From NCBI RefSeq assembly GCF_000177215.2, contig NZ_CM001368.1, positions 1,922,001-1,986,000 of the forward strand: a stretch of 64,000 nucleotides of DNA, in the 5' to 3' direction. The position numbers and the translations under genes are program-made. The notes beneath the pieces were generated by a model. The model was not told where the DNA came from and made no database searches. It saw nothing but the letters and a program-made list of their open reading frames with translations. Numbering within the stretch: position 1 is the first letter of the stretch; every line of letters starts with the position of its first letter. This DNA is from Solidesulfovibrio carbinoliphilus subsp. oakridgensis. GTDB taxonomy: Bacteria > Desulfobacterota > Desulfovibrionia > Desulfovibrionales > Desulfovibrionaceae. Shown in pieces: positions 1 through 64,000 of this stretch.

Positions 1-238
1 GGAAAACGGCCCGGCTCGACCGGGAGCGGATAAAGGCCATGCCGAAGACCTCCCGGCCTTCGAGCATCACTTCCATTTCGGCGCAGATCTTGAGGAGTTC
101 GGTATTGGACTCCAAAAGCGATTGGAAATGGTTGTACTTTTCCCGGAAAACGGCCGCGGTTTCCCCGCTTTGCAGGCCCCCTTCCCGGCGGGAAAAGCTG
201 GCCACCAGACTGCGCAGTCCCTCGAAAACGGTCCCCAT
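1..238 (-). CDS. PEP/pyruvate-binding domain protein, N-terminal fragment
   Basis: The reading frame starts at an ATG at 238 and runs off the left edge of the window, giving about 79 residues. The N-terminus contains FREKYNHFQSLLESNTELL and continues with EMEVMLEGREVFGMAFIRSR. This resembles the start of the long proteins with a PEP-synthase/pyruvate phosphate dikinase nucleotide-binding domain that are common in Desulfovibrio, where a helical lead-in precedes the ATP-grasp domain. The frame stays open for some codons upstream of 238 without another ATG, so an alternative GTG/TTG start is possible. The catalytic domain lies outside the window, so the family call is an inference from the N-terminus only. 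Confidence 0.45.
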   Translation of the reverse strand, partial: MGTVFEGLRSLVASFSRREGGLQSGETAAVFREKYNHFQSLLESNTELLKICAEMEVMLEGREVFGMAFIRSRSSRAVF

Positions 239-296
239 GGCCTTCTCCAGGCGCGGCCGGGAAGCGTCCCGGCCACAGGTTGCGGCGCATTCCCTT

Positions 297-325
297 TTGC
301 GCCCGGTGGTTTTCCCCCCTATACT
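297..325 (+). promoter_or_regulatory. Candidate sigma-70 promoter
   Basis: TTGCGC (297-302), a 17-base spacer and TATACT (320-325) face the small ORF at 391. The -10 hexamer is a good match in an otherwise G+C-rich gap. Judged by eye only. Confidence 0.4.
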
Positions 326-390
326 CGTCCGGTGGACACGGCCGGGCCTTTTGGCCGGCCCGCCGCCAACGGCACGGGAGGAAGGGAAAC

Positions 391-480
391 ATGGGTGCGA
401 ATCTGGCTATCGTGACGCTTATCGTCGTCTTGTCCGTGGTCATCGGCATCGTGGTCGGCCGCCGGCTGCGCCGCAAATAA
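391..480 (+). CDS. 29-residue single-span membrane protein
   Basis: A short ORF (ATG 391, TAA 478-480) sits behind a strong ribosome site, GGGAGGAAGGG at 376-386. It encodes one hydrophobic helix of about 20 residues (LAIVTLIVVLSVVIGIVVG) followed by the basic tail RRLRRK. The tail predicts an N-out/C-in single-pass inner-membrane topology by the positive-inside rule. A candidate promoter lies at 297-325. It is isolated, with the divergent PEP-binding gene upstream and the convergent histidine kinase downstream. I do not recognise a family. Small membrane proteins of this shape often modulate larger membrane complexes, but nothing here points to a partner. Confidence 0.5.
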   Translation: MGANLAIVTLIVVLSVVIGIVVGRRLRRK

Positions 481-503
481 CGTTCCGGCCGGGACGCCCC
501 GGC

Positions 504-2948
504 TCACCCGGCCTTGCCGCCTGTCCGGGACCTGCCGGGCAGTCCGGCCGGGTCCACCCCCAAAAGCGGGGCCAGCCGGGAGGCGACGGCCAGGGCCCCG
601 GCGAAATCGTACCGTTCGATGGCCTGGGACAGCGCTTCGAGTTCCATGGGCGCGGGTCGTCCGGAGAAGGCCTCGCGCAGGACCGCCATGTCCTCGTCCG
701 CCCGGATGTTGCCCTCGGCCAGATGGCCGGCCAGACAGCGCAAAAGCGGCCCCATGGCCGTGCCCGCCCCGCCGGCGGGCCGTGGGCTGTCCGGCCGCCG
801 GATCCTGGGGTCGCGGCCCCGCATCACCTGGGCCAGGGAATCGAGCAGGGCGTCGTGCTCGAAGAGCTTGGGCAGGCACTCGTCCATGCCGGCCTCCAGG
901 CAGCGGGCCCGCTCCCCGTCCGCATCGTGCGAGGTGAGGGCCACGATGGGGATGCCGGGCGGGCACGGCGGACTGGCGCTGGCGGAAAGCAGGCCCCGGA
1001 TCACGCGGGTGGCGGCCGGACCGTCCATCTCCGGCATCTCGATATCCATGAGGATGAGGTCGTAGGGCCGGCCCGTGGCCTTTTCCCCGAACAGGGCCCG
1101 GCAGGCCTCCTTGCCGTTGGCGGCCGTGGCCACGTCGTGGCCGGCGCTGCGCAGGATCTGCGAAAAAATGGCCCGGTTGAGCTTGGCGTCGTCGACCAGG
1201 AGGATGCGCCAGCAGCCGTCCTGGGCGCAGGCCTGGGGCACGGCGGCCGGCGGGGCCAGCCGGGAGGCGGCCGCCAGGGTCGCTTCCAGGGCCGCGGTGA
1301 AGGCGGCCAGGGCCGGCGGCGACGGCGCCTGTCCCGAGGCCAGGCGGGCTTCGAGTCCCCGGGCGGCCTCGGCCAGGACGTCGGCCGCGATGTTGCCGGC
1401 CACGCCCTTGATCGTGTGGGCCAGCCGCCGGGCCTCGCCCAGGTCCCCGGCTTCGATGTGCCGGGCCAGGATCCGGGCGCTGTTCTTGTAGTCCCGGGAA
1501 AATTCCGTGGCGACGCTCAAAAGGAGCCGCTCGTTGCCGCCCAGGCGGGCCAGGGCCGTTGCGGCGTCGAGCCCGGAATCCGGCCCCGGCCGACCGGCCG
1601 CCGGCTTTCGGCCCGGCTCCTGGCCGGAGGCGATGGTCAGCCGGCCGGCCTTGGCCGCCGCGGCCGCCGGCGCGATCCACTGGCCCAGGGCGTTTAGGAG
1701 CCGGCCGGTGTCGATGGGCTTGGTCAGGTAGTCGTTCATGCCCGCTTCCAGGCACCGGTCCCGGTCCTCGGCCAGGGCGTGGGCGGTCAGGGCCACGATG
1801 GGCAGGTCCGGCCCGCCGGGCAGGGCCCGGATGAGCCGGGTCGCGGTCAGGCCGTCCATGACCGGCATCTGCACGTCCATGAGCACGGCGTCGTAAAAGG
1901 CCACCTTGACCATTTCCACGGCTTCCCCGCCGTGCCGGGCCACGTCCACGGACGCGCCGAACCGCTGCAGGGTGTCGCGGGCCACCTGCCGGTTGATGGC
2001 GTTGTCCTCGACCAGCAGGATGAGGGTGCCGGCCAGGGGTTTGGCCGTGTCCGTTCCGGCGGCGGGCGTCGCGGCCGGCGGGGGCGGGACGGGAGCGGTG
2101 GCGTCCTCGCCGGTGTCCTCGACAAAAAGGGCCTCGAACGCGAAGCGGCTTCCCTGGCCCGGCAGGCTCGTGACCTCGAGGTCGCCGCCGAGCAGGACCG
2201 CCCCGCGCCGCACCAGGGCAAGGCCCAGGCCCGTGCCGCCGTAGGGCCGCGACAGGGTGCCGTCGGCCTGGGTGAACGATTCGAGCATGGCCGGGATGGT
2301 GGCCGCGTCCATGCCGATGCCCGTGTCCCGGACGGCAAAGGCCAGCCGGACCGCGCCGGCCTCGCGCGAAACCAGCCGGACGGTGATTTCCACGGAGCCT
2401 TTTTCGGTGAATTTGACCGCGTTGCCGACGAGTTGGGCCAGCACGCCCTCGAGCCGGGCGCTGTCGCCGACCAGACGCGGGGGGGCGTCCCGGTCCAGGC
2501 GCACGGACAGGGAAAGCCCCTTGCCGTGGGCGGTGTCCGCGAACCTGGCCGCCACCCGGTCCAGGGAGGCGGCCAGGTCGAACGGCGCGACCACCAGGTC
2601 GGCCAGGCCTTTTTCCAGGCGGGCGAAGTCGGTGATGTCGTCGACCACGTCAAGGAGACCCGTGGCCGATGTCGTGATCTTGGCCAGATAGTCGGCGACG
2701 CGGGGATCGCCGGCAAGGGGCAGGGCCAGGTTGGCCAGGCCGATGATGGCCGAAAGGGGGGTGCGCATCTCATGGGTCATGCGGGCCATGAAATCGGCCT
2801 TGGCCCGGGTCGCGGCCTCGGCCTCGCCGCGCAGCCGGACGTTGGCCGCCTCGGCCGCCTCGATCCGGGCCAGCAGCCGGTCGCGTTCGGCCGCCATGGC
2901 CGCCGCGGCGTGGCGCGAGGCCTCGCCCTGGGCACGCTCCTGTTCCAT
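504..2948 (-). CDS. Hybrid sensor histidine kinase, HisKA-HATPase-REC-HPt-REC
   Basis: An 814-residue cytoplasmic hybrid kinase with no transmembrane segment. Residues 1-50 are coiled coil. The H-box [10 protein letters not shown] carries the phospho-accepting His at about 59. The ATPase N-box [10 protein letters not shown] is near 174, G1 DTGIGM near 207 and G2 GGTGLGLAL near 235. REC1 (about 303-420) has Asp 357 in [11 protein letters not shown] and the conserved Lys in LTKPID. An HPt domain has HTIKG with His near 511. REC2 (about 578-695) has its Asp near 635 in [12 protein letters not shown] helical tail of about 110 residues follows. The ATG at 2948 has GGAG seven bases upstream. The same frame stays open far upstream, but that part is antisense to the Sel1 gene. 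No cognate regulator is adjacent, so the final output is unknown. Confidence 0.9.
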
Positions 2949-3011
2949 GAAAGACTCCGGTTGCCCAGGCCTGGGCCGGGCGGTCGCTACGGGTCCCGCC
3001 GCTACCCTGTA

Positions 3012-3040
3012 AAATTGGCTTTTTCCCTCTGCGGCGTCAA
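3012..3040 (-). promoter_or_regulatory. Possible promoter of the hybrid kinase gene
   Basis: On the minus strand, TTGACG (3040-3035) is followed 17 bases later by a weak -10, CAATTT (3017-3012), about 65 bases upstream of the kinase start. The -35 is good and the -10 poor. Confidence 0.25.
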
Positions 3041-3116
3041 GGCCAGGCCGGGCCGGGTTGGGTTGGACACGGCCGGGCATTGCCGCTAAGAGCGGGAAAA
3101 ACCCCGAGGAGCCGCC

Positions 3117-3614
3117 ATGTCCCCGGATCCGCAAACACTCCTGGCCTTTGCCGTCACCGCCGCCGCCTGCCTGGCGGCCGCCGTGGTGGACATGCGATCC
3201 CGGCGCATCCCCAACCGGATCACCTTTCCGGCCATGCTCGTCCTTGTGGCCCTGCACGGCGCCTTCTCGGGCCTGCCCGGACTTGGCGAAGCCGCCCTCG
3301 GCCTTCTGGGCGGCTTTCTGGTCTTCCTCATCCCCCACCTCTTCGGGCTGCTCGGAGCCGGCGACGTCAAGCTCATGGCCGTGGTCGGGGCCGGGCTCGG
3401 CAGCCAGGCGCTCCTGACCGCCGTCCTTTTCACGAGCGTGGCCGGCGGGCTCCAGTTTTTCGTCTGGCTCGCCTGGCTGCGCCTGGCCCGGCCCGGGGCC
3501 ACCGCCGGCTACCGCCTGTGCTACGGCCCGGCCATCGCGGCCGGGGCCCTCGGTACCATGGCCCTCTACCTGTTCGAGGGGGCCTACCTCAATCTGGTCC
3601 TGCCCTGGTCGTAG
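3117..3614 (+). CDS. Type IV prepilin peptidase, A24 family (CpaA/TadV-like)
   Basis: This 165-residue, highly hydrophobic protein has four to five predicted membrane helices. The two catalytic aspartates of A24 aspartic proteases are visible: VVDMRSRRIPN near residue 24 and GAGDVKLMA near residue 83. It lacks the N-terminal methyltransferase part of PilD and matches the short CpaA/TadV form, which cleaves type IVb/Tad prepilins at the inner membrane. The start is supported by GAGGAG upstream of ATG 3117. No Tad pilus genes are visible in the window; the Sel1-repeat gene follows after about 80 bases on the same strand and may be cotranscribed. Confidence 0.85.
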   Translation: MSPDPQTLLAFAVTAAACLAAAVVDMRSRRIPNRITFPAMLVLVALHGAFSGLPGLGEAALGLLGGFLVFLIPHLFGLLGAGDVKLMAVVGAGLGSQALLTAVLFTSVAGGLQFFVWLAWLRLARPGATAGYRLCYGPAIAAGALGTMALYLFEGAYLNLVLPWS

Positions 3615-3692
3615 CGGCCGGGGATTGACCACGGACGGGCTTTGGCGCACCCTTTGGCCCAAGGCTCGCGCCAGTGCGCCTCCCGGAGTCCC

Positions 3693-5771
3693 ATGCCAAG
3701 CCCTGCCGCCAAAACCGCCTCCCGCCGCCGCGCCCTGACCGCCGCCGGCGCGACGCTGCTCCTTTTGGGCGCCTTCTGGCTGATTGCGCTCAGCTGCGCC
3801 ACACCCGAGCTCGGTTCCCGCCTGTTCGACGCCGGCCGCGTGGCCGAAGCCCTGCCCCTGCTGGAAAAAGCCGCGGCCAACGGTTCCGCTCCCTCGTCCC
3901 ACCGGCTCGGCCTGGTCCTCGAAGCCGGCCGGGACGCACCCGAGGACCTGCCCCGGGCCCTGGCCCTTTTCACCGCCGCCGCCGGGCGCGGCCACGTGCC
4001 GGCCATGGTCCGGGCCGGGGCCCTGGCCCGGAAGGTGGCGGGCGACGACGCGGCCGCCCTGGGCTGGTACCGCCGGGCGGCCGACCGGGGCGACACGGCG
4101 GCCATGGCCGAGCTTGGCATCATGCTTTTCACCGGCCAGGGAGGGACGGCCGATCCGGGGGCCGGCATGGCCTGGCTTCGCCGGGCGGCCACGGCCGGCA
4201 ACGCCCAGGCGGCCACGGCCCTTGGCCAGGCGCTCCTCGCCCTGGCCGAGGCCGGCAACGCCGCGAACGGCTCTCCGGCCGAGGCGGCGGCCCTTTTCCG
4301 GCAGGCCGGCGAGGCCGGCGACCCCGAGGCCCAGAACCGTCTGGCCGACCTCTACGCCTCGGGCACGGGCGTGGCCCGCAATCCGGCCGAGGCCGCCCGC
4401 CTTCGCCGCCAGGCGGCCGACGCCGGCTACGCCCCGGCCGCCTTTGCCCTGGGGCTCATGTACCTTTCCGGCCAGGGCGTGTCCGCCTACCCGCTGGAGG
4501 CGGCGCGGCTTTTCGAGCGGGCGGCCGGAGCCGGGCACGTGGCGGCCATGCTCCGGCTGGCCGACATGTATCAGGCCGGGCTCGGCGTCTTTCGCGACCC
4601 GGCCCGGGCGCTTGGCCTCTACGACGCGGCCGGCGCGGCCAGCGACCAGGCGGCGGGCGAACTGTGCCGGCTTTTCGCCGCCGGCCCCGAAGCCCGGCGC
4701 GACCCGAACCGGGCGACCCGGTTCTGCGCCAAGGCGGCCGCGGCCGGCGACGCCGGCGCGGCCACCCTGCTCGGCCTCGGCATGGTGCGCGGCCGCCTGC
4801 CCGGGGGCGTGGGCACGGGCACGGCCCTCCTGTCCCAGGCCGCCTGGGCCGGGGACCCGGAAGCCATGTACGCCATGGCCCTGCTCCATCTGGCCGGCAA
4901 GGGCGTGTCCGGCAACCCGGCCGAGGCCTTCCGCTGGTGCCGGCTCGCGGCCGAGGCCGGCCTGCCCGAGGCCAAGGCCCTGCTCGCCGCCCTGTCCGAG
5001 GAGGAATTCCCGAGCGCGGCCAATCTGGCCAAGGCCATGGCCTTTTACCGCGAGGCGGCCGAGGCCGGCAATGTCGAGGCCGGCTTCGCCCTGGGATCGC
5101 TCCTGTCCAAGGGGCTGGCCGGACCGCCGGATTTCGTGGCCGCCCGGCAGTGGTACGAGAAGGCGGCCACGGCCGGCGATCCCCGGGCCCAGTTCAACCT
5201 GGGGCTCATGTTCCTGACCGGCAAGGGCGGCCCGGCGAGCGACCAGGAGGCCCTGCGCTGGCTGCTCGAGGCGGCCAAAAACGGCGATGCCAACGCCCGA
5301 TGCAACGTGGCCTCCCTGACCCTGACCGGCCGGGGCACGCCGGCCGACGCCCGGGAGGCCTTCCGCTGGTACAGGCTGGCCGCCGGCCAGGGATTCGCCC
5401 AGGCGCAGGCCATGCTGGCCGGATTCTACTACGAGGGGAAGGTGGTGCCGCGCGATTTCGAGACCGCCCTTTTCTGGCTGACCCTGGCCAGCCGGGCCCC
5501 GGGGAGCGATCCCCTGCTCCTGCGGGCCGGCAAGGCCAAAGCGGTGCTGGAAAAACGGCTGGCCCCGGAGCAGCGCGACCGGGTGCAGGAGCGGCTGGCC
5601 GCCTTCGTCCCGGCCGGCTTCGACCCGGAAGCGGAAAAAGGCGTGCTCGCGGCCGTCAAGTTCCTGCCGCCAAGCGCCCACGGACCGGGATTCGCGGCAA
5701 AAAACGAGGCGGCCCGGGACGTGCCGGCCCTGCCAGAGGTCGGGAAGACCGATCCCAAGGCGTTATTTTAA
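3693..5771 (+). CDS. Sel1-like repeat (TPR-class) protein
   Basis: A protein of about 692 residues made of more than a dozen Sel1-like repeats of about 36 residues (recurring pattern A-x-x-L-G...G-x-G-V...A-x-x-W/L-x-x-x-A-A-x-x-G). A basic N-terminus and one hydrophobic segment (ALTAAGATLLLLGAFWLIAL) end in LSC, so it is probably exported and either anchored or lipid-modified; the lipobox is not classical. Sel1 repeats form alpha-solenoid scaffolds for protein-protein contacts. ATG 3693 is preferred because CGGAG lies five bases upstream; an in-frame TTG at 3642 lacks a site. The C-terminus (from about 620) is not repetitive. A modular hairpin repeat begins 20 bases after the stop codon. Partners are unknown. 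Confidence 0.85.
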   Translation: MPSPAAKTASRRRALTAAGATLLLLGAFWLIALSCATPELGSRLFDAGRVAEALPLLEKAAANGSAPSSHRLGLVLEAGRDAPEDLPRALALFTAAAGRGHVPAMVRAGALARKVAGDDAAALGWYRRAADRGDTAAMAELGIMLFTGQGGTADPGAGMAWLRRAATAGNAQAATALGQALLALAEAGNAANGSPAEAAALFRQAGEAGDPEAQNRLADLYASGTGVARNPAEAARLRRQAADAGYAPAAFALGLMYLSGQGVSAYPLEAARLFERAAGAGHVAAMLRLADMYQAGLGVFRDPARALGLYDAAGAASDQAAGELCRLFAAGPEARRDPNRATRFCAKAAAAGDAGAATLLGLGMVRGRLPGGVGTGTALLSQAAWAGDPEAMYAMALLHLAGKGVSGNPAEAFRWCRLAAEAGLPEAKALLAALSEEEFPSAANLAKAMAFYREAAEAGNVEAGFALGSLLSKGLAGPPDFVAARQWYEKAATAGDPRAQFNLGLMFLTGKGGPASDQEALRWLLEAAKNGDANARCNVASLTLTGRGTPADAREAFRWYRLAAGQGFAQAQAMLAGFYYEGKVVPRDFETALFWLTLASRAPGSDPLLLRAGKAKAVLEKRLAPEQRDRVQERLAAFVPAGFDPEAEKGVLAAVKFLPPSAHGPGFAAKNEAARDVPALPEVGKTDPKALF

Positions 5772-5789
5772 GGAGAGAAGAGAAAAAAG

Positions 5790-5838
5790 ATGCCTCCGGC
5801 GGCCGGGGGGATCATCCCCCCGGACCCCCGGCAGGGGG
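5790..5838 (+). repeat. Modular GCCTCCGGCGG hairpin repeat, copy 1
   Basis: Leader GATGCCTCCGGCGG (5790-5802) is followed by a perfect hairpin, CCGGGGGGAT-C-ATCCCCCCGG (5803-5823), and then ACCCCCGG, which repeats the right arm. It lies between the convergent Sel1 and moxR genes, so it may act as a terminator although it lacks a T-tract. It is one of about seven related copies in the window. Confidence 0.8.
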
Positions 5839-5842
5839 CGCG

Positions 5843-6823
5843 TCAGGGGACGGGGACGGTTTCGAGGATTTGCCGGATCACCGCGTCGGGCGTGAGGCCC
5901 TCGGCCTGCGCCTCGTAGGTGAGGAGCAGCCGGTGGCGCAGGACGTCCGGGGCCAGCGCCTTGATGTCGCCCGGCGTGGCGTAGCCCCGGCCGTCGAGCA
6001 GGGCGCTCGCCCGGGCCGTCCTGGCCAGGCCGATGGCCGCCCGGGGCGACGCGCCGTAGGCGATCCGGCCGGCCAGGTCCGGGAGCCCCGCGCCTTGCGG
6101 GTCCCGGGTGGCCCCGACCAGCCCCACGATGTAGTCGAGCAGCCGCTCGTCCAGATGGACCTGCCCGGCCAGCGCCGCCATGGCCAGCACCTCCTCCCCG
6201 GACAGGATCGGCGAAAGGGCCGGCTCCTCGGGCGAGCAGGCCCGGCGGACGATCTCCTTTTCCTCTTCGGCCGTGGGATAGCCGAGCACGAGCTGGAGCA
6301 GGAACCGGTCCACCTGGGCCTCGGGCAAGGGGTAGGTGCCCTCCTGCTCGATGGGGTTCTGGGTGGCCAGGACCAGAAACGGCTCGGGCAGCGGCAGCGT
6401 CTCGCCGCCGATGGTCACCCGCCGCTCGGCCATGGCCTCAAGCAGGGCCGACTGGACCTTGGACGGGGCCCGGTTGATCTCGTCGGCGAGGAGAATGTTG
6501 CAGAAGACCGGACCCTTTCGCACGGTAAAAAGGCCCGTGTCCGGGTGGTAGACCTCGGTGCCGCTGATGTCGGCGGGCAGGAGATCCGGGGTGAACTGCA
6601 CCCGGTGAAAAACCGCCCGGATGGCCCCGGCCAGGGTCTTGACCGCGAGCGTCTTGGCCAGCCCCGGCACGCCCTCGATCAGCACATGCCCCCGGCACAA
6701 AAGCCCGATGAAAAGCCGGTCCGCCAGGGCGTCGCGCCCGACCAGCACCTTACCCATCTCGGCCCGAAGCGCCCCCACGCGCGCGGCCGCCGCCGCGAGC
6801 CTTTCCTGCCCGATTCCGGTCAT
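5843..6823 (-). CDS. moxR: MoxR-family AAA+ ATPase
   Basis: A 326-residue AAA+ ATPase of the MoxR/RavA clade. Walker A GVPGLAKT is at 51-58 and Walker B LLADEINRA around 111-119 with the DE pair at 114-115. The sensor region includes LATQNPIEQEGTYPLPEAQ, typical of MoxR. Members act as chaperone-like factors that mature or insert metal cofactors into proteins, usually together with von Willebrand factor A (VWA) proteins. Here it is the last gene of a leftward cluster (DUF58 to BatE), separated from the VWA genes by a PilZ gene. MoxR is normally first in such operons. The ATG has AAGGG about six bases upstream. Its own promoter cannot be excluded because 75 bases separate it from the PilZ gene. 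Confidence 0.9.
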   Translation of the reverse strand: MTGIGQERLAAAAARVGALRAEMGKVLVGRDALADRLFIGLLCRGHVLIEGVPGLAKTLAVKTLAGAIRAVFHRVQFTPDLLPADISGTEVYHPDTGLFTVRKGPVFCNILLADEINRAPSKVQSALLEAMAERRVTIGGETLPLPEPFLVLATQNPIEQEGTYPLPEAQVDRFLLQLVLGYPTAEEEKEIVRRACSPEEPALSPILSGEEVLAMAALAGQVHLDERLLDYIVGLVGATRDPQGAGLPDLAGRIAYGASPRAAIGLARTARASALLDGRGYATPGDIKALAPDVLRHRLLLTYEAQAEGLTPDAVIRQILETVPVP

Positions 6824-6898
6824 GTGTTTCCCTTGGCGGCCCGAAACGGGCAGGGAGTTCCACCCCTGCCGCCGGCCCGCCCGTGACGGCGCACGCGG

Positions 6899-8701
6899 TC
6901 AGCGCCCGATGGAATTGCGGAAAATCCAGTCGTTGATGAGGAAGATACCGTCCTTGCCGACCGGCGTAAACCGCACGAATTTGTCCTGGCGGATCTCGCC
7001 GGCCTCGACAAACTGGAATCCCACGTATTTCTTGCAAAGGGGCGGAAAGTCCCGGATGCGCTTCACCTCTAGGCGAAGCCCGAGTTTGAGGTCCGGGATG
7101 TTGGACCGGCCGACTAGGTGCATGCAGGCCAACAGCGGATACGCGGCGCTTCGCTGGGTGAAATACTCGTAGGCCGGGGCGTCGCGGTGGAGTTCGAGCA
7201 TGAGCCCGCCGGCGGACAGGTCCCTGATGTGGCAGTGGGACGCGCCGTCCGGGATGATGCAAAAGGGCGCGGGCCACTTGTCGAGGGCCAAAAACACGCT
7301 CCAGTCCGCACCCAGGGCCGGGCTGGCCATTTCAAAAACCGCCAGGTGGCTCGGGTCCAGCGGCAGACGCTTGTGGGTGCGACGGGTCAGCTCGAAGGCG
7401 GCCGGCAGGGCCAGCTCCACCAGGGCGTGGTGGGCGTCGGCCAGGGTGACGGAAACCACGTTGGAGCGGAAATCGCAGTAGGTGCTCTTCTGCCTGTGCC
7501 CGGTGATGGCGAAATAGCCGTGGACCTCCTGGCCGGGCTTGGCGTCGTTTAACCGGTTGCCGCGCGGCGACTGGAGGACCATGGCCTCTTTCCCGACGTC
7601 CTTGAGGGAGCAGGGATTGATGGCCGAGCTGTCGGGATCGTCGAAGAGGCTGAAATAGACGATGCTTTTTTGCTTGAGGGCCTCGGAGAGGACGGTGAGT
7701 TCCTCCACCCGCAGCCCCCGGGACGGGGCGGCCTTCTTCTTCTGCACGGCCTTGGCCGCCTGCAGGGTCCGGCGCAGCCAGACCATGGCCCCGACCCGGT
7801 TGACCAGCCCCTGGGGCGGATCGCCGCCCAGGCGGAACCGGGCCTCGGGGTAGCGCCGGGCGCTCTGGTTGTCGAACCGGCCGAGGATGTGGCGCAGGAG
7901 GTCGAGCACGCCGGTCTCGCGGGAAATCCCCATGGCCTGGGTGGCGTGGAGCGAGGCCACATAGTCGCTTAGGGCGAAAAACTTGGGAATGTCGCCAAGG
8001 ACCAGGACGCCGAAACGGTCCAGGGGCGGGCCCTGGACCTTGGCCGCAAACAGGTCCTTGAAAAGCGTCAGAACGAACGGCGTCTTGTATTTCGCCTCCA
8101 CCAGCCGGGCCGTGAATTCGTAGATGGGCTTGGTCGTGAAATTGACGAGGGTCACCGTGCCGAGCGACTTGACGAACCACCGGCGCACGTCCTCGGGAAC
8201 GTCTTTTTTCCCGAGGATGCTGTCGTCGAACTTGAGGACGTGGTCCTCGGTATTGAGTTCCAGGCAGTACTGGTTTTCGCGCAGGTCGCTGGCCATGCGG
8301 ACGGGCCACCGGGCCTTTTCATCCTCGTTTGACCACAGAAAGCAGTGGTAGAGCAGCTCGCCGCTCAAGTAATCCAGGAACCGCCGGCGATGGAAGGTGT
8401 TTTCAAGAATCCCGCACACGGCCGGCTCCAGCCCGGCCCGGTCGTTCTGGCAGGCCACCAGCCCCTTGTTGACGAGCCAGGGGGGCAGGGCCGCGTCCCG
8501 GCCGAAGACATGCCGCTGGACGGTGGTGTCGGCCCCGGCGGCATCGGAGAGACGCAGCAGGTTTTCGGAAATGTGGCGCACCAGGGAAGAAGCCGCCCCG
8601 GCCAGGGCCGGATGGTCGTCCGGCCCGGCGGTCAGCCTGTCCAACCGGCCGAAATGCAGGTCCAGGTTGGTGTGGACCACGGGCGCCAAAGCATCGTTCA
8701 T
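6899..8701 (-). CDS. PilZ-domain protein with long N-terminal region
   Basis: A soluble 600-residue protein. The C-terminal part (about residues 445-560) carries a PilZ domain: RTHKRLPLD corresponds to the arginine-rich c-di-GMP-binding stretch, and RDLSAGGLML matches the second D/N-x-S-x-x-G motif. Both binding motifs appear intact, so c-di-GMP binding is likely. The N-terminal 440 residues belong to no family I recognise; they are mixed alpha/beta with a basic KAVQKKKA segment near 330. ATG 8701 is chosen because AGGA lies nine bases upstream; the in-frame ATG at 8719 has no site. The gene lies between batE and moxR on the same strand, suggesting that c-di-GMP signalling is coupled to the Bat complex. 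Confidence 0.75.
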   Translation of the reverse strand: MNDALAPVVHTNLDLHFGRLDRLTAGPDDHPALAGAASSLVRHISENLLRLSDAAGADTTVQRHVFGRDAALPPWLVNKGLVACQNDRAGLEPAVCGILENTFHRRRFLDYLSGELLYHCFLWSNEDEKARWPVRMASDLRENQYCLELNTEDHVLKFDDSILGKKDVPEDVRRWFVKSLGTVTLVNFTTKPIYEFTARLVEAKYKTPFVLTLFKDLFAAKVQGPPLDRFGVLVLGDIPKFFALSDYVASLHATQAMGISRETGVLDLLRHILGRFDNQSARRYPEARFRLGGDPPQGLVNRVGAMVWLRRTLQAAKAVQKKKAAPSRGLRVEELTVLSEALKQKSIVYFSLFDDPDSSAINPCSLKDVGKEAMVLQSPRGNRLNDAKPGQEVHGYFAITGHRQKSTYCDFRSNVVSVTLADAHHALVELALPAAFELTRRTHKRLPLDPSHLAVFEMASPALGADWSVFLALDKWPAPFCIIPDGASHCHIRDLSAGGLMLELHRDAPAYEYFTQRSAAYPLLACMHLVGRSNIPDLKLGLRLEVKRIRDFPPLCKKYVGFQFVEAGEIRQDKFVRFTPVGKDGIFLINDWIFRNSIGR

Positions 8702-8802
8702 GACGCAACATCCTGTCATGCGGGCCTGAGGCCGAAAGACTTTTGTTTCGATAGCATATCGCCCTTATTTAGCAAGGCGAGGCAGGCCCGGAATTGGGGA
8801 TT

Positions 8803-9537
8803 CTACGGGAGCAAGGTGGCGATCCGGTCACGGGCGGCCCAGCCCGCCCGGCCAGACGCCGTCATAACCCGCACGAATCCCCCCCGGTGCGGCCCGAGCC
8901 CGACCAGGGTCCCGGCCGGCAGCGGGAAAAGGGCTTCGGCCCCGGGCTCCGGCGCGCTCCGGGCCGGGACCTCGGCCAGGACCACGCCATGCGGGGCCAG
9001 CCGGGCGGCGACGGGCGGCCAGGCCGCCTCGCACCAGAGCCAGAAGACGAGGGCCGCGCCAAGGGCCACGGCCGGACGCGGCAGGGGCCGGGCCAAAAGG
9101 CGCGAACAGGCCAGCGAGAGCCAGAAGACGGCGTTGGCGGCCAGGGCCGCCAGCCACAGGAGACGCGGCGCCACGCGCGCCCCAAGCGGCAGGCCGGCCG
9201 GAAGCGGGGTCAGGCCGGCGGCGGCCAGGGCCTTTTTGACCTCCGGGTCGGCCGGCGCGACCCGCTGGCCCCGGTAGAGCCAGTAGGCCGCCCGGCCGGT
9301 CTGGCCGGCCAGCCGCCAGGCCATGGCCGCGTCCAGGCAGAGGGCCGCGTCGGCCCGCCCCGGATCGGCTGCGGCCGCCTCGGCAAAGGCCGTGGCCGCT
9401 TCGGCGTAGCGGCCGGCCGCGTAGGCCTGCCGGCCGGCCGCCAGGAGCGTCTCCCCGGAACCGGCCGCCCAGACCGCGCCGGCAAGGCCGGCCCACAGCC
9501 AGGCCACGGCCACGGCAACCAGCCAGACCCGCCTCAT
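8803..9537 (-). CDS. BatE-like TPR membrane protein with SH3-type C-terminus
   Basis: A 244-residue protein: a signal peptide (about 1-24, ending AVWAA), two TPR-like units (ETLLAAGRQAYAAGRYAEAA and following), two hydrophobic spans around 135-180, and a C-terminal bacterial SH3-like region (FPLPAGTLVGLG...GWAARDRI). BatE proteins of aerotolerance operons have this TPR-membrane-SH3 layout and are thought to work at the inner membrane or periplasm with BatA-D. The ATG overlaps the batD stop codon by four bases (ATGA), indicating translational coupling. It is the last core Bat gene; the PilZ gene follows after 101 bases. Confidence 0.75.
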   Translation of the reverse strand: MRRVWLVAVAVAWLWAGLAGAVWAAGSGETLLAAGRQAYAAGRYAEAATAFAEAAAADPGRADAALCLDAAMAWRLAGQTGRAAYWLYRGQRVAPADPEVKKALAAAGLTPLPAGLPLGARVAPRLLWLAALAANAVFWLSLACSRLLARPLPRPAVALGAALVFWLWCEAAWPPVAARLAPHGVVLAEVPARSAPEPGAEALFPLPAGTLVGLGPHRGGFVRVMTASGRAGWAARDRIATLLP

Positions 9538-11123
9538 GCGCCAAGCCGCCGCAGGATTTTGGCGGCCCGGGCCACGGCCGCGTCCACGGCGGCCGGGCCG
9601 GCCGGACCGCCGCCGTAGAGGAGCCGGTCGAGGTCCTCCAGGGCTTGCACGCCCGCCTCCCGCTCCCCTGGCCGCCGGTCCCCTGCCCGGGACCGGTCCA
9701 ACGCCTGCCGCAGGGCCTCGGCCACGGCCGTGGGCGTGGCCGGGGGAGCGGCTCCCGCGCCGTGGCGCCAGGCCGGCCGGGGCAGGAAGGCCAGGCCGTA
9801 CAGGGCCAGGGGCAAAAGGCCGAGCCCAAGCCGCCACGGCCAGGACGGCGGCGCGGCCCGGGACGCCCGGGGATCGTGGCGCAAGGGCGGGGCCAGGGCC
9901 GGGTCCGGCGGCGGCGTGCCCACGCGCAGGGTGACGGGACCCGCCGCCGCCAGCCGGTAGGCCCCGGCCTCGGGGTCGAAGACCGCGAGCTTCGGCCCGG
10001 GCAGGACATAGTCGCCCGGCCCGGACGCGGCCAGGGCGTAGCGGAAGACACGCGCGCCCCCCTCCCCTGCTGACTCGCCGGCCGCCTCGCCGGGAGCCGC
10101 TTCGGACGGCAGGAGCCGGGCCGTGACGCCGGGCGGCGGCGACAGGGCCGGCGGCGCGGCCTCGCGCAGGTTGCCCGTGCCGGAGAAGGTCAGGACATAG
10201 ACCGCGTCCCGGCCGGGCCCGGCCTCGTCCTCGATCCGGGCGGCCAGCTCCAGGTGGCCGACCAGTCCGGTGAAAGGGACCGGACCGCCGTAGGCCGGCA
10301 AGGGCCGGACCGCGACGGCCAGGGCCGGCCCGGCCAGGGTCGCCTCCCGGGCGGGACCGGCCGGGGCCGCCGTACCTCGGGAAGCGGCCGGGGCCGCCAT
10401 ACCCCGCAAGGCGGCCGTGGCCGCCCCCCCCCGAAAGACGGCCGTGGCCGGTGGCACGGCAAGCCGGCCGGGCAGGCGCGGCGTCAGCCGGTAATCCACC
10501 TCGGTCACGGCGTAGCGCCGGCCGCCGGCCTCGATCTCGCCGTCGCGCTGGCCGGGCAGGGGATCGAGCGTCGCCCCGGACGTCCCGGACATCTCCGGCG
10601 GCGACACGTGGACCGCCTCCACGGCCACGGCCCGGTAGAGGATCACGGTGTAGCGGACCGGCTGGTCGGCGTAGGGAGCCTCGGGCGTCAGGACGGCGTC
10701 CACGAAGAGGTCCCGGCCGGCCAGCCCCTTGGGCGGTGTCGGCCGGGGCAGGACGCGGACGGAAACGGGAGCCGTCAGCCCGGTTTCGCCGCCGGCCGTG
10801 ACGCGCAAGGCCGGCACCCGGCACTCCCCCACCCGCCTCGGGGTCAGCTCGAAACGGTAGGCCGCGACCACGGCCCCGTCTTCGCCCCGGCTGCCGTGGA
10901 CCAGACCGCGCGGGGTGACCGTGCAGTCGGCAAGCTCGGGCACGGCCACTTCGGCCGGGGCGTCGCCCGGGACCAGCACCCGCAGCACCAGGCTCTGGCC
11001 GAGGTAGACCTCCCGGGCGTCGACCTCGGCCGTGACGCGCCAATCGGCCGCTGCGGCGGACCGGATCGGGGCCAGCAGGCAAAGGAGGCAGCCGAGGGCC
11101 GCCAGGAACACGCGGACCGTCAC
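9534..11123 (-). CDS. batD: BatD-like protein (BatD oxygen-tolerance family)
   Basis: A 529-residue exported protein. It has a signal peptide (about 1-26, ending SAAAADW), several immunoglobulin-like beta domains over residues 27-400, one transmembrane helix near 420-440 (WRLGLGLLPLALYGLAFL) and a helical cytoplasmic tail. BatD proteins present large periplasmic beta domains and partner with the VWA proteins BatA/BatB. A low-complexity Ala/Pro insert with repeated RG-x-AAPA units occurs around residues 225-260. The start is GTG at 11123, overlapping the preceding stop by four bases (GTGA); no other start fits the signal peptide as well. Precise function is unknown for the family. Confidence 0.8.
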   Translation of the reverse strand: MTVRVFLAALGCLLCLLAPIRSAAAADWRVTAEVDAREVYLGQSLVLRVLVPGDAPAEVAVPELADCTVTPRGLVHGSRGEDGAVVAAYRFELTPRRVGECRVPALRVTAGGETGLTAPVSVRVLPRPTPPKGLAGRDLFVDAVLTPEAPYADQPVRYTVILYRAVAVEAVHVSPPEMSGTSGATLDPLPGQRDGEIEAGGRRYAVTEVDYRLTPRLPGRLAVPPATAVFRGGAATAALRGMAAPAASRGTAAPAGPAREATLAGPALAVAVRPLPAYGGPVPFTGLVGHLELAARIEDEAGPGRDAVYVLTFSGTGNLREAAPPALSPPPGVTARLLPSEAAPGEAAGESAGEGGARVFRYALAASGPGDYVLPGPKLAVFDPEAGAYRLAAAGPVTLRVGTPPPDPALAPPLRHDPRASRAAPPSWPWRLGLGLLPLALYGLAFLPRPAWRHGAGAAPPATPTAVAEALRQALDRSRAGDRRPGEREAGVQALEDLDRLLYGGGPAGPAAVDAAVARAAKILRRLGA

Positions 11124-12892
11124 CAGTCCTTCTCCACGGCCGGCCGGCCGTAGACCGGCGGCTCGGGCAGGCCGGGCAGGTCCGGGATGCGGTCGAGGAT
11201 CGGATCGGAAGCCGCGCCGGCCGTGGCGGCCCGTTTTTCCCCGATCTTCTCCCCTTCCGGAGCCGGCACGGCCACGGCCGGGGCGGCGGGATCGTCGGAC
11301 AAATCCGGATCGGCCGCCCCGGCCGCCGTCTGCCGCTTGTTCCGGTCGCCGCCCTGGCCGTCGTCGCCGCGTGGGTCGGCCAGGGGCGACGGCGCCTGCC
11401 CGGACTCTCCGTCCTTCGCCTTGCCGCCCTGGCCCGCCTCGGGGTCCGGGTTCCCGTGGCCGGGCTTCTTTTGGCCCTCCTGGTCCTTCTGGTCTTTCTG
11501 GACGGGTGGCGGGGATGGTCGGTTGCGGAGCCAGTCCAGGTTGGCCCTGGCGTCGGCGTCGGCCGGGTTGAGGGCCAGGACGGCCTCGTAGAGTTTCCTG
11601 GCCGCGTCCACGTCGCCCAGGCGGTAGGCGGCGTTGCCCTGGTTGTAGAGGGCCCTGGCCCGAAGCCCCGGCGCCGCCGCCTCGGCCGCCCGGGCGAAAG
11701 AGGCGCGGGCGGCCTCGAACCGGCCGAGCCGGTAGTCGGCCGCGCCGATGGCGAAAAGGATTTCTGGCCGGTCCGGGTCCCAGACCCGGGCGGCCAGGAA
11801 GGCGTCCCGCGCCTGGCCGTACCGGCCGGCGGCATAGGCGGCGAGGCCCCGGTCCACCCCTTCCCCGGCCCGGCTCCCGGCCAGGGCCGGGCTGCAGAGG
11901 GCCAAAAACGCGGGCAGGAGCAAAATAGCGGCCCGCCCGGCCGGGGACAGGCCGAGATCGAGGAGCAGGAACGCGAATCCGGCCAGAAGGAACCACTCCG
12001 TCCGGTCGGCCGACGGGGTGGCGGGCCGGCTGGCGGGTTCGGGCGGGACCAGGGCGGCCAGGGCCGTGGCCAGGGCGGCGGCCGGATCGGGGGACTCCGG
12101 CGCCAGGCGAAAGGCCCGGCCCCGGTTGCGGCCGGCCAGGTCGGCCAGCCCGGCCGCATCCACTCCGGCCAGGACCGGCCGGCCCCCGGCGTCGCGCAAA
12201 AGCCCCCCCTCCGCCTTGGGCAGCGGCACGGGCACGGGCGTGGCCCCGCCAACGGCCACGGCAAAGACCGGCGCCTCGCCCGGGACGGACACGGGGACAG
12301 GGGCGGACGCCGTGTCCTCGCCGTCGGATACCGCCACCACGGCCCCGGCGCCCGGCCCGGCCCCGGCCAGGGCCAGCCGGGCCGCCTCCAGGGCGGCGGG
12401 CAGGTTGGTGCCGCCAAGCGGGGCCTCGGCCGGGGACAGGCCGTCCAGGGCCACGGCCAGCCCGGCCCGGTCGGCCGTGACCGGACAGGCCAGCCAGGCC
12501 CGGCCGGCAAAGCCGACCAGCCCGGCCTCGACGCCGGGCAGGCGGGCCAGGACATCGAGGACAAGGGCCTTGGCCGCCCCGAGCCGGTCCGGCCGCAGGT
12601 CCCGGGCCAGCATGCTGCGCGAACAGTCGAGGGCCACGACCAGACGGAGCGGCGTGACCGGCGGGGCGGCGGCGGTTTCCCGGCCGCAGCCCGGTCCGGC
12701 GGCGGCCAGGGCCACGCAGGCCAGTCCGGCCAGGAAGGCGGCGGCCTTCACGCGCCGTCGGGCCGACGGCAGGGCCAGGTCCGGGCGCAGGGCCGCGATC
12801 CTCCGGCGACGGGAGGCGGCCAGCAGGCCACAGACGAGACAGACGGGCACGGCCGCGAGGAGCCACAGGTATTCGGGCCGAGCGAAGGTCAT
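11120..12892 (-). CDS. Fused BatB-BatC: VWA domain plus TPR protein
   Basis: A 590-residue fusion. Two N-terminal membrane helices (about 8-26 and 49-67) precede a VWA domain with a metal-ion-dependent adhesion site: DCSRS at 89-93, the Thr in GGTNLP, and the Asp in SDGED. A third helix pair lies near 310-350. Residues 365-465 hold TPR units (RGLAAYAAGRYGQARDAFLA; ALYNQGNAAYRLGDVDAARK), as in BatC, and a Gln/Lys/Asp-rich low-complexity tail follows. In many genomes BatB and BatC are separate genes. It overlaps both neighbours by four bases, as expected for a translationally coupled complex at the inner membrane. Confidence 0.85.
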   Translation of the reverse strand: MTFARPEYLWLLAAVPVCLVCGLLAASRRRRIAALRPDLALPSARRRVKAAAFLAGLACVALAAAGPGCGRETAAAPPVTPLRLVVALDCSRSMLARDLRPDRLGAAKALVLDVLARLPGVEAGLVGFAGRAWLACPVTADRAGLAVALDGLSPAEAPLGGTNLPAALEAARLALAGAGPGAGAVVAVSDGEDTASAPVPVSVPGEAPVFAVAVGGATPVPVPLPKAEGGLLRDAGGRPVLAGVDAAGLADLAGRNRGRAFRLAPESPDPAAALATALAALVPPEPASRPATPSADRTEWFLLAGFAFLLLDLGLSPAGRAAILLLPAFLALCSPALAGSRAGEGVDRGLAAYAAGRYGQARDAFLAARVWDPDRPEILFAIGAADYRLGRFEAARASFARAAEAAAPGLRARALYNQGNAAYRLGDVDAARKLYEAVLALNPADADARANLDWLRNRPSPPPVQKDQKDQEGQKKPGHGNPDPEAGQGGKAKDGESGQAPSPLADPRGDDGQGGDRNKRQTAAGAADPDLSDDPAAPAVAVPAPEGEKIGEKRAATAGAASDPILDRIPDLPGLPEPPVYGRPAVEKDW

Positions 12893-13881
12893 GGCAGCCT
12901 CAGGAAGCGGGTGGCGGCCAGACCGGCGGCCACGGTCAAGAGGCTTGCGGCCACGGCGGCGCAGAGGGGGGCGAGCGGCATGTCCCGCGCGCTTTCGACC
13001 GGCACCATGTCGCTTCGGGCCGCGTCCGACAGCGCGGCCACGGCCGCGTCGAGGCCGGCGGCGTCCCCGGCCCGGTAGTAGGCCCCGCCCGTGGCCTTGG
13101 CCATGGCGGCCAGGGTCGTGGCGTCGACGGCCGCCTTTTCGGTCACGATCTGGCTGCCAAGGAGGGGGTGGGTGACCAGAAACGGAGCCGGTTCGTCGCC
13201 GCCGACGCCGACGCTGTAGACGGTGACGCCCCGCTCGGACGCGGCCTTGGCCGCGTCCTCGGGGCTGACCTCGCCGGCGTTGGACCGGCCGTCGCCGAAA
13301 ACGACCGCCAGCCGGGACAGCCCGGGCGCGTCCGAGAGCCTTTTAACCGCGAGCCCCAGGCCGTCGCCCATGGCCGTGCGCTTGCCGGCCGCGCCGACCG
13401 CGAGGCGGGCCAGGGCCCCGGTCAGGGCCGCCCGGTCCGCGCTTGGCGGCATGACCGCGTAGGCCCGGGAACCGAAGGCCACCAACCCGATGCGGTCGCC
13501 CGGGTGGTTGGCCGCGAACCGGGCGGCCGCGTCGGCCACGGCATCCAGGCGCGTGACCGTGCGGTCGGCCAGCCGCATGTCCATGGCGGCCATGGATTCG
13601 GACAGGTCGACCACCAGCATGATGTCGAGGCCCCGGCCCTGGTAGGCGGTCGTCCCGCCGTTCAGGCGCGGCCCGGCCAGGGCCAGGACCAGGGCGGCAA
13701 GACCCAGGAGCCGGCAGGCCATGGGCAACGCGGCCCAAAACGAGGGCGAAAGGGCGGCCAGGGCCGGCGCGATGTCGCCAAGGGGCAGGGCCGGCGGCCG
13801 CCCGCGCCGGCGCAGGAAAAGGGCCAGGGCCAGGAACAGGAGCAAGGCCAGGGCCTTCGGGTGGGCCAAAAGGACCGTCAC
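12889..13881 (-). CDS. batA: BatA-like VWA-domain membrane protein
   Basis: A 330-residue protein with two N-terminal helices (about 8-23 and 53-70), a VWA domain and one C-terminal helix (about 303-325), the classic BatA layout. MIDAS residues are DLSES at 92-96, Thr in GKRTAMGDG, and Asp in VFGDGRSNAG. The VWA domain is expected to face the cytoplasm and bind ligand through Mg2+. The start is GTG 13881, overlapping the DUF4381 stop by four bases. Together with moxR and the DUF58 gene it forms the standard MoxR-VWA partnership. Confidence 0.85.
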   Translation of the reverse strand: MTVLLAHPKALALLLFLALALFLRRRGRPPALPLGDIAPALAALSPSFWAALPMACRLLGLAALVLALAGPRLNGGTTAYQGRGLDIMLVVDLSESMAAMDMRLADRTVTRLDAVADAAARFAANHPGDRIGLVAFGSRAYAVMPPSADRAALTGALARLAVGAAGKRTAMGDGLGLAVKRLSDAPGLSRLAVVFGDGRSNAGEVSPEDAAKAASERGVTVYSVGVGGDEPAPFLVTHPLLGSQIVTEKAAVDATTLAAMAKATGGAYYRAGDAAGLDAAVAALSDAARSDMVPVESARDMPLAPLCAAVAASLLTVAAGLAATRFLRLP

Positions 13882-14336
13882 CGCCGCCCCCCGGCCAGGG
13901 CCAAGGCGGCGGCCAGATCGGCCGACCGGTCCCGGGCCCCGACCGCCTCCCCGGCGTAACGGGCCGGATCGGCCCGGCCGAGGAGCCCGGCCACGGGCTG
14001 GCGGAGCCTTTCCGGCAGCCCGGAGAGATGGGGCAGGATCTCCGCCGTGGTCATGGCTTCGACCGTAAGGCCAAGGCGCAGGCCAAGGGCCTCGCGGACG
14101 AGGCCGGCCAGCTCGAAATAAAAAGTCCGGTCGTCGAGGCCGGCGGACGAGGCCTCCAGGCGGCCAAGCCCGGCCCGGACGGCCTCAAATGGACGGGCTC
14201 TTATCCGGACCTGCCGCCGCCACCGCCAGACGGCCAGACCGCCGACGGCGAGGAGGCCGGCCAACCCGGCCAGGGCCGGCCAGTCGTTTCCCCCGCCAAA
14301 GGGCACCGGTTCCTTGATGTCGCGGATGTCGTCCAT
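13878..14336 (-). CDS. DUF4381-like membrane protein of the Bat operon
   Basis: A 152-residue protein with a short N-terminal segment, one membrane helix (about 19-40, [19 protein letters not shown]), a basic WRWRRQVRIRAR stretch after it, and a helical cytoplasmic domain. This matches the small DUF4381-type protein usually encoded between the DUF58 and BatA genes. Function is unknown; it is probably an assembly or adaptor subunit. Only 12 bases separate it from the DUF58 stop, and its own stop overlaps batA. Confidence 0.75.
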   Translation of the reverse strand: MDDIRDIKEPVPFGGGNDWPALAGLAGLLAVGGLAVWRWRRQVRIRARPFEAVRAGLGRLEASSAGLDDRTFYFELAGLVREALGLRLGLTVEAMTTAEILPHLSGLPERLRQPVAGLLGRADPARYAGEAVGARDRSADLAAALALAGGRR

Positions 14337-14348
14337 AGGTATCGCCGC

Positions 14349-15257
14349 CTAGGCTCCCCGGAGCCGCGACTTTCCAACCCGTCCGCCCCGGCCGCGCCGG
14401 TGAAAAAAGGCCGTCAAGGCCGCGTCCGGCGGCGCGTCGGCCGGCAGTTCGAGGAGATCCGCCCCGGCCGCCCGCAGCCCGGCCAGAAGTGCCTCCCGAC
14501 GCGTTGTCCGGGCCGCGGCGTAGCGGGTCCGGGCGGCCGGGTCGCCGCAGTCGAGGGTGGCCCGGGCCCCGGTTTCCAGATCCGAGACGGTCAAAAGCCC
14601 GTAGGGTGGCAGGATGCCGGCCCCGGGGCCGGCCAGGAGCACGGCCGCCACCTCGTGCCGCCGGGCCAGCCGCCCGAGCGGCGCGGCAAAGCCCTGGCCG
14701 AGGAAGTCGGAAAAGACGAAGACCACCGACCGGTGGGCCAGGGCGGCGGCCAGCAGAGCCATGGCCGGACCGGGATCGGTGCCGGTGCCGGCCGGCGTGG
14801 TTCCGGCCAGGGCATGAGCCACGGCCACGGCCCGGCCCGGCCCCTTGCCCGGCGGCACGAAAGCCTCCACCCGGTCGGAAAAAAGGACGAGCCCGACCCG
14901 GTCGCGGCTGGCCGCCGCGCCAAGGGCCAGGGCGCAGGCGGCCACGGCCGCCGCCTCGGCCAGGGGCGGCCCGCCCGGGGCGGCGTCGGCCATGGACCGG
15001 GAGACGTCCACGGCCAGCATGACCGTGCGCTCCCGCTCCTCGCGAAACCGTTTGACAAAGGGCCGGCCCATCCGGGCCGTGACCTTCCAGTCCAGGGCCC
15101 CGGCGTCGTCGCCGGGCGCGTATTCGCGGGATTCCTCGAATTCCATGCCCGAGCCGCGAAAGGCCGACCGGTACTGGCCGGCCATGACGGCATCGGCCGG
15201 GCCGTGGCCGGGCAGGCGCACGCGCCGCGCCTTGGCCAGGAGTTCTTGCGCCTGCAT
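14349..15257 (-). CDS. DUF58 VWA-like protein, first gene of the Bat operon
   Basis: A soluble 302-residue protein. The DUF58 signature FRGSGMEFEESREYAPGDD is near 33-51, followed by DWKVTARMGRPFVKRF, typical for the family. A VWA-like MIDAS follows: DVSRS from residue 84, the Thr of GTGTDPG, and FSDFLG. DUF58 proteins are encoded with MoxR ATPases and BatA across bacteria and are thought to be cytoplasmic clients or adaptors of MoxR. As the most upstream gene (91 bases after the FUSC gene stop codon) it probably marks the operon start. GGAGG lies about 13 bases upstream of ATG 15257, a slightly long spacing. Confidence 0.85.
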   Translation of the reverse strand: MQAQELLAKARRVRLPGHGPADAVMAGQYRSAFRGSGMEFEESREYAPGDDAGALDWKVTARMGRPFVKRFREERERTVMLAVDVSRSMADAAPGGPPLAEAAAVAACALALGAAASRDRVGLVLFSDRVEAFVPPGKGPGRAVAVAHALAGTTPAGTGTDPGPAMALLAAALAHRSVVFVFSDFLGQGFAAPLGRLARRHEVAAVLLAGPGAGILPPYGLLTVSDLETGARATLDCGDPAARTRYAAARTTRREALLAGLRAAGADLLELPADAPPDAALTAFFHRRGRGGRVGKSRLRGA

Positions 15258-15348
15258 GTGTGTCGTCGCCTCCGGGAGCGAAAAATCGTGCTCCCAAGCC
15301 TGCCGCCAGGCTATCAGCGGGCCGGGGCCCGGGCAAGCCGGGCCGGGC

Positions 15349-16431
15349 CTACCCCTCTTCCATGGCCCGAAGCCGCCGGACGATCTCGGCCGCGTCGGCG
15401 GCGCAGGCCAGCATGCCGTGCACGAAGCTGAAAAAGTGCATGACTTCGCTCAGATCATAGGCGGCCGGGGCCCTGTCCCGGCGCATGGCCGCCAGCTTCT
15501 CCCGGGCCCTGGCCACGGCCGCCTCCATGGGGCCGAGTTCCGGCAGGGGGCCGGCGGCGCGCAGGTGGACGCCGAGCCCGGTCAGGACGTCGGCCGCGGT
15601 CCGCTCCAGACCGGCCAATTCGTCCGGCAGGTGGCGGTGCAGTCCCTGGCCGCGCGACTCGGAGGCCACGTGGTCCATGGCCAGGACGTGCTCGAAAAGC
15701 CGCTCCCCGCGAAAAAGGAGCAGGCCCCGGCGGGCCGCGCCGTCGGCGTCGCGCCCCTCGGCTCCGGCCTCCCGGCCGAGCTCACGGCAGCGGGCCAGGG
15801 TGCGCACGATGCGGTCCTTGAGCGCGAAGACCTGCCGCTCGGGATAGTCCTCCCGGAGGCGGCCCTCGACCACGGTGGCGAAAAAGACGGCCACGTCCTC
15901 GAAGATCCGGGCCAGGCCGAGGGCCTGGGCCTGGCTGGCCCGGGACGGCAGGACCACGGCCGAGACGGCCAGGGCCGTGACGATGCCGATGGCGATTTCG
16001 AGAAACCGGTCGAGGGCCACGGCAAAGGGCGAGGAGCCGGGATGGCCGGCCAGGATGACGATGACGGCCGTGATGCCGGCCACGCGGGAACTGTCCCGAA
16101 GCCTCGTCATGCCCGTGCACACGGCCAGGGTGGCGAAAACGGCCAGGGCCAGGTCCACCCAGGCCGGGCCGCCAAGCGAGGCGGCCAGGGCCCCGGAGGC
16201 CGCGCCGACGGCCGTGCCGGCCAGCCTGGTCCAGGCGGCCCGGATGGAGCCGCCGAGATTGGCCTGCATGACGATGACCACCGTGATGACGGCCCAGTAG
16301 CCCTGGGGCAACTCCAGGACCGTGACCAGGAAAAGGGTGGCCACGGCCGCAACCGCCGTGCGCCCGGCCTGGCGCAGGCCGCCCCGGGTGGCCGCCCGGG
16401 CCAGGAATCTTCGTAGGGTCTCGCCGGTCAT
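15349..16431 (-). CDS. FUSC-family membrane transporter
   Basis: A 360-residue protein: six predicted membrane helices in residues 20-165 (for example GYWAVITVVIVMQANLGGS, GITAVIVILAGHPG), then a soluble helical C-terminal domain of about 190 residues. This is the half-size form of the fusaric acid resistance / aromatic acid exporter family (YccS/AaeB-like), which exports aromatic or amphipathic acids. The start at 16431 has GGAGG six bases upstream. No membrane-fusion-protein partner (AaeA-like) lies nearby, so the substrate cannot be guessed. It points in the same direction as the Bat operon and might be its first gene. Confidence 0.8.
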   Translation of the reverse strand: MTGETLRRFLARAATRGGLRQAGRTAVAAVATLFLVTVLELPQGYWAVITVVIVMQANLGGSIRAAWTRLAGTAVGAASGALAASLGGPAWVDLALAVFATLAVCTGMTRLRDSSRVAGITAVIVILAGHPGSSPFAVALDRFLEIAIGIVTALAVSAVVLPSRASQAQALGLARIFEDVAVFFATVVEGRLREDYPERQVFALKDRIVRTLARCRELGREAGAEGRDADGAARRGLLLFRGERLFEHVLAMDHVASESRGQGLHRHLPDELAGLERTAADVLTGLGVHLRAAGPLPELGPMEAAVARAREKLAAMRRDRAPAAYDLSEVMHFFSFVHGMLACAADAAEIVRRLRAMEEG

Positions 16432-16700
16432 GGGCGCCTCCTGTCGGAAAAAGGCCGGTCTCTACCCCGGCCCGGACCGGTTGGGAAGCCCCCGGCCGGG
16501 GGGATCGGCCACGGGCGAGTTGTGCGGGCCAACCCCTTGTGATAGTGACGACTCATCGGGGAAGGGAAGTCTTTCACGGGCCGCGATGCCTTTTGAACGG
16601 AGACGATCGCTGTGCATGAATCGCGACGCTTCGGGCCAAGGCTGCCCATTGGCCGACACCGCCCGGACGCCTCCACGCCGCCCGGGCGGCCGGAAGGGCT

Positions 16701-18338
16701 GTGACCGGCGGCCGGCTGCTCGTCCGTGGCGGCCCGGACCGTGACGCCCGGACCCTGGCCGCCCGCCTGTTCGCGCCCGGCCGGCGCGCCGCCGCCTTTG
16801 GCGCCCAAACGGCCCTGGCCCTTTCCCCCGCCGCCCTGCCCGAGGTGGCCGTCATTCCCTTGTTCGGCCCGTCGGATCGCGGCCTCCTGCCCGAACTCCT
16901 CGGCCTGTGGGACGGATTGCCGGTCCACGCCCTTTTCCTGGCCGACCGGGACTTCGTCCCGCCTGCCGCCGGGCCCAGCCTTTCCAGAGCGCTGCGAATC
17001 CTCGGCGGACTGGACGCCCCGGCCCTTGGCGCGGTGCTCGACATCCTGGCCGAACGCGACGGGCAGGCGCTTTTGGCCGAGGGACACGAGGCCTGGCACA
17101 CGGCCCTGGCCTCGGGCTTCCCGGGCCTGGCCGTGGCCTGCGATTCGCAGTTGCGGGTGGTCTTCGCCAACGAGGCCCTGGCCGGCCGCTGCGGTCGCGA
17201 TCCCGTAGGCATGGCCTGCTTCGCCGCCCTACACGGCCGGGAGGAGCCCTGCTCCTGGTGCCCGCGCGAGGCGGTCGCCTGCGGCCGGGCTGTGGGCCTC
17301 GAGATCCAAAGCCCGCTTGACGGCCGCTTTTTCACGATGACCAGCGCTCCCCTGCGCCTGCCCGGCCGGCCGCCGCTCATGCTGACGCTTTTTTCCGACG
17401 TGACCGACCGCAACCTGGCCCTCTCCCGCCTCAAATCCCTCAACCGGGACCTGGAGCGGCGGGTGGCGGAACGGACCGACACCCTGGCCCGGCAGGCCGG
17501 GGAACTGGCCGACGCCAATGAGCGGCTGCGCGAACTCGACGCCCTCAAATCCGGCTTCCTGGCCACGGTCACCCACGACCTGCGCACGCCCCTGACCTCG
17601 GTCCTGGGGTTCGCCAAGCTGACCCGGCGCGATTTCATAAAGGATTTCATGCCGTTTTCCGAGGTGAGCGAAAAGCTTCACCGCAAGGGGACGCGCATCG
17701 CCGACAACCTGGCCATCATCGAAAACGAAGGCGCCAGGCTCACCCGGCTGGTCAACGACTTCCTGGACCTGTCCAAGATCGAGTCCGGGCACCTGGCCTG
17801 GAACGACCAGACCGTGGACCCCACCGAGGTGGTGCGCGCGGCCGTGGCGGCCGTTGGCGGCGAATACGAACAGAACGAGCGCCTGGCCCTGGTGGTCGAC
17901 ATCCCGGAGACGCTGCCGCCGCTGCGTCTGGACCCGGACCGGCTCATGCAGGTCCTGGTCAACCTGCTGACCAACGCGGCCCGCCACACCGGCGAGGGCG
18001 AGGTGACGCTCTCGGCCCGCCGCCTTTCCACCGGGCGGCTGGAATTCCGCGTGGCCGACACCGGCCCCGGCATCCCGGAAGAGGAGCGGGAACGGATCTT
18101 CGACAAATTCTACCAGACCCGCCGGGGCGACACCATGGCTTCGGACCGGCGCGGCACGGGCCTTGGGCTTGCCATCTGCAAACATATCGTCGAGCGCTAC
18201 CAGGGCGGCATCCGGGCCGAGGCCCGGACCCCGCGCGGCACGTCCTTTGTGGTGGAACTGCCGGTCCCGGCCCGGGGCCGCGGCCAGGGGCCGTCCTTCG
18301 ACGCCGACCGCCCGGAGCCGGGCCTGGCCTTGTCCTGA
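16701..18338 (+). CDS. PAS-domain sensor histidine kinase
   Basis: A soluble 545-residue histidine kinase. Residues 1-125 are an uncharacterised N-terminal module. A PAS domain (about 135-245) contains MACFAALHGREEPCSWCP and a third Cys at AVACG; this C...H...PCxxCP arrangement recurs in PAS domains of anaerobes and could bind metal or sense redox. A coiled coil leads to HisKA with VTHDLRTPLTS (His near 292). HATPase motifs are NLLTNAARHT, DTGPGIPE and GTGLGLAIC. The start is GTG 16701 behind CGGAAGG. No response regulator is adjacent. Autophosphorylation is expected; the signal is unknown. Confidence 0.9.
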   Translation: MTGGRLLVRGGPDRDARTLAARLFAPGRRAAAFGAQTALALSPAALPEVAVIPLFGPSDRGLLPELLGLWDGLPVHALFLADRDFVPPAAGPSLSRALRILGGLDAPALGAVLDILAERDGQALLAEGHEAWHTALASGFPGLAVACDSQLRVVFANEALAGRCGRDPVGMACFAALHGREEPCSWCPREAVACGRAVGLEIQSPLDGRFFTMTSAPLRLPGRPPLMLTLFSDVTDRNLALSRLKSLNRDLERRVAERTDTLARQAGELADANERLRELDALKSGFLATVTHDLRTPLTSVLGFAKLTRRDFIKDFMPFSEVSEKLHRKGTRIADNLAIIENEGARLTRLVNDFLDLSKIESGHLAWNDQTVDPTEVVRAAVAAVGGEYEQNERLALVVDIPETLPPLRLDPDRLMQVLVNLLTNAARHTGEGEVTLSARRLSTGRLEFRVADTGPGIPEEERERIFDKFYQTRRGDTMASDRRGTGLGLAICKHIVERYQGGIRAEARTPRGTSFVVELPVPARGRGQGPSFDADRPEPGLALS

Positions 18339-18379
18339 CGACCGCCGGTTTTTCCGGCCTTCCTTCCCCCAACGTGCGC

Positions 18380-18414
18380 CCGCCGGGCCGGGGCAACGTG
18401 CCCCGGCCCGGCGG
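18380..18414. terminator. Strong hairpin between convergent genes
   Basis: CCGCCGGGCCGGGGC - AACGT - GCCCCGGCCCGGCGG forms a perfect 15-bp stem between the convergent histidine kinase and TPR lipoprotein genes. It has no clear T-tract on either strand, so it may stop RNA polymerase weakly or protect 3' ends. Confidence 0.55.
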
Positions 18415-18434
18415 ATTCGCGGGCGGACGGCTCA

Positions 18435-19139
18435 TCAGATGTCGTTCAGATCGATCGTCTTGGGCGCGGCCTTGGGCTTGCCCGCCTCCTTGCCGGCGGC
18501 CGGAGGCGATCCGGCCGCCGGGCCCGGACCGGCCGGAGCCGACGGGACCAGCGCGGCCGGCGAGCCGTTGGCGCCGACGGGAGTGGGCTTCCGGGCGCCG
18601 CAGGCCAGCCGGACGGCGTCGAGCCTGGCCCCGGCCGGGGCGAACGAGGCGTCCCGTTTTCGGGCCTCCTGGTAGGCGGCCAGGGCCTTGTCGCACTGGC
18701 CGGACAGCAGGTAGGCGTCGCCAAGGGCCAGGGCGGCGCGCGGATCGGTCCCGCCGGCCCGGGCGGCGGCCTCGAGCATGTCCCTGGCCCGGAGCACGTC
18801 CCCGGCGGCAAAGGCTTCCAGGCCGAGCCCTTCCATGGCCGGCGCGAACCCGGCATTGGCCGACAGCGCGGCCGTAAAGGCCTGCTGGGCCTTCATCCCA
18901 CCGTCCCGGGCGCAGGCCGTGCCGGCCCGGGTCAGGGTTTCGGCCCCGGCTGCGGCCCCGGCCTTGGACAGTTCCCGGCAGGCCGTGGCGTAATCCTTTT
19001 TGTCGTAGGCGGCGTTGCCGGCCGCGATGCCGTCCTTGGCGGACGGCTCCGACGGGGAGAATTTCATGATGCCGCAGCCGGGCAGGCCGGCCAAGACGAG
19101 GGCCAGGGCCACCGGCCCGGCAACTGTCCGAAATTTCAT
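18435..19139 (-). CDS. TPR-repeat lipoprotein
   Basis: A 234-residue exported protein. The signal peptide ends in a lipobox (LAGLPGC, Cys 22), so it is probably lipid-anchored. About four TPR-like helical pairs follow (GNAAYDKKDYATACRELSKA; LEAFAAGDVLRARDMLEAAA; LLSGQCDKALAAYQEARKRD). The last 60 residues are Pro/Ala-rich. The ATG at 19139 has GGAGGTG eight bases upstream. TPR lipoproteins usually scaffold envelope complexes such as pili or secretion systems; no such genes are adjacent. Confidence 0.8.
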   Translation of the reverse strand: MKFRTVAGPVALALVLAGLPGCGIMKFSPSEPSAKDGIAAGNAAYDKKDYATACRELSKAGAAAGAETLTRAGTACARDGGMKAQQAFTAALSANAGFAPAMEGLGLEAFAAGDVLRARDMLEAAARAGGTDPRAALALGDAYLLSGQCDKALAAYQEARKRDASFAPAGARLDAVRLACGARKPTPVGANGSPAALVPSAPAGPGPAAGSPPAAGKEAGKPKAAPKTIDLNDI

Positions 19140-19253
19140 GGCGACACCTCCAGGAGAATGCGATTCTCCGGCTATCCCAAAGGCCGGGCCGATTGTCAAA
19201 CGCAGGCCGGGCTGCTAGGCATTGGCATCCTCGCCCGCAACCCGGAGGACGCC

Positions 19254-19787
19254 ATGTCCTGGCGTATGCTGTTCGTTCTCCCTTGGGTTCTGGCCGCCTC
19301 CCCCGCCGCCCGGGCCGCCCAGACGGCGGACATTCCCCACGTCGCCCGGCCCGGCGACACCCCGGCCGCCCTGGCCAGGGCCTACCGCGTGACGCTGGCC
19401 GCCCTCCTGGCCCGCAACCCCGGCCTCGACCCCTGCCGCATCCGGGTCGGGGACGTGCTCCTCGTGCCGGCCGGACCCGCCCCGTCCCCCGGGCCGGCCG
19501 GCCCGGAAGCCGCCGCTTCGCCCTCCCGGGGTGCCGTCCTGCCCGACGAGGAGGCCCCGGGCCTGCGGTACGTGGTCGTGCCCGGCGATTCCCCGGCCGC
19601 CATCGCCGAACGATTCGGCATTCCCTTGGGCCTCCTGTCCCGGGCCAACCCCGGCCTTGATCCCAAAACCCTGGCCGTCGGCCGGGTGCTGGCCATCCCC
19701 GGCCCGCCCGCCTGCCCGCCGCCCGTGGCCGTGTCCCGGCCGGGCGACCCGCCCGCCGGCGCGCCCCTGGTCCTGGAGTTCCAATAG
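19254..19787 (+). CDS. Exported protein with two LysM domains
   Basis: A 177-residue protein: signal peptide (about 1-23, ending AARAAQ) and two LysM motifs. The first is HVARPGDTPAALARAYRVT followed by LLARNPGLDP. The second is YVVVPGDSPAAIAERFGIP followed by LLSRANPGLDP. LysM modules bind peptidoglycan. No catalytic domain is present, so the protein is probably a periplasmic peptidoglycan-binding adaptor. ATG 19254 follows CGGAGG; the upstream in-frame ATG at 19158 would bury the signal peptide. It diverges from the TPR lipoprotein gene. Confidence 0.8.
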   Translation: MSWRMLFVLPWVLAASPAARAAQTADIPHVARPGDTPAALARAYRVTLAALLARNPGLDPCRIRVGDVLLVPAGPAPSPGPAGPEAAASPSRGAVLPDEEAPGLRYVVVPGDSPAAIAERFGIPLGLLSRANPGLDPKTLAVGRVLAIPGPPACPPPVAVSRPGDPPAGAPLVLEFQ

Positions 19788-19854
19788 CCAAGGGGCCGCA
19801 CCCCTTGCCGGACACGGCCCCTTGGCCCAACCGGCGGGGGTGGTTTCCCCCGCC
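19788..19854. terminator. Tandem hairpins between convergent genes
   Basis: Two inverted repeats fill the gap after the LysM gene. CCAAGGGGCCG pairs with CGGCCCCTTGG (19788-19825), and GGCGGGGG-TGGTTT-CCCCCGCC is at 19833-19854. They separate the LysM gene from the convergent transporter gene. Confidence 0.6.
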
Positions 19855-19862
19855 GCGTCTTT

Positions 19863-20921
19863 CTACGCCTGGGAGCGCACCCGCACGGCCGCGACCGCCG
19901 GCCCGCCGGCCCCGGACGCGTCCGGGACGGTCGGAGCGTCGAAACGGCTGGCGAACCGGCCGGCCATGATCGAACAGACGAAAAGCTGGAGCTGATGGTA
20001 GAACATGATCGGCAAGACGATCATGCCCAGGGCCGGGTGGGCCCCGAACAGGAGCCGGGCCATGGGCACGCCCGAGGCCAGCGTCTTTTTGGAGCCGCAG
20101 AAAATGGCCGTGATCTGGTCCTCCTTGGAAAACCCAAGCCGGGCCGAGACCTTGGTCGAAATGAAAAGGGCCATGCCGAGGAAAAGGGCCGCCCCGCCGA
20201 TGGTCATGGCAATGACCTCGATGCCGTTGTTGGTCCACAGGCCGGATTTGACGGAATCGCAAAACGAGCCGTAGACCAGCATCAGGATGACCAGCTTGTC
20301 GAAGACGTTGATGCCCTTCTTGTGCCGCGCCGCCAGCCTGCCAAAGACCGGCCGCAGCACCTGGCCGAGCACGAAGGGCAGGAAAAGGAGGGTCGCGAGG
20401 TTGGCCACGGCCTTGCCAAAGGGCATCCCGCCCGCCCCCTGCATGTCGATCGCCAACCCGACGATGGCCGGGGTCAGGAAGATGCCGAGAAGCCCGGACA
20501 GCGTGGCGTTGAAAATCGCGGCCGGCACGTTGCCCTTGCCGATGGCCGTCATGGCCACCGACGACTGGATGGTCGAGGGCAGGGCGCACAGGTAGAGGAA
20601 TCCGAGCATCAGCCCCTCGGGCACGAGGCCGCCGAAAACCGCCTTGAACGGAATGAAAAGCAGCGGAAAGGCCACGAAGGTCAGCGTCTGGACCAGCAGG
20701 TGGAGCTTCCACCGGGCCATGCCCTGGCGCAGGCTCCGGGTCGAAAGGGCCAGGCCGTGGAGCAGAAACACCGCGAAGATGCCGGCGTCGGACACCACGT
20801 CGGCGTGCATGGCCCCGCCGGCCGCGCCGAACCCCGGGAAAAGCGAGGCCAGGACCACCGCCGCAATCATGCCGGCCAGGAACCAGTCGCCGGCCATCTT
20901 CCGCAACAGCTTCAAAATCAT
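19863..20921 (-). CDS. Bile acid:sodium symporter family transporter (SBF-like, YfeH type)
   Basis: A 352-residue membrane protein with about ten predicted helices. The family pattern CALPSTIQSSVAMT near residue 120 and the later IFCGSKKTLASGVP near 275 match the SBF-like/YfeH branch of the BASS superfamily, which couples Na+ to uptake or efflux of organic anions. The ATG at 20921 is chosen because AAGGAG lies eight bases upstream; the longer frame from 21002 has no site. It is divergent from an AraC-type regulator across a gap containing a perfect 8+8 inverted repeat, so control by that regulator is likely. The substrate is unknown. Confidence 0.85.
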   Translation of the reverse strand: MILKLLRKMAGDWFLAGMIAAVVLASLFPGFGAAGGAMHADVVSDAGIFAVFLLHGLALSTRSLRQGMARWKLHLLVQTLTFVAFPLLFIPFKAVFGGLVPEGLMLGFLYLCALPSTIQSSVAMTAIGKGNVPAAIFNATLSGLLGIFLTPAIVGLAIDMQGAGGMPFGKAVANLATLLFLPFVLGQVLRPVFGRLAARHKKGINVFDKLVILMLVYGSFCDSVKSGLWTNNGIEVIAMTIGGAALFLGMALFISTKVSARLGFSKEDQITAIFCGSKKTLASGVPMARLLFGAHPALGMIVLPIMFYHQLQLFVCSIMAGRFASRFDAPTVPDASGAGGPAVAAVRVRSQA

Positions 20922-21020
20922 ATCCGTCTCCTTGGCCGCTTCCCGGCCCGCCTTGAATGGCCCGGCCGCCCCTCGGCCCGCGCCTGAAGACTCCCTAAGC
21001 ATGGACGCCCTCGCCGTCTC

Positions 21021-21045
21021 GCGCTAGAAAGACAACCTCTAGCGC
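21021..21045. promoter_or_regulatory. Perfect inverted repeat, candidate operator
   Basis: GCGCTAGA - nine bases - TCTAGCGC lies nine bases upstream of the AraC gene start and 100 bases upstream of the divergent transporter gene. Half-sites contain CTAG, which is scarce in this window outside a few such sites. The position fits autoregulation of the AraC-type regulator. Confidence 0.5.
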
Positions 21046-21054
21046 AAAAACGAC

Positions 21055-21828
21055 ATGGCCATTTTTCGCACCGCCCCTGCCCTCGACCGGCTGCCCCGGC
21101 CCGTCTATCCCCGCAGCGAGACCCTGCCCGCCGGTTCCGTGTCCCACGCCCACAGCCACCCCTTTGGCCAGCTCTCCTTTGCTGGCGTCGGCGTGCTCCT
21201 GGTGCGGACCCAGGCCGGCAGCCATGTGGCCCCGCCCCAGCGGGCCGTGTGGGTGCCACCCGGCCTAGCCCACCAGGTGGCCACCTCCAACCCGGCCGAA
21301 ATGCGAAGCCTCTACGTCTCCCCGGACCAGAACGTCTTCAACCCGCCCCGCTGCCTGGTCCTGTCCGTCACGCCCCTGGCCCGGGAACTGATCCTGGCCG
21401 TGGCCGCCCTGCCGCCGCTCTACGACGCGGCCGGAGCCGACGGACGCCTCGTGGCCGTGCTCCTCGACCAGCTGGCCGTCCTGCCCGAAGCCGGCTTCAG
21501 CCTGCCCTGGCCCAAAGACCCGCGCCTGGCCGCCCTGTGCCAGGCCCTGGCCGACGCCCCGGACGACACCCGCACCGCCACGGCCTGGGCCAGGACCGCC
21601 GGCATGACCGAACGGACGCTTGGCCGCATCTTTCTCGCCGAAACCGGCCTCACCTTCGGCGCCTGGCGACGCCGCACCCGGCTGCTGGCCGCCCTGTCCC
21701 TGCTCGAAGCCGGCACAAGCGTCACCGCCACCGGCCTCGAATGCGGCTACGAGTCCACCTCCGCCTTCATCGCGGCGTTTCGGGAAGCCTTCGGCGTCAC
21801 GCCCGGGGCGTTCGGGCGGGGTGTGTAA
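21055..21828 (+). CDS. AraC-family regulator with cupin sensor domain
   Basis: A 257-residue regulator. The N-terminal half is an AraC-binding cupin-like domain with HAHSHPFGQLSF near 31-42 and VWVPPGLAHQV near 65-75. The C-terminal half has two helix-turn-helix units: ATAWARTAGMTERTLGRIF and VTATGLECGYESTSAFIAAF, the second being the conserved GYxSxSxFxxxF signature. It is divergent from a BASS transporter gene, the usual arrangement of a regulator beside its target. No clear Shine-Dalgarno is present; the inverted repeat at 21021-21045 sits where it would be, so the operator may also mask initiation. Confidence 0.85.
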   Translation: MAIFRTAPALDRLPRPVYPRSETLPAGSVSHAHSHPFGQLSFAGVGVLLVRTQAGSHVAPPQRAVWVPPGLAHQVATSNPAEMRSLYVSPDQNVFNPPRCLVLSVTPLARELILAVAALPPLYDAAGADGRLVAVLLDQLAVLPEAGFSLPWPKDPRLAALCQALADAPDDTRTATAWARTAGMTERTLGRIFLAETGLTFGAWRRRTRLLAALSLLEAGTSVTATGLECGYESTSAFIAAFREAFGVTPGAFGRGV

Positions 21829-21851
21829 GGGGGAACGGAACGGCAGGGAGA

Positions 21852-21893
21852 ATGCCTCCGGCGGCCGGGGGGCGTCACGCCCCCCGGACCCCC
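21852..21893 (+). repeat. Modular GCCTCCGGCGG hairpin repeat, copy 2
   Basis: AATGCCTCCGGCGG is followed by the perfect hairpin CCGGGGGGCGT-C-ACGCCCCCCGG (21864-21886) and then ACCCCCC, a third copy of the right arm. It lies 24 bases after the AraC gene stop. The stem sequence differs from copy 1 at the apex with compensating changes. It is followed by about 120 bases with no recognisable feature. Confidence 0.8.
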
Positions 21894-22016
21894 CGAACGG
21901 GGTGGGCGGGAGTTGGGGAAGCGGGTGGGGCTGTGGTCGTGGCCGGGTGGGCGACGTGTGGCCGGATCGTGCGGTCGGGGCGCAATCGTCCGGGGGAGAC
22001 GCTGGCGGGACGACCG

Positions 22017-24740
22017 TCAGGGCCGGGCGGCCCCGCCGGGGGCGGGCTCGTTTAGGGGCAGGCGCATCTCGGCCACTTCCTCGTCGTAGTTGCGCACCAC
22101 GGAGAAGCCGAGCTTTTCGGCCAGGCCCTGCATGCCGCCATTTTCCATGAGCGCCTGTCCGGTCAGCAGACGCGTGCCCCGGGCCTTGCAGTAGCGGATG
22201 ATCTTTTCCATCAGGAGCCGGCCAAGTCCCAGGCCCTTGAGGTCGGAACGGGCGATGACCGCGAATTCGGCCGAGGAATTGTCCGGCCGGGTCGAGGCCC
22301 GCACCACGCCAAGCGTCTCGGGCCTGCCGTCGGCGTCCGGGGCCGTGGCAATAAACGCCATCTCCCGCTCGTAGTCGATCTGGGTCAGCTTGGCCATTTC
22401 GGTGTGGGTCAGCTCGCGCACCACGCCGAAAAACCGGAAACGCAGGTCCTCGGGCGAAAGGTGCTTGAAAAATTGGAAATGGGCCGGCTCGTCCTCGGGC
22501 CGGATGGGGCGCAAAAGGACGTGGCGGCCGTTTTTGAGCGTCACGCACTCCTCGAGTTCGCGCGGATAGGGCCGGATGGCCAGGCGGTGGGCGTCGGGCT
22601 CGGCCTCGGCGGTAAGCCTGATGCCCGCGCCGATGACCGTGACCCCGCCCGGGTGGCTGAGCACAGGGTTCAGGTCGATGGCCGCGATGCGTTCGAGGTC
22701 GGCCACGCACTGGGAGACCTGGTTCAAGGTCAGGCACAGGGCGTCGATGTCGACCCCGGGGCTCACCTCCGGGTCCACGCCCGGCTGGCCGGACGCGCCG
22801 CGAAGGGTGGCGGCCACGCGGGTGCGAAAGACGAGATCCCGGGCCAGGGACATGTTGAGCGGGGTGAGCGCCACGGCCTTGTCCCGGGTGACTCGGGCGG
22901 CGAGGCCCCCCTGGCCGAAAATGATGTAGGGCCCAAAGACCGGGTCCACCCGGGCCTTGATGGTGACCTCGTGGGCCCCGGCCCGGCGGCCCATTTCCTG
23001 GATGACGTAGCCCTCGATATGGGCCTCCGGCACATGGGCCAGGGCCCGCTTGCGCACGGCCTCGGCCGCCTCGCGCACGGCCTCGGGCCCGGCCACGTCG
23101 AGGACGATGCCGCCCACGTCAAAGGGCTGGGGAATGTCCGGGGAGACGATCTTGACGGCCACCGGATAGCCCAGGGCGTCGGCCGCGGCCACGGCGTCGT
23201 CCACGTCCTCGGTCAGGTGCGAGGCGACCGCCCGCACGCCGTAGTAGCCGAGGACCTCCTTGGCTTCGGGATCGGTCAGGGTCAGCCGGCCCTCGGCAAA
23301 GGCCCGCTCCACCACGGCCCGGGCCGCGTCCGGATCAGGCGCGTATTCCGAGGGCAGGCTGGCCGGCATCTCCATCAAAAGTTCCTGGTTCTTGCGGTAG
23401 CGAAGCAGGTGGACAAAGGCCGAAACGGCCTGGTCCGGAGTCTCGTAGGTGGGCACGCCGGCGGCGTTTAGGATTTTCAGCGCCTCGCCTCCGGCCGGGT
23501 CGTAGCCCATCCAGCAGGCCAGGATCGTCCGGTTGGTCTTGGACAGGACCTCGGCCATGGCCGTGGCCGCCTCGTCGGCCGACACCCCGGGAAAGGGCAC
23601 GTGGATGACCAGCACGGCGCTCACGTCCGGGGCGCGCAAGAGGGCCCGCAGGGCGGCGGCGTAGTCGGCCGGGGCGGCGTCGAAGCTCATGTCCACCACG
23701 CCGTGGCGCAGCCAGTTGGGTCCAAGGAGGGCGGACAGGGCGGTGGTCGCCTCGGCGTCGTAGGCGGCGAGCGACCCGCCGCCTTCGAGCAGGGCGTCGG
23801 CGGCCATGATGCCGATGGAGCCGCCGTTGGTCAGGATGGCCAGGTTCTCGCCGCGAAGGGGCTTTGACCGGGCAAGGGTCTGGGCCGCGTCGAAAAGGGC
23901 GTCGATCTCCCCCACCCGCAGCATGCCGGCCCGGCGGAAGGCCTCGTCGTAGACCTCGTCGCGGCCCTCGTCCGGATCGGGCGGAAAGACGGACCAGAGC
24001 CGGCGGCCGGGTTTTATGACCAGGACGGGCTTGTTTCGGGCCGCGGCCCGGGAGGCGCTCATGAACGACCGGGCGTCGGTGATGGACTCGACGTAAAGAA
24101 GGATCGAACGGGTGTTGGGGTCCTGGGCCATGTAGTCGAGGATGTCGGCGTACTTGAGGTCCACCCGGTCGCCAAGCGACAGGATGTGGGAAAAGCCGAT
24201 GCCCTTGGTCCGGGCCCAGTCGAGGACCGCGGAGAAAAGCGAGGCGGACTGGGAAATGAAGGCGATGCGGCCGGGCAGGGCGTCGGAGGAGGCCAGGGAA
24301 CAGTTGAGCCCGATGCCCGGCACCACGAGGCCCAGGCCCGAGGGCCCGAGGATGCGGATGCCCGACGGGGCCGCGGCCTCGAGCATCCTCTCTTGCAAGG
24401 CCCGCTTGGCCTCGCGCGGCATCTTGGCCCAGCCCGGGGGCAGGACGACGGCCGCGCCGACGCCGCGCCGCCCCAGGTCGCGCAGGTATTCGGGCACGGA
24501 CTCGGGGTCGGTGGCGATGACGCCGAGGTCCGGGGTCAGCGGCAGGGTGTCCACGGACTTGTAGCAAAGGACCCCGGAAATGGCGTCCAGGGCCGGGTTG
24601 ACCGGCATGACGGGGCCGAGGAACTTGCCGCCGAGCAGGTTTTTCATGATCACCGCCCCGACATGGCGGGGATCGGTGGACGCGCCGATAACGGCCACGG
24701 AATTGGGTCGAAACAGGGCGTCAAGGCTTCGGGCGCTCAA
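22017..24740 (-). CDS. Pat-like protein: ADP-forming acyl-CoA synthetase-like fused to GNAT acetyltransferase
   Basis: A 907-residue fusion. A CoA-binding domain opens the protein (PNSVAVIGASTDP near 12-24). Succinyl-CoA-ligase-like domains follow (about 150-460, ILTNGGSIGIMAADAL), then an ATP-grasp domain (about 480-700, GYPVAVKIVSPDI). The C-terminal GNAT domain (about 750-890) has DLKGLGLGRLLMEKII. The phosphohistidine loop SHTGAL of active ADP-forming synthetases is replaced by an acidic PDPDEGRDEVYDEA stretch, so the ligase half is probably a sensor only, as described for Pat/PatZ lysine acetyltransferases. Expected role: acetylation of metabolic enzymes such as acetyl-CoA synthetase. 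Start: TTG 24740 with GGAG six bases upstream; no ATG fits. Confidence 0.85.
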   Translation of the reverse strand: MSARSLDALFRPNSVAVIGASTDPRHVGAVIMKNLLGGKFLGPVMPVNPALDAISGVLCYKSVDTLPLTPDLGVIATDPESVPEYLRDLGRRGVGAAVVLPPGWAKMPREAKRALQERMLEAAAPSGIRILGPSGLGLVVPGIGLNCSLASSDALPGRIAFISQSASLFSAVLDWARTKGIGFSHILSLGDRVDLKYADILDYMAQDPNTRSILLYVESITDARSFMSASRAAARNKPVLVIKPGRRLWSVFPPDPDEGRDEVYDEAFRRAGMLRVGEIDALFDAAQTLARSKPLRGENLAILTNGGSIGIMAADALLEGGGSLAAYDAEATTALSALLGPNWLRHGVVDMSFDAAPADYAAALRALLRAPDVSAVLVIHVPFPGVSADEAATAMAEVLSKTNRTILACWMGYDPAGGEALKILNAAGVPTYETPDQAVSAFVHLLRYRKNQELLMEMPASLPSEYAPDPDAARAVVERAFAEGRLTLTDPEAKEVLGYYGVRAVASHLTEDVDDAVAAADALGYPVAVKIVSPDIPQPFDVGGIVLDVAGPEAVREAAEAVRKRALAHVPEAHIEGYVIQEMGRRAGAHEVTIKARVDPVFGPYIIFGQGGLAARVTRDKAVALTPLNMSLARDLVFRTRVAATLRGASGQPGVDPEVSPGVDIDALCLTLNQVSQCVADLERIAAIDLNPVLSHPGGVTVIGAGIRLTAEAEPDAHRLAIRPYPRELEECVTLKNGRHVLLRPIRPEDEPAHFQFFKHLSPEDLRFRFFGVVRELTHTEMAKLTQIDYEREMAFIATAPDADGRPETLGVVRASTRPDNSSAEFAVIARSDLKGLGLGRLLMEKIIRYCKARGTRLLTGQALMENGGMQGLAEKLGFSVVRNYDEEVAEMRLPLNEPAPGGAARP

Positions 24741-24964
24741 CGGTGGCTCCGCGTGAGAGGTTGTCCGGGGTTTGGGTGAGGATAAAAGGCTCGCCCGGCC
24801 AAAGCAAGGGGTTTTGCGGATTTTGCCCCGCCGGGCGGCCGGGCCGACCGTTGTTGACAGGCCGGAAAGGCAGTGGCAGGCTTCAATAAAGCCGGCTGGT
24901 TGCAGCGGGGATCCGAGCCGCGGCCCGGGTCCGCCCCAGGTCCCCGCCGGCACGGGAGGGTTCC

Positions 24965-25780
24965 ATGGAAGTCGCCACAAGCCTTGTCACGGACAACGAG
25001 TTTTTTTCCTCGGAACGCCAGGGGCAGCTGCTGATCGTGCGGGGAAAGCCGCATTTCACCCGCCACGCCCGGGACCTCAAAAAGATCGACACCTTCTTCG
25101 ACCACCTGGAGATCATCGCCCACACCGACCAGGTCAACGTCGTGGTCTTCCTCGGCTGCCCGGAAAAAGCCGGGGCCACCGAGACCATGGAGTTTTTCGA
25201 CCACTTCCTCACGTCCCGGCGCGAGGACTACCTGATCCAGCGGCTTTTCAACCTGGTCAACAACTACACCGTGACCATGGCCGGCCTCGACAAGGTCACC
25301 ATCCACGCCGACACGGGCCACATTTCGCTGTTCCACCTGAACGTCAGCCTGGCCTGCGACTACCGCATCGTCACCCGGAACACGGTTTTCGAAAACGGGT
25401 TCGCCGAGGTCGGCACCATCCCCAAGGGCGGCAGCGGCTATTTCCTGTCCCGGATGCTCGGGGCGGGCAAGACGGCCGAGATCCTGCAATGGCCCCGGTT
25501 CACGGCCGAAGAGGCGCTGACGCTTGGCATCGTGGACAAGATCGTGCCCGGGGCCAAGCTCGAGGAAGAGGCGCTCAAAATCGCCAACTTCTACCAGGAG
25601 CCGCAGGTCTCGACCATGCTTTCCATCCGCAAGCTCTTGAAAAGCGACATCAACGAGCTGCGGCGGTCGCTTGAAACCGAGGACATGCTGATTTTGAACC
25701 GCGTCAATTCGCCGGAGTTCAAGGTCGCCATGCAAAACCGGATGGCCGCCCGGGCGAAAGGCCGGCAGGCCGCCGAATAG
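24965..25780 (+). CDS. Enoyl-CoA hydratase/isomerase (crotonase) family protein
   Basis: A 271-residue crotonase-fold protein. The core LACDYRIVTRNTVFENGFAEVG, given here in parts (LACDYRIV; FENGFAEVG), and IPKGGSGYFLSRMLG match the family, as does AEEALTLGIVDKIV. The usual G-G/A-G oxyanion loop is diverged (DTGHISLFHLN), and the N-terminal strand has FLGCPEKAG in place of the standard pattern, so the substrate may not be a simple enoyl-CoA. GGGAGGG lies upstream of ATG 24965. It diverges from the Pat gene. Similar proteins occur in Desulfovibrio without assigned function. Confidence 0.75.
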   Translation: MEVATSLVTDNEFFSSERQGQLLIVRGKPHFTRHARDLKKIDTFFDHLEIIAHTDQVNVVVFLGCPEKAGATETMEFFDHFLTSRREDYLIQRLFNLVNNYTVTMAGLDKVTIHADTGHISLFHLNVSLACDYRIVTRNTVFENGFAEVGTIPKGGSGYFLSRMLGAGKTAEILQWPRFTAEEALTLGIVDKIVPGAKLEEEALKIANFYQEPQVSTMLSIRKLLKSDINELRRSLETEDMLILNRVNSPEFKVAMQNRMAARAKGRQAAE

Positions 25781-25982
25781 GAACGCGCCGCCGCTTCCCT
25801 GGGCCCCGGGGCCGCTGCCCACGGGCGCCACGGGGCCGGCGAAGCGGCGCCCCCGGCGGCCTGTTCACCCCGGCCGGCTGCCCCGTGAGCGGCCCGGGGC
25901 CGATGGCGCGAGCGCTCCCGGCGGCGCCGGGCCGAAGCGGTTTTACGCAGCCGGGCCACGGCCCCCGTCTTCCCGGCGGCGG

Positions 25983-26471
25983 CTAGAAATACCGCATGCT
26001 GACCTTCTTGAGTTCCTTGAGGCTAAAAAGCATGGCGTAGTCGTCGAGGCCGGCGGCCTCGCTCATGGCCGTGACCACCTGCTGGCAGGCCTCGGCCGAG
26101 CGGCCGTGGACCATGGTGTACAGGTTGTACGGCCATTCCAGGCAGTTTTTCCGATGGTAGCAGTGGCTGACCTCGGGCCGCTTCGACAGAAGCGCGCCGA
26201 TGCGGTCCACATCCTCCTCGGGCACGTACCAGGCCACCATGACGTTGGCCCCGAACCCGGCCTTCTGGTGCTTGAGCGTGGCCCCGAACCGGCGGATCTC
26301 GCCGGACGCGGCCAGGCGCGACAAGAGGTCCAGCACATGGGCCTCGTCCGTGCCCACGGCCGCCGCGATGTCGGCATAGGGCGTGGCCGAGTCCGGCAGC
26401 GAGTCCTGCACCCGCCGGAGAATCTCCCTGTCGAGCCGCGAAAGCTCCGTCCCCACTGTATCCTCGTCCAT
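25983..26471 (-). CDS. ahbB: Siroheme decarboxylase subunit, AhbB-like (Lrp/AsnC fold)
   Basis: A 162-residue protein with an N-terminal winged helix (LDREILRRVQDSLPD; LLSRLAASGEIRRFGATL) and an Lrp-like effector domain. SHCYHRK and WPYNLYTMVHG are hallmark segments of AhbB/NirH-type proteins; histidines and the Tyr/Arg around them contact the tetrapyrrole. In sulfate reducers AhbA and AhbB together decarboxylate siroheme to didecarboxysiroheme in the alternative heme pathway in the cytoplasm. AhbA is not in the window. The start has GGGAGG six bases upstream. An inverted repeat lies in the gap shared with the divergent gpsA. Confidence 0.85.
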   Translation of the reverse strand: MDEDTVGTELSRLDREILRRVQDSLPDSATPYADIAAAVGTDEAHVLDLLSRLAASGEIRRFGATLKHQKAGFGANVMVAWYVPEEDVDRIGALLSKRPEVSHCYHRKNCLEWPYNLYTMVHGRSAEACQQVVTAMSEAAGLDDYAMLFSLKELKKVSMRYF

Positions 26472-26507
26472 GGCGCCTCCCGCCTGTGTCTTCTGGAAAG
26501 CCTTTGT

Positions 26508-26531
26508 CTCTAGCGGCTTTGTGTGCTAGAG
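26508..26531. promoter_or_regulatory. Inverted repeat between ahbB and gpsA
   Basis: CTCTAGC - ten bases - GCTAGAG lies 37 bases upstream of ahbB and about 130 bases upstream of gpsA. Its CTAG-containing arms resemble the half-site at 21021-21045 but point the other way. It could be an operator; no regulator is known. Confidence 0.35.
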
Positions 26532-26662
26532 GCAACCGTGGCGCCGGTCCTGGTCCAGGACCGCGCGCCCGGCGTTTCGAACCGATAGTTCCTGACGGCC
26601 AGGACCCCGCGGGGCCTCTCCCCGCCCCCTGCCCGCCCGGTTTTTCCTCCGGAGGCAATGCG

Positions 26663-27655
26663 ATGAAAATGGCGGTCATAGGCGGCGGCAGCTGGGGCAC
26701 CACCCTGGCCGACCTGCTGGCCAAGAAAGGGCACGAGGCCAGGCTCTGGGTCCGCGAACCGGCGGTCATGAACGAAATCCGGACCACGGGCGAAAACTCC
26801 TGGTACCTGCCCGGGCGCAAGCTCGCGGAAAACCTGGAGGTCAGCACCGACGCGGCAGCCGTGTCGGAAGGGGTCAGGCATTTCATCTTCGCCGTGCCCT
26901 GCCAGTTCATTCGCAACGCCTACCAGCGGTTCCAGAAATACCTGCCCAAAAGCCCGGTCGTCATCTGCGCCAGCAAGGGCATCGAGCTCGACAGCCTGAT
27001 GACCATGTCCCAGGTCTGCGACGACGCCCTGGGTTCGTCCAAACCCCGTTTCGCCATGCTGTCCGGCCCGTCGTTCGCCTACGAGGTCATCCGCGAGATG
27101 CCGACCGCGGTGACGCTGGCCTGCAAGGACAAGAAAGCCGGCAAGGAAGTCCAGGAGGCCCTGTCCACGCCCTATTTCCGGGTCTACACCGCCTCGGACG
27201 TGCCGGGCGTGGAGCTTGGCGGCGCGATCAAGAACATCATCGCCATCGCCGCCGGCGTGGCCGACGGGCTGGGATTCGGCGGCAACGCCCGGGCGGCGCT
27301 CATCACCCGGGGGCTGCACGAGATGAGCCGGCTCGGCAAGGCCATGGGCGGCGACCGCCAGACCTTCATGGGCCTGTCCGGCATGGGCGACCTGGTCCTG
27401 ACCTGCACCGGCGACCTGTCCCGCAACCGGCAGGTCGGCCTGCGCCTGGCCAAGGGGCAAAAGCTCCTCGATATCCTGGCCGAGATGAAGATGGTGGCCG
27501 AGGGGGTCAAGACCACCGAGGCCGTCCACGCCCTGCGCGAGAAAGTCGGCGTGGAAATGCCCATCACCGAGCAGGTCTACGCCATCCTCTACAAGGACAA
27601 GGACCCTGGCCAGGCCGTTTATGACCTGATGACCCGGGCCCTCAAGGACGAATAA
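26663..27655 (+). CDS. gpsA: Glycerol-3-phosphate dehydrogenase [NAD(P)+]
   Basis: A 330-residue enzyme of normal length that reduces dihydroxyacetone phosphate to sn-glycerol-3-phosphate for phospholipid synthesis in the cytoplasm. The Rossmann motif GGGSWGTTLA begins near residue 7. Further family blocks are AVPCQFIRN, SKGIE, LSGPSFAYEV, the catalytic-Lys region ELGGAIKNIIAIAAG near 183, and GLSGMGDLVLTCTG. ATG 26663 is preferred because CCGGAGG lies seven bases upstream and the ATG at 26658 reaches an immediate stop. It stands alone, divergent from ahbB. Confidence 0.95.
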   Translation: MKMAVIGGGSWGTTLADLLAKKGHEARLWVREPAVMNEIRTTGENSWYLPGRKLAENLEVSTDAAAVSEGVRHFIFAVPCQFIRNAYQRFQKYLPKSPVVICASKGIELDSLMTMSQVCDDALGSSKPRFAMLSGPSFAYEVIREMPTAVTLACKDKKAGKEVQEALSTPYFRVYTASDVPGVELGGAIKNIIAIAAGVADGLGFGGNARAALITRGLHEMSRLGKAMGGDRQTFMGLSGMGDLVLTCTGDLSRNRQVGLRLAKGQKLLDILAEMKMVAEGVKTTEAVHALREKVGVEMPITEQVYAILYKDKDPGQAVYDLMTRALKDE

Positions 27656-27844
27656 GGCGCTTCGCTCAAGGCCGGGGAGCGTCACGCCGACGCCCCCGGC
27701 CGCCAAGGCGGCGTTTCTCCTATAGGTCCCCGGTCTCCGCGTCCAAGCCCGCCCGCTCTCCTCTTCGCCCGCTTTCCGACCCCACTGTCCGGCTGACGGT
27801 CCGGCCCCCCACTTGGCCGCCCTGCCCTCCTGTCGGCCCTCCGC

Positions 27845-30007
27845 CTAGCCTTCCGGCTGGCCGTCCGCCTCCTCGGGCAGGACCTTGATGGCGACCAGGG
27901 TCACGTCGTCCTCGGCCGGGACGTCGCCCAGAAAGGCCTTGAGGCCCGCCAGGACCGAGGTCACGATGTCGGCCGCGCTCTCGCCGTTGTGGCGGCCAAG
28001 GAGCTCCCGCACCCGCTCCTTGCCGAACATTTCGCCGGAACCGTTTCGCGCCTCCCACAGGCCGTCGGTGGCCAGAAGGGCCACCTGCCCGGGAAGCATG
28101 CCGTCGGCGCTGTTCTCGGCGTAGCGGGCGTCGGTCACGATGCCGAGCGGCGGGCCGCCCTTGTCCGGGATGTCGCTCACAAGCCCCGTTTCGGCGTCGT
28201 AGAGGATGATGGGGTCATGCCCGGCCCGGACCCAGTGGAGACGCTTTCGCTCGACGTCGATGGCCAGGTAGAAAAGGGTCATGAACCGGCCGGAATCGGC
28301 CAGATCGGCGCAGAGGAGCTTGTTGACGTCGTCCATGACCGCGGCCAGCGACCCCGGCTGGAAGGAGCGCATGCGCAAAAAGGCCCGGGCCGTGGTCATA
28401 AGGAGCGCCGCCGCGATCCCATGCCCGGTCACGTCGCCGATGATGACCGCGAACCGGCCGTGGTCCTCGTTTTGGGTGTGGATGAAATCGAAATAGTCGC
28501 CGCCGGTTTCGTCGCTGTAAAGGCTCGTGCCGGCGATGTCGAAGCCGGGAAGCCCGGGCGCGGCCTGGGGGAGCAGGTTTCGCTGCACCTCCTCGGCCAG
28601 GGCCAGGGCCTGGCGCAAGAGTTCGTTTTTGCGCTGGATTTCGAGCCGCGCCTCGTTGATCTCCTGGTTGATGGTCCGCATGAGGGACTGGGACCGCTCC
28701 TTCTGGGCTTCCAGGCGTTCCCGGTACTCCAGGGCCCGGGACAGGGCCCGGTTCAGGGAGCGGTTTTCCCGCAGAAGGCCTTCGACCTCGCCGGCCGGGC
28801 ACGGCAGTTCGCTCCCCTTTGCCACCAGGGCCGGGGAGGACTGCTCGCCGCCAAGGACCAGGGCCACCATGGTGCCGTTTTGGAGGTGCAGCGGCATGCC
28901 GGGCCCGGTGGTCCCGACCTCGCCCTGGCAGTAGAACCCGGCGATGGGCGTGCCGGGCGGCAGGGCGTCCCGCATGGCCTCGATTTCCACCACCGACTTG
29001 GTGCCGAGGATGTCCTTGCGGGTGGCGCAGGAAAAAATGAGCACCCCGGCCGGCGGCAGGCCCGCCGCCTCCCGGGCCAGGCCCTTGGCCAGCTGGCGGA
29101 TGTCGGCCAGCATTTCCGGCCGGGTGGCCTCGGCCAGCTGGACCATGGCTCCTTCGGGCACGCCGCCCGGAAATTCGATGCTGCCGTCGTCCTCGCTGAA
29201 AAAGTGCGGCACGCGCAGGATGAAATCCTTGTATTTCTCGCACATGACGGCGAGCGGCAGCTCGAGGGCCGGCTCGGCCCGGGGGCCGAGGTAGTGGCGG
29301 TAAAAGCCGAGGGCCGTGCGGTCGCCGATGCGCCTGACCACGCTGCCGGTCACCCCGGTCACCCGGGCCAGGCTCCCCACCGGCCGCCAGCCCCGGGACA
29401 GGCGCTGGATGGCCGGCACGTTGCCGGTCAGGATGAGAAACGGCGCGCCCTCGGTCAGGACCTCGCGGCCGTGAAACTGGCGCTTGGGCAGGTGCTCGGA
29501 GGCGTGCCGGGCGGACAGGCCGCCAAGGACCGGGCAACCCTGGCCAAGGCCCTCGGCCAGGGCCTGGCTGAAGGCCTGCACCCCGCCGCGGGCCCCGTCC
29601 GGAAAGGTCAGGCACAGGGCCGGGGGCCCGGCCAGCCGGGGACGGACCGCCTCCAGGGCGGCCCGGGCCGCTTCCCCGGGGGTCGTCTCCGGGCCGGCTG
29701 CGTCCCGGGCCAGGCCCGTGACGCAGCCGACGCCCTCGCCGCCAAAGGCGACCAGCAGCACGGAATCGTCGCTGGTGCCGCCGGCGGCCGACATCTCGCC
29801 GGCGCTGGTGGTGCCGACCAGCGGCACGCCCGGAAAGACGGATTCGATCCGTTCGAGGATGGCCGCGTGGTCATAGCTGACGCCGACAAAGAGCAGCAGG
29901 CCGACCGGATCGCGGCCGCCGAGGCCCTGCCGGCAGGACTCTGCCGCGCCCCGGGCCGCGCAATCCGGATCCAGACATTTGGCGTGCCCGACAGCCATGC
30001 GCAACAT
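27845..30007 (-). CDS. FIST sensory domain fused to SpoIIE/RsbU-type PP2C phosphatase
   Basis: A 720-residue soluble protein. FIST_N (about 25-190) shows FVGVSYDHAAILERI, GTTSAGEMS and LGGLSARH. FIST_C (about 200-400) ends with GFYCQGEVGTTG. A coiled coil (about 405-480) leads to a PP2C/SpoIIE domain (about 490-715) with DETGGDYFDF, IGDVTGHGIAAAL and EDDVTLVAIK, which retain the metal-binding aspartates. FIST domains are thought to bind small ligands such as amino acids; SpoIIE-type phosphatases dephosphorylate anti-anti-sigma (STAS) proteins. No STAS or anti-sigma gene is adjacent. ATG 30007 follows AGGAGG; the longer frame has no ribosome site. A Cys-rich N-terminus (KCLDPDCAARGAAESC) is unusual. 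Confidence 0.85.
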   Translation of the reverse strand: MLRMAVGHAKCLDPDCAARGAAESCRQGLGGRDPVGLLLFVGVSYDHAAILERIESVFPGVPLVGTTSAGEMSAAGGTSDDSVLLVAFGGEGVGCVTGLARDAAGPETTPGEAARAALEAVRPRLAGPPALCLTFPDGARGGVQAFSQALAEGLGQGCPVLGGLSARHASEHLPKRQFHGREVLTEGAPFLILTGNVPAIQRLSRGWRPVGSLARVTGVTGSVVRRIGDRTALGFYRHYLGPRAEPALELPLAVMCEKYKDFILRVPHFFSEDDGSIEFPGGVPEGAMVQLAEATRPEMLADIRQLAKGLAREAAGLPPAGVLIFSCATRKDILGTKSVVEIEAMRDALPPGTPIAGFYCQGEVGTTGPGMPLHLQNGTMVALVLGGEQSSPALVAKGSELPCPAGEVEGLLRENRSLNRALSRALEYRERLEAQKERSQSLMRTINQEINEARLEIQRKNELLRQALALAEEVQRNLLPQAAPGLPGFDIAGTSLYSDETGGDYFDFIHTQNEDHGRFAVIIGDVTGHGIAAALLMTTARAFLRMRSFQPGSLAAVMDDVNKLLCADLADSGRFMTLFYLAIDVERKRLHWVRAGHDPIILYDAETGLVSDIPDKGGPPLGIVTDARYAENSADGMLPGQVALLATDGLWEARNGSGEMFGKERVRELLGRHNGESAADIVTSVLAGLKAFLGDVPAEDDVTLVAIKVLPEEADGQPEG

Positions 30008-30231
30008 GGAAACCTCCTGGCGTCGCACAGGCGACAGGGAAAGGTCCCGGAACCGGCAGACGCGGCCGGCGGGACCGCATGTAAAGGGCATTTGAAAGGA
30101 TTCGCCCGTTTTTGTCAAAGCCGGGTTCAGGTCGTGGGCCGGCCGCCGGCTATGCCTTCCGTCGGCCGGGCCGGCCTCACCCGGGTCAAGGTCCTGCCTA
30201 GCCCGGCCGGGAAGGCCGGCCCGGCCCTGGC

Positions 30232-30588
30232 CTACACGCTTACGACCTTCCAGCCGTCCTTGAGGTACCGGGTCAGGGGTTCGCCGGCGTAGAGGACCGT
30301 AAGGCCGAGGCCGGCCAGCTTGTCGGCCACGCCGTAGCGTTCGGCGCAGGCCCGGCAGGCGAAGGCCTCGACCCCGGCCTCACGGCAGGCGGCCACCTCG
30401 TCCTGGATCTCCCGGTCATAGGCGAGCAGATCGGCCGAAGGGCCCCACACGAGCAGATGCACCCGGTCCCACCAGCCCTGGAGCCTGGAATTTTTCGCAT
30501 ACATTAGCGCCATGTTGAGGGCGGCCTCGCGGTCGCGCGTGACCCACAGGACCACGAGCCCGGCCTCGGTTTCGCTTGCGACAATCAT
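30232..30588 (-). CDS. DsrE-family sulfur-relay-like protein
   Basis: A 118-residue protein with the DsrE/DsrF-like fold: VVLWVTRDREAALNMALMYA, VHLLVWGPSADLLA, then ACREAGVEAFACRACAERYG. Two cysteines in ACRACAERYG occupy the region where DsrE-family proteins carry a sulfur-binding Cys, so persulfide handling is possible. It follows the flavin/redox operon on the same strand after about 94 bases and may be a further member of it or independently expressed. Its start has AAGGAG upstream. Confidence 0.75.
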   Translation of the reverse strand: MIVASETEAGLVVLWVTRDREAALNMALMYAKNSRLQGWWDRVHLLVWGPSADLLAYDREIQDEVAACREAGVEAFACRACAERYGVADKLAGLGLTVLYAGEPLTRYLKDGWKVVSV

Positions 30589-30682
30589 ATAGGTTCTCCT
30601 TGGATGCCACCGGCCGGGCCGGCTGCGGGGAAGCCGCGCCCGGGCCCGGGGCCCGGGCGCGGCGGCGAAGCGGAAAAGCGGC

Positions 30683-31258
30683 TCAGGCGTGCAGCTTCTT
30701 GAGCACCCAGGCCATGTTCTTGCCCAGGTTCTGCATGGTCAGGAGACCTTCGTCGTCTTTTTCCACATCGCCCGGCTCAAGGCCCCGGCCAAGATTCCAG
30801 TAGCTCGACCCCGGCACCACCATCTGGTTGATGAAATAGAAGTGGTTGATGGAGTTGAAGACATGGATGGCCCCGCCGCGCCGCACGGCCACCACCGCCG
30901 CCCCGACCTTGCGGGCCAGCAGGGAGTCGTTGGCCAGGGCCACCATGCCGGCCCGGTCGATGATGGATTTGATATTGCTCGACACGTTGGCGAAATAGGT
31001 GGGCGAGCCGATCAGCATGCCGTCGGCCGCGACCATCTTGTCCAGGATTTCGTTTAACATGTCCTTTTTGAGCGCGCAGTGGCCGTCTTTTTTCTCCCAG
31101 CACTGCATGCAGGCGATGCAGCCCTGGATGACCTTGCCGTGGAGCTGCACGAGCTCGGTCTCGATGCCTTCGGCCTCGAGCTCGACCATGGCCGTGCGCA
31201 GCATGATGGCCGTGTTGCCGTCCTTTCGGGCGCTGCCGTTAATCGCCAGAACTTTCAT
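30683..31258 (-). CDS. Flavodoxin-fold NADPH-dependent FMN reductase / iron-sulfur flavoprotein-like
   Basis: A 191-residue flavodoxin-fold protein. MKVLAINGSARKDGNT is the FMN phosphate loop, SPTYFANVSSNIKSIIDR is the second FMN contact, and CIACMQCWEKKDGHC (near 47-61) is a Cys cluster like those binding an Fe-S centre in iron-sulfur flavoproteins. It overlaps the preceding gene by 20 bases, so the two are translated together. Within the operon it probably moves electrons between NAD(P)H or ferredoxin and the flavoredoxin-like proteins. The exact donor and acceptor are unknown. Confidence 0.85.
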   Translation of the reverse strand: MKVLAINGSARKDGNTAIMLRTAMVELEAEGIETELVQLHGKVIQGCIACMQCWEKKDGHCALKKDMLNEILDKMVAADGMLIGSPTYFANVSSNIKSIIDRAGMVALANDSLLARKVGAAVVAVRRGGAIHVFNSINHFYFINQMVVPGSSYWNLGRGLEPGDVEKDDEGLLTMQNLGKNMAWVLKKLHA

Positions 31259-31826
31259 GGTCCGTTCCTTTCTTGAGGGCTTTGCCCACGCTCCAGGCCT
31301 GGGCCACGACCGGGCCGAGCGCGTGGTAGCGGTTGTCGGGCATGGTGAGGAGAAGGGGTTTGTACTTGTCCACGTCCGGCCGGCCGGCCGTCAGGACCTC
31401 CCCGTCAGCCCAGCCGGCCTTGATCTCGCCGATGAAAAAGGCGTGGTGCTCGAACTCCACCGTCTGGGTCAGGCTGACCTCCAGGCACACCGGGCACTCC
31501 CGGATCATGGGCGCGTTGCCGAGGTCGCCGTAGAAGACGTCGAAGAGCGCGGCCTTGTCGACGTTGCGGCCGGAAACCAGGCCGCAGTAGTCGGCCTTTT
31601 CCAGGAGGTCCCGGCCGGGCAGGCAGACGGAAAACGCGCCGGTCTGGCGGATGCCCTGGCCGGTCCACTGGCGGTGGTTGATGGCCACGCCGATCAGCGG
31701 CGGCTTGTGCCCGACCCGCGTCACCCAGGCCGCAGCCATGAAGTTGGCCCGGCCCTCGACCGTAGCCCCGACCAGGGTCATGGGCATGGGGGGCAAGAGG
31801 TCGGGATCGACCTTCATTTTCTCCAT
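31239..31826 (-). CDS. Flavoredoxin-like FMN-binding protein, paralogue 1
   Basis: A 195-residue protein of the flavin reductase-like (FMN split-barrel) family. Landmarks: LVGATVEGRANFMAAAWVTRVG near 19-40 (read in two parts), GIRQTGAFSVCLP, and ADYCGLVSGRNVDK. The layout is that of Desulfovibrio flavoredoxin, an FMN protein reported to act in thiosulfate reduction. It begins with a one-base overlap with the stop of paralogue 2 (TAATG) and ends inside the FMN reductase gene. It is the most C-terminally extended paralogue (KKGTDHESSGD). Confidence 0.85.
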   Translation of the reverse strand: MEKMKVDPDLLPPMPMTLVGATVEGRANFMAAAWVTRVGHKPPLIGVAINHRQWTGQGIRQTGAFSVCLPGRDLLEKADYCGLVSGRNVDKAALFDVFYGDLGNAPMIRECPVCLEVSLTQTVEFEHHAFFIGEIKAGWADGEVLTAGRPDVDKYKPLLLTMPDNRYHALGPVVAQAWSVGKALKKGTDHESSGD

Positions 31827-32392
31827 TATTTAAACTCCTTACCAATGGAAAAGCCCTGGCCGAGAAGCCGGCCGAGACCGTAGTAGCTGCGGTCGGAAGG
31901 AGAGTAGATCATGGGCCTTATCAACGTCGGATCGGGATTGCCCTCCTTCATGGCCGCCTCGTCGACCTTGACGTCCAGGATCTCGCCGACGAACAGGGTG
32001 TGCATGCCGAGGTCTTTGACGTGGACCACCTTGCATTCGATGGTCAGCGGGCATTCGGCCACGTAGGGCGCGTCCACCAGTTCGCTCCTGACCGGCGTCC
32101 AGCCGAGGCGTTCGAACTTGTCGTGGTCGCGGCCGGACACGATGCCGCAGTAGTCGGCCTGGGCGGCCTGGGACTCGGAGGGCACGCTCACGGTGTAGGC
32201 TTGCCGCTCCATGATGGCGGCATAGGAATGCCGGGGCTTTTGCAGGGAGACGGTCAGACACGGGGGCTTGGAACAGCAGATGCCGCCCCAGGCCGCGGTC
32301 ATGAGGTTGGGCTTGCCGTCGGCGTCGTAGGTGCCGACCAGCCAGGTCGGGGTCGGCAGGGCCATGGTCTTGGGGCCGATGGATACTTTCAT
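31826..32392 (-). CDS. Flavoredoxin-like FMN-binding protein, paralogue 2
   Basis: A 188-residue FMN split-barrel protein. Landmarks: LVGTYDADGKPNLMTAAWGG, CCSKPPCLTVSLQKPRHSY, and ADYCGIVSGRDHDKF. It carries an additional Cys group, ICCSKPPC, not present in the other two copies. ATG 32392 has GGGAG about seven bases upstream. It lies one base from the stop codon of paralogue 3. Sequence blocks differ enough from paralogues 1 and 3 to suggest old duplication and different partners. Confidence 0.85.
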   Translation of the reverse strand: MKVSIGPKTMALPTPTWLVGTYDADGKPNLMTAAWGGICCSKPPCLTVSLQKPRHSYAAIMERQAYTVSVPSESQAAQADYCGIVSGRDHDKFERLGWTPVRSELVDAPYVAECPLTIECKVVHVKDLGMHTLFVGEILDVKVDEAAMKEGNPDPTLIRPMIYSPSDRSYYGLGRLLGQGFSIGKEFK

Positions 32393-32393
32393 G

Positions 32394-32981
32394 TCATCTC
32401 CCTTCTTCTTCGGTTTGTTGCGGCTGGTAGTCCCGGCCGGCCCGCCAGCACGGGGCCACGGGCTCGCCAAGGGACCAATACCAGCCGCTGGCGTAGTCAA
32501 AAAGAAGCGGCTTCACCTTTTCCAGGTCGACCTTGCCCTTGTCGAGGGCCTCCGGGGCCACGTGGCTGGCCACCAGTTCGCCCACGAAGACCTCGTGGGC
32601 CGGCAGGTCGATCACTTGGTGGAGCTTCAGTTCCATGTTGACCGGGCATTCCCGGATCATGGGCGCGGTTTCCAGTTCTCCGTAAAACACGTCGAAAATC
32701 CGCGACTTGTCCACCTTGGCCCCGGAGACGATGCCCACGTAGTCCGCGGCCAGGACCATGGACTTGGTGGGCAGGCAGATGGAGAAGGTCCCGGTCTGGT
32801 GGATGCCCTTGGCCGTGTGGCGGAATTTTTTGAGGCTGACGGTCAGGTACTGGGGGGCGACGTTATTTAAGATGCCGATGTGGGCGATGGCCAGGAAGTT
32901 GGCCCGGCCCCCGACCGTGGCCCCGACGAGGGTCGAGGGCATGGGATAAAGCGCGCAGGTCGGGCCGATGTTGGTGTGCAT
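32394..32981 (-). CDS. Flavoredoxin-like FMN-binding protein, paralogue 3
   Basis: A 195-residue FMN split-barrel protein. Landmarks: LVGATVGGRANFLAIAHIG, GIHQTGTFSICLP, and ADYVGIVSGAKVDKSRIFDV. It is closer to paralogue 1 (shared VGATV-GRANF, FDVFYG, APMIRECPV) than to paralogue 2. It starts 11 bases after the nitroreductase stop codon. The Cys of the ADYCG block in the other two is Val here. It is the second gene of the five-gene redox operon. Confidence 0.85.
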   Translation of the reverse strand: MHTNIGPTCALYPMPSTLVGATVGGRANFLAIAHIGILNNVAPQYLTVSLKKFRHTAKGIHQTGTFSICLPTKSMVLAADYVGIVSGAKVDKSRIFDVFYGELETAPMIRECPVNMELKLHQVIDLPAHEVFVGELVASHVAPEALDKGKVDLEKVKPLLFDYASGWYWSLGEPVAPCWRAGRDYQPQQTEEEGR

Positions 32982-32992
32982 AGGCCGGCCTC

Positions 32993-33508
32993 TTACCACA
33001 CGTTGCGGTGGATGCGCTCGGGTTTGAACCGGTCCACGCGCCGAAACTCCTGGGCCGGGTGGCCGATGACCACCAGGGCGTGGGCGGTCACGCCTTCGGG
33101 GAACTGCAAGAGCTTGCCCAGGCCTTCCATGCGCTCGGGCCGGGGGTAGATGCCGCACCAGACCGTGCCGAGGCCAAGGCCCCGGGCGGCCAGCATCAGG
33201 TTTTCCACGGCCGCCGAGCAGTCGAGCGTCCAGTAGCCGAAGCCCGGGTATTTTTCGAGGGACAGCTCGGCCGCCACGGCAATGGCCATGGGCGCGCCCG
33301 TGACCATGGCCGCGTGGGCGTGGATGGCCGGAATGGCGTCGAGGACGGCCCGGTCGGTGATGACCACGAAATGCCAGGGTTGGGCGTTGCCGGCGCTCGG
33401 CGCGGCCATGGCCGCCCGCAGCACGGTCTCGCAATCGGCCTCGGACACCGGCTCGGGCGTGAAGGCCCGGATGCTGCGCCGGGTGTGGAGGGCTTCGAAA
33501 AGATCCAT
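32993..33508 (-). CDS. Nitroreductase-family flavoprotein
   Basis: A 171-residue nitroreductase, short single-domain type. FMN-binding signatures: HTRRSIRAFTPEPV at the N-terminus, AAPSAGNAQPWHFVVI near 36-51, and GLGTVWCGIYPRPERM near 113. These enzymes use FMN and NAD(P)H to reduce nitro compounds, quinones or enoate substrates in the cytoplasm. It is the first gene of the redox operon, with a good promoter at 33570-33598 and the divergent HxlR gene beyond. The start has GGAGGCTCCC upstream. Confidence 0.9.
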   Translation of the reverse strand: MDLFEALHTRRSIRAFTPEPVSEADCETVLRAAMAAPSAGNAQPWHFVVITDRAVLDAIPAIHAHAAMVTGAPMAIAVAAELSLEKYPGFGYWTLDCSAAVENLMLAARGLGLGTVWCGIYPRPERMEGLGKLLQFPEGVTAHALVVIGHPAQEFRRVDRFKPERIHRNVW

Positions 33509-33569
33509 GGGAGCCTCCTTGATGGTTTCCGCAGTTGGTTTCCGCTTTACGCTTTGGGCAAATTCTGCC

Positions 33570-33598
33570 AGTATACCCGGAAAAGCAAGTAGGCACAA
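33570..33598 (-). promoter_or_regulatory. Sigma-70 promoter of the redox operon
   Basis: On the minus strand TTGTGC (33598-33593), a 17-base spacer and TATACT (33575-33570) precede the nitroreductase gene by about 60 bases. This is one of the best promoter matches in the window. Confidence 0.6.
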
Positions 33599-33610
33599 AA
33601 AAGTTCTGTA

Positions 33611-33626
33611 GTACCCTTTTGGATAC
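33611..33626. promoter_or_regulatory. Candidate HxlR operator
   Basis: GTACCC-TTTT-GGATAC is an imperfect palindrome (one mismatch) 12 bases upstream of the redox operon -35 and about 40 bases before the HxlR start. HxlR-family operators are short AT-containing palindromes in such divergent gaps. Confidence 0.45.
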
Positions 33627-33664
33627 CAATGGGTGCCGCCTACCGGCCACAAGGAGGACCAGCC

Positions 33665-34066
33665 ATGGGAGATTCCCCGACGCCATGCGGCCGCAGGCGC
33701 TGTCGCGGCAAGGAGTATTCGTGCAGCATGGAGCTGTCGCTGGCCGTCATCGGCGGCAAGTGGAAGCCGCTTATCCTGTGGCACCTGCGCGGCGGCGGCA
33801 CCATGCGGTTCTCGGCCCTGCGCCGGTCCATGCCGATCATCACCCAGAAGATGCTGACCCAGCAGCTGCGCGAACTCGAGGCCGACGGGCTCATTTCCCG
33901 CACGGTCTACGCCGAGGTGCCGCCCCGGGTGGAATACGGCCTGACCGAGCCCGGATGCGACATCATCCCCATCCTGGAGGCCCTGTGCCGGTTCGGCCGG
34001 GACTTCGAGAACCGCTTCGGCGTGGAAGAGGCGGCGCCCCCGGCCGTGCGGGCCGTGGCGCCCTGA
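33665..34066 (+). CDS. HxlR-family transcriptional regulator
   Basis: A 133-residue winged-helix regulator. The HxlR core is intact: SCSMELSLAVIGGKWKPLIL, then LRRSMPIITQKMLTQQLREL (recognition helix) and RTVYAEVPPRVEYGLTEPG (wing). Cys 20 just before the first helix (YSCSM) is at the position of the redox-active Cys in YodB/HypR/QorR-type members, which respond to quinones and electrophiles; Cys 8 and Cys 13 are extra. Start ATG 33665 is chosen for AAGGAGG upstream. Divergence from the nitroreductase/flavoredoxin operon makes this operon its probable target. Confidence 0.9.
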   Translation: MGDSPTPCGRRRCRGKEYSCSMELSLAVIGGKWKPLILWHLRGGGTMRFSALRRSMPIITQKMLTQQLRELEADGLISRTVYAEVPPRVEYGLTEPGCDIIPILEALCRFGRDFENRFGVEEAAPPAVRAVAP

Positions 34067-34388
34067 CCGCCCCGGCTAATTTGACGACAGATGTATGGAA
34101 TTCGCCCGGATTCCATCCTTTCCCCGTATAGATTCTAGCCGGATGCCGGCCACCGGTTTGCCCGGCCGCCCTCTTCCGCCGGCGGCGACACGCCGGACGT
34201 CTTCCGGCCGAGGCGGCCCGCCCGCTGCAGGTTTTCCCTAAAACCTGCAGCTTTCAAGCGTGTTGCCGCAGCAGCCTCCCCAAGCCCGCCTTCCGGGCCG
34301 GCCGCCCGGACTTCTTTTTTCCCGCAACCATTCCCCCCTGGCATGCCCCGTGCTATGCTCACCGGCAAATCCCACAGGAGGCTCTCCC
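34067..34388. other. Intergenic region with two inverted repeats
   Basis: No gene is seen in these 322 bases. ATGGAAT - eight bases - ATTCCAT lies at 34095-34116. A perfect 12-bp hairpin, GCTGCAGGTTTT-CCCT-AAAACCTGCAGC, lies at 34224-34251 and is followed by TTTC. The hairpin may end HxlR transcription or shape the leader of the next gene. The rest is G+C-rich without a clear signal. Confidence 0.5.
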
Positions 34389-34958
34389 ATGCGTAACAGC
34401 ATTCGTATTCCCGCCATTTTGGCCCTGACCCTGGCCCTGGCCGTTCCGGCCCTGGCCCAGACCCCCATGCAGCACCCGGCCGGCGGCGCCATGGCCATGC
34501 CGGCCGCCAAGGCCGTCCCGGCCGCCGATCCGGCCAAGGCCGACCTGCTGCACCAGGAATTCGTGGCCAAGACCGCCGAACTCCACGGCAGGATCACGGC
34601 CCGGGAAGCCGAGCTCGAAGCCCAGCTGGCCACCAACCCCGACGAAACGGCGGCCGTGAAAAAGCTCACCGCCGACATCGCCACCCTGCGCGGCCAGCTC
34701 TTCGAACAGGCCACCCTCTTTCGCATCCGCTACGCCAAGGAGACCGGCACCCCCATCCGCGACACCCGGGGCGTGATGGGCCACATGGGCAAGGGCATGA
34801 TGATGGGCGGCAAGGGCATGGACGGTGGCTGCATGATGATGGGCAAGGGCATGATGGGCGGCCACGGCATGGGCAAGGGCGCGATGCCGGGCATGGACAT
34901 GGGCGGCATGGACATGGCCAAGGACGCGGCTCCGGCCGGCACGGCCAAGACCAACTAG
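34389..34958 (+). CDS. Periplasmic Spy/CpxP-like protein with Met/Gly-rich tail
   Basis: A 189-residue exported protein: signal peptide (1-24, ending ALAQ), a helical core (about 45-115, LLHQEFVAKTAELHGRITAR, then AVKKLTADIATLRGQLFEQA) typical of the Spy/CpxP/ZraP heavy-metal-resistance superfamily, and a tail (about 125-178) packed with Met, Gly and Lys in MGKGMM-type repeats with one Cys and two His. Met-rich tails of this kind bind Cu(I) or other soft metals in the periplasm. AGGAGG lies upstream of the ATG. A strong terminator lies at 35077-35106. Metal binding is inferred from composition only. Confidence 0.75.
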   Translation: MRNSIRIPAILALTLALAVPALAQTPMQHPAGGAMAMPAAKAVPAADPAKADLLHQEFVAKTAELHGRITAREAELEAQLATNPDETAAVKKLTADIATLRGQLFEQATLFRIRYAKETGTPIRDTRGVMGHMGKGMMMGGKGMDGGCMMMGKGMMGGHGMGKGAMPGMDMGGMDMAKDAAPAGTAKTN

Positions 34959-35076
34959 TCCTCGGACCTTCCAACACAAGGAACAAACCATGCGCAGCCC
35001 CCTCGCCGCCAGGCTTCTGCCCGCCGAAAGGCCCGCCGGCATGCCCGGCCTGTAGCCCGGCCCCGTCTTTTCCAAA

Positions 35077-35106
35077 CGGCCGGGCCCGGGGCCCGGCCGC
35101 TTTTTT
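35077..35106 (+). terminator. Rho-independent terminator
   Basis: CGGCCGGGCCC - G - GGGCCCGGCCG followed by C and six T is a perfect 11-bp stem (effective loop of three or more). It ends the Spy-like transcript just before the FMN riboswitch. Confidence 0.8.
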
Positions 35107-35156
35107 GCGCCCCGCTCCCCTTGCCAACCGTCCGGGCCGGCGCTACAACCCGCCCG

Positions 35157-35389
35157 TTGTCCTCAGGGCGGGGTGGAAGTCCCCACCGGCGGTATCCCGG
35201 AAAACCGGGGAGCCCGCGAGCGCTTTTCGCCCGTGCGCCACAGGGACGGCCGCAGCCGGCCGCTCCCGGACGGAGCCTCCTCCGTGGGCGCGACGCCGGG
35301 GCCACTCCACGGGCCCTGCGCGGCGGAAAGGTCAGCAGACCTGGTGCGAGGCCAGGGCCGACGGTCACAGTCCGGAGTGAAGAGGAGAA
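35157..35389 (+). promoter_or_regulatory. FMN riboswitch (RFN element)
   Basis: All conserved RFN blocks are present in order: CAGGGCGGGGTGGAAGTCCC near 35164, ACCGGCGGTA, GAGCCCGCGAGCG near 35210, GGTCAGCAGACCTGGTG near 35330, and GACGGTCACAGTCCGGA near 35360, ending with GAAGAGG. A long variable arm occupies about 35225-35325. It lies upstream of ribB, so FMN should repress riboflavin synthesis. About 120 bases separate it from the ribB start, room for an expression platform. Confidence 0.95.
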
Positions 35390-35511
35390 GACGGCATTTC
35401 CCCGCCGCCGGGTCGTTCCGGCGCGAGGCCGGCGGTTCGCATGGGCGACCCGCGCGGCCGTCTCAATTTCCGCCCTGATTCTGGCCTTGCAACTCACGCA
35501 TGGAGTGCGCC

Positions 35512-36156
35512 ATGAATCAGTCCTTTTCAGGCACCGAGTCCCAGTTCAAAAGCGTCACCGACGCCATCTCGGCCCTGCGCCAGGGCCAGGGCATCCTGGT
35601 CACCGACGACGAGGACCGCGAAAACGAGGGCGACCTCATCTTCGCGGCCGAAACCCTCACGCCCCCCCAGATGGCCATGCTGATCCGCGAATGCAGCGGC
35701 ATCGTCTGCCTGTGCCTGACCGAAGAAAAGGCCCGGGAGCTCGAGCTGCCGCCCATGGTGGCAGTCAACACCTGCAAGAACGGCACGGCCTTCACCGTCA
35801 CCATCGAGGCGGCCCAAGGCGTCACCACCGGCGTGTCGGCCGCCGACCGCGTGACCACGGTCAAGACGGCCACGGCCCCGGGCGCCAAGCCGTCCGACCT
35901 GGCTCGGCCCGGCCACGTCTTTCCCTTGATCGCCAAGCCCGGCGGCGTGCTGGCCCGCCGGGGCCACACCGAGGCCACGGTGGACCTGGCCCGGCTGGCC
36001 GGCTTCGCCCCGGCCGGCGTCCTTTGCGAACTGACCAACCCCGACGGCACCATGGCCAAGGGCGGGCAGATCGAGGCCTTTGCCGCGGCCCACGGCTTTC
36101 CGCTGGTGACCGTGGCGGCAATCGCCGCCTACCGGCAGGCCATCGGCGACCTCTAG
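35512..36156 (+). CDS. ribB: 3,4-dihydroxy-2-butanone-4-phosphate synthase
   Basis: A 214-residue monofunctional RibB that makes 3,4-dihydroxy-2-butanone 4-phosphate from ribulose 5-phosphate for riboflavin synthesis. [16 protein letters not shown] carries the acidic active-site loop; [13 protein letters not shown] and ARPGHVFPL plus [16 protein letters not shown] are the remaining catalytic blocks. The GTP cyclohydrolase II half of RibBA fusions is absent, and no other rib genes lie nearby. ATG 35512 is chosen over 35500 because GGAG precedes it by six bases. It is controlled by the upstream FMN riboswitch. Confidence 0.95.
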
Positions 36157-36238
36157 CCCCCTTCCCGGGCCGGGCGCGAGACCGTCTCGCGCCCGGCCCG
36201 CCTTGAACATTTCCTCCAACTCGCCTAGGCTTGGAGGC

Positions 36239-37522
36239 ATGCCCCCGCCAGCACGCGACCAGGCCGACGCACGCAGCGGCCGTTACAAGCGCGGCCTCAC
36301 CCTGCGCTATGTCGCAGCCCTGTGCCTGGTGGCCGCCCTGGCCCTCCTGTCCTACGGCGTCTTCCGCCATATCGGGGCCACCATCGACCGGTCGGCCGCC
36401 ATCACCGCCATCAACGGCTCCCAGCGCCTGCTCATCCAGCGCGTCCTGGCCCAGTGCCTGCTCCTGGCCGCCGCCGATGACGAGGAAGCCCGGCGCGACA
36501 TCCGGGCCCATCTGGCCCGGGCCGTGGACACCCTCGAAGCCAACCACGCCCACCTGCTGGCCGACCTCGGCGATCCCGGCTCCCTGGCCGCCCACTCCCC
36601 GGAGCTGGCCGCCCTCTACTTCAAGCCGCCCTACGAGCTCGACCGGCGCATGCGGTTTTTCCTGGACGCCACCCGGACCTTTTACCGCTCCGACGCCGGC
36701 CGCCCCGCCCTGTCCGATCCGAAATTCCTCGACGTTCTGGCCTTTGGCCAGGACGAGCTGCTGCGCGACCTCGGCAAGGTGGTCCAGGAATACCAGCGCC
36801 AGGCCGTCGGCCGCCTGACCATCCTGCGCCGGGTCGAGCTGGCCACCACCGTCGGCATGCTCGCCCTGCTCGCGGCCGTCGGCCTTTGCATTCTGCGCCC
36901 CATGGTCCGCCGCATCTGCGCCGACCGGGAACGCCTGGAAGGGGCCAACGAGGCCCTGACCGAACTGGCCGTCACCGACCAGCTGACCGGGGCCTACAAC
37001 CGCTTGAAGTTCAACCAGGTCATGGAGCACGAGATCAAGCGGACCGGCCGCTACGCCGAACCGCTCTCGGTTATCATGTTCGACATCGACCGCTTCAAAG
37101 TCGTCAATGACACCTACGGCCACGCCGCCGGCGACGACATGCTGCGCGAGCTGACAAGGCGGGTCCAGGCCGCCATCCGGGCCGTGGACTGGCTCTTTCG
37201 CTACGGCGGCGAGGAATTCGTGGTGGCCGCGCCCCACACCGGCCGGGCCCAGGCCGCCGTCCTGGCCGAAAAACTCCGCGCCCTGGTGGCCGGCGCCCCC
37301 TTCCCCCACGGCATCGCGGGCAGCATCAGCCTCGGCGTTACCGAGCTTGCCCCCGGCGAGACCGTGGAGGAACTCATGCAGCGCGTGGACGCGGCCCTGT
37401 ACGAGGCCAAGAATTCGGGAAGGAATCGGGTGGTCGTCGCGGAAGCGGGGAAGAGCGAAGAGGCCTCCGGCGGCCGGGGGGGATCATCCCCCCCGGACCC
37501 CCTGGGCGGGAACGTCGGGTAG
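36239..37522 (+). CDS. Membrane-bound diguanylate cyclase (GGDEF)
   Basis: A protein of about 427 residues. Two membrane helices (about 23-42 and 200-222) flank a periplasmic helical domain resembling PilJ/NarX-type sensors (INGSQRLLIQRVLAQ). The C-terminal GGDEF domain has DRFKVVNDTYGHAAGDD and the active-site GGEEF. RAVD five residues before it is an intact inhibitory I-site, so product feedback is expected. It makes c-di-GMP at the inner membrane. Start is uncertain: ATG 36239 has GGAGG only one base away, and TTG 36203 has no site. The last 20 or so residues (SGGRGGSSPPDPLGG) are encoded by a modular repeat that has run into the frame. Confidence 0.85.
   Translation: MPPPARDQADARSGRYKRGLTLRYVAALCLVAALALLSYGVFRHIGATIDRSAAITAINGSQRLLIQRVLAQCLLLAAADDEEARRDIRAHLARAVDTLEANHAHLLADLGDPGSLAAHSPELAALYFKPPYELDRRMRFFLDATRTFYRSDAGRPALSDPKFLDVLAFGQDELLRDLGKVVQEYQRQAVGRLTILRRVELATTVGMLALLAAVGLCILRPMVRRICADRERLEGANEALTELAVTDQLTGAYNRLKFNQVMEHEIKRTGRYAEPLSVIMFDIDRFKVVNDTYGHAAGDDMLRELTRRVQAAIRAVDWLFRYGGEEFVVAAPHTGRAQAAVLAEKLRALVAGAPFPHGIAGSISLGVTELAPGETVEELMQRVDAALYEAKNSGRNRVVVAEAGKSEEASGGRGGSSPPDPLGGNVG
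37462..37506 (+). repeat. Modular GCCTCCGGCGG hairpin repeat, copy 3 (inside a coding end)
   Basis: GGCCTCCGGCGG is followed by CCGGGGGGGAT-C-ATCCCCCCCGG (37474-37496) and ACCCCCT. It lies inside the 3' end of the diguanylate cyclase gene, adding a Gly/Ser/Pro tail. Same module as copy 1 with one more G-C pair in the stem. Confidence 0.8.
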
Positions 37523-37574
37523 GCTTGGCGGAGAGTCGATGGGCCGGGAATGCGCTGTCGGAAACTGGCTGTTT

Positions 37575-37683
37575 GGGGGTGTCGGCGGCCTTGGCCGGGC
37601 TTTGACGGCCAAGGCCGCCGACGCCCCCGGACAGGGAGGGTCCGGGAGGGGGTAACCCCCTCCCGGCCGCCGGAGGCATCCCC
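37575..37683 (-). repeat. Modular GCCTCCGGCGG hairpin repeat, copy 4, with long second hairpin
   Basis: Read on the minus strand, directly after the lepB stop: GATGCCTCCGGCGG (37682-37669), then the perfect hairpin CCGGGAGGGGGT-T-ACCCCCTCCCGG, then ACCCTCCCT repeating the right arm. A second, 23-bp inverted repeat follows at 37575-37628 (arms start GGGGGYGTCGGCGGCC, eight-base loop) with one G-T mismatch. It may terminate lepB. Confidence 0.8.
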
Positions 37684-37687
37684 TCTC

Positions 37688-38287
37688 CTAATTGACCATG
37701 CGGCCGATGCGGTTCCAGCGGATGTCGGCCGGCCCGTCCCAGGACCAGTAGATGATCCAGGCTTTGCCGCGGATCTTTTCCTTGTCGACAAATCCCCAGA
37801 AGCGGGAATCGTAGGACTCGTCGCGGTTGTCGCCCATGACGAAGTACTTGCCTTCGGGCACGGTGATGGGGCCGAAGTTGTCCCGGCGCGACTGGATGCC
37901 CGGATCGGTGTGCTTGATGTAGGGCTCGGTGAGCTTCTCGCCGTTGCGGAAGACGGCCTTGTCCTTCATTTCCACGACATCGCCGGGCACGCCGATGATG
38001 CGCTTGATGAAGTCCTTGGAGGTGTCTTCCGGGAACTCGAAGACGATGACGTCGCCCGCCTTGGGCTCTTCGAGCGGCAGGACGACCTTGTCGGTGAAGG
38101 GGATGTGGGTGCCGTAGAGGAACTTGTTGACCAGCAGGTGGTCGCCGATAAGGAGCGTATCGAGCATGGAGCCGGAGGGTATCTTGAAGGCCTGGACCAC
38201 GAAGGTGCGGATGACAAAGGCCAGCACCAGGGCCACGGCCAGGGCTTCGAGGTATTCCAACAGCAGTTTTTGCCATCTCGGATTCAT
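37688..38287 (-). CDS. lepB: Signal peptidase I
   Basis: A 199-residue serine-lysine protease that removes signal peptides at the outer face of the inner membrane. One N-terminal helix (about 14-31) is followed by KIPSGSMLDTLLIGD with catalytic Ser 40, and DFIKRIIGVPGD with catalytic Lys near 95. The C-terminal MGDNRDESYDSRFWGFV box is intact. Bacterial enzymes of this short form have a single anchor, as here. It lies 191 bases downstream of lepA on the same strand, the common lepA-lepB order, so cotranscription is likely. Confidence 0.95.
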   Translation of the reverse strand: MNPRWQKLLLEYLEALAVALVLAFVIRTFVVQAFKIPSGSMLDTLLIGDHLLVNKFLYGTHIPFTDKVVLPLEEPKAGDVIVFEFPEDTSKDFIKRIIGVPGDVVEMKDKAVFRNGEKLTEPYIKHTDPGIQSRRDNFGPITVPEGKYFVMGDNRDESYDSRFWGFVDKEKIRGKAWIIYWSWDGPADIRWNRIGRMVN

Positions 38288-38478
38288 CGTCGCAATTCCT
38301 TGTTGTTGTTTGGGAGGGGAACCGGAGGGGCGGCGCGCCGGCGCATGGGGATATGGCCTGGCCCGGCCGTGGGGCCAGGCGGGGAGGCAGCGCGCCTGGC
38401 CGCGCTCCGGACCCTTATACCTTCCCGCCGGGGTCAGGAAAGCCCTTTCTGGCAACCCGTTGATTTCAAAACGGCGGT

Positions 38479-40281
38479 CTAGTCCTCGCCGGCCTTGAGC
38501 GCGGCCAGGAAGGCTTCCTGGGGCAGTTCGACGTTGCCCATGCGCTTCATGCGCTTCTTGCCTTCCTTCTGCTTTTCCAGAAGCTTGCGCTTGCGCGTAA
38601 TGTCGCCGCCATAGCATTTGGCCGTGACGTTCTTGCCCATGGGCGAGTTGCGTTCGCGGGCGATGATCTTGGTGCCGATGGCCGCCTGGATGATGACCTC
38701 GAACAGCTGGCGCGGGATGACGCGCTTGAGCCGCAGGGCCAGGGCCCGGCCGTAGGTGTAGGCGTTGTCCCGGTGCACGATGACGGCCAGGGCGTCGACC
38801 GGGTCGCCGTTGATCATGATGTCGAGCTTGACCAGATCCGAGGCCCGGTACTCCACGATCTCGTAGTCGAGCGACGCATAGCCGCGGGTGGCGGACTTGA
38901 GCCGGTCGAAGAAGTCGTAGACGATCTCGGCAAAGGGCAGTTCGTAGGTGATGATGACCCGGGTGGCGGTCAGGTAGCGGACGTCCTTCTGGATGCCGCG
39001 CTTTTCCTCGCACAGCTTGAAGACCGCGCCCACGTACTCGTTGGGGGTGTGGATCTCAAGCCGGGCAAAGGGCTCGTAAAGGGCGGCGATCTCCTGGGTC
39101 TTCGGCAACTTGCTCGGGTTGTCGATGGACACCGTCTTGCCGGAGGTCGTCTCCACCTTGTAGATGACCGACGGGGCCGTGGCGATGAGCGTGGCCCCGA
39201 ACTCCCGCTCCAGGCGCTCCTGGATGATCTCCATGTGCAGGAGCCCGAGGAACCCGCAGCGGAAGCCGAACCCCAGGGCCTGGGAGGTCTCGGGCTCGTA
39301 GGTGAAGGCCGCGTCGTTTAAGGCCAGCTTTTCCAGGGCCGATTTGAGGACCTCGTATTCGGCGGAATCCACCGGATAGAGGCCGCAAAAGACCATGGGC
39401 TTGACTTCCTTGAAGCCGGGCAGGGGTGCGGTGGCCGGATTGGCGGCTTCGGTCACGGTGTCGCCGACCCGGGCGTCGGTCAGGGTCTTGATGTTGGCGC
39501 ACAAAAACCCGGCCTCGCCCGGTCCGAACGACGGGAAATCGAGCGGCCCCGGGGAAAAGGCCCCCAGCCGCGTCACCTCGAACTCCACGCCGTTTGACAT
39601 CATGCGGATGCGCTGGCCGAGTTTGACCGTCCCTTCCATGACCCGGAAAAGGACCACCACGCCCTGGTAGGAGTCGTAGTAGGAATCGACCACCAACGCC
39701 TGGAGCGGCGCCTCGGCCGTGCCGCGCGGGGGCGGAATCCTGGCGATGATCTGTTCGAGGACCTTGTCCACGTTGACGCCGGTTTTGGCCGAGACCGCCA
39801 CCGCGTCGGCGCAGGGGATGCCGATGGCCTCCTCGATGTCGGCCTTGACCGCCTCGGGGTCGGCGCTCGGCAGGTCGATCTTGTTGAGGACCGGGATGAT
39901 CTCCAGGTCGTTGTCCAGGGCCAGAAAGACGTTGGCCAAGGTCTGGGCCTCGACGCCCTGGGTGGCGTCCACGACCAGGAGCGCGCCCTCGCAGGCGGCC
40001 AGGCTCCGCGAGACCTCGTAGGAGAAGTCCACGTGGCCCGGGGTGTCGATGAGGTTCAGGATATAGTCCCTGCCGTCGGCGGCCTTGTAGGGGATGCGCA
40101 CGGTCTGGGCCTTGATGGTGATGCCGCGTTCGCGTTCGAGGTCCATGCGGTCGAGGTACTGCTCGCGCATGTCCCGGGCCGCGATCAGGCCCGTGAGCTC
40201 GAGGATGCGGTCGGCCAGGGTCGATTTGCCGTGGTCGATGTGGGCGATGATGCTGAAATTGCGAATGCGCGAAGTATCCAT
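38479..40281 (-). CDS. lepA: Elongation factor 4
   Basis: A 600-residue translational GTPase that remodels stalled or mis-translocated ribosomes. GTPase motifs: AHIDHGKST (P-loop, near 10-18), [21 protein letters not shown]. The LepA-specific C-terminus is complete ([14 protein letters not shown] near the end). Length equals the family norm. ATG 40281 begins the conserved [18 protein letters not shown]; the ribosome site is weak. lepB follows. Confidence 0.95.
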
Positions 40282-40448
40282 GTGTGGGGAAGCCTTTTGG
40301 CGAAACGTGGCAGAGGGTCGGCAAGGCACATAATGGAAGGCGCCGTCCAGGTCAATGCGGCGGGTTTCGGGCGTTCCCGGAGGAAGAAAAAACCGCCTGC
40401 CCGCACGGGTTCCGTGCCCATTTTCGGAGGGTTTGACACATTTTTCAC

Positions 40449-40477
40449 TTGGTATTCCCCTGGCCCTGGTGTATAGG
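40449..40477 (+). promoter_or_regulatory. Promoter of sat
   Basis: TTGGTA (40449-40454), a 17-base spacer and TATAGG (40472-40477) lie 96 bases upstream of sat. A second -35-like TTGACA at 40433-40438 could use GGTATT as -10. Either gives a leader of about 90 to 110 bases. Confidence 0.5.
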
Positions 40478-40573
40478 AGTCGAACTCATGGGGACGGCCG
40501 GCTCCGGATAACATCCGGCCACCCACGATTTACGCGGAAACGTTAAACAAAATCACCGGTAAGGAGGCGCTAC

Positions 40574-41866
40574 ATGTCCAAATTGGTTCCGCCGCATGGA
40601 GGCAAAGGTCTGGTCATCCGCCTGCTCGAGGGCGCTGCCAAGGAAGCCGAGCTGAAAAAGGCCGCTGGCCTGAAGAAAGTCGAGATCACCGCCCAGGAAA
40701 AGGGCGACCTGATCATGCTCGGCATCGGCGGCTTCTCGCCCCTGGAAGGCTTCATGACCAAGGCCGATTGGAAGAGCGTCGTCGAGAAGATGATGCTGGC
40801 CGACGGCACCTTCTGGCCGGTTCCCGTCATGCTGGCGGTCACCCCCGAAGACGCCAACGGCATCAAGGAAGGCGACGAGATCACCCTTGAGCGCAAGGGC
40901 GAAATCTTCGCCACCATGAAGGTCACCGAGAAGTTCGAGCTGACCGAAGCCGACAAGAAGTGGGAAAGCGAGCTGGTCTACAAGGGCGCCGGCGACGATT
41001 CCGCCGACGACAAGTTCTGGAAGATCGCTCTTGACGACCATCCGGGCGTCAAGATGGTCATGGAGCGCAAGCCCGTGTGCCTGGCCGGCCCGGTCAAAGT
41101 CCTGTCCGAAGGCGAGTACCCCACCAAGTACAAGGGCGTGTACCTGCGTCCGGCCGAGACCCGCGCCATCTTCGACGAGCGCGGCTGGGCCAACGTCGCC
41201 GCTCTGCAGCTGCGCAACCCCATGCACCGCTCCCACGAGTACCTGTGCAAGATCGCCATCGAAGTGTGCGACGGCGTCATCATCCACTCCCTGATCGGCA
41301 ACCTGAAGCCCGGCGACATCCCGGCTGAAGTCCGTGTGGAGTGCATCGACACCCTGGTCAAGCACTACTTTGTCGACAAGAACGTTGTCCAGGGCGGCTA
41401 CCCCCTCGACATGCGTTACGCCGGTCCCCGCGAAGGTCTGCTGCACGCCACCTTCCGCCAGAACTACGGCGTCAACAAGATGATCATCGGCCGTGACCAC
41501 GCCGGCGTCGGCGACTTCTACGGCATGTTCGAGGCCCAGGAAATCTTCGACCGGATCCCCTATGCCGACGGCAAGTGCGACATGCCGGGCAAGGCTCTCC
41601 TGTGCGAGCCGCTGAAGATCGACTGGACCTTCTACTGCTACAAGTGCGACGGCATGGCTTCGCTGCGCACCTGCCCGCACACCAAGGAAGACCGCGTCAT
41701 CCTGTCCGGCACCAAGCTGCGCAAGATGCTGTCCGAGGGCGGCGAGATCCCGGATCACTTCGGCCGCGAAGAGGTCCTGGTCATCCTGCGCAAGTACTAC
41801 GAAGGCCTGACCGAAAAGGTCGAGATCAAGATGCACGGCGCCGCTTCCGGCGACAAAGCCAAATAA
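40574..41866 (+). CDS. sat: Sulfate adenylyltransferase (ATP sulfurylase), dissimilatory
   Basis: A 430-residue enzyme that activates sulfate with ATP to adenosine 5'-phosphosulfate, the first cytoplasmic step of sulfate respiration. The [12 protein letters not shown] motif (near 212-223) holds the nucleotide-binding histidines; [12 protein letters not shown] and the cysteine-bearing [16 protein letters not shown] segment match Desulfovibrio Sat. Codon use shifts toward AAG, GAC, CTG and GTC with few rare codons, consistent with high expression. AAGGAGG lies seven bases upstream. A promoter (40449-40477) and a strong terminator (41917-41944) mark it as a monocistronic unit. Neither aprAB nor qmoABC is in the window. 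Confidence 0.97.
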
Positions 41867-41881
41867 GTATCCGCATCCCTT

Positions 41882-41944
41882 CCCGTCCGGGGCCTTGCCC
41901 CGGACGGGCCAGAGAAGCCCCCGCCGTTTGGCGGGGGCTTTTTT
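41882..41944 (+). terminator. sat terminator with preceding hairpin
   Basis: GCCCCCGCC-GTTT-GGCGGGGGC followed by six T (41917-41944) is a canonical intrinsic terminator. Just before it, CCCGTCCGGGGC-CTT-GCCCCGGACGGG (41882-41908) forms another 12-bp stem that could protect the mRNA 3' end. Confidence 0.9.
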
Positions 41945-42057
41945 CGTGCCGGAAGGCGGGCGCCGGCCCGGCACCCAGGCCCGACGCGAAAGGCGGCCCT
42001 GCCCGGGAAAAGGTTTTTTGGTTGCCACGCTTCCCCGGTTTCGGCATAGGAAGGACG

Positions 42058-43662
42058 ATGCGCCCTCTCTTTGAGGGCCCGGGGAGCAACCGGAGCCTAC
42101 CTCGGAACCCGGAGCGTTGCCGTGCCATGAAAAAGCGTCCTCTCTTCCTCCCCTTCCGTTCTCCGGCAAACCCTTTTTCCCTGGAGGGCTTGCGAGGTTT
42201 CCTGGCGCCCTATCCGCTTGTACTGCTCTGTATTGTAGCCTTCGGATGCGCCCTGCGGGCGGAACAGCTCCTCTGGAACCGATCCCTGTGGCTCGATGAA
42301 GCCTTCCTGGCCCTGGCCATCGTCGAGCGGCCCCTGTCCACCCTCCTGGCCTTGCCCTTGCCCTATGAGCAGACGCCGCCGCCGTTGTTTCTCGTACTGG
42401 TCAAAATGTTCTCGACCGTGGCCGGAACGTCCGAAACGGCCCTGCGCGCCATCCCCTTCGCCAGCGCCTGCCTGGCGCTTGGCCTCTGGCCGCTGTCGGC
42501 CCGCCGGCATTCGCGATCCTGCCTGCTGGCCGGCGCCTTCCTGCTGGCCGTTTCCTCCGGCGGCGTCTACTACGCCGCCGAGTTCAAGCCCTACGCCACC
42601 GAGGCCCTGCTCTCGGTCCTTTTCCTGCTGGCCGCGAGGCGCTTTTTGGAGGGGGAACCCCTGCCCCACCCGGCCGGCTGGGCCGTGCTCTTCGCCCTGG
42701 CGCCTTGGCTGGGCTTTCCCACAATCTTCCTGCTGGCCGGGCTGGCCGGCGGGTTGCTCGCTGCCAGGCGGTCGGCGCACAACCGGCAGGGTCCGGCCTG
42801 GGCCCTCCTGGCTGTCGGCGGCCTGTCGTTTCTGGTCATGTACGGCGTCTATGCCCGACCGGCCAGCGCCACCCAATTGCGGGCCGGCTACTGGGAGGCC
42901 TTTGCGGCCCCCCTTCCCACGTCCCTGTCGGCGTTCCTCTGGTACGGGGAGCGGGCAAGCCAGGTCCTGTGCCATTTTTTCGGGCTGCAACATCCCTGGC
43001 AGGGAGCGGTTCTGGCCGGCCTGGCCGTGGTTGGAGCCGTGGCCGTGCTGCGCCGCGACCGGGCCTATGGGTGCGTCCTCACCCTTCCGATCGCGGCGGC
43101 GGTGCTCCTGTCCATGACGGGCCGGTTTCCCCTGCACGAACGGTTGCTGCTCTTCACCCTGCCGCTTTGCTGCCTGCTGCTGGCCGAGGGCCTCGTCGCC
43201 CTCGGCGCCCGCTTTGGCCGGGTCCGCCCGGCCTGCAAATGGCTGCCGGCCGCGGCCGTGCTGGCGCTTCTGGTCCGGCCCATGGCCGCCGCAGTGTTCG
43301 ACCCCGGCTCGTTTGAGCGCCAGGAATTCAAGACGATCAGCGCCCAGATTGCGCAGGCGCGCGCGGACGGGGATGCCGTCTTCGTCTTTCAGGCGGCCGT
43401 GCCGCTCCTCGAATACTATGGCCGGCAGGATCCGCGCCTCACGGGCTTCACGCCCCTGTCCGTCACCCGGGGCGACCCGTCCTCCCTCGACGAGGCGGTC
43501 CGGACCGTCAAGGCGGCCGGCCACGGCTGGGTCCTCTTCGCCCATGTCCGGCAGCGGGAGGAGCGGCTGCTGGAAGCCGCCTTCGAGGATGGCGGCGCCG
43601 TGCGCCAGCGCCTCGCCGCCAAGGGGGTCTGGGCCTTCGCCTTTGACGTCAAGCGCCCCTGA
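42058..43662 (+). CDS. GT39/PMT-like polytopic glycosyltransferase
   Basis: A membrane protein of about 534 residues with ten or more predicted helices. NRSLWLDEAFLALAIVERP after the first helix is the lumenal Asp-Glu motif of GT-C enzymes (PMT/ArnT type), which transfer sugars from polyprenyl-phosphate donors on the periplasmic side. LPYEQTPPPLFLVLVK and YYAAEFKPYATEA are further family blocks. The C-terminal 150 residues form a soluble periplasmic domain. ATG 42058 has AGGAAGG at good spacing; an internal ATG at 42127 (MKKRPLFL) is an alternative without a good site. Acceptor and sugar are unknown. Confidence 0.8.
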   Translation: MRPLFEGPGSNRSLPRNPERCRAMKKRPLFLPFRSPANPFSLEGLRGFLAPYPLVLLCIVAFGCALRAEQLLWNRSLWLDEAFLALAIVERPLSTLLALPLPYEQTPPPLFLVLVKMFSTVAGTSETALRAIPFASACLALGLWPLSARRHSRSCLLAGAFLLAVSSGGVYYAAEFKPYATEALLSVLFLLAARRFLEGEPLPHPAGWAVLFALAPWLGFPTIFLLAGLAGGLLAARRSAHNRQGPAWALLAVGGLSFLVMYGVYARPASATQLRAGYWEAFAAPLPTSLSAFLWYGERASQVLCHFFGLQHPWQGAVLAGLAVVGAVAVLRRDRAYGCVLTLPIAAAVLLSMTGRFPLHERLLLFTLPLCCLLLAEGLVALGARFGRVRPACKWLPAAAVLALLVRPMAAAVFDPGSFERQEFKTISAQIAQARADGDAVFVFQAAVPLLEYYGRQDPRLTGFTPLSVTRGDPSSLDEAVRTVKAAGHGWVLFAHVRQREERLLEAAFEDGGAVRQRLAAKGVWAFAFDVKRP

Positions 43663-43732
43663 CCGCCGCCGCGCCCGGGCTCTTTTCCCCCGCCCTTGCC
43701 GCACCGTGGCAATCCTTGTATGGGATCAGGCC

Positions 43733-46700
43733 ATGAAGCAGTACCTCGCCGACCTGCACATCCACTCCCATTATTCACGGGCCACGAGCAAGGGGCTGAC
43801 CCCGCGGAACCTGGCCGCCTTCGGGGAACTGAAGGGCCTCGCCGTGGTCGGGTCCGGGGACTTCACCCATCCGGGCTGGCTGGCCGACCTGCGCCGCGAC
43901 CTGATCGAGGACGGCACGGGCCTTTTGCGCCTGGCCGACACGGCCGACCCGGCCGGGCTTGGCCGGGAGATCCCCTGGCTGCCGGACTTCCGGCCCGAGG
44001 GCCGGGTCCGGTTCATGCTCTCGGCCGAAATAAGCTCCATCTACAAGCGCGGCGGCAAGGTCAGGAAAGTCCACAACCTGGTCTTCGCCCCGTCCCTGGA
44101 CGTGGCCGAGACCATCAACCGCAAGCTGTCCAAGGTCGGCAACCTGGCTTCCGACGGCCGGCCGATCCTGGGTCTCGACAGCCGCGACCTGCTCGAACTG
44201 GTGCTCGAAACGGACAAGCGCGCCTTTCTCGTGCCGGCCCACATCTGGACGCCCTGGTTTTCCGTCTTCGGCTCCAAATCGGGCTTCGATTCCCTGGAGG
44301 AGTGCTTCGGCGACCTGTCCAAGGAGATCTTCGCCCTGGAGACAGGCCTGTCGTCCGACCCGGACATGAACTGGACCCTTTCGGCCCTGGACCGGTTCCG
44401 GCTCATCTCCAACTCCGACGCCCACTCCGGGGAGAAGCTCGGCCGGGAGTGCAACCTTTTTTGCGGCGAGGCCAGCTACGAGGGCATCCACCGGGCCCTT
44501 CGCGGCGAAAACGGCGGCCGGGACTTTTGCGGCACCGTGGAATTTTTCCCGGAAGAGGGCAAATACCACCTGGACGGCCACCGCGACTGCCACGTGGTCA
44601 TGGAGCCGGCCGAGGCCAAGGCCCGGGGCGGCATCTGTCCGGTCTGCGGCAAGCAGCTCACCCTTGGCGTCCTCCACCGGGTCCTGGATCTGGCCGACCG
44701 GACCGAACCCGCCAGGCCCCCGGGCATGCCCGGGTTCACCTCGCTTATTCCCCTGGACGAGCTGGCCGGCGAGATCATGGGGGTGGGACCCAAGACCGGC
44801 AAGGCCCGGCGGCTGACGGCCGCCCTCTACGCCCGCTTCGGCGCGGAGCTGACCATTTTGCGCGAAACGCCGCCCGAAGACCTCGCCAAGGTCAACACCG
44901 TCCTGGCCGAGGCCGTCTCCCGCATGCGCCAGGGCCGGGTGGAGCGCACGCCGGGCTTTGACGGCGAGTACGGCCGCATCACGGTCTTTTCGGCCGAGGA
45001 AAAGCGCGACATCAAGGCCGGCCGGTTTCGACCCGTGCCGGCGGGAAACTCCACGGGGGCCACGCCGCGCGAATCCGCATCCGACGGCGATGCGCCGCCC
45101 GAGCCTCCCCCTGCCGGGCAAACGCCCCGGTCCGCCCCGGCCCGCCCGGACCTGAACGCCGCCCAAGAGGCCGCCGTCACGGCCGCCGGCCGCCACCTCC
45201 TGGTCGTGGCCGGCCCGGGCACGGGCAAGACCCATACCCTGCTCGCCAAGATCCGGTCCCTGCTCGAGGCCGGCGTCCCGGCCGACAAGATCCTGGCCGT
45301 GACCTTCACCCGCCGGGCGGCCGGGGAACTGCGGGACCGGCTGGCCCGGGACATCCCCGCCCTGGCCGACGGCACCCGAACCGGAGCGGCCGCCCTGCCC
45401 CGGGCCGACACCCTCCACGCCCTGGCCCTGGCTGCCTGGACCGAGGCCGGCGGCCGCGAGCCGGTCCTTCTGTCCGAGGAGGCGGCCCGGCGGCTTTTCG
45501 CCCTGGCCAACCCCGGGCTGGCCGGCGCCCGGCTCAAAGCCGCCTGGCGCGCGCTCGATCTTTCCCGCGAACGCCTGGAGCCCCTGGAACCGGCAGCGGA
45601 CACGGACGGAAGCGACGGCCCCGGCCGCTTCGCCGCCCGGTACGCCGCCCAAAAAGCGGCCTGGAACCTCCTCGATTTCACGGACCTGCTCGAATTCTGG
45701 CTGGAGAAGCTGACGTCGGGCGACAGCCGGCCGGACTGGTCCCATATCCTCGTGGACGAGGTCCAGGACCTGACGCCTCTGCAGCTGGCCCTTGTGGCGG
45801 CCCTGGCCGGGCCGGACCGGGCCGCGCTGTTCGCCATCGGCGACCCGGACCAGTCCATCTACGGCTTCCGGGGGGCGACCGGCGGCGTCGAGGCAAGGCT
45901 CGCCGCCCTGTGGCCGGATCTGGCCGTGGCTCCCCTGGCCGAGAACTACCGGTCCGCCCAGCCCGTGCTCGATCTGGCGGCCGGGCTCTTTCCGGGCCGC
46001 CGCCCCCTGGTGTCGCGCCTTGGCCCGATCCTGCCGGCGGCCGGCGGGATGGAGCTCTTCGCGGCCCCGACCGCCGGGGCCGAGGCCGAATGGATGGCCG
46101 GGCGGATCCAGGAGCTGCTCGGCGGCACGTCCCTGACGCTGACCCGGGATTTTTCCGTGGCCACCCTGTCGCCGGGCGACGTGGCCGTGCTGGTCCGGTT
46201 TTCCGGCCTCGTCCCGGCCATCCGCAAGAGCCTCGAGCGCCGGGGCATTCCGTGCGCCGCGCCCGAGGCCGACGCCTTTTTTAACGAGCCGCGCGTGCGG
46301 CTCCTGCTCGCCGCCGCCGGCCGGCACCTCGGGCTGCCGGCGGCGCTCGGCGAGGCCGGCGACGCCGACGGGCCAACGCTCCCGGCCTTGCCGGATGCAA
46401 TCCTGGCCCGGGGGCCGCGCGGACTGGCGGCCTTGCTCCAAGACTCCCCGCCCTTTGACCGGCTTTTCTGGCAGGGGCCCCAGTTTCGAGACCTCTGCCG
46501 GGCCTACGACACCCACAAGGGCTGGGCCGGGCTGCTCAACCACGTGGCCGGGGAGACGGAGATCGAACTGGTGGGGAGGCTGGCCGAGAAGGTCCGGATC
46601 ATGACGCTCCACGCGGCCAAGGGGCTCGAATTCGCGGCCGTCTTCCTGCCGGCCCTGGAGGACGGCATCCTGCCCTTTGCCGGCGCGGCGGCCCTGACCG

Positions 46701-46975
46701 GCGCGCCCGGCGGCACAGCGGGCGATCCGGCCGGCCGGATGGACGAGGACGAGGAACGGCGGCTTTTCTACGTGGGCCTCACCCGGGCCAAGACCCGGCT
46801 CTTTCTCTCCCACGCCAAACGCCGCGACCTCTTTGGCAAGAGGCTCGCGCTTCCTCGGTCGCGTTTTCTGGAAGAGCTCGATCTCGGCGGGGTCAGGCAA
46901 CGGACCTTGGCGGCCCGCACCGTTCGTCAGGCCAGGCAGCTGCCCTTGCTCGGCGGCGGGGAACCTACCATATGA
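43733..46975 (+). CDS. EndoQ-like PHP nuclease fused to UvrD/PcrA-type SF1 helicase
   Basis: A 1080-residue fusion. Residues 1-425 match the PHP-type EndoQ family: DLHIHSHYSRATS, GSGDFTHPGW, SNSDAHS and zinc-finger cysteines near 300 (GICPVCGKQLTLGV). EndoQ cuts DNA 5' of deaminated bases (uracil, hypoxanthine). Residues 425-472 are a Pro/Ala linker. Residues 473-1080 are an SF1A helicase: Walker A GPGTGKT near 494, AVTFTRRAAGELRDR (Ia), ILVDEVQDLTPLQ (II), IGDPDQSIYGFRGA (III), LAENYRSAQPV (IV), MTLHAAKGLEF (V), and FYVGLTRAKTRL (VI). All helicase motifs look intact; the 2A/2B region is short compared with UvrD. It suggests nick-and-unwind repair by one polypeptide. Confidence 0.85.
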   Translation: MKQYLADLHIHSHYSRATSKGLTPRNLAAFGELKGLAVVGSGDFTHPGWLADLRRDLIEDGTGLLRLADTADPAGLGREIPWLPDFRPEGRVRFMLSAEISSIYKRGGKVRKVHNLVFAPSLDVAETINRKLSKVGNLASDGRPILGLDSRDLLELVLETDKRAFLVPAHIWTPWFSVFGSKSGFDSLEECFGDLSKEIFALETGLSSDPDMNWTLSALDRFRLISNSDAHSGEKLGRECNLFCGEASYEGIHRALRGENGGRDFCGTVEFFPEEGKYHLDGHRDCHVVMEPAEAKARGGICPVCGKQLTLGVLHRVLDLADRTEPARPPGMPGFTSLIPLDELAGEIMGVGPKTGKARRLTAALYARFGAELTILRETPPEDLAKVNTVLAEAVSRMRQGRVERTPGFDGEYGRITVFSAEEKRDIKAGRFRPVPAGNSTGATPRESASDGDAPPEPPPAGQTPRSAPARPDLNAAQEAAVTAAGRHLLVVAGPGTGKTHTLLAKIRSLLEAGVPADKILAVTFTRRAAGELRDRLARDIPALADGTRTGAAALPRADTLHALALAAWTEAGGREPVLLSEEAARRLFALANPGLAGARLKAAWRALDLSRERLEPLEPAADTDGSDGPGRFAARYAAQKAAWNLLDFTDLLEFWLEKLTSGDSRPDWSHILVDEVQDLTPLQLALVAALAGPDRAALFAIGDPDQSIYGFRGATGGVEARLAALWPDLAVAPLAENYRSAQPVLDLAAGLFPGRRPLVSRLGPILPAAGGMELFAAPTAGAEAEWMAGRIQELLGGTSLTLTRDFSVATLSPGDVAVLVRFSGLVPAIRKSLERRGIPCAAPEADAFFNEPRVRLLLAAAGRHLGLPAALGEAGDADGPTLPALPDAILARGPRGLAALLQDSPPFDRLFWQGPQFRDLCRAYDTHKGWAGLLNHVAGETEIELVGRLAEKVRIMTLHAAKGLEFAAVFLPALEDGILPFAGAAALTGAPGGTAGDPAGRMDEDEERRLFYVGLTRAKTRLFLSHAKRRDLFGKRLALPRSRFLEELDLGGVRQRTLAARTVRQARQLPLLGGGEPTI

Positions 46976-47108
46976 AGCGCCACAGGTAGCGCTCGTAGGC
47001 CCGGGTCATCCGATGGGCCGCCGGCGCAGCCACGCCCATGTCCTTCAACCGGCAATACACGTGCAGCGGATTGAAAAAGTGCTGCATGAAATCTCGAACG
47101 TGTCGCAT
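46965..47108 (-). CDS. 47-residue conserved-looking small protein
   Basis: ATG 47108 follows GGAGTGAGG at ideal spacing and the ORF ends at TAG 46965, overlapping the 3' end of the convergent EndoQ-UvrD gene by 11 bases. The product is basic and aromatic: MRHVRDFMQHFFNPLHVYC, then a short helix with HRMTRAYERYLWRFIW. The NPLHVYCRL segment looks familiar from small hypothetical proteins of Desulfovibrionales, but I cannot name a function. The 5' leader contains a nested hairpin followed by six T on the minus strand (47125-47181), suggesting attenuation. Confidence 0.55.
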   Translation of the reverse strand: MRHVRDFMQHFFNPLHVYCRLKDMGVAAPAAHRMTRAYERYLWRFIW

Positions 47109-47124
47109 GATCCTCACTCCGGGA

Positions 47125-47181
47125 TGCCGGGAAAAAACCACGTCCAGGAGCGAGAGTCCCTCTCCCCTGGATACCCCGGCA
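47125..47181 (-). promoter_or_regulatory. Structured, attenuator-like leader of the small ORF
   Basis: On the minus strand a nested hairpin (TCCAGG/CCTGGA with inner GAGAG/CTCTC) is followed by CGTGG and six T, like an intrinsic terminator. An outer pairing TGCCGGG/CCCGGCA encloses both and reaches to the ribosome-site region of the small ORF. Confidence 0.45.
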
Positions 47182-47221
47182 ACGGGCTTTCCATACTCCG
47201 GGCGGGGGGAACCCTCAAGCC

Positions 47222-47250
47222 TTGACCCCTAACTATTATCGCTTTACATT
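47222..47250 (+). promoter_or_regulatory. Promoter of cbiR, probably giving a leaderless mRNA
   Basis: TTGACC (47222-47227), a 17-base spacer and TACATT (47245-47250) end only five bases before ATG 47256. Transcription would start at or near the ATG, and no ribosome site is present. Confidence 0.5.
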
Positions 47251-47255
47251 TTGCC

Positions 47256-48038
47256 ATGATACAAAATTGCAATACTTCTTTTTCCTGGCACACCGCAGCC
47301 CCGAGTTGCGTTTTTCCTGAAACCGCGGCCATCAATTGCCGTCGCCTGGCCCGGTCCGTGGCGGAAGTCGGGCTCTATCTTCTGGAACTCCACGCCTGCC
47401 TGGCCTACGGTCCGGACGACCTGCCCCGAAAGGACTACGGCCTGGCCTACCACCTGCACCTGCCCCTGGACCTGCCCTGGCGGCTTGGCGGGGAAACGGT
47501 CTTTTACGCCATGGAAGGGCTGCTCGAAAAAACCGCCTATCTCCACCCCTGGGCCTTTGTCCTCCACCCGCCCGAGCGCCCGGACGACTTGCACGCCTTT
47601 CTCGGGGCCCTGGCGGCCTCGGGCCGCGATCCGCAGGCCGTGCTGCTCGAAAACACCGATACGGCCTCCCCGGCCGACGTCCTGGCCCTGGCCGACGCGG
47701 CCGGCTGCGGCGTCTGCCTGGACCTCGGCCACCTGCTGGCCATGGGCCACGCCCTGCCGACCGACGATCCGAGGCTCGCCCCGGCCGCGCGCATGCTCCA
47801 CGTCTATTCGCCCTTCGGGGTCGAGGGGCCGCCGCCGGGACGCAGCCACTCCCACCGCACACTCAGCTGCCTGTCGCCCGAGGGCCGGGAAGTCCTCATG
47901 TGGATGCTCACCCGCCTGCGGCCGCGGACCGTGGTGGCCGAGGTCTTCACCCCCGTCCACCTGCTCGAAAGCCTGGCCGTGCTCGACGCCGTGGCCGGGG
48001 AGGCCGCCCGGAACTGCCCCGCCGGAGACGGGGCGTGA
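47256..48038 (+). CDS. cbiR: Cobamide-remodelling phosphodiesterase CbiR-like
   Basis: A 260-residue TIM-barrel (AP endonuclease 2 superfamily) protein. CVFPETAAINCRRLARSVAE and VGLYLLELHACLAYG match the N-terminal strands of CbiR. HPPERPDD, LLENTDTASP and CLDLGHLLAMGH supply candidate metal ligands (His, Glu, Asp, His). CbiR removes the lower nucleotide loop of cobamides so that they can be rebuilt with another base. The adjacent, overlapping cobU supports this role because CobU acts on the cobinamide product. The start lacks a Shine-Dalgarno; a -10 box lies just upstream. The stop overlaps cobU by four bases. Confidence 0.75.
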   Translation: MIQNCNTSFSWHTAAPSCVFPETAAINCRRLARSVAEVGLYLLELHACLAYGPDDLPRKDYGLAYHLHLPLDLPWRLGGETVFYAMEGLLEKTAYLHPWAFVLHPPERPDDLHAFLGALAASGRDPQAVLLENTDTASPADVLALADAAGCGVCLDLGHLLAMGHALPTDDPRLAPAARMLHVYSPFGVEGPPPGRSHSHRTLSCLSPEGREVLMWMLTRLRPRTVVAEVFTPVHLLESLAVLDAVAGEAARNCPAGDGA

Positions 48039-48559
48039 TCCGGCTGCTGCTTGGCGGCACGCGAAGCGGCAAGTCGGCTCTTGGCGAGGCGCTTCTTGCC
48101 GCCGGGTCGCCGCCCCGCCGGGTGGTGGCCACGGGCCGGGCCCTGGATTTCGCCTTCCGGGAGCGGATCGCGGCCCACAAACGGGCCCGGCCGGCCGGGG
48201 TCGCGGTCATCGAGGCCGGGGCCGCGGCCATGGACGTCCTTGGCCGCGAGGCCGGACACGGGGGCACGATTCTCTTTGACAGCCTGGACTTTTGGCTTTT
48301 CGCCTGCCATGACCTTGGGAAAACGCAATCGAGCCTGGCGGCGTTGGCCCGGGGACTGGCCCCTTACCAGGGGGCGGACGGCCCGGAACTGATCGTGGTC
48401 AGCGCCGAAATCGGGCTGGGGCCGCTTGCGGCCGATGCTTCGGTCCGGCGGTTCGCGGACGCGCTCGGCACGCTCAACCAGGCCGCCGCCGCCATGGCCG
48501 GAGACGTGCGCCTGGTCGTGGCCGGCCTGTCCGTGGCGCTCAAGGGAAACGCCTCATGA
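48035..48559 (+). CDS. cobU: Adenosylcobinamide kinase / guanylyltransferase
   Basis: A 174-residue protein with the P-loop GGTRSGKSALGE at residues 7-18 and the CobU blocks VVATGRALD, RIAAHKRARPAG and LVVAGLSVALK. It phosphorylates adenosylcobinamide and transfers GMP from GTP to give adenosyl-GDP-cobinamide for nucleotide-loop assembly. The His used for GMP attachment (AAHKRAR) is present. Start GTG 48035 overlaps the cbiR stop and the stop overlaps the next ATG, so all three genes are translationally coupled. Confidence 0.85.
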   Translation: MIRLLLGGTRSGKSALGEALLAAGSPPRRVVATGRALDFAFRERIAAHKRARPAGVAVIEAGAAAMDVLGREAGHGGTILFDSLDFWLFACHDLGKTQSSLAALARGLAPYQGADGPELIVVSAEIGLGPLAADASVRRFADALGTLNQAAAAMAGDVRLVVAGLSVALKGNAS

Positions 48560-49560
48560 CCTATTTTCGAAAGCTGGTCTCGGAAACGACGCGGCTCTCC
48601 CAGATGCTCGAGCGGGACGACCGTTGGCTCATCATCATCAACGCCGACCCGGACGCCATGGCCTCGGCCATGGCCCTGCGGCGCATCATGGCCCACCGCG
48701 TGGACGAGGTGGGCATCGCCCACGTCAACGAGGTCAAGCGGCCGGACAACCTGGCCATGATGCGGTTTCTGCGCATCCCGACCGTCACCCTCACCCCGGA
48801 GCTGAAAGCGGCCTACACCCGTTTCGCCATGGTCGATTCCCAGCCCCACCACCATCCCGATTTCAAGAACTGCGACTTCAGCATCGTCATCGACCACCAC
48901 CCGACCCATCCCGACCATCCGGTCAAGGCCGCCTTCGCCGACATCCGGCCCGACTACGGCTCGGTCAGCACCATCCTGACGGAATACCTCTACAACCTGC
49001 GCATCCGGCCGGGAAAGCTGCTGGCCACGGCGCTCGTCTACGGCATCAAGACCGACACCCAGAGCTTCGAACGCCATTTCATCGAAGCCGACGTCAAGGC
49101 CTTCAGCTACCTGACCAAGTGCGCCGACATGGTGCTCATGCGCAAGATCATCCACAGCGAGTTCCACCGGCGCTGGCTCAAGTTCTTTTCCAAGGCCTTT
49201 CGCAAGATGCGCTTCGTCGGCACCCATGGCCTGTTCGTCTACATGGACACCATCGAGAGCCCGGACATCCTGGTCATGCTGGCCGACTTCTTCACCCGGG
49301 TCCACGGCCTGTCCTGGAACACGCTGGCGGCGGTGGTCAAAAAGCAGGTGGTGGTGATCTTCCGGGGCGACGGCATCGGCCGCAACATGGGGCACATGGC
49401 GGCCAAGGTCTTCGGCGACATCGGTTCGGCCGGCGGCCACCGGGGCGCGGCCCGGGCCGAGATCGAGCTGGCCAAACTCGGCGGCAAGCCGGTGGAGGAG
49501 TTCCTCTACAAACGGCTGACCGGGAAAAAGCTCCCGACCAAGGACCGCTGTCCCATCTAG
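48556..49560 (+). CDS. DHH-family phosphoesterase
   Basis: A 334-residue DHH/DHHA1 protein. Metal-binding motifs: NADPDAMASAMAL (29-41), VDSQPHHH, and the DHH signature IDHHPTHPD near 112. The C-terminal DHHA1 domain has GRNMGHMAAKVFGD and GSAGGHRGAARAE. Relatives are nanoRNases/pAp phosphatases and cyclic-dinucleotide phosphodiesterases. The four-base overlap with cobU is curious because no cobalamin step needs a DHH enzyme; coupling may simply be by operon. A soluble cytoplasmic enzyme is expected. Confidence 0.85.
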   Translation: MTYFRKLVSETTRLSQMLERDDRWLIIINADPDAMASAMALRRIMAHRVDEVGIAHVNEVKRPDNLAMMRFLRIPTVTLTPELKAAYTRFAMVDSQPHHHPDFKNCDFSIVIDHHPTHPDHPVKAAFADIRPDYGSVSTILTEYLYNLRIRPGKLLATALVYGIKTDTQSFERHFIEADVKAFSYLTKCADMVLMRKIIHSEFHRRWLKFFSKAFRKMRFVGTHGLFVYMDTIESPDILVMLADFFTRVHGLSWNTLAAVVKKQVVVIFRGDGIGRNMGHMAAKVFGDIGSAGGHRGAARAEIELAKLGGKPVEEFLYKRLTGKKLPTKDRCPI

Positions 49561-49570
49561 AATCCCCTTT

Positions 49571-50917
49571 TCAGAGCGACCGCACGGCCCGGGCCGCCAC
49601 CGGGCAACAGAAATCCGCCCGGGTCACGTAGCCGAGTTCCACGTCCACGGCGTAGGCGCCGGCGTAGTTCGCCCGGTCCGCGCTCCACACCCGCCTGACC
49701 GGCTGGGAAAAGGCCGCCGGCTGGCAGTAGCCCGCCCCGGTCGGCTCCGGCGTCAGGATGGTCACAAGCTCGGCCACGGTCGGCAGCCGCCAGTCGGCGA
49801 AGCCGCCGAAACGCCCGGCGTTGAGCGCGTCCACATAAGTCCCGGCCTCCGGCCAGGTGACGGCATAGGGCGCGGCCTGGCGGACCCAGGCCAGTCCCGC
49901 GTCCGGGTCCCGGACCACGCCCCCGCCCATGTCCTTGAACCGCCCCGGCCAGTAGGCCGCCGGCCGCCAGAGCCCGTCCAGGCCAAAGGCTTCCCGGGCG
50001 TGGCGCGTGGGCACCATGACCGGCTCCCGCCGGGGCCGGTCGGCTCCCGCCGCCGTCCGGGGGGCGAGCAGGGCCTCCCCCGCTCCGGCGCACACCCCCT
50101 CCATCCGCCGCCGCCAGACCGCGTGGCTGGCGGCCAGGGCCTCGGCCATGACCCGGGCGCTCGGAAACCGTTTCCCCGGGCGCTCGGCCAGAGCCGTTTC
50201 GAGCAGGCTGTCAAAGGCGTGGCCGAGGTCCGGCACCAGGTCCCCGGGCCGCTCCCGGCCGGTTTCCGGCAGCCGGCCGGTCAGCATCCGGAAAAGCGTC
50301 ACCCCGGCCGCGTACAGGTCGGCCCGGGCGTCGGCCGCCTCGGGGTCGTCCTCCTGCTCGGGCGCGGCGTAATAGGGCGAGCCGACCTTGACGTTGGCCG
50401 GGCCGCGAAAGGTCTCGCCCCGGACCTTGGAGAGGCCCATGTCCGTGATTTTAAGGACATCGGCGTCGGTGACGAGGAGATTGAAGGGCTTCACGTCGCG
50501 GTGGACGATGCCGGCGTAGTGGAGCCTCGCCAGGCCGGCCAGGAGCTGGGCCCCGTAGCCGACCGCCCGGTCCACCGGCAGCCGGCGGCTGGCCGCCTCG
50601 ACCCGGTAGGTCTCGCCGATGACCGAACCGAGCGACTCCCCGTGAAACTCCATGACGAAATACGGCCAGCCGCCGGCCTCGCCGTAGTCGAACACATCGA
50701 CCACGTTCGGATGGCGCAGGCCGCCAAGGAGCGCGGCCTCGTCGCGAAAGGCCCGCTCCACCCGCTCCCGGCCCCACAGGCCAAGGGTCAGCTCGTTGGG
50801 GCGCAAAAGCTTCAAGGCCACCACCCGGCCGACCACCGGCACCCGGGCCTTGAAGACCGCGCCCATGCCGCCCCGGCCAAGGACGGCCTGGATGGGATAT
50901 CTGCCGATGGTACGCAT
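49571..50917 (-). CDS. Ser/Thr protein kinase with C-terminal DUF1566 domain
   Basis: A 448-residue protein. Hanks-type kinase over about 1-275: GRGGMGAVFKA glycine loop, VVALKLL with the ATP Lys, HRDVKPFN catalytic loop, ITDMGLSKV (DMG instead of DFG) and YYAAPEQ. Residues 315-448 hold a DUF1566/Lcl-like domain (GLAWVRQAAPYAVTWPEA, DWRLPTVAELVTIL, FCCPVAARAVRS), usually found on exported or sensor proteins. No transmembrane helix connects the two, so the DUF1566 part would be cytoplasmic here. ATG 50917 begins the conserved MRTIGRYPIQ lead-in; no strong ribosome site. A modular repeat begins a few bases upstream. Confidence 0.85.
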   Translation of the reverse strand: MRTIGRYPIQAVLGRGGMGAVFKARVPVVGRVVALKLLRPNELTLGLWGRERVERAFRDEAALLGGLRHPNVVDVFDYGEAGGWPYFVMEFHGESLGSVIGETYRVEAASRRLPVDRAVGYGAQLLAGLARLHYAGIVHRDVKPFNLLVTDADVLKITDMGLSKVRGETFRGPANVKVGSPYYAAPEQEDDPEAADARADLYAAGVTLFRMLTGRLPETGRERPGDLVPDLGHAFDSLLETALAERPGKRFPSARVMAEALAASHAVWRRRMEGVCAGAGEALLAPRTAAGADRPRREPVMVPTRHAREAFGLDGLWRPAAYWPGRFKDMGGGVVRDPDAGLAWVRQAAPYAVTWPEAGTYVDALNAGRFGGFADWRLPTVAELVTILTPEPTGAGYCQPAAFSQPVRRVWSADRANYAGAYAVDVELGYVTRADFCCPVAARAVRSL

Positions 50918-50923
50918 AGGGGA

Positions 50924-50999
50924 GGATGCCTCCGGCGGCCAGAGAGAAACTTTTTGAAAAAAGTTTCTCTCTGGACTCTCTTCAAAAACTTTCAAAAGG
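50924..50999 (+). repeat. Modular GCCTCCGGCGG hairpin repeat, copy 5 (A/T-rich stem)
   Basis: GATGCCTCCGGCGG is followed by CCAGAGAGAAACTTTTT - GA - AAAAAGTTTCTCTCTGG (50939-50974), a perfect 17-bp stem, then ACTCTCTTCAAAAACTTTC. This third segment can pair with the apical part of the hairpin in an alternative fold. It lies between the kinase start and the next gene's 3' end. Confidence 0.85.
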
Positions 51000-51096
51000 G
51001 GTTGGCAGGTCGGGCGTGTGCCTGGCGTCCAAAGTTCTTTTCCCCGGAAGGACCTGCCGGGGAAAAACTAATCGCCCGCCCCCTGATTGGCAAGAC

Positions 51097-51178
51097 GCCC
51101 CCTTTCGGGGGGGCCGGGGATGATCCCCCCCGGCGGGTCCAGGGCAGCGCCCTGGCGGGGTCCGGGGCGGAGCCCCGG
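51097..51178 (-). repeat. Modular hairpin repeat, copy 6 (four hairpins, no leader)
   Basis: Read on the minus strand just after the phosphoesterase stop codon: CCGGGGC-TCC-GCCCCGG (51178-51162), CCAGGGC-GCT-GCCCTGG (51155-51139), a GGGATCATCCCC-type hairpin (51133-51114) and a last CCCCCCC-GAAA-GGGGGC hairpin. The order of modules is the same as in copy 7. The GCCTCCGGCGG leader is missing. Confidence 0.75.
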
Positions 51179-51179
51179 C

Positions 51180-51905
51180 TTACCGCAGCCTGTCGGCGTA
51201 GCGCGGGGGCAGGCCGCGGGCCAGGATCTTTCGGGCCACGGCCTCGATGTCGTAGGGCACGGCCCGGATGGCGAGGACGTGGGCCACGTCGTCGTAGAGG
51301 CCGTACTTGGCCCGGTTGTCGCCGTCGCGGGGCTGGCCCACGGAGCCGACGTTGACGATGTGCCGGCGTAGCGGGTCGAGGGGATTGTCCCCGAGGGCCA
51401 GCTCGTAACGCTCCACGTCGCGGCCGGCCAGGGAGGCGGCTTCGAGCATGTGGGTGTGGCCGACGAAGGACACACGCTCGGCCGTGCGGGCAAAGGCCCG
51501 GCGCAGCGTCACCTCGCCGGCCTCGAACAGATAGGTGCCGGTGTCGTTGGGCGGCAGGCCGTGGACGAAGCGGCAGCCGTAGAGCGACAGCGAGGTCGGA
51601 AAGGCGGCGATGCGGGCCACCAGTTCCGGAGGCAGAAGCTCCCGGGTCCGGGCCAGGGCCTCCCGGGCTTGCGGATTGAACCGGGACTCCCGGGCCGGAT
51701 CGGCCACGGCCCACTCGTGGTTGCCGCGCACGCTCGGGATGCCGCGTTCGGCCAGGAGCCGCAGCACGGCCTCCGGGTCCGGGCCGTAGCCCACGGCGTC
51801 GCCCAAGTTGACCACCGCCGCCGGCCGCTCCCGGTCGATGGCGGCCAGGACCGCTTCGAAGGCTTCGAGATTGGCGTGGATGTCGGCGATGACAGCGAGC
51901 AGCAT
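51180..51905 (-). CDS. Calcineurin-like metallophosphoesterase
   Basis: A 241-residue enzyme. Dinuclear-metal motifs are in order: ADIHANLEA (8-16), NLGDAVGYGPDP, RGNHEWA, and FVGHTHM. This is the YfcE/Icc-like branch that includes phosphodiesterases and protein phosphatases of broad specificity. The C-terminal NVGSVGQPRDGDN is also typical. The upstream region (51906-52104) contains no gene. Its substrate cannot be inferred; proximity to the Ser/Thr kinase is suggestive but the two are separated by repeats. Confidence 0.85.
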   Translation of the reverse strand: MLLAVIADIHANLEAFEAVLAAIDRERPAAVVNLGDAVGYGPDPEAVLRLLAERGIPSVRGNHEWAVADPARESRFNPQAREALARTRELLPPELVARIAAFPTSLSLYGCRFVHGLPPNDTGTYLFEAGEVTLRRAFARTAERVSFVGHTHMLEAASLAGRDVERYELALGDNPLDPLRRHIVNVGSVGQPRDGDNRAKYGLYDDVAHVLAIRAVPYDIEAVARKILARGLPPRYADRLR

Positions 51906-52004
51906 GGTGGCATTGTGGCAGCTTCGCCGGCACGGGGCAAGCTGCGTGGAAAGACGTCTCCGCCGGGTGAAAAAGCAGGGGAAAGGCGGCCGGCGCAAAA
52001 GAGG

Positions 52005-52041
52005 GACGCGCCTTCGGGGCCTATCCTCCCGAAGGCGCGTC
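52005..52041 (-). terminator. Terminator of the 52105-52449 gene
   Basis: GACGCGCCTTCGGG - nine bases - CCCGAAGGCGCGTC forms a perfect 14-bp stem, followed on the minus strand by CCTCTTTT. It lies 64 bases after the stop codon. Confidence 0.75.
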
Positions 52042-52104
52042 ATCGAAGCGAGGCAAAGCGAGGCGGGATGGGATGGAGGGGTCTAGAGGCGTTATCGGGA
52101 AATT

Positions 52105-52449
52105 CTAGTTGAAATGGGTGGCCTGCAACCACTTCTTGATGGCTTCGTTCGGCGCGTACACACCCTTGTTGCCGCCGTTTTCCTCCATGAAGTCCCGGGC
52201 CAGGTCTTCCGGCAGGTCGAAGGAGGCCAGCTCCACGCAGTCGTCGGAGTTACGGCGCAAAAGCGTCAACTGGGGCGTACCCGTCCAGGTGTTGACCACG
52301 AAGTAGGTGGAAAAATCGTTCTTCGACGTCACCGGCTTATGGTCCGCGTACCAGGAGTTGTTGCCCCACTCCAGATACAGGGTCACGGCGTCTTCCGGGG
52401 TCATGTCCCAGTCTATGACGAGGCTGGTCAGGTCGGTTTGGGTCTGCAT
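52105..52449 (-). CDS. Conserved small acidic protein of unknown function
   Basis: A soluble 114-residue acidic protein (LVIDWDMTPEDAVTLYLEWG; FVVNTWTGTPQLTLLRR; LPEDLARDFMEENGGNKGVY). It resembles small DVU0772-type hypothetical proteins of Desulfovibrio, which I recall as stress- or peroxide-responsive in D. vulgaris, but that link is from memory and not certain. No catalytic motif is seen. It has its own promoter (52506-52533), an AT-rich palindrome upstream (52565-52600) and a strong terminator, so it is a regulated single-gene unit. Confidence 0.7.
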   Translation of the reverse strand: MQTQTDLTSLVIDWDMTPEDAVTLYLEWGNNSWYADHKPVTSKNDFSTYFVVNTWTGTPQLTLLRRNSDDCVELASFDLPEDLARDFMEENGGNKGVYAPNEAIKKWLQATHFN

Positions 52450-52505
52450 GGGAGTCCTCCGTGCGGGTTTCGGCCGGCTCAGCCGTGCGGCGTTGATGTA
52501 GGACA

Positions 52506-52533
52506 AATGTAATCCGTTTAGTCTTTCGGTCAA
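52506..52533 (-). promoter_or_regulatory. Promoter of the 52105-52449 gene
   Basis: On the minus strand TTGACC (52533-52528), a 16-base spacer and TACATT (52511-52506). The boxes are almost the same as those of the cbiR promoter. Confidence 0.5.
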
Positions 52534-52564
52534 GGCAAAAAATGAAATGCCCCGAAAACTATCG

Positions 52565-52600
52565 TTCAATATATTGATATTATTATATATAAATATTGAA
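52565..52600. promoter_or_regulatory. AT-rich palindrome, candidate Fur/PerR-type operator
   Basis: TTCAATAT - 20 bases of A/T-rich sequence - ATATTGAA. The 36-base block has only four G or C, a sharp island in this genome. It lies about 30 bases upstream of the promoter of the 52105-52449 gene. AT-rich dyads are typical of Fur-superfamily sites, but no exact consensus is present. Confidence 0.45.
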
Positions 52601-52704
52601 AGGAGGATTCCGGGCTGCCTTCGGCGGCAGGCTGGGCCGGCGCGCGGTGGGAGGCTGGACAATCCGAAATCGTTGGGGATGGAGGGAGAAAGGAGGAAGC
52701 CCTC

Positions 52705-52737
52705 AAAAAAGGGGCGCGCCGGAGGGAGGCGCGCCCC
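52705..52737 (-). terminator. Terminator of the Spy-like gene
   Basis: GGGGCGCGCC - seven bases - GGCGCGCCCC, followed on the minus strand by six T. It ends the 52779-53213 gene. Confidence 0.85.
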
Positions 52738-52778
52738 AGTGACGGGAGAGGAAAACGGACGAACCGTCCGGATTCCGG

Positions 52779-53213
52779 TCAACCGCCCGCGCGGGTCTTG
52801 CGGGCCTCGGTCACCTTGGCGCGGATCTCTTCGCGGCGCTCCTTCTGGTAGGCCCGGACCACCGCCAGCTTGTCCGGCGGCAGGAGGGCCGCCAGCCGAC
52901 TGTCGGTTTCCTGGCCGAGCTTGCGCATTTCCTGGCGCAGGGCCAGGGCTCCGGACATGCCCGGCCCGCTGCCCATATGGGCCCGGACGAGGGCCTGGCG
53001 CTTGCCGGCCTGTTCGACGAGGATCGGCCGCATGGCCGTCAATTCCTGCGGGGTGAGGGCCAGTCGGCCGGAGAGCCCCTTGAGGAAGGCGTCGGCCTGG
53101 GCCTCGGGCGTGATGCTGAGCTGGGGGGGAAGCTCGGCGGCCCGAAGTCCCGTGGCGGCAACGGCCAGCACGGCCAGAACCAGAAGCGCGGTAAGGAAAG
53201 GATTCAAACGCAA
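52779..53213 (-). CDS. Spy/CpxP-like periplasmic protein
   Basis: A 144-residue exported protein: signal peptide (1-25, TALLVLAVLAVAATGLRAAE) followed by a helical region (ITPEAQADAFLKGLSGRLAL; MRPILVEQAGKRQALVRAHM) with the LTxxQ-like LTPQELTAMRP, resembling Spy/CpxP-family chaperones or metal-stress proteins. The start is TTG 53213, chosen because CGGAGG lies about eight bases upstream and it gives a standard signal peptide; the longer frame (to 53252) adds a poor N-terminus. A terminator follows at 52705-52737. Confidence 0.65.
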   Translation of the reverse strand: MRLNPFLTALLVLAVLAVAATGLRAAELPPQLSITPEAQADAFLKGLSGRLALTPQELTAMRPILVEQAGKRQALVRAHMGSGPGMSGALALRQEMRKLGQETDSRLAALLPPDKLAVVRAYQKERREEIRAKVTEARKTRAGG

Positions 53214-53277
53214 GGCTGACCTCCGAAGGGACGGTGTCCCGTTTACTGGCACTGGTCGGGGGGCAGGCCGAGGCCGG

Positions 53278-53982
53278 TTACAGACAACGGCGGCAGGCGG
53301 CCAGGGCGGACGCCGCCGCCTCGCCGACCGTGACCGGGGCGAGGTTCCAACCGTCGTAGAAGTCGAAGGCCGCCGGATCGCCGGCCAGGGCCGTCAGGCC
53401 GGCGAGAACCGTGCGCGAGGGATCGGCCTTGACCCGGGCGAGCGCCAGGCAGGCCAGGCCCCGGGCGGCCGGATCGCAGTCGCCAAGGGCGGCGGCAAGC
53501 TCCGCCACGGCCGGACGGACCAGCTCCGGCGCGGCCTCGGCCAGCCGGGCGATGGCCCACCAGGCTCCCCGGCGAAGCGGCGCGTGGTCGATAAACGTGC
53601 AGTCCCCGGGCAGGTCCTGCACGTAGGAGAGCAGGATGCGGTGATAGTCCCGAGCCAGGACCGGACAGGCGGCCAGGGTCTCGCCCATGCACTCCGGGAT
53701 GCCCCAGGCGATGTTGCCCGACTCCTCGTTGACCCGCCACATGAGGTTGCGCCAGACGTCCCGGGCCTCTTCCAGCCGGCCGTCCGCCAGCGCGGCCATG
53801 GCCGCGCCAAAGGCGGTCACGGCTCGCCAGCGCACGAGGGCCTCCTTGTCGAGCAGAAGCGAGAAAAGCGCCCCCAGCCGGACCCGGGCCGGGCTGGCCG
53901 CCGCCAGCCCCAGGGCCGCCTCGCGGTCCGGCCCCAGAAGCGCCTCCCGCAAGGGCCCGAGCAATTGCCTGCGCGATGCCAT
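53278..53982 (-). CDS. HEAT-repeat protein (DVU0298-type)
   Basis: A 234-residue all-helical protein with HEAT-like helix pairs (LGALFSLLLDKEALVRWRAV; RRGAWWAIARLAEAAPELVR; AARGLACLALARVKADPSRT). MWRVNEESGNIAWGIPECMG near 85-105 is a strongly conserved-looking block found in Desulfovibrio HEAT proteins (DVU0298 family, named from memory). Three Cys near the C-terminus and in PECMG could bind a cofactor, but this is unproven. It lies downstream of a modular repeat and the TPR gene. Confidence 0.7.
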   Translation of the reverse strand: MASRRQLLGPLREALLGPDREAALGLAAASPARVRLGALFSLLLDKEALVRWRAVTAFGAAMAALADGRLEEARDVWRNLMWRVNEESGNIAWGIPECMGETLAACPVLARDYHRILLSYVQDLPGDCTFIDHAPLRRGAWWAIARLAEAAPELVRPAVAELAAALGDCDPAARGLACLALARVKADPSRTVLAGLTALAGDPAAFDFYDGWNLAPVTVGEAAASALAACRRCL

Positions 53983-53987
53983 GTATT

Positions 53988-54096
53988 GTGCCTCCGGCGG
54001 CCGGGGCTTTGCCCCGGACCCTGCTGGGGCTCCGCCCCAGACCCGGCCAGGGCGCTGCCCTGGACCTGCCGGGGGGGATCATCCCCCCGGCCCCCC
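53988..54096 (+). repeat. Modular GCCTCCGGCGG hairpin repeat, copy 7 (four tandem hairpins)
   Basis: GTGCCTCCGGCGG leads into CCGGGGC-TTT-GCCCCGG (54001-54017), CTGGGGC-TCC-GCCCCAG (54024-54040), CCAGGGC-GCT-GCCCTGG (54047-54063) and a CCGGGGGGGATCATCCCC-type hairpin (54069-54090), each followed by ACC. The leader and the last three hairpins show how copies 1, 3 and 6 relate to one parent. Confidence 0.85.
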
Positions 54097-54158
54097 TGGC
54101 TGGGGGGGCTGCGGTCCATGACCCCGGACACTTATGGGCCGGGGTTGGGAATGGTGTG

Positions 54159-54788
54159 TCAGGCCTTGAGGCCGGCTTCGATCTCGCGGACCATGTCCGG
54201 GTGCGGCTCGTAGCCGGTTTCCCGGGACCGGTCCATGAGCTCCTTGGCCTTTTGGAAATCGCCCCGCTCCATGGCCACCAGGGCCAGGTTGTTGATGGCC
54301 GGGCCGAAGTTGGGCTCGATCTCCAGGGCCTTGGTGCTCTGGAACTCGGCCGCGTCGATGTCGCCCTTCATGAAAAGGGCGCTGCCGAGGGTGGCCAGGG
54401 CCTGCACGTATTTGGGGTCGATCTTGACGGCCCGGCGCAGGGCCTTCTCGGCCTTGTCCACCTCGCCGCGCTGGAGATGCACGAAACCGATGTTGCCGTA
54501 GGGCACGGCGAAAAGCGGCCTTGCCCGGCAGGCCTTCTCGTTCCACTCCAGGCAGGCGTCGAGGTTGCCCTTGTTCATGGCCAGGCCGCCGAGCTGGACG
54601 TAGCCCTCGGCCAGGCTCGGCGAACACTCGACGGCCTGCAGGAACTCGGCCTCGGCCTCGATCAGCCGGCCCTTGGCCACGTAGGCCGTGCCCAGGTTGT
54701 AGTGGGTCACGCCGCAGCCGGGATTGTGGGCCAGACGCTTTTTCAGTTCGTCGATGAACTCGTCGGGGGTGGTGGCTGTATAGTCCAT
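54159..54788 (-). CDS. TPR-repeat protein
   Basis: A soluble 209-residue protein of about five TPR units: THYNLGTAYVAKGRLIEAEA, EGYVQLGGLAMNKGNLDACL, PYGNIGFVHLQRGEVDKAEK, ALATLGSALFMKGDIDAAEF and AINNLALVAMERGDFQKAKE. No signal peptide is present, so it acts in the cytoplasm as a protein scaffold. The ATG has AAGGAA upstream. It follows the 119-residue gene after 17 bases and is probably in the same operon as the cysteine-cluster gene. Confidence 0.85.
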   Translation of the reverse strand: MDYTATTPDEFIDELKKRLAHNPGCGVTHYNLGTAYVAKGRLIEAEAEFLQAVECSPSLAEGYVQLGGLAMNKGNLDACLEWNEKACRARPLFAVPYGNIGFVHLQRGEVDKAEKALRRAVKIDPKYVQALATLGSALFMKGDIDAAEFQSTKALEIEPNFGPAINNLALVAMERGDFQKAKELMDRSRETGYEPHPDMVREIEAGLKA

Positions 54789-54805
54789 GGGCTTCCTTCT
54801 CGTGC

Positions 54806-55165
54806 TTATTTGGCCGGCCCGAGGTCGGCCTCGATGCCTTCCCGGGCCAGCAGGTCTTTGTACCATTTGCAAAAGGCGTACATGCCCCGGTGCTTTTCCG
54901 AACCGCTCATGACGCCCATGCAGACTTCCCAGGCCCCCTTGGCGAATTCGTCCGAGGCCCCGCGCTGGCTGGCCAGGAACTCGCTGACCAGCTGCTGGCC
55001 CGTGCGCCGCGAGGCGTCCTCGCGCAGGTCGAGGGGATCCATGGGTTCCTGGAAGGGATCCCAGGCGTCGTAGCCGATCTTGTCGATGAACTTGCGCCGC
55101 CGGGGTTTGAGCTTGTCGTAGATGGCCTGTTTGAGGACGGCCAACTCTTCGGGAGTGTGCGCCAT
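54806..55165 (-). CDS. Conserved 119-residue protein of unknown function
   Basis: A soluble helical protein (LAVLKQAIYDKLKPRRRKFI; DKIGYDAWDPFQEPMDPLDL; RRTGQQLVSEFLASQ). No known domain is recognised. Two Cys lie in EVCMGVMSG and AFCKWYKDLL. Its ATG overlaps the stop of the cysteine-cluster gene by one base (TGATG) and GAGGAAG precedes it, so it is coupled to that gene. The TPR gene follows within 17 bases; the three together look like a conserved Desulfovibrio unit. Confidence 0.65.
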   Translation of the reverse strand: MAHTPEELAVLKQAIYDKLKPRRRKFIDKIGYDAWDPFQEPMDPLDLREDASRRTGQQLVSEFLASQRGASDEFAKGAWEVCMGVMSGSEKHRGMYAFCKWYKDLLAREGIEADLGPAK

Positions 55166-56049
55166 CAGTCTTCCTCTTTCTCGCCGGGAGAGCCGTCCGG
55201 ACCGGGCAGGACCCAGGTGGTGGACCCGCCGCAGGAGGCGCAGGCCGACGAACCGGCCGTCTCGCCGCACGAGCCGCACGACGAGCCGGCCCCGGGGCCG
55301 AAGGCCGCCGTCTGGGGGCCAAACGAAGCGGTCTGGGGGCCCAACGTGGCCGAAGCGGCCGGAGCGGCCGGCTCGGGCAGCTTGACCATGTCGTCCTCGG
55401 TGAAGATGCCGAGGTATTCCTCGTCGTATTCGGTGACCAGGGCCAGGGAGACCGGGGCCAGCACGTCGCCCATGAGCGGCTGCCTGGTCGGCAGGGCGGC
55501 CACCACGTCCTGGGACAGGGCCATCAGCCGGTCCTGGAGCTTCTCGATCTTGACGGTCGGGTAGCGCCCGCCCGGCTCGAAGCCGGTGTTGCCGCAGGTG
55601 TGGGCCGCGCCGGAGATTTCGAGCGGCACGCCGTAGAGGCGGCAGGTGACGGGACGGTGGGCGTAGAGCACGCACCGGTCGTCGTCGCCGAGAAGCGGGC
55701 AGCGGATGCGCTCCCGGGCCAGATCGGCCAGGATTTCGCTGGTCGGCACGCCGCGCTCGCCGGCCCGGAAGGCCTGGCGCTTGAGCTTGTAGTGTTCGCG
55801 GTCGGCCTTGTTCGCCCGATCGAGGATGGCGTCGCGGGCCGGGCCGGACGGAAAGGCCCGGTTGAACTGGTGGTTGAGGTACAGGGCCTCGATAAAGGAC
55901 AGGTCAAACAGGGCATGGCAGCAGTCGCTGCAGCCCGCGCCGCAGGTGACCATGCCGGGACAGGCCGCCGCGACCTTGGCAAAGGCGGCGTCCGCTTCGG
56001 CGGCGATGGCCTCGTAGCGGGCAAAGGCAGGGGAAAAATCCAGGGGCAT
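55165..56049 (-). CDS. YkgJ-family cysteine-cluster protein with repetitive tail
   Basis: A 294-residue protein. The YkgJ/CxxCxxCC core is at CGAGCSDCCHALF (near 36-48), RCPLLGDDDRCVLYAHRP and VTCRLYGVP, a zinc- or Fe-S-binding pattern. After residue 225 the sequence becomes repetitive (LGPQTASFGPQTAAFGPGAG) and ends in a second Cys cluster, SCGSCGETAGSSACASCGG, before an acidic end. The tail looks like a species-specific extension. Its stop overlaps the start of the next gene, and the ferredoxin gene lies upstream across an 18-bp hairpin. Function unknown; a metal-relay role is possible. Confidence 0.75.
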   Translation of the reverse strand: MPLDFSPAFARYEAIAAEADAAFAKVAAACPGMVTCGAGCSDCCHALFDLSFIEALYLNHQFNRAFPSGPARDAILDRANKADREHYKLKRQAFRAGERGVPTSEILADLARERIRCPLLGDDDRCVLYAHRPVTCRLYGVPLEISGAAHTCGNTGFEPGGRYPTVKIEKLQDRLMALSQDVVAALPTRQPLMGDVLAPVSLALVTEYDEEYLGIFTEDDMVKLPEPAAPAASATLGPQTASFGPQTAAFGPGAGSSCGSCGETAGSSACASCGGSTTWVLPGPDGSPGEKEED

Positions 56050-56122
56050 GGCAAGACTCCGACACCGTCCCGGCCCGTCCCCTTGCGGCCCTTGGCGGGG
56101 TCATTCGGCCCGGGCCGGAGAC

Positions 56123-56161
56123 GGCAGCGGGAGCGGACGGCGACCGTCCGCTCCCGCTGCC
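56123..56161. terminator. 18-bp perfect hairpin after the ferredoxin gene
   Basis: GGCAGCGGGAGCGGACGG - CGA - CCGTCCGCTCCCGCTGCC. It lies 20 bases after the ferredoxin stop and 74 bases before the cysteine-cluster start. It has no T-tract; it may be a partial terminator or RNA 3'-end stabiliser that raises ferredoxin mRNA over its neighbours. Confidence 0.6.
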
Positions 56162-56180
56162 GGTTAATATTTGAAGATCC

Positions 56181-56369
56181 TTACTCTTCCTCGACGACGA
56201 TGGCGTCCTGGTCGCAGACCTCGACGCAGGATTCGCAGCCCAGGCACTCTTCCATGTTCACCACGACAGCCTTGCCGTCGCGAAGCGCATAGACCTCAAC
56301 CGGGCAGACATCCACGCATTCGCCGTCGCCGATACACTTTTGCGCATCCACTATCACCTTGTAGCCCAT
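56181..56369 (-). CDS. Ferredoxin, D. africanus FdIII type (7Fe, Asp ligand)
   Basis: A 62-residue two-cluster ferredoxin. The first motif is CIGDGECVDVCP: the second Cys of the normal CxxCxxC is Asp (residue 15, or 14 without Met). Such an Asp gives an interconvertible [3Fe-4S]/[4Fe-4S] centre in D. africanus ferredoxin III. The second motif, CLGCESCVEVC, is complete and binds a [4Fe-4S] cluster. Size and sequence match the FdIII pattern closely. It serves as a low-potential cytoplasmic electron carrier. GGAGG precedes the ATG by about eight bases. Confidence 0.95.
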   Translation of the reverse strand: MGYKVIVDAQKCIGDGECVDVCPVEVYALRDGKAVVVNMEECLGCESCVEVCDQDAIVVEEE

Positions 56370-56897
56370 AGAACCGACCTCCGCGCACGAAACCGAATGA
56401 ATCGTATTTATGCAGGCGTGGCGGGGTGTTACTCCAACACGCCCAAGACACCTCGAAAGATTTACGCAGGCTTAGCCTCGGCGTCGGCCGGTGTCAAGGG
56501 AACGCCCCGCCGTCCCGGCCCGGCCGTGGCCAAGCCTTTTTTCCGCCCGGCCGGCCGGGCCGGCTGTACGTGGCCGACGCTCCGGGGCGGCCGCCCGGGG
56601 CCGGCTGTCCGTGTCTCACTCTCCGAAACGACCGGCCATGGCCGGCCGCCCGGGAACCGGCCGGGCACCCCGGCCGTTGCGGTTTTCGCCCCGGCCGGAA
56701 AAATTTTCATGCCCCAAGCGATGCCGGCCGGGCCGCCTTTTCCGGGGCCTGCGGGGTTTGCCCTTTCCCATCCCCTTTGAACAACAGATGTTTTTTTTGA
56801 AAGTCCGGACTAAAGTTCCTGCTGGAGATTGCCGAAAGGAAGGATGTAGGAGCAGTTTAACCTTTTACGCAGGGATGCCTGAAAGCCAGGGAAGGCC
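56370..56897. other. Gene-poor divergent region
   Basis: About 530 bases between the ferredoxin and glycosyltransferase genes hold no convincing gene. The left 90 bases carry ferredoxin upstream signals (TGCATAAAT near 56410 on the minus strand resembles an extended -10). The middle is a string of GGCCGG-rich inverted repeats. The right 120 bases are less G+C-rich and hold a sigma-28-like promoter (56811-56838). Confidence 0.55.
56811..56838 (+). promoter_or_regulatory. Sigma-28-like (FliA) promoter of the glycosyltransferase gene
   Basis: TAAAGTTC - 12 bases - GCCGAAAG. The FliA consensus is TAAA, 15 bases, GCCGATAA; here the TAAA-GCCG gap is 16 and the -10 differs at two positions. It lies 60 bases before the gene start. 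Confidence 0.45.
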
Positions 56898-57842
56898 ATG
56901 GGCAAGTTAACCTATTTGCGTCCGCATCGCGGCGACATCAAACCGGTTCTGCTGCTGCTTACCTCGCACAGACTCGACTGTTTCCTCATCTGCACACGCT
57001 GTCTGGAACGGTACACGGATCTTGATCGCCTCAAGCACATCTACGTGGTGGCCAACGCCCTCGGCTCGGAGCACCAGGCCCTGGCCAAGCGGTTCGTCGC
57101 CCGCCACCACAACGCCACCCTGGTCGAACGGGGTCCGCGCGGCCTTGTGCCGGCGGTCCTGGCCGCCCAGAACGAGATCCTCGCCGCCCACATGGACGAC
57201 GTGATCATCAAGCTCGACGAGGATCTTTTCGTCACGCCGCACTGGCTCGAGCACCTGATCGACGGCTACTGCGACCACGCCGAGCGGCCGGACGTACCGC
57301 TGGTCATGCCGCTCGTGCCCATAAGCCCGCCCGGCCGCCATGTGCTCAACCGCTTCCTGCGGATCTCCTATCCGTCGGAACGGGCCATGTACGGCGGCCC
57401 GCCCATCGAGGAGAACTGGGTCTACCACCGCTGGATGTGGGAAAAGCTCCTCCACGAGAATCTGGCCGAGGTCTACCTGCACGACTTGCAACCCAAGTAC
57501 GGCTACGTCGGCTACCTGACCATCAACTGCGTGATCTTCGACCAGCGGATCATGCGCCTCGTCCTGCCCTTTCCGACCAACCGGGTGGCCGGCCAGACCA
57601 CCAGCGACGAAAAGGCCTTCAACCTGGCCCTGTCGTCCTGCAAGATGAAGGTGGCCGTGCTCGGCAGGAGCATCGCCCACCACTACAGCTTCTCCAAATG
57701 CGAGGACTACCTGCGCTCCCACGTGTCCATCGACGAGGTCTGGCGCTACATGCAGGGCGCCTCGGCCCATCCGGCGGCCACGCGCCAGTGCCGGGTCCCG
57801 TCCGGCCCGTCCGAACTGACGCTCCTTCGGGCCGGCGGCTAG
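56898..57842 (+). CDS. GT-A-type glycosyltransferase-like protein
   Basis: A soluble 314-residue protein. N-terminal LLLTSHRLDCFLICTRCLERY and HIYVVANALGSEHQALAKRF resemble the nucleotide-sugar-binding strands of GT2-like enzymes. IKLDEDLFVTPHWLEHLI near 98-115 supplies a DxD-like metal site (DED). A long C-terminal half with EENWVYHRWMWEKLL and KYGYVGYLTINCVIFD is not a standard domain and is probably acceptor-specific. The start has GGGAAGG upstream. A sigma-28-like promoter suggests control with flagellar genes, so flagellin glycosylation is possible, though this is inferred. Confidence 0.65.
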   Translation: MGKLTYLRPHRGDIKPVLLLLTSHRLDCFLICTRCLERYTDLDRLKHIYVVANALGSEHQALAKRFVARHHNATLVERGPRGLVPAVLAAQNEILAAHMDDVIIKLDEDLFVTPHWLEHLIDGYCDHAERPDVPLVMPLVPISPPGRHVLNRFLRISYPSERAMYGGPPIEENWVYHRWMWEKLLHENLAEVYLHDLQPKYGYVGYLTINCVIFDQRIMRLVLPFPTNRVAGQTTSDEKAFNLALSSCKMKVAVLGRSIAHHYSFSKCEDYLRSHVSIDEVWRYMQGASAHPAATRQCRVPSGPSELTLLRAGG

Positions 57843-57931
57843 GACCGCCTTCCGGGATCCCGTGCCACGGGATCCCGGGACAGGGCCGGCCCCGCTGCGG
57901 TCGCATCCGGCGCGATCTTCCCCGCCGCCCT

Positions 57932-59284
<1,353 letters not shown>

Positions 59285-59340
59285 GAAAAGCCTCCTGTCT
59301 GCCTGGGGGAAAAGGGGCGGCCGCCGCCGGGCGGCGGCCG

Positions 59341-59769
59341 TCAACTGATGGGAATGCGGCGATGCAGGCGCTCGGGCCCGACCTTGGGCACCACGATGAC
59401 CAGCAGGCCGTCCTTCATGACGGCCCGGATCTCGGACCGGGCCACGCCGCGGGGCAGGGCGAAACGCCGGGAAAACGGCCCGTAGGACCGCTCCAGCACC
59501 TGGTAGAGGCCCTCGCCGGCATCCCGGGCAAAGGGCCGATCCCCCTGGATGACCAGATACCGGCCCCGGGCCTCCACGGTCACGTCCTCCCGGCAGACGC
59601 CGGGCAATTCCAACATGACCCGGAAATCCACCGGCGTTTCCACCACGTCGGCCGCCGGCTGCCAGACGTAGCCCGCCTCTTTGGGCACGGCCGCCTCGGC
59701 GGCCATGCGTTCCGGCTCCACCCGCAGTTCCGACAACGCCATCCACGGGGTCCAATGCAGCTTGGCCAT
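59341..59769 (-). CDS. Small heat-shock protein, Hsp20 family
   Basis: A 142-residue alpha-crystallin-domain chaperone. Core strands: DFRVMLELPGVCREDVTVEA, RYLVIQGDRP, and GPFSRRFALPRGVARSEIRA; the terminal PIS resembles a weak I-x-I motif (IPIS). It holds unfolded proteins without ATP. The N-terminal 45 residues are less conserved. The start at 59769 is supported by a short CGGTGTCGAGGAG upstream. It leads into the htrA gene. Confidence 0.9.
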   Translation of the reverse strand: MAKLHWTPWMALSELRVEPERMAAEAAVPKEAGYVWQPAADVVETPVDFRVMLELPGVCREDVTVEARGRYLVIQGDRPFARDAGEGLYQVLERSYGPFSRRFALPRGVARSEIRAVMKDGLLVIVVPKVGPERLHRRIPIS

Positions 59770-59891
59770 GCGCGGCTCCTCGACACCGGGGGCCCCGCCC
59801 CCGCTCTGTGGCGACTTTGAGGACAATCCCCTGTCGCCTTCCCGAATCCGCATACACGAATTTCGGGGCCATGGGATCAAGTATCCGTTTC

Positions 59892-59919
59892 CCCGCAAAA
59901 CATAGGCATGTTTCGCGGG
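59892..59919. other. Hairpin between the Trm112-like and hsp20 genes
   Basis: CCCGCAAAACAT - AGGC - ATGTTTCGCGGG is a 12-base inverted repeat with one G-T pair. It lies ten bases after the Trm112-like stop and 120 bases before hsp20; it could end the first or mark a regulator site for the second. It does not match the CIRCE consensus. Confidence 0.4.
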
Positions 59920-59928
59920 CAGGCAACG

Positions 59929-60132
59929 CTATTCCTTGACCGACCGCTTGCCCGCATCCCAGTCGGCCCGGGGCACGGCCTCTTCGAGCAGCATGATCGG
60001 GATGTCGTCGCGCACGGGATAGACCACGCCGCAAGGCTGGCAAGCTAGGCCTTCGCCGTTGCCGAGGGTCATAAGCTCGCCCTTGCATTTGGGGCAGGCC
60101 AGGATGGTGAGCAGATCGGGATGGATGGTCAC
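59929..60132 (-). CDS. Trm112-family (UPF0434) small zinc protein
   Basis: A 67-residue protein: TIHPDLLTILACPKCKGELM, then LACQPCGVVYPVRDDIPIML. CPxC and CQPC together form the zinc-binding site of Trm112-like proteins, which in eukaryotes and archaea activate methyltransferases; bacterial partners are poorly known. The start is GTG 60132, chosen for AAGGAG upstream. The tail (VPRADWDAGKRSVKE) is variable. Confidence 0.9.
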   Translation of the reverse strand: MTIHPDLLTILACPKCKGELMTLGNGEGLACQPCGVVYPVRDDIPIMLLEEAVPRADWDAGKRSVKE

Positions 60133-60232
60133 GGACGGTCTCCTTTGCGAGAGTGTGGGCAAGGTAATAGCCAAATCGTGGTCCGGGCGCAATGGAGGTT
60201 CACAACCCGGCCGGGCCGGGCTACACTCGGCC

Positions 60233-61150
60233 ATGGCTTTGATCGATCTGCACACCCATTCCACGGCCTCGGACGGCTCGCTTTTCCCCTCGCAACTGGT
60301 GGCCCTGGCCGCCCAAAATGGTCTGGCCGCCCTGGCCCTCACCGACCACGACACCCTGGACGGCCTGGCCGAGGCCCGGACGGCCGGGCGCGTCCACGGC
60401 CTGGAGATCATCGCCGGGGTGGAGCTGTCGGTGGCCGATGGCGACCGCGGCGTCCATATCCTGGGACTCTTCCTGCCGGACCGGCCGGGCCGGCTCGCCG
60501 ACGCCCTGGCCTACCTGCGCGAACGCCGCCACAACCGCAACCGGCGCATCCTCGACAAGCTGCGCGAACAGGGCGTCCCCCTGGACTACGACGCCGTGAC
60601 CGCCCTGGCCCGGGGGGCCGTCGGCCGGCCGCACATCGCCCAGGCGCTGGTGGCCATGGGCGCGGTGACCAGCTTCAAGGAGGCCTTCACCCGGTATCTC
60701 GGGGCCCACGGCCGGGCCTACGTGCCCAAGGACAAGCTCTCCCTGGCCGACGCCTTTTCGCTGCTGCACGCCGAAGGGGCGCTGACCGTCCTGGCCCACC
60801 CCTACATCCTGGGCCTGGCCGGCCCGGCCCTGGCCGAGACCGTGGGCCGCTACCGCGACGCGGGCCTGGACGCCATCGAGGCCCTCTACACCGAACACTC
60901 CCAGGCCCAGACCCTCGAATACCTGGCCCTGGCCCGGCGCTTCGGCCTGGCCGTGTCCGGCGGGTCGGACTTCCACGGGGCGGCCAAGCCCGAGGTGGAG
61001 CTCGGCCGGGGCCGGGGCAACCTGCGGGTGGACATCACCCTCCTCGACATCCTCAAAGCCAGGCGGGCCCGGCGGTCCGGCCCGGCCGGACCGGCCGGCC
61101 AGGCGGACTCCGGCGAAAAAGGACTTGACCAGCCCCCCCTCCCGGTGTAA
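60233..61150 (+). CDS. PHP-domain phosphoesterase, YciV/TrpH (RNase AM) type
   Basis: A 305-residue PHP protein. Metal motifs: DLHTHSTASDGSL (5-17), LTDHDTLDG, IAGVELS, LAHPYILG and GGSDFHGAAKPEVELG. Relatives remove 3' phosphates from nucleoside 3',5'-bisphosphates and trim 5' ends of RNAs (RNase AM). Starts at ATG 60233 without a good ribosome site. It is followed after 32 bases by rplU, so it may be cotranscribed with the ribosomal genes. The last 25 residues are Pro/Gly-rich. Confidence 0.9.
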   Translation: MALIDLHTHSTASDGSLFPSQLVALAAQNGLAALALTDHDTLDGLAEARTAGRVHGLEIIAGVELSVADGDRGVHILGLFLPDRPGRLADALAYLRERRHNRNRRILDKLREQGVPLDYDAVTALARGAVGRPHIAQALVAMGAVTSFKEAFTRYLGAHGRAYVPKDKLSLADAFSLLHAEGALTVLAHPYILGLAGPALAETVGRYRDAGLDAIEALYTEHSQAQTLEYLALARRFGLAVSGGSDFHGAAKPEVELGRGRGNLRVDITLLDILKARRARRSGPAGPAGQADSGEKGLDQPPLPV

Positions 61151-61182
61151 ACGGCACCTCTTCCCTATCGGAGGTCATACCC

Positions 61183-61491
61183 ATGTACGCAATCGTTTTG
61201 GCTGGCGGCAAGCAATACAAGGTCCAGGAAGGGGCCACCATCACCGTGGATCTTCTGAAGACCGAAGCCGGCGCGGAATACGTTTTGGATAAGGTGCTGC
61301 TGATCGGCGGCCCCGAGGTCAAGGTCGGCGAACCCTATGTGTCCGGCGCTGCCGTGACCTGCGAGGTGGCCGGCCATGTCAAGGGCAAAAAGATCGTGGT
61401 CTTCCACAAACGTCGGCGGCAGGATTCGCACAAAAAGCAGGGCCATCGCCAAGGCTACACCCAGCTTCGGGTGAAGTCCATCCAGGCCTAG
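61183..61491 (+). CDS. rplU: 50S ribosomal protein L21
   Basis: A 102-residue L21 of normal length: [31 protein letters not shown], and the basic end [19 protein letters not shown] followed by [12 protein letters not shown]. It binds 23S rRNA in the large subunit. CGGAGG lies upstream. The gene forms the usual rplU-rpmA pair with 24 bases between them. Confidence 0.98.
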
Positions 61492-61515
61492 TTCCATTTT
61501 CCAAGGAGTCCCGAC

Positions 61516-61800
61516 ATGGCACATAAAAAAGCAGGCGGCAGCTCCAGAAACGGCCGCGACAGCGCCGGCCAACGGCGCGGCGTCAAGCGCTTCGGCGGCC
61601 AGCAGGTCATCGCCGGCAACATCATCGTGCGCCAGCTCGGCACCAAGTTCCACCCCGGCGAGGGTGTGGGCATGGGCCGCGACTACACGCTCTTCGCCCT
61701 GGTGGACGGCGTGGTGAAGTTCGAAAAGTACATGCGCAACAACAAAGTCAAGACCCGCATCCTGGTCGTCCCGGCCGCCGGCACGGACACGACCCAATAG
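61516..61800 (+). CDS. rpmA: 50S ribosomal protein L27
   Basis: A 94-residue L27: [20 protein letters not shown] is the conserved N-terminus that reaches the peptidyl-transferase centre, followed by [20 protein letters not shown]. The N-terminus needs no proteolytic maturation, unlike Firmicutes L27. AAGGAG lies upstream. A terminator follows, so obgE, often the next gene, is not part of this operon. Confidence 0.98.
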
Positions 61801-61829
61801 CGTCGGCCTCGACGCCCGTTTTTTCGCCC

Positions 61830-61862
61830 GGGGCGAGGGAGAAACTCCCTTCGCCCCTTTTT
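61830..61862 (+). terminator. Terminator of rplU-rpmA
   Basis: GGGGCGAGGGAG - AAA - CTCCCTTCGCCCC with one bulge, followed by five T. Confidence 0.85.
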
Positions 61863-61949
61863 GCGTGCCGTTTCCCCGGCCCGCCCCGCCGCCCGGCGGT
61901 TGCCCTTTGGCCGGTCCCTGCGTAACGTCCGGAAAACCCGTCCGTTCCC

Positions 61950-61976
61950 TAAACGATTCCAATGATCGGCCGATAG
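61950..61976 (+). promoter_or_regulatory. Sigma-28 (FliA) promoter of motB-motA
   Basis: TAAA (61950-61953), exactly 15 bases, GCCGATAG (61969-61976). This matches the FliA consensus except for the final base. It lies 19 bases before motB. Confidence 0.8.
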
Positions 61977-61994
61977 GAACCGAACGGAGGCTCC

Positions 61995-63029
61995 ATGGCG
62001 GAACAGGACCACAAAGCCAAGAACATCATCATCAAGCGCGTGAAAAAGGTCGCGGCCGGGGCCCACGGCGGTTCGTGGAAAGTGGCCTACGCCGACCTGG
62101 TCACGGCCATGATGGCCTTTTTCCTTTTGATGTGGCTCTTGAACATGGTGCCCCAGGACAAGAAGGAACAACTGGCCTCCTATTTCAACGACTTCAGCAT
62201 TTTCCAGAACCCCGGCCCCTCGGCCCAGCTCCTCGACTCGGGCGGCCTCGGACCGCCGGGGGCCGTTGTCGGCAGCCAGGACGAACGGCCCGACGTGGCC
62301 ATCGACCGGGACGGCAAGGCCCCTTCCGGCGGCAAGGGCCAGGGCACCGGCGACCTCGACGGCGGCAGGCAGCTCGACGCCAAGGCGGCGGCCGAGGCCC
62401 AGGCGGCGGCCAAGGCCGAGGCGGCCGCCGAAGCGCAGGCCGTCGCCCTGGAACAGCAGGTGGAAAAGGCCTTGCAGGAGTCCGTGCCGGAGCTGGCCGG
62501 CCAGGTGTCGGTCACCCAGGAGAAGGACAAGGTCCGCATCGAGATCATGGACAAGTCCGACCGGCCGCTGTTCGACCTCGGCGGCGTGGCCCTTTTGCCC
62601 GACGCCCAGCGCATCCTGGCCGCGGTCACGGGCGTGATCAGGAAAGACGGGATCAAGGTGGCCATCGAGGGGCATACCGACGCCTACCGGTATTCCGGGA
62701 CCTATTCGAACTGGGACCTGTCGGCCGGCCGGGCCCTGTCCGCCCGGCGGCTCATGCTCCAGCAGGGCCTGCCGCCGGACCAGGTGGCCGCGGTGTCCGG
62801 CTTTGCCGACACCCGGCCCTATGTGCCGGGAAAGCCCCTTGACGCGAGAAACCGCCGCATAAGCCTGCTCCTTTACCGTGAGCCCAAACCCGGCGAAACG
62901 CCGGCCGGCGGCAAGGGCGGCGTTGGTGCCGCCAAACCGGCGCCAACGCCCAGGACACCGGACGTGGGCGAGGTCCTGGAGAAGCAGATCGACAACCTCT
63001 ACGACAAATCGACCGACGGCCAGTTCTAG
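61995..63029 (+). CDS. motB: Flagellar motor stator protein MotB
   Basis: A 344-residue stator subunit. Residues 1-27 are basic and cytoplasmic. One helix follows with the proton-binding Asp 34 in AYADLVTAMMAFFLLMWLLN. A long Ala/Glu/Lys-rich periplasmic linker (about 125-165) is coiled-coil-like. The OmpA-type peptidoglycan-binding domain (about 185-300) has VAIEGHTDA and LSAGRALSARRLML. It anchors MotA to the cell wall. Overall it is slightly longer than E. coli MotB. CGGAGG precedes the ATG. motB comes before motA here. Confidence 0.95.
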   Translation: MAEQDHKAKNIIIKRVKKVAAGAHGGSWKVAYADLVTAMMAFFLLMWLLNMVPQDKKEQLASYFNDFSIFQNPGPSAQLLDSGGLGPPGAVVGSQDERPDVAIDRDGKAPSGGKGQGTGDLDGGRQLDAKAAAEAQAAAKAEAAAEAQAVALEQQVEKALQESVPELAGQVSVTQEKDKVRIEIMDKSDRPLFDLGGVALLPDAQRILAAVTGVIRKDGIKVAIEGHTDAYRYSGTYSNWDLSAGRALSARRLMLQQGLPPDQVAAVSGFADTRPYVPGKPLDARNRRISLLLYREPKPGETPAGGKGGVGAAKPAPTPRTPDVGEVLEKQIDNLYDKSTDGQF

Positions 63030-63055
63030 GGCCCCGGCGGTTTCATGGCGAGGCT

Positions 63056-63922
63056 ATGTTCGCGATACTTGGCGTTGTAATCGTCCTAGGCTGCATCCTG
63101 GCCGGCTTCATCATGGAGAAAGGCAACTTCGACCTGATCCTGTCGGCCGCTCCGCCGGAACTGCTCATGATCGGCGGCGGGGCCCTCGGGGCCCTGGTCC
63201 TCAGTTCCCCCAAGGATGTCCTTGGGGCCACCTTCAAGGGCGCGCTGTCCATCTTCGGCGGCATGATCACCAGCAAGGCCTACTATCTGGAGCTCCTGAC
63301 CACGCTCTCGGGCCTTTACATGAAGATCCGCCGCGAGGGCCTGGTCGCCATCGAAAAAGACGTGGAGCGGCCGGCCGAGAGCCCGATTTTCAGCAACTTC
63401 GCCAAGAACAAGAAAAACCACGAGGTGTTGACCTTCATCTGCGACACCATGCGGATCTTTTCCACGGTCAACATCGAGGCCCACGAGTTCGAGACCATCA
63501 TGGACGCGGACATCGAAGCCACGGTCCACGAGGCCCTCATCCCGGCCCACAGCATCGCCAAGGTGGCCGACGCCCTGCCGGGTCTCGGCATCGTGGCCTG
63601 CGTCCTTGGCGTCGTTTTGACCATGGGCAAGATCAACGAGCCGGCCGAGGTCCTCGGCCACAGCATCGGCGCGGCCCTGGTCGGCACCTTTCTCGGCGTG
63701 CTCGGGGCCTACGGCTTTGTCGCGCCCGTGGCCACCAACATCGAATACCGGGCCAAGGAAACCGAGGCCATTCTCCTCACCGCCAAGGCGTCGCTGACCG
63801 CCTTTGTCGGCGGCAACCCGCCGCCCGTGGCCCTCGAAGCCGGACGCCGGGCCATCCCCATCCACAAGCGCCCCTCGTTCGAGGAGCTCGAACAGGCCAT
63901 CAAGGCCAGCAAGGGCAAGTAG
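63056..63922 (+). CDS. motA: Flagellar motor stator protein MotA
   Basis: A 288-residue protein with four membrane helices (about 1-20, 33-50, 170-190, 202-222) and a cytoplasmic loop (about 75-165) that contacts FliG. ALPGLGIVACVLGVVLTMG and GTFLGVLGAYGFVAPVATN are the conserved stator helices. It conducts H+ (or Na+) with MotB. GCGAGG precedes ATG 63056, 26 bases after motB, so both use the sigma-28 promoter. Confidence 0.95.
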   Translation: MFAILGVVIVLGCILAGFIMEKGNFDLILSAAPPELLMIGGGALGALVLSSPKDVLGATFKGALSIFGGMITSKAYYLELLTTLSGLYMKIRREGLVAIEKDVERPAESPIFSNFAKNKKNHEVLTFICDTMRIFSTVNIEAHEFETIMDADIEATVHEALIPAHSIAKVADALPGLGIVACVLGVVLTMGKINEPAEVLGHSIGAALVGTFLGVLGAYGFVAPVATNIEYRAKETEAILLTAKASLTAFVGGNPPPVALEAGRRAIPIHKRPSFEELEQAIKASKGK

Positions 63923-63932
63923 GCCGGCGCGG

Positions 63933-63965
63933 GAAGAAGGGGCCGTGTCGGGCCGGCCCCTCTTC
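63933..63965 (+). terminator. Hairpin after motA
   Basis: GAAGAAGGGGCC - ten bases - GGCCCCTCTTC with one bulge. No T-tract is visible. The remaining 35 bases to the window end show no gene. Confidence 0.5.
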
Positions 63966-64000
63966 GGACTTGCGAAAGGTTCGCGCCCCGCTGTAGAGGA

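Follow-up and report, generated by a model that had tools for sequence, protein, structure and literature searches.

A family of dispersed repeats in Solidesulfovibrio carbinoliphilus subsp. oakridgensis joins a leader and a hairpin to a third segment that, judged by sequence comparison, is the mirror image of the hairpin's right arm, i.e., a parallel read-out of its left arm (G read as C, A as T, C as C, and T as A). Such a code makes triplex-type selection on the third strand probable. The broader reading, about which our judgment is evenly balanced, is that the family constitutes a new cross-phylum variant of intrastrand-triplex repeats, namely a dispersed intergenic DNA element for which we infer both the triplex and a function, possibly as a boundary at gene ends.

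Anatomy of the Element and Its Copies in the Window

The top strand of the element reads leader, hairpin of the form CC(N)-arm-loop-arm-(N)GG, linker A, and third strand, and the bottom strand accordingly reads third strand (mostly G, A, and T), linker TCC, purine arm, loop, and complementary arm. Two classes can be distinguished, one with short, mostly G-rich stems and one with long stems that carry an apical TTTTTGNAAAAA and whose third strand mostly ends in AAAAAC; GGGGGAACCC-type and GGGAGGG-type copies are among the types of the repeat. Of 392 leader sites, a set collected with a slightly degenerate leader and in which overlapping loci are counted more than once, 291 have a hairpin that is perfectly paired over 6 bp or more.

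Seven copies of a single design were reported in the initial annotation of the window (the whole 64-kb stretch of DNA that was analyzed). Six of them share the exact leader GCCTCCGGCGG (5792+, 21854+, 37463+, 37677−, 50928+, and 53990+), while the one placed at 51178 on the minus strand has no leader. The reported variety of positions proved correct throughout: the copy at 37463 overlaps the end of a GGDEF gene, others come after genes, and the copy at 50928 sits 5′ of a gene with a Pkinase domain. Copy 1 (5792–5829, plus strand) comprises the leader (5792–5802), a hairpin (5803–5823), the linker A, and the third strand CCCCC (5825–5829), and copy 2 (21854–21894, plus strand) is built likewise from a leader (21854–21864), a hairpin (21865–21887), an A, and CCCCCC (21889–21894). 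Copy 3 (37463–37502, plus strand), with its leader at 37463–37473, a hairpin extending to 37496, and the third strand CCCCC, lies within the final 60 nt of the GGDEF ORF (36203–37522). It forms an inward-facing pair with copy 4 (37634–37677, minus strand; leader 37677–37667, hairpin CCGGGAGGGGG...CCCCCTCCCGG, third strand CCCTCCC), and the stems of the two differ. Copy 5 belongs to the long class: its leader (50928–50938, plus strand) is followed by the hairpin CCAGAGAGAAAC-TTTTTGAAAAAA-GTTTCTCTCTGG (50939–50974), the linker A (50975), and the third strand CTCTCTTCAAAAACTTT (50976–50992), which reads as the parallel code of the left arm.

The remaining two copies have a modular layout. Behind the leader of copy 7 (53990–54095, plus strand; leader 53990–54000) comes a series of hairpin modules, and an ACCC(C)-type segment follows the majority of these. 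A leaderless hairpin array (51107–51179, minus strand) is 89% complementary to 54023–54095 and sits directly after the stop codon of a Metallophos ORF (51180–52043, minus strand). Tandem hairpin modules, for the most part trailed by such a segment, are seen both behind one leader (54001–54095) and without any leader (51107–51179).

Covariation of the Third Strand with the Hairpin

That the stem varies between copies and that the third segment changes together with both arms, as first noted within the window, is borne out by data from three phyla and from a single orthologous site. The accompanying claim that the third segment is a direct repeat of the right arm did not survive: where stems are asymmetric, the third segment matches the mirror, and G and C alike face a C. 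Mirror symmetry makes many of the short stems useless for telling a mirror from a direct repeat. Asymmetric short stems of the form AGGAGGGG(A), for which a direct repeat would give CCCC[T]CC, have the mirror CC[A/T]CCCC as third strand in 6 of 7 unique cases, and nine asymmetric short blocks show 8 mismatches to the mirror versus 17 to the direct repeat. A stricter count of 14 short pairs, confined to purine blocks with an internal A and with duplicates removed, has G opposite C at 72 of 79 positions. The 15 A positions in these pairs face T six times, A four times, C four times, and G once, with three of the C cases and the G located at the apical end of the block. Alternation of A and T at A positions is thus partial in short stems; it is rare in long ones.

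In the long stems, the third strand follows left-arm order (GGGGGAACCCTTTTTG with CCCCTTCCCAAAAAC; GAGAGAAACTTTTTG with CTCTCTTCAAAAAC). The T run is as long as the A run in 64 of 73 unique types (T5/A5 in 56 and T6/A6 in 8). Parsing of this class began with 159 pattern sites and left out 23 in which no right arm could be recognized, 4 truncated at the edge of a contig, and 3 containing N. For edit distances, 10 short stems, 7 types without a parsed third strand, and 1 with an over-long arm were removed from 81 unique types, after which one third strand was kept per stem type (42 of 54 pairs). Across these 42 stem types, the mean edit distance of the third strand was 1.60 to the parallel code, 2.93 to the strict mirror, and 4.55 to the direct repeat, and the parallel code gave 3.67 with shuffled and 2.77 with same-length shuffled controls.

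Because the parallel code had been picked after inspection, a pair model was fitted from random starting values. Log-likelihoods were −237.0 for parallel, −285.0 for antiparallel, and −304.7 for independent strands (−244.8, −293.3, and −306.4, respectively, when held out 6-fold). The model learned G>C at 0.97, C>C at 0.88, A>T at 0.67, and T>A at 0.48 (T>G 0.31), with arm A opposite C in about a quarter of cases. Parallel pairing also won in all three held-out groups, each predicted with the remaining groups as training data: Desulfovibrio-type (n = 16), Aminicenantes/Acidobacteriota (n = 20), and Clostridia (n = 6). With the worst edit distance and a pair model that prefers parallel strands, the direct-repeat reading was rejected. 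The third strand frequently falls short of the arm by one base. Given that cassettes probably carried the stem types from place to place, the 42 types amount to fewer than 42 independent events.

One group of stems among the Aminicenantes loci (e.g., L156 and L181) displays a recurring mismatched patch (left CGC/CTC, right CTG/CCG) below the apical T run, where the third strand reads GC/AC.

Proposed Alternative Pairing in RNA

The initial annotation interpreted the three covarying segments as a bistable RNA switch, in which the left arm of a transcript pairs with either the right arm or the third segment. The third segment does track the stem, and over mirror-symmetric stems (CCCTCCC, CCTCTCC) it is a direct repeat as well, but the covariation is parallel, not antiparallel. 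Since parallel strands cannot form Watson–Crick pairs, two alternative Watson–Crick partners for the left arm are excluded, and the switch is not supported. In RNA folding of three copies, the alternative state costs 11–24 kcal/mol. Copy 5 folds as a plain hairpin; keeping its right arm unpaired raises the energy from −28.6 to −9.1 (a cost of ∼19.5 kcal/mol), and the left arm still does not pair with the third segment. The copy at 37677 is more accommodating, as keeping its right arm open, at a cost of ∼11 kcal/mol (−44.1 to −32.8), allows the left arm to pair with the third segment. No Rfam family reached its gathering threshold in the 64-kb window. The exclusive Watson–Crick partners and antiparallel covariation that define a bistable switch or riboswitch are thus missing from this element, and we consider the explanation very improbable.

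A related proposal, that the third segment of copy 5 pairs with the apical half of the hairpin, holds for a 6-nt match (third-strand CAAAAA complementary to TTTTTG) and fails beyond it. This complementarity is found in 63 of 74 unique long types; the base after the match, however, follows the left arm in 31 of 42 types and the base after the loop G in 13 of 42. The idea that the third strand pairs antiparallel with the apical loop was rejected on these grounds, the match being confined to 6 nt and the covarying base following the left arm.

Copy Number and Host Range

Within the window, the leader with at most one mismatch is marginally enriched (22 found versus 14.4 expected, a number reached by 4 of 100 shuffles). 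The whole 4.22 Mb genome contains 372 copies of CCTCCGGCGGCC, 186 per strand, versus 8 (4 + 4) for the reversed control. Among 40 genomes searched, this one included, all 13 other members of the genus carry 121 to 313 copies; two further genera of the family reach 123 and 136, with the remainder at 0 to 32, and the 16 order-level genomes have at most 9 each. A long-stem pattern scan of named genomes retrieved at least 118 stretches, and the matches listed include MAGs of Aminicenantes and Acidobacteriota, Oscillospiraceae and other Clostridia, Solidesulfovibrio and other Desulfovibrionaceae, and a few single hits. These counts and the scan confirm, for relatives of this genus, the presence of similar sequences in other Desulfovibrio genomes that the initial annotation mentioned. 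Outside the family, whole-genome counts versus control were 331 versus 1, 96 versus 3, 74 versus 0, and 63 versus 7 in four MAGs (G041, G040, G042, and G053, respectively), while several Clostridia and others among the 16 genomes counted had few copies, not exceeding control.

Three apparent hosts were discarded. A contig filed under a Verrucomicrobiota MAG (L160) is likely a bin contamination because it shares both the element and its near flank with Solidesulfovibrio loci L213 and L261, and neither the one hit in Falkowbacteria (L131) nor the one in Desulfatibacillum (L158) resembles the element. Copy 5 found no match in plasmid and phage collections. A search of the literature outside subscription journals, leader and stem strings included, returned no title or abstract describing this element.

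Dispersal on this scale invites comparison with REP and REPIN sequences, which are likewise short palindromic intergenic repeats present in hundreds of copies and often in inverted pairs. A REP-like selfish repeat would be spread by a transposase and tolerated where no promoter is harmed, with the third-strand covariation traveling in each cassette. The hundreds of copies distributed equally over both strands, the range of 121 to 372 copies within the genus, the avoidance of divergent gaps (see below), and a Y1 transposase match in 8 of the 14 genus genomes all agree with such an origin. Yet PF01797, the Y1 transposase family, has no match in the genome with the most copies, nor in five other genus genomes (G004 among them), and a relative with four PF01797 matches (G014) has zero copies. 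Mobilization by a RAYT is therefore not supported, and the element differs in this respect from a REP accompanied by its transposase. A site shared by 7 of 14 species also speaks against spreading of this kind, and spreading alone leaves the mirror-coded third strand of each stem type unexplained; a third strand with a mirror code is not a known feature of REP sequences. We regard a REP-like origin as somewhat unlikely.

Genomic Context

Context was evaluated for 139 leader sites whose stem is perfectly paired over at least 6 bp, 8 of them inside called genes, against gene calls from a simple codon model rather than curated annotation. Among gaps longer than 40 nt in 1.664 Mb of the S. carbinoliphilus genome, the element occupies 50 of 159 convergent, 52 of 561 co-directional, and 2 of 194 divergent ones; in this genome it favors convergent gaps and stays mostly clear of divergent promoter regions. 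For the 97 short-class copies whose leader adjoins a 3′ end, the median distance to the stop codon is 19 nt. Close neighbors point inward in 27 of 29 pairs, and only one of the 27 inward pairs has like stems, versus 8.0 expected by shuffling (P 0.0006); an earlier test with less sequence and another definition of likeness gave 0 of 19 alike versus 2.6 expected (P 0.05).

A second genome of the genus (G004; 0.8 Mb, 22 copies) has the element in 0 of 82 divergent, 4 of 73 convergent, and 17 of 232 co-directional gaps, so that convergent gaps are not favored there, and there are no close pairs among the 22 copies. Because this genome shows no convergent-gap preference, our confidence in a boundary role, and in the overall reading, is reduced. 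By a crude ORF scan that left out sites less than 400 nt from a locus end, 8 of 38 Aminicenantes loci, 6 of 13 Clostridia loci, and 17 of 23 long-class loci of the genus lie next to a 3′ end; such simple scans are weak, and they revealed no gene-end bias in Aminicenantes.

Closeness to stop codons and near-absence from divergent gaps would also be expected of a transcription terminator or a stabilizer of mRNA 3′ ends, whose C/U-rich third segment may wind around the hairpin in the transcript to give an RNA triplex of the pyrimidine motif. Where the arm is purine, C+.GC and T.AT triplets would accommodate the parallel C/T-rich third strand, but A opposite A and C opposite C are not pyrimidine-motif triplets, and both orientations of the element are used. 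The hairpin is followed by the third strand with no U tract. Convergent 3′ ends have a U-tract terminator just as often with the element (11 of 70) as without it (35 of 218; P 1.0), and replacement of such terminators was rejected on this basis. The element is thus neither a hairpin with a U tract nor a substitute for one, and a role in termination or stabilization appears unlikely. An excess of sense-strand copies after stop codons (71 versus 17) was examined as an RNA signal and turned out to be mostly an effect of gap type, because the leader always abuts a 3′ end in a convergent gap. In co-directional gaps, neither orientation is clearly preferred (34 leaders at the 3′ end and 23 at the 5′ end), which does not indicate a sense-strand RNA role and argues against the bistable switch as well.

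The Kinase Site

The element occurs at the same place 5′ of the kinase gene in 7 of 14 genomes, including that of S. carbinoliphilus, where copy 5 lies near the start of an ORF with a Pkinase domain (49571–50917, minus strand). This sharing among species suggests long residence. The stem types at the site differ: the window copy has a GAGAGAAAC stem (GAGAGA type) with CTCTCTTC, and the other six genomes combine G-run stems and C-rich third strands, with single changes in some. The complement of the copy 5 leader holds a GGAGG 11 nt before the kinase start codon (50915–50933), and the spacing is 11–13 nt in the seven genomes with the element. By this spacing, the element may supply the ribosome-binding site of the kinase gene.

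The Third Strand as Part of a Proposed Intrastrand Triplex

In bottom-strand terms, G:C pairs in either order mostly have G in the third strand; over an A of the purine arm the third strand has mostly A, with T in some short stems, and over inverted T:A mostly T. This code resembles the reverse-Hoogsteen purine code (G.GC, A.AT, and T.AT), with a switch to Hoogsteen G/T over inverted pairs; the prevalence of G and T at those pairs would fit a change of the third strand to the other purine strand. The parallel polarity would permit Hoogsteen contact with the left arm, and it is precisely the polarity of a hairpin whose groove receives the strand that follows it. A purine-motif triplex is not known to need acid pH. 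PMC4666352 gives G on a G:C pair and either A or T on an A:T pair as purine-motif triplets and describes the complementary form of the motif as acid-favored, in agreement with this pH independence.

In the mechanism that we propose, selection would keep the third strand fit for the major groove of its own hairpin, and the resulting intrastrand triplex would form transiently, as DNA, upon strand separation. It may then act as a boundary at gene ends, either by stalling polymerases or by absorbing torsion, and unlike stems within an inward pair could stop the two copies from annealing to each other. A DNA boundary role of this kind strikes us as doubtful. The wider proposition is that several phyla maintain a heritable third DNA strand, with a family defined by one leader evolving new stems, each accompanied by a third strand that matches by triplex rules, the purine-strand switch included; we advance it tentatively, at somewhat less than an even chance. 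If true, it would constitute comparative-sequence evidence for intrastrand triplexes forming and mattering in living cells. Whether triplexes form in bacteria and are of use to them has long been an open question, and cross-phylum covariation of a third strand is the type of evidence that settled many RNA structures. The natural variants with matched and mismatched third strands are ready for a direct test.

Relation to Known Repeats

The potential intrastrand triplex (PIT)/TMECO elements of E. coli and the archaeal recurrent PQS are the closest described relatives of the present repeat. As in PIT/TMECO, an intergenic hairpin is adjoined by a third purine block in a triplex-compatible order, and this third strand mostly mirrors the central purine arm, allowing for A/T exchange, and is not a direct repeat of it. 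In a control with E. coli TMECO, the third strand of the 15 of 23 elements with a 10-nt G arm had 0–2 mismatches to the mirror and 4 to the direct repeat; among the eight with a 9-nt arm, seven fit both equally and one fits the direct repeat better. According to PMC4666352, CD and NMR show that TMECO adopt a triplex fold in vitro, DMS footprinting in vivo showed no protection, and work cited there found no promoter or terminator activity. The same paper has all five inverted TMECO pairs in E. coli combining two types, much as the inward pairs described above mostly combine unlike stems.

Several differences set the two apart. On the G-rich strand, the third strand lies 5′ of the hairpin here and 3′ of it in TMECO, and neither this strand order nor the sequence agrees with TMECO proper (consensus CCCTCNCCC N3-6 GGGNGAGGG N3 GGGNGAGGG). 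The present repeat also has its leader and many stem types, mixed purine/pyrimidine stems included, occurs in other phyla, and is strongly excluded from divergent gaps in the S. carbinoliphilus genome. A homopurine arm of 6–15 nt, the criterion of the ITxF search, is fitted by many short-class stems, while long-class arms contain inverted C and T blocks.

The recurrent PQS of Methanomicrobiaceae share the order of our bottom strand (G-rich third block, G arm, loop, and C arm) as well as a C3TC3 arm, and about half are located in tail-to-tail gaps with 11% in head-to-head gaps, as reported in PMC8044849. S1 probing and CD indicated an antiparallel triplex for them (PMC8044849). They differ in being archaeal and in having been described as G-quadruplex candidates, and coevolution of stem and third strand is not part of the description in the sections available (PMC8044849). 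By analogy with that proposal, the G runs on the bottom strand of the present element could form a four-stranded structure. Copies of the GGGAGGG type have the four G runs required (29 of 130 short-class types), but so do only 3 of 63 long-class types, which nevertheless possess the same architecture and code. The family as a whole is therefore not a repeat with four G runs on one strand; a G-quadruplex is possible for the GGGAGGG type only, is not viable as a general explanation, and is extremely improbable as the basis of the element.

Sequencing, Assembly, and Interrupted Copies

The accessible text of PMC3409199 describes GC-rich foldback DNA that stopped polymerases in sequencing and blocked closure of Desulfovibrio genomes. 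The element may be akin to these gap sequences; no repeat family, leader, or third strand is described in that text. The element may be a sequence that complicates the sequencing and assembly of these genomes. In 13 listed draft contigs, a leader lies within ∼300 bases of the contig start (G022 C4, C5, C10, C11, C13, C15, C19, C29, C30, and C32; G011:C2:25 and G011:C22:14; and G008:C11:36), and such leaders at draft-contig ends indicate that elements probably break assemblies. Locus L270 terminates in a long G run right behind a leader. Elsewhere on the S. carbinoliphilus contig, near 2033491 and 2372500, two hairpins are interrupted near the apex by the same foreign sequence starting with GGTATGAACCGGGTACATG, which is perhaps an insertion sequence targeting the hairpin.
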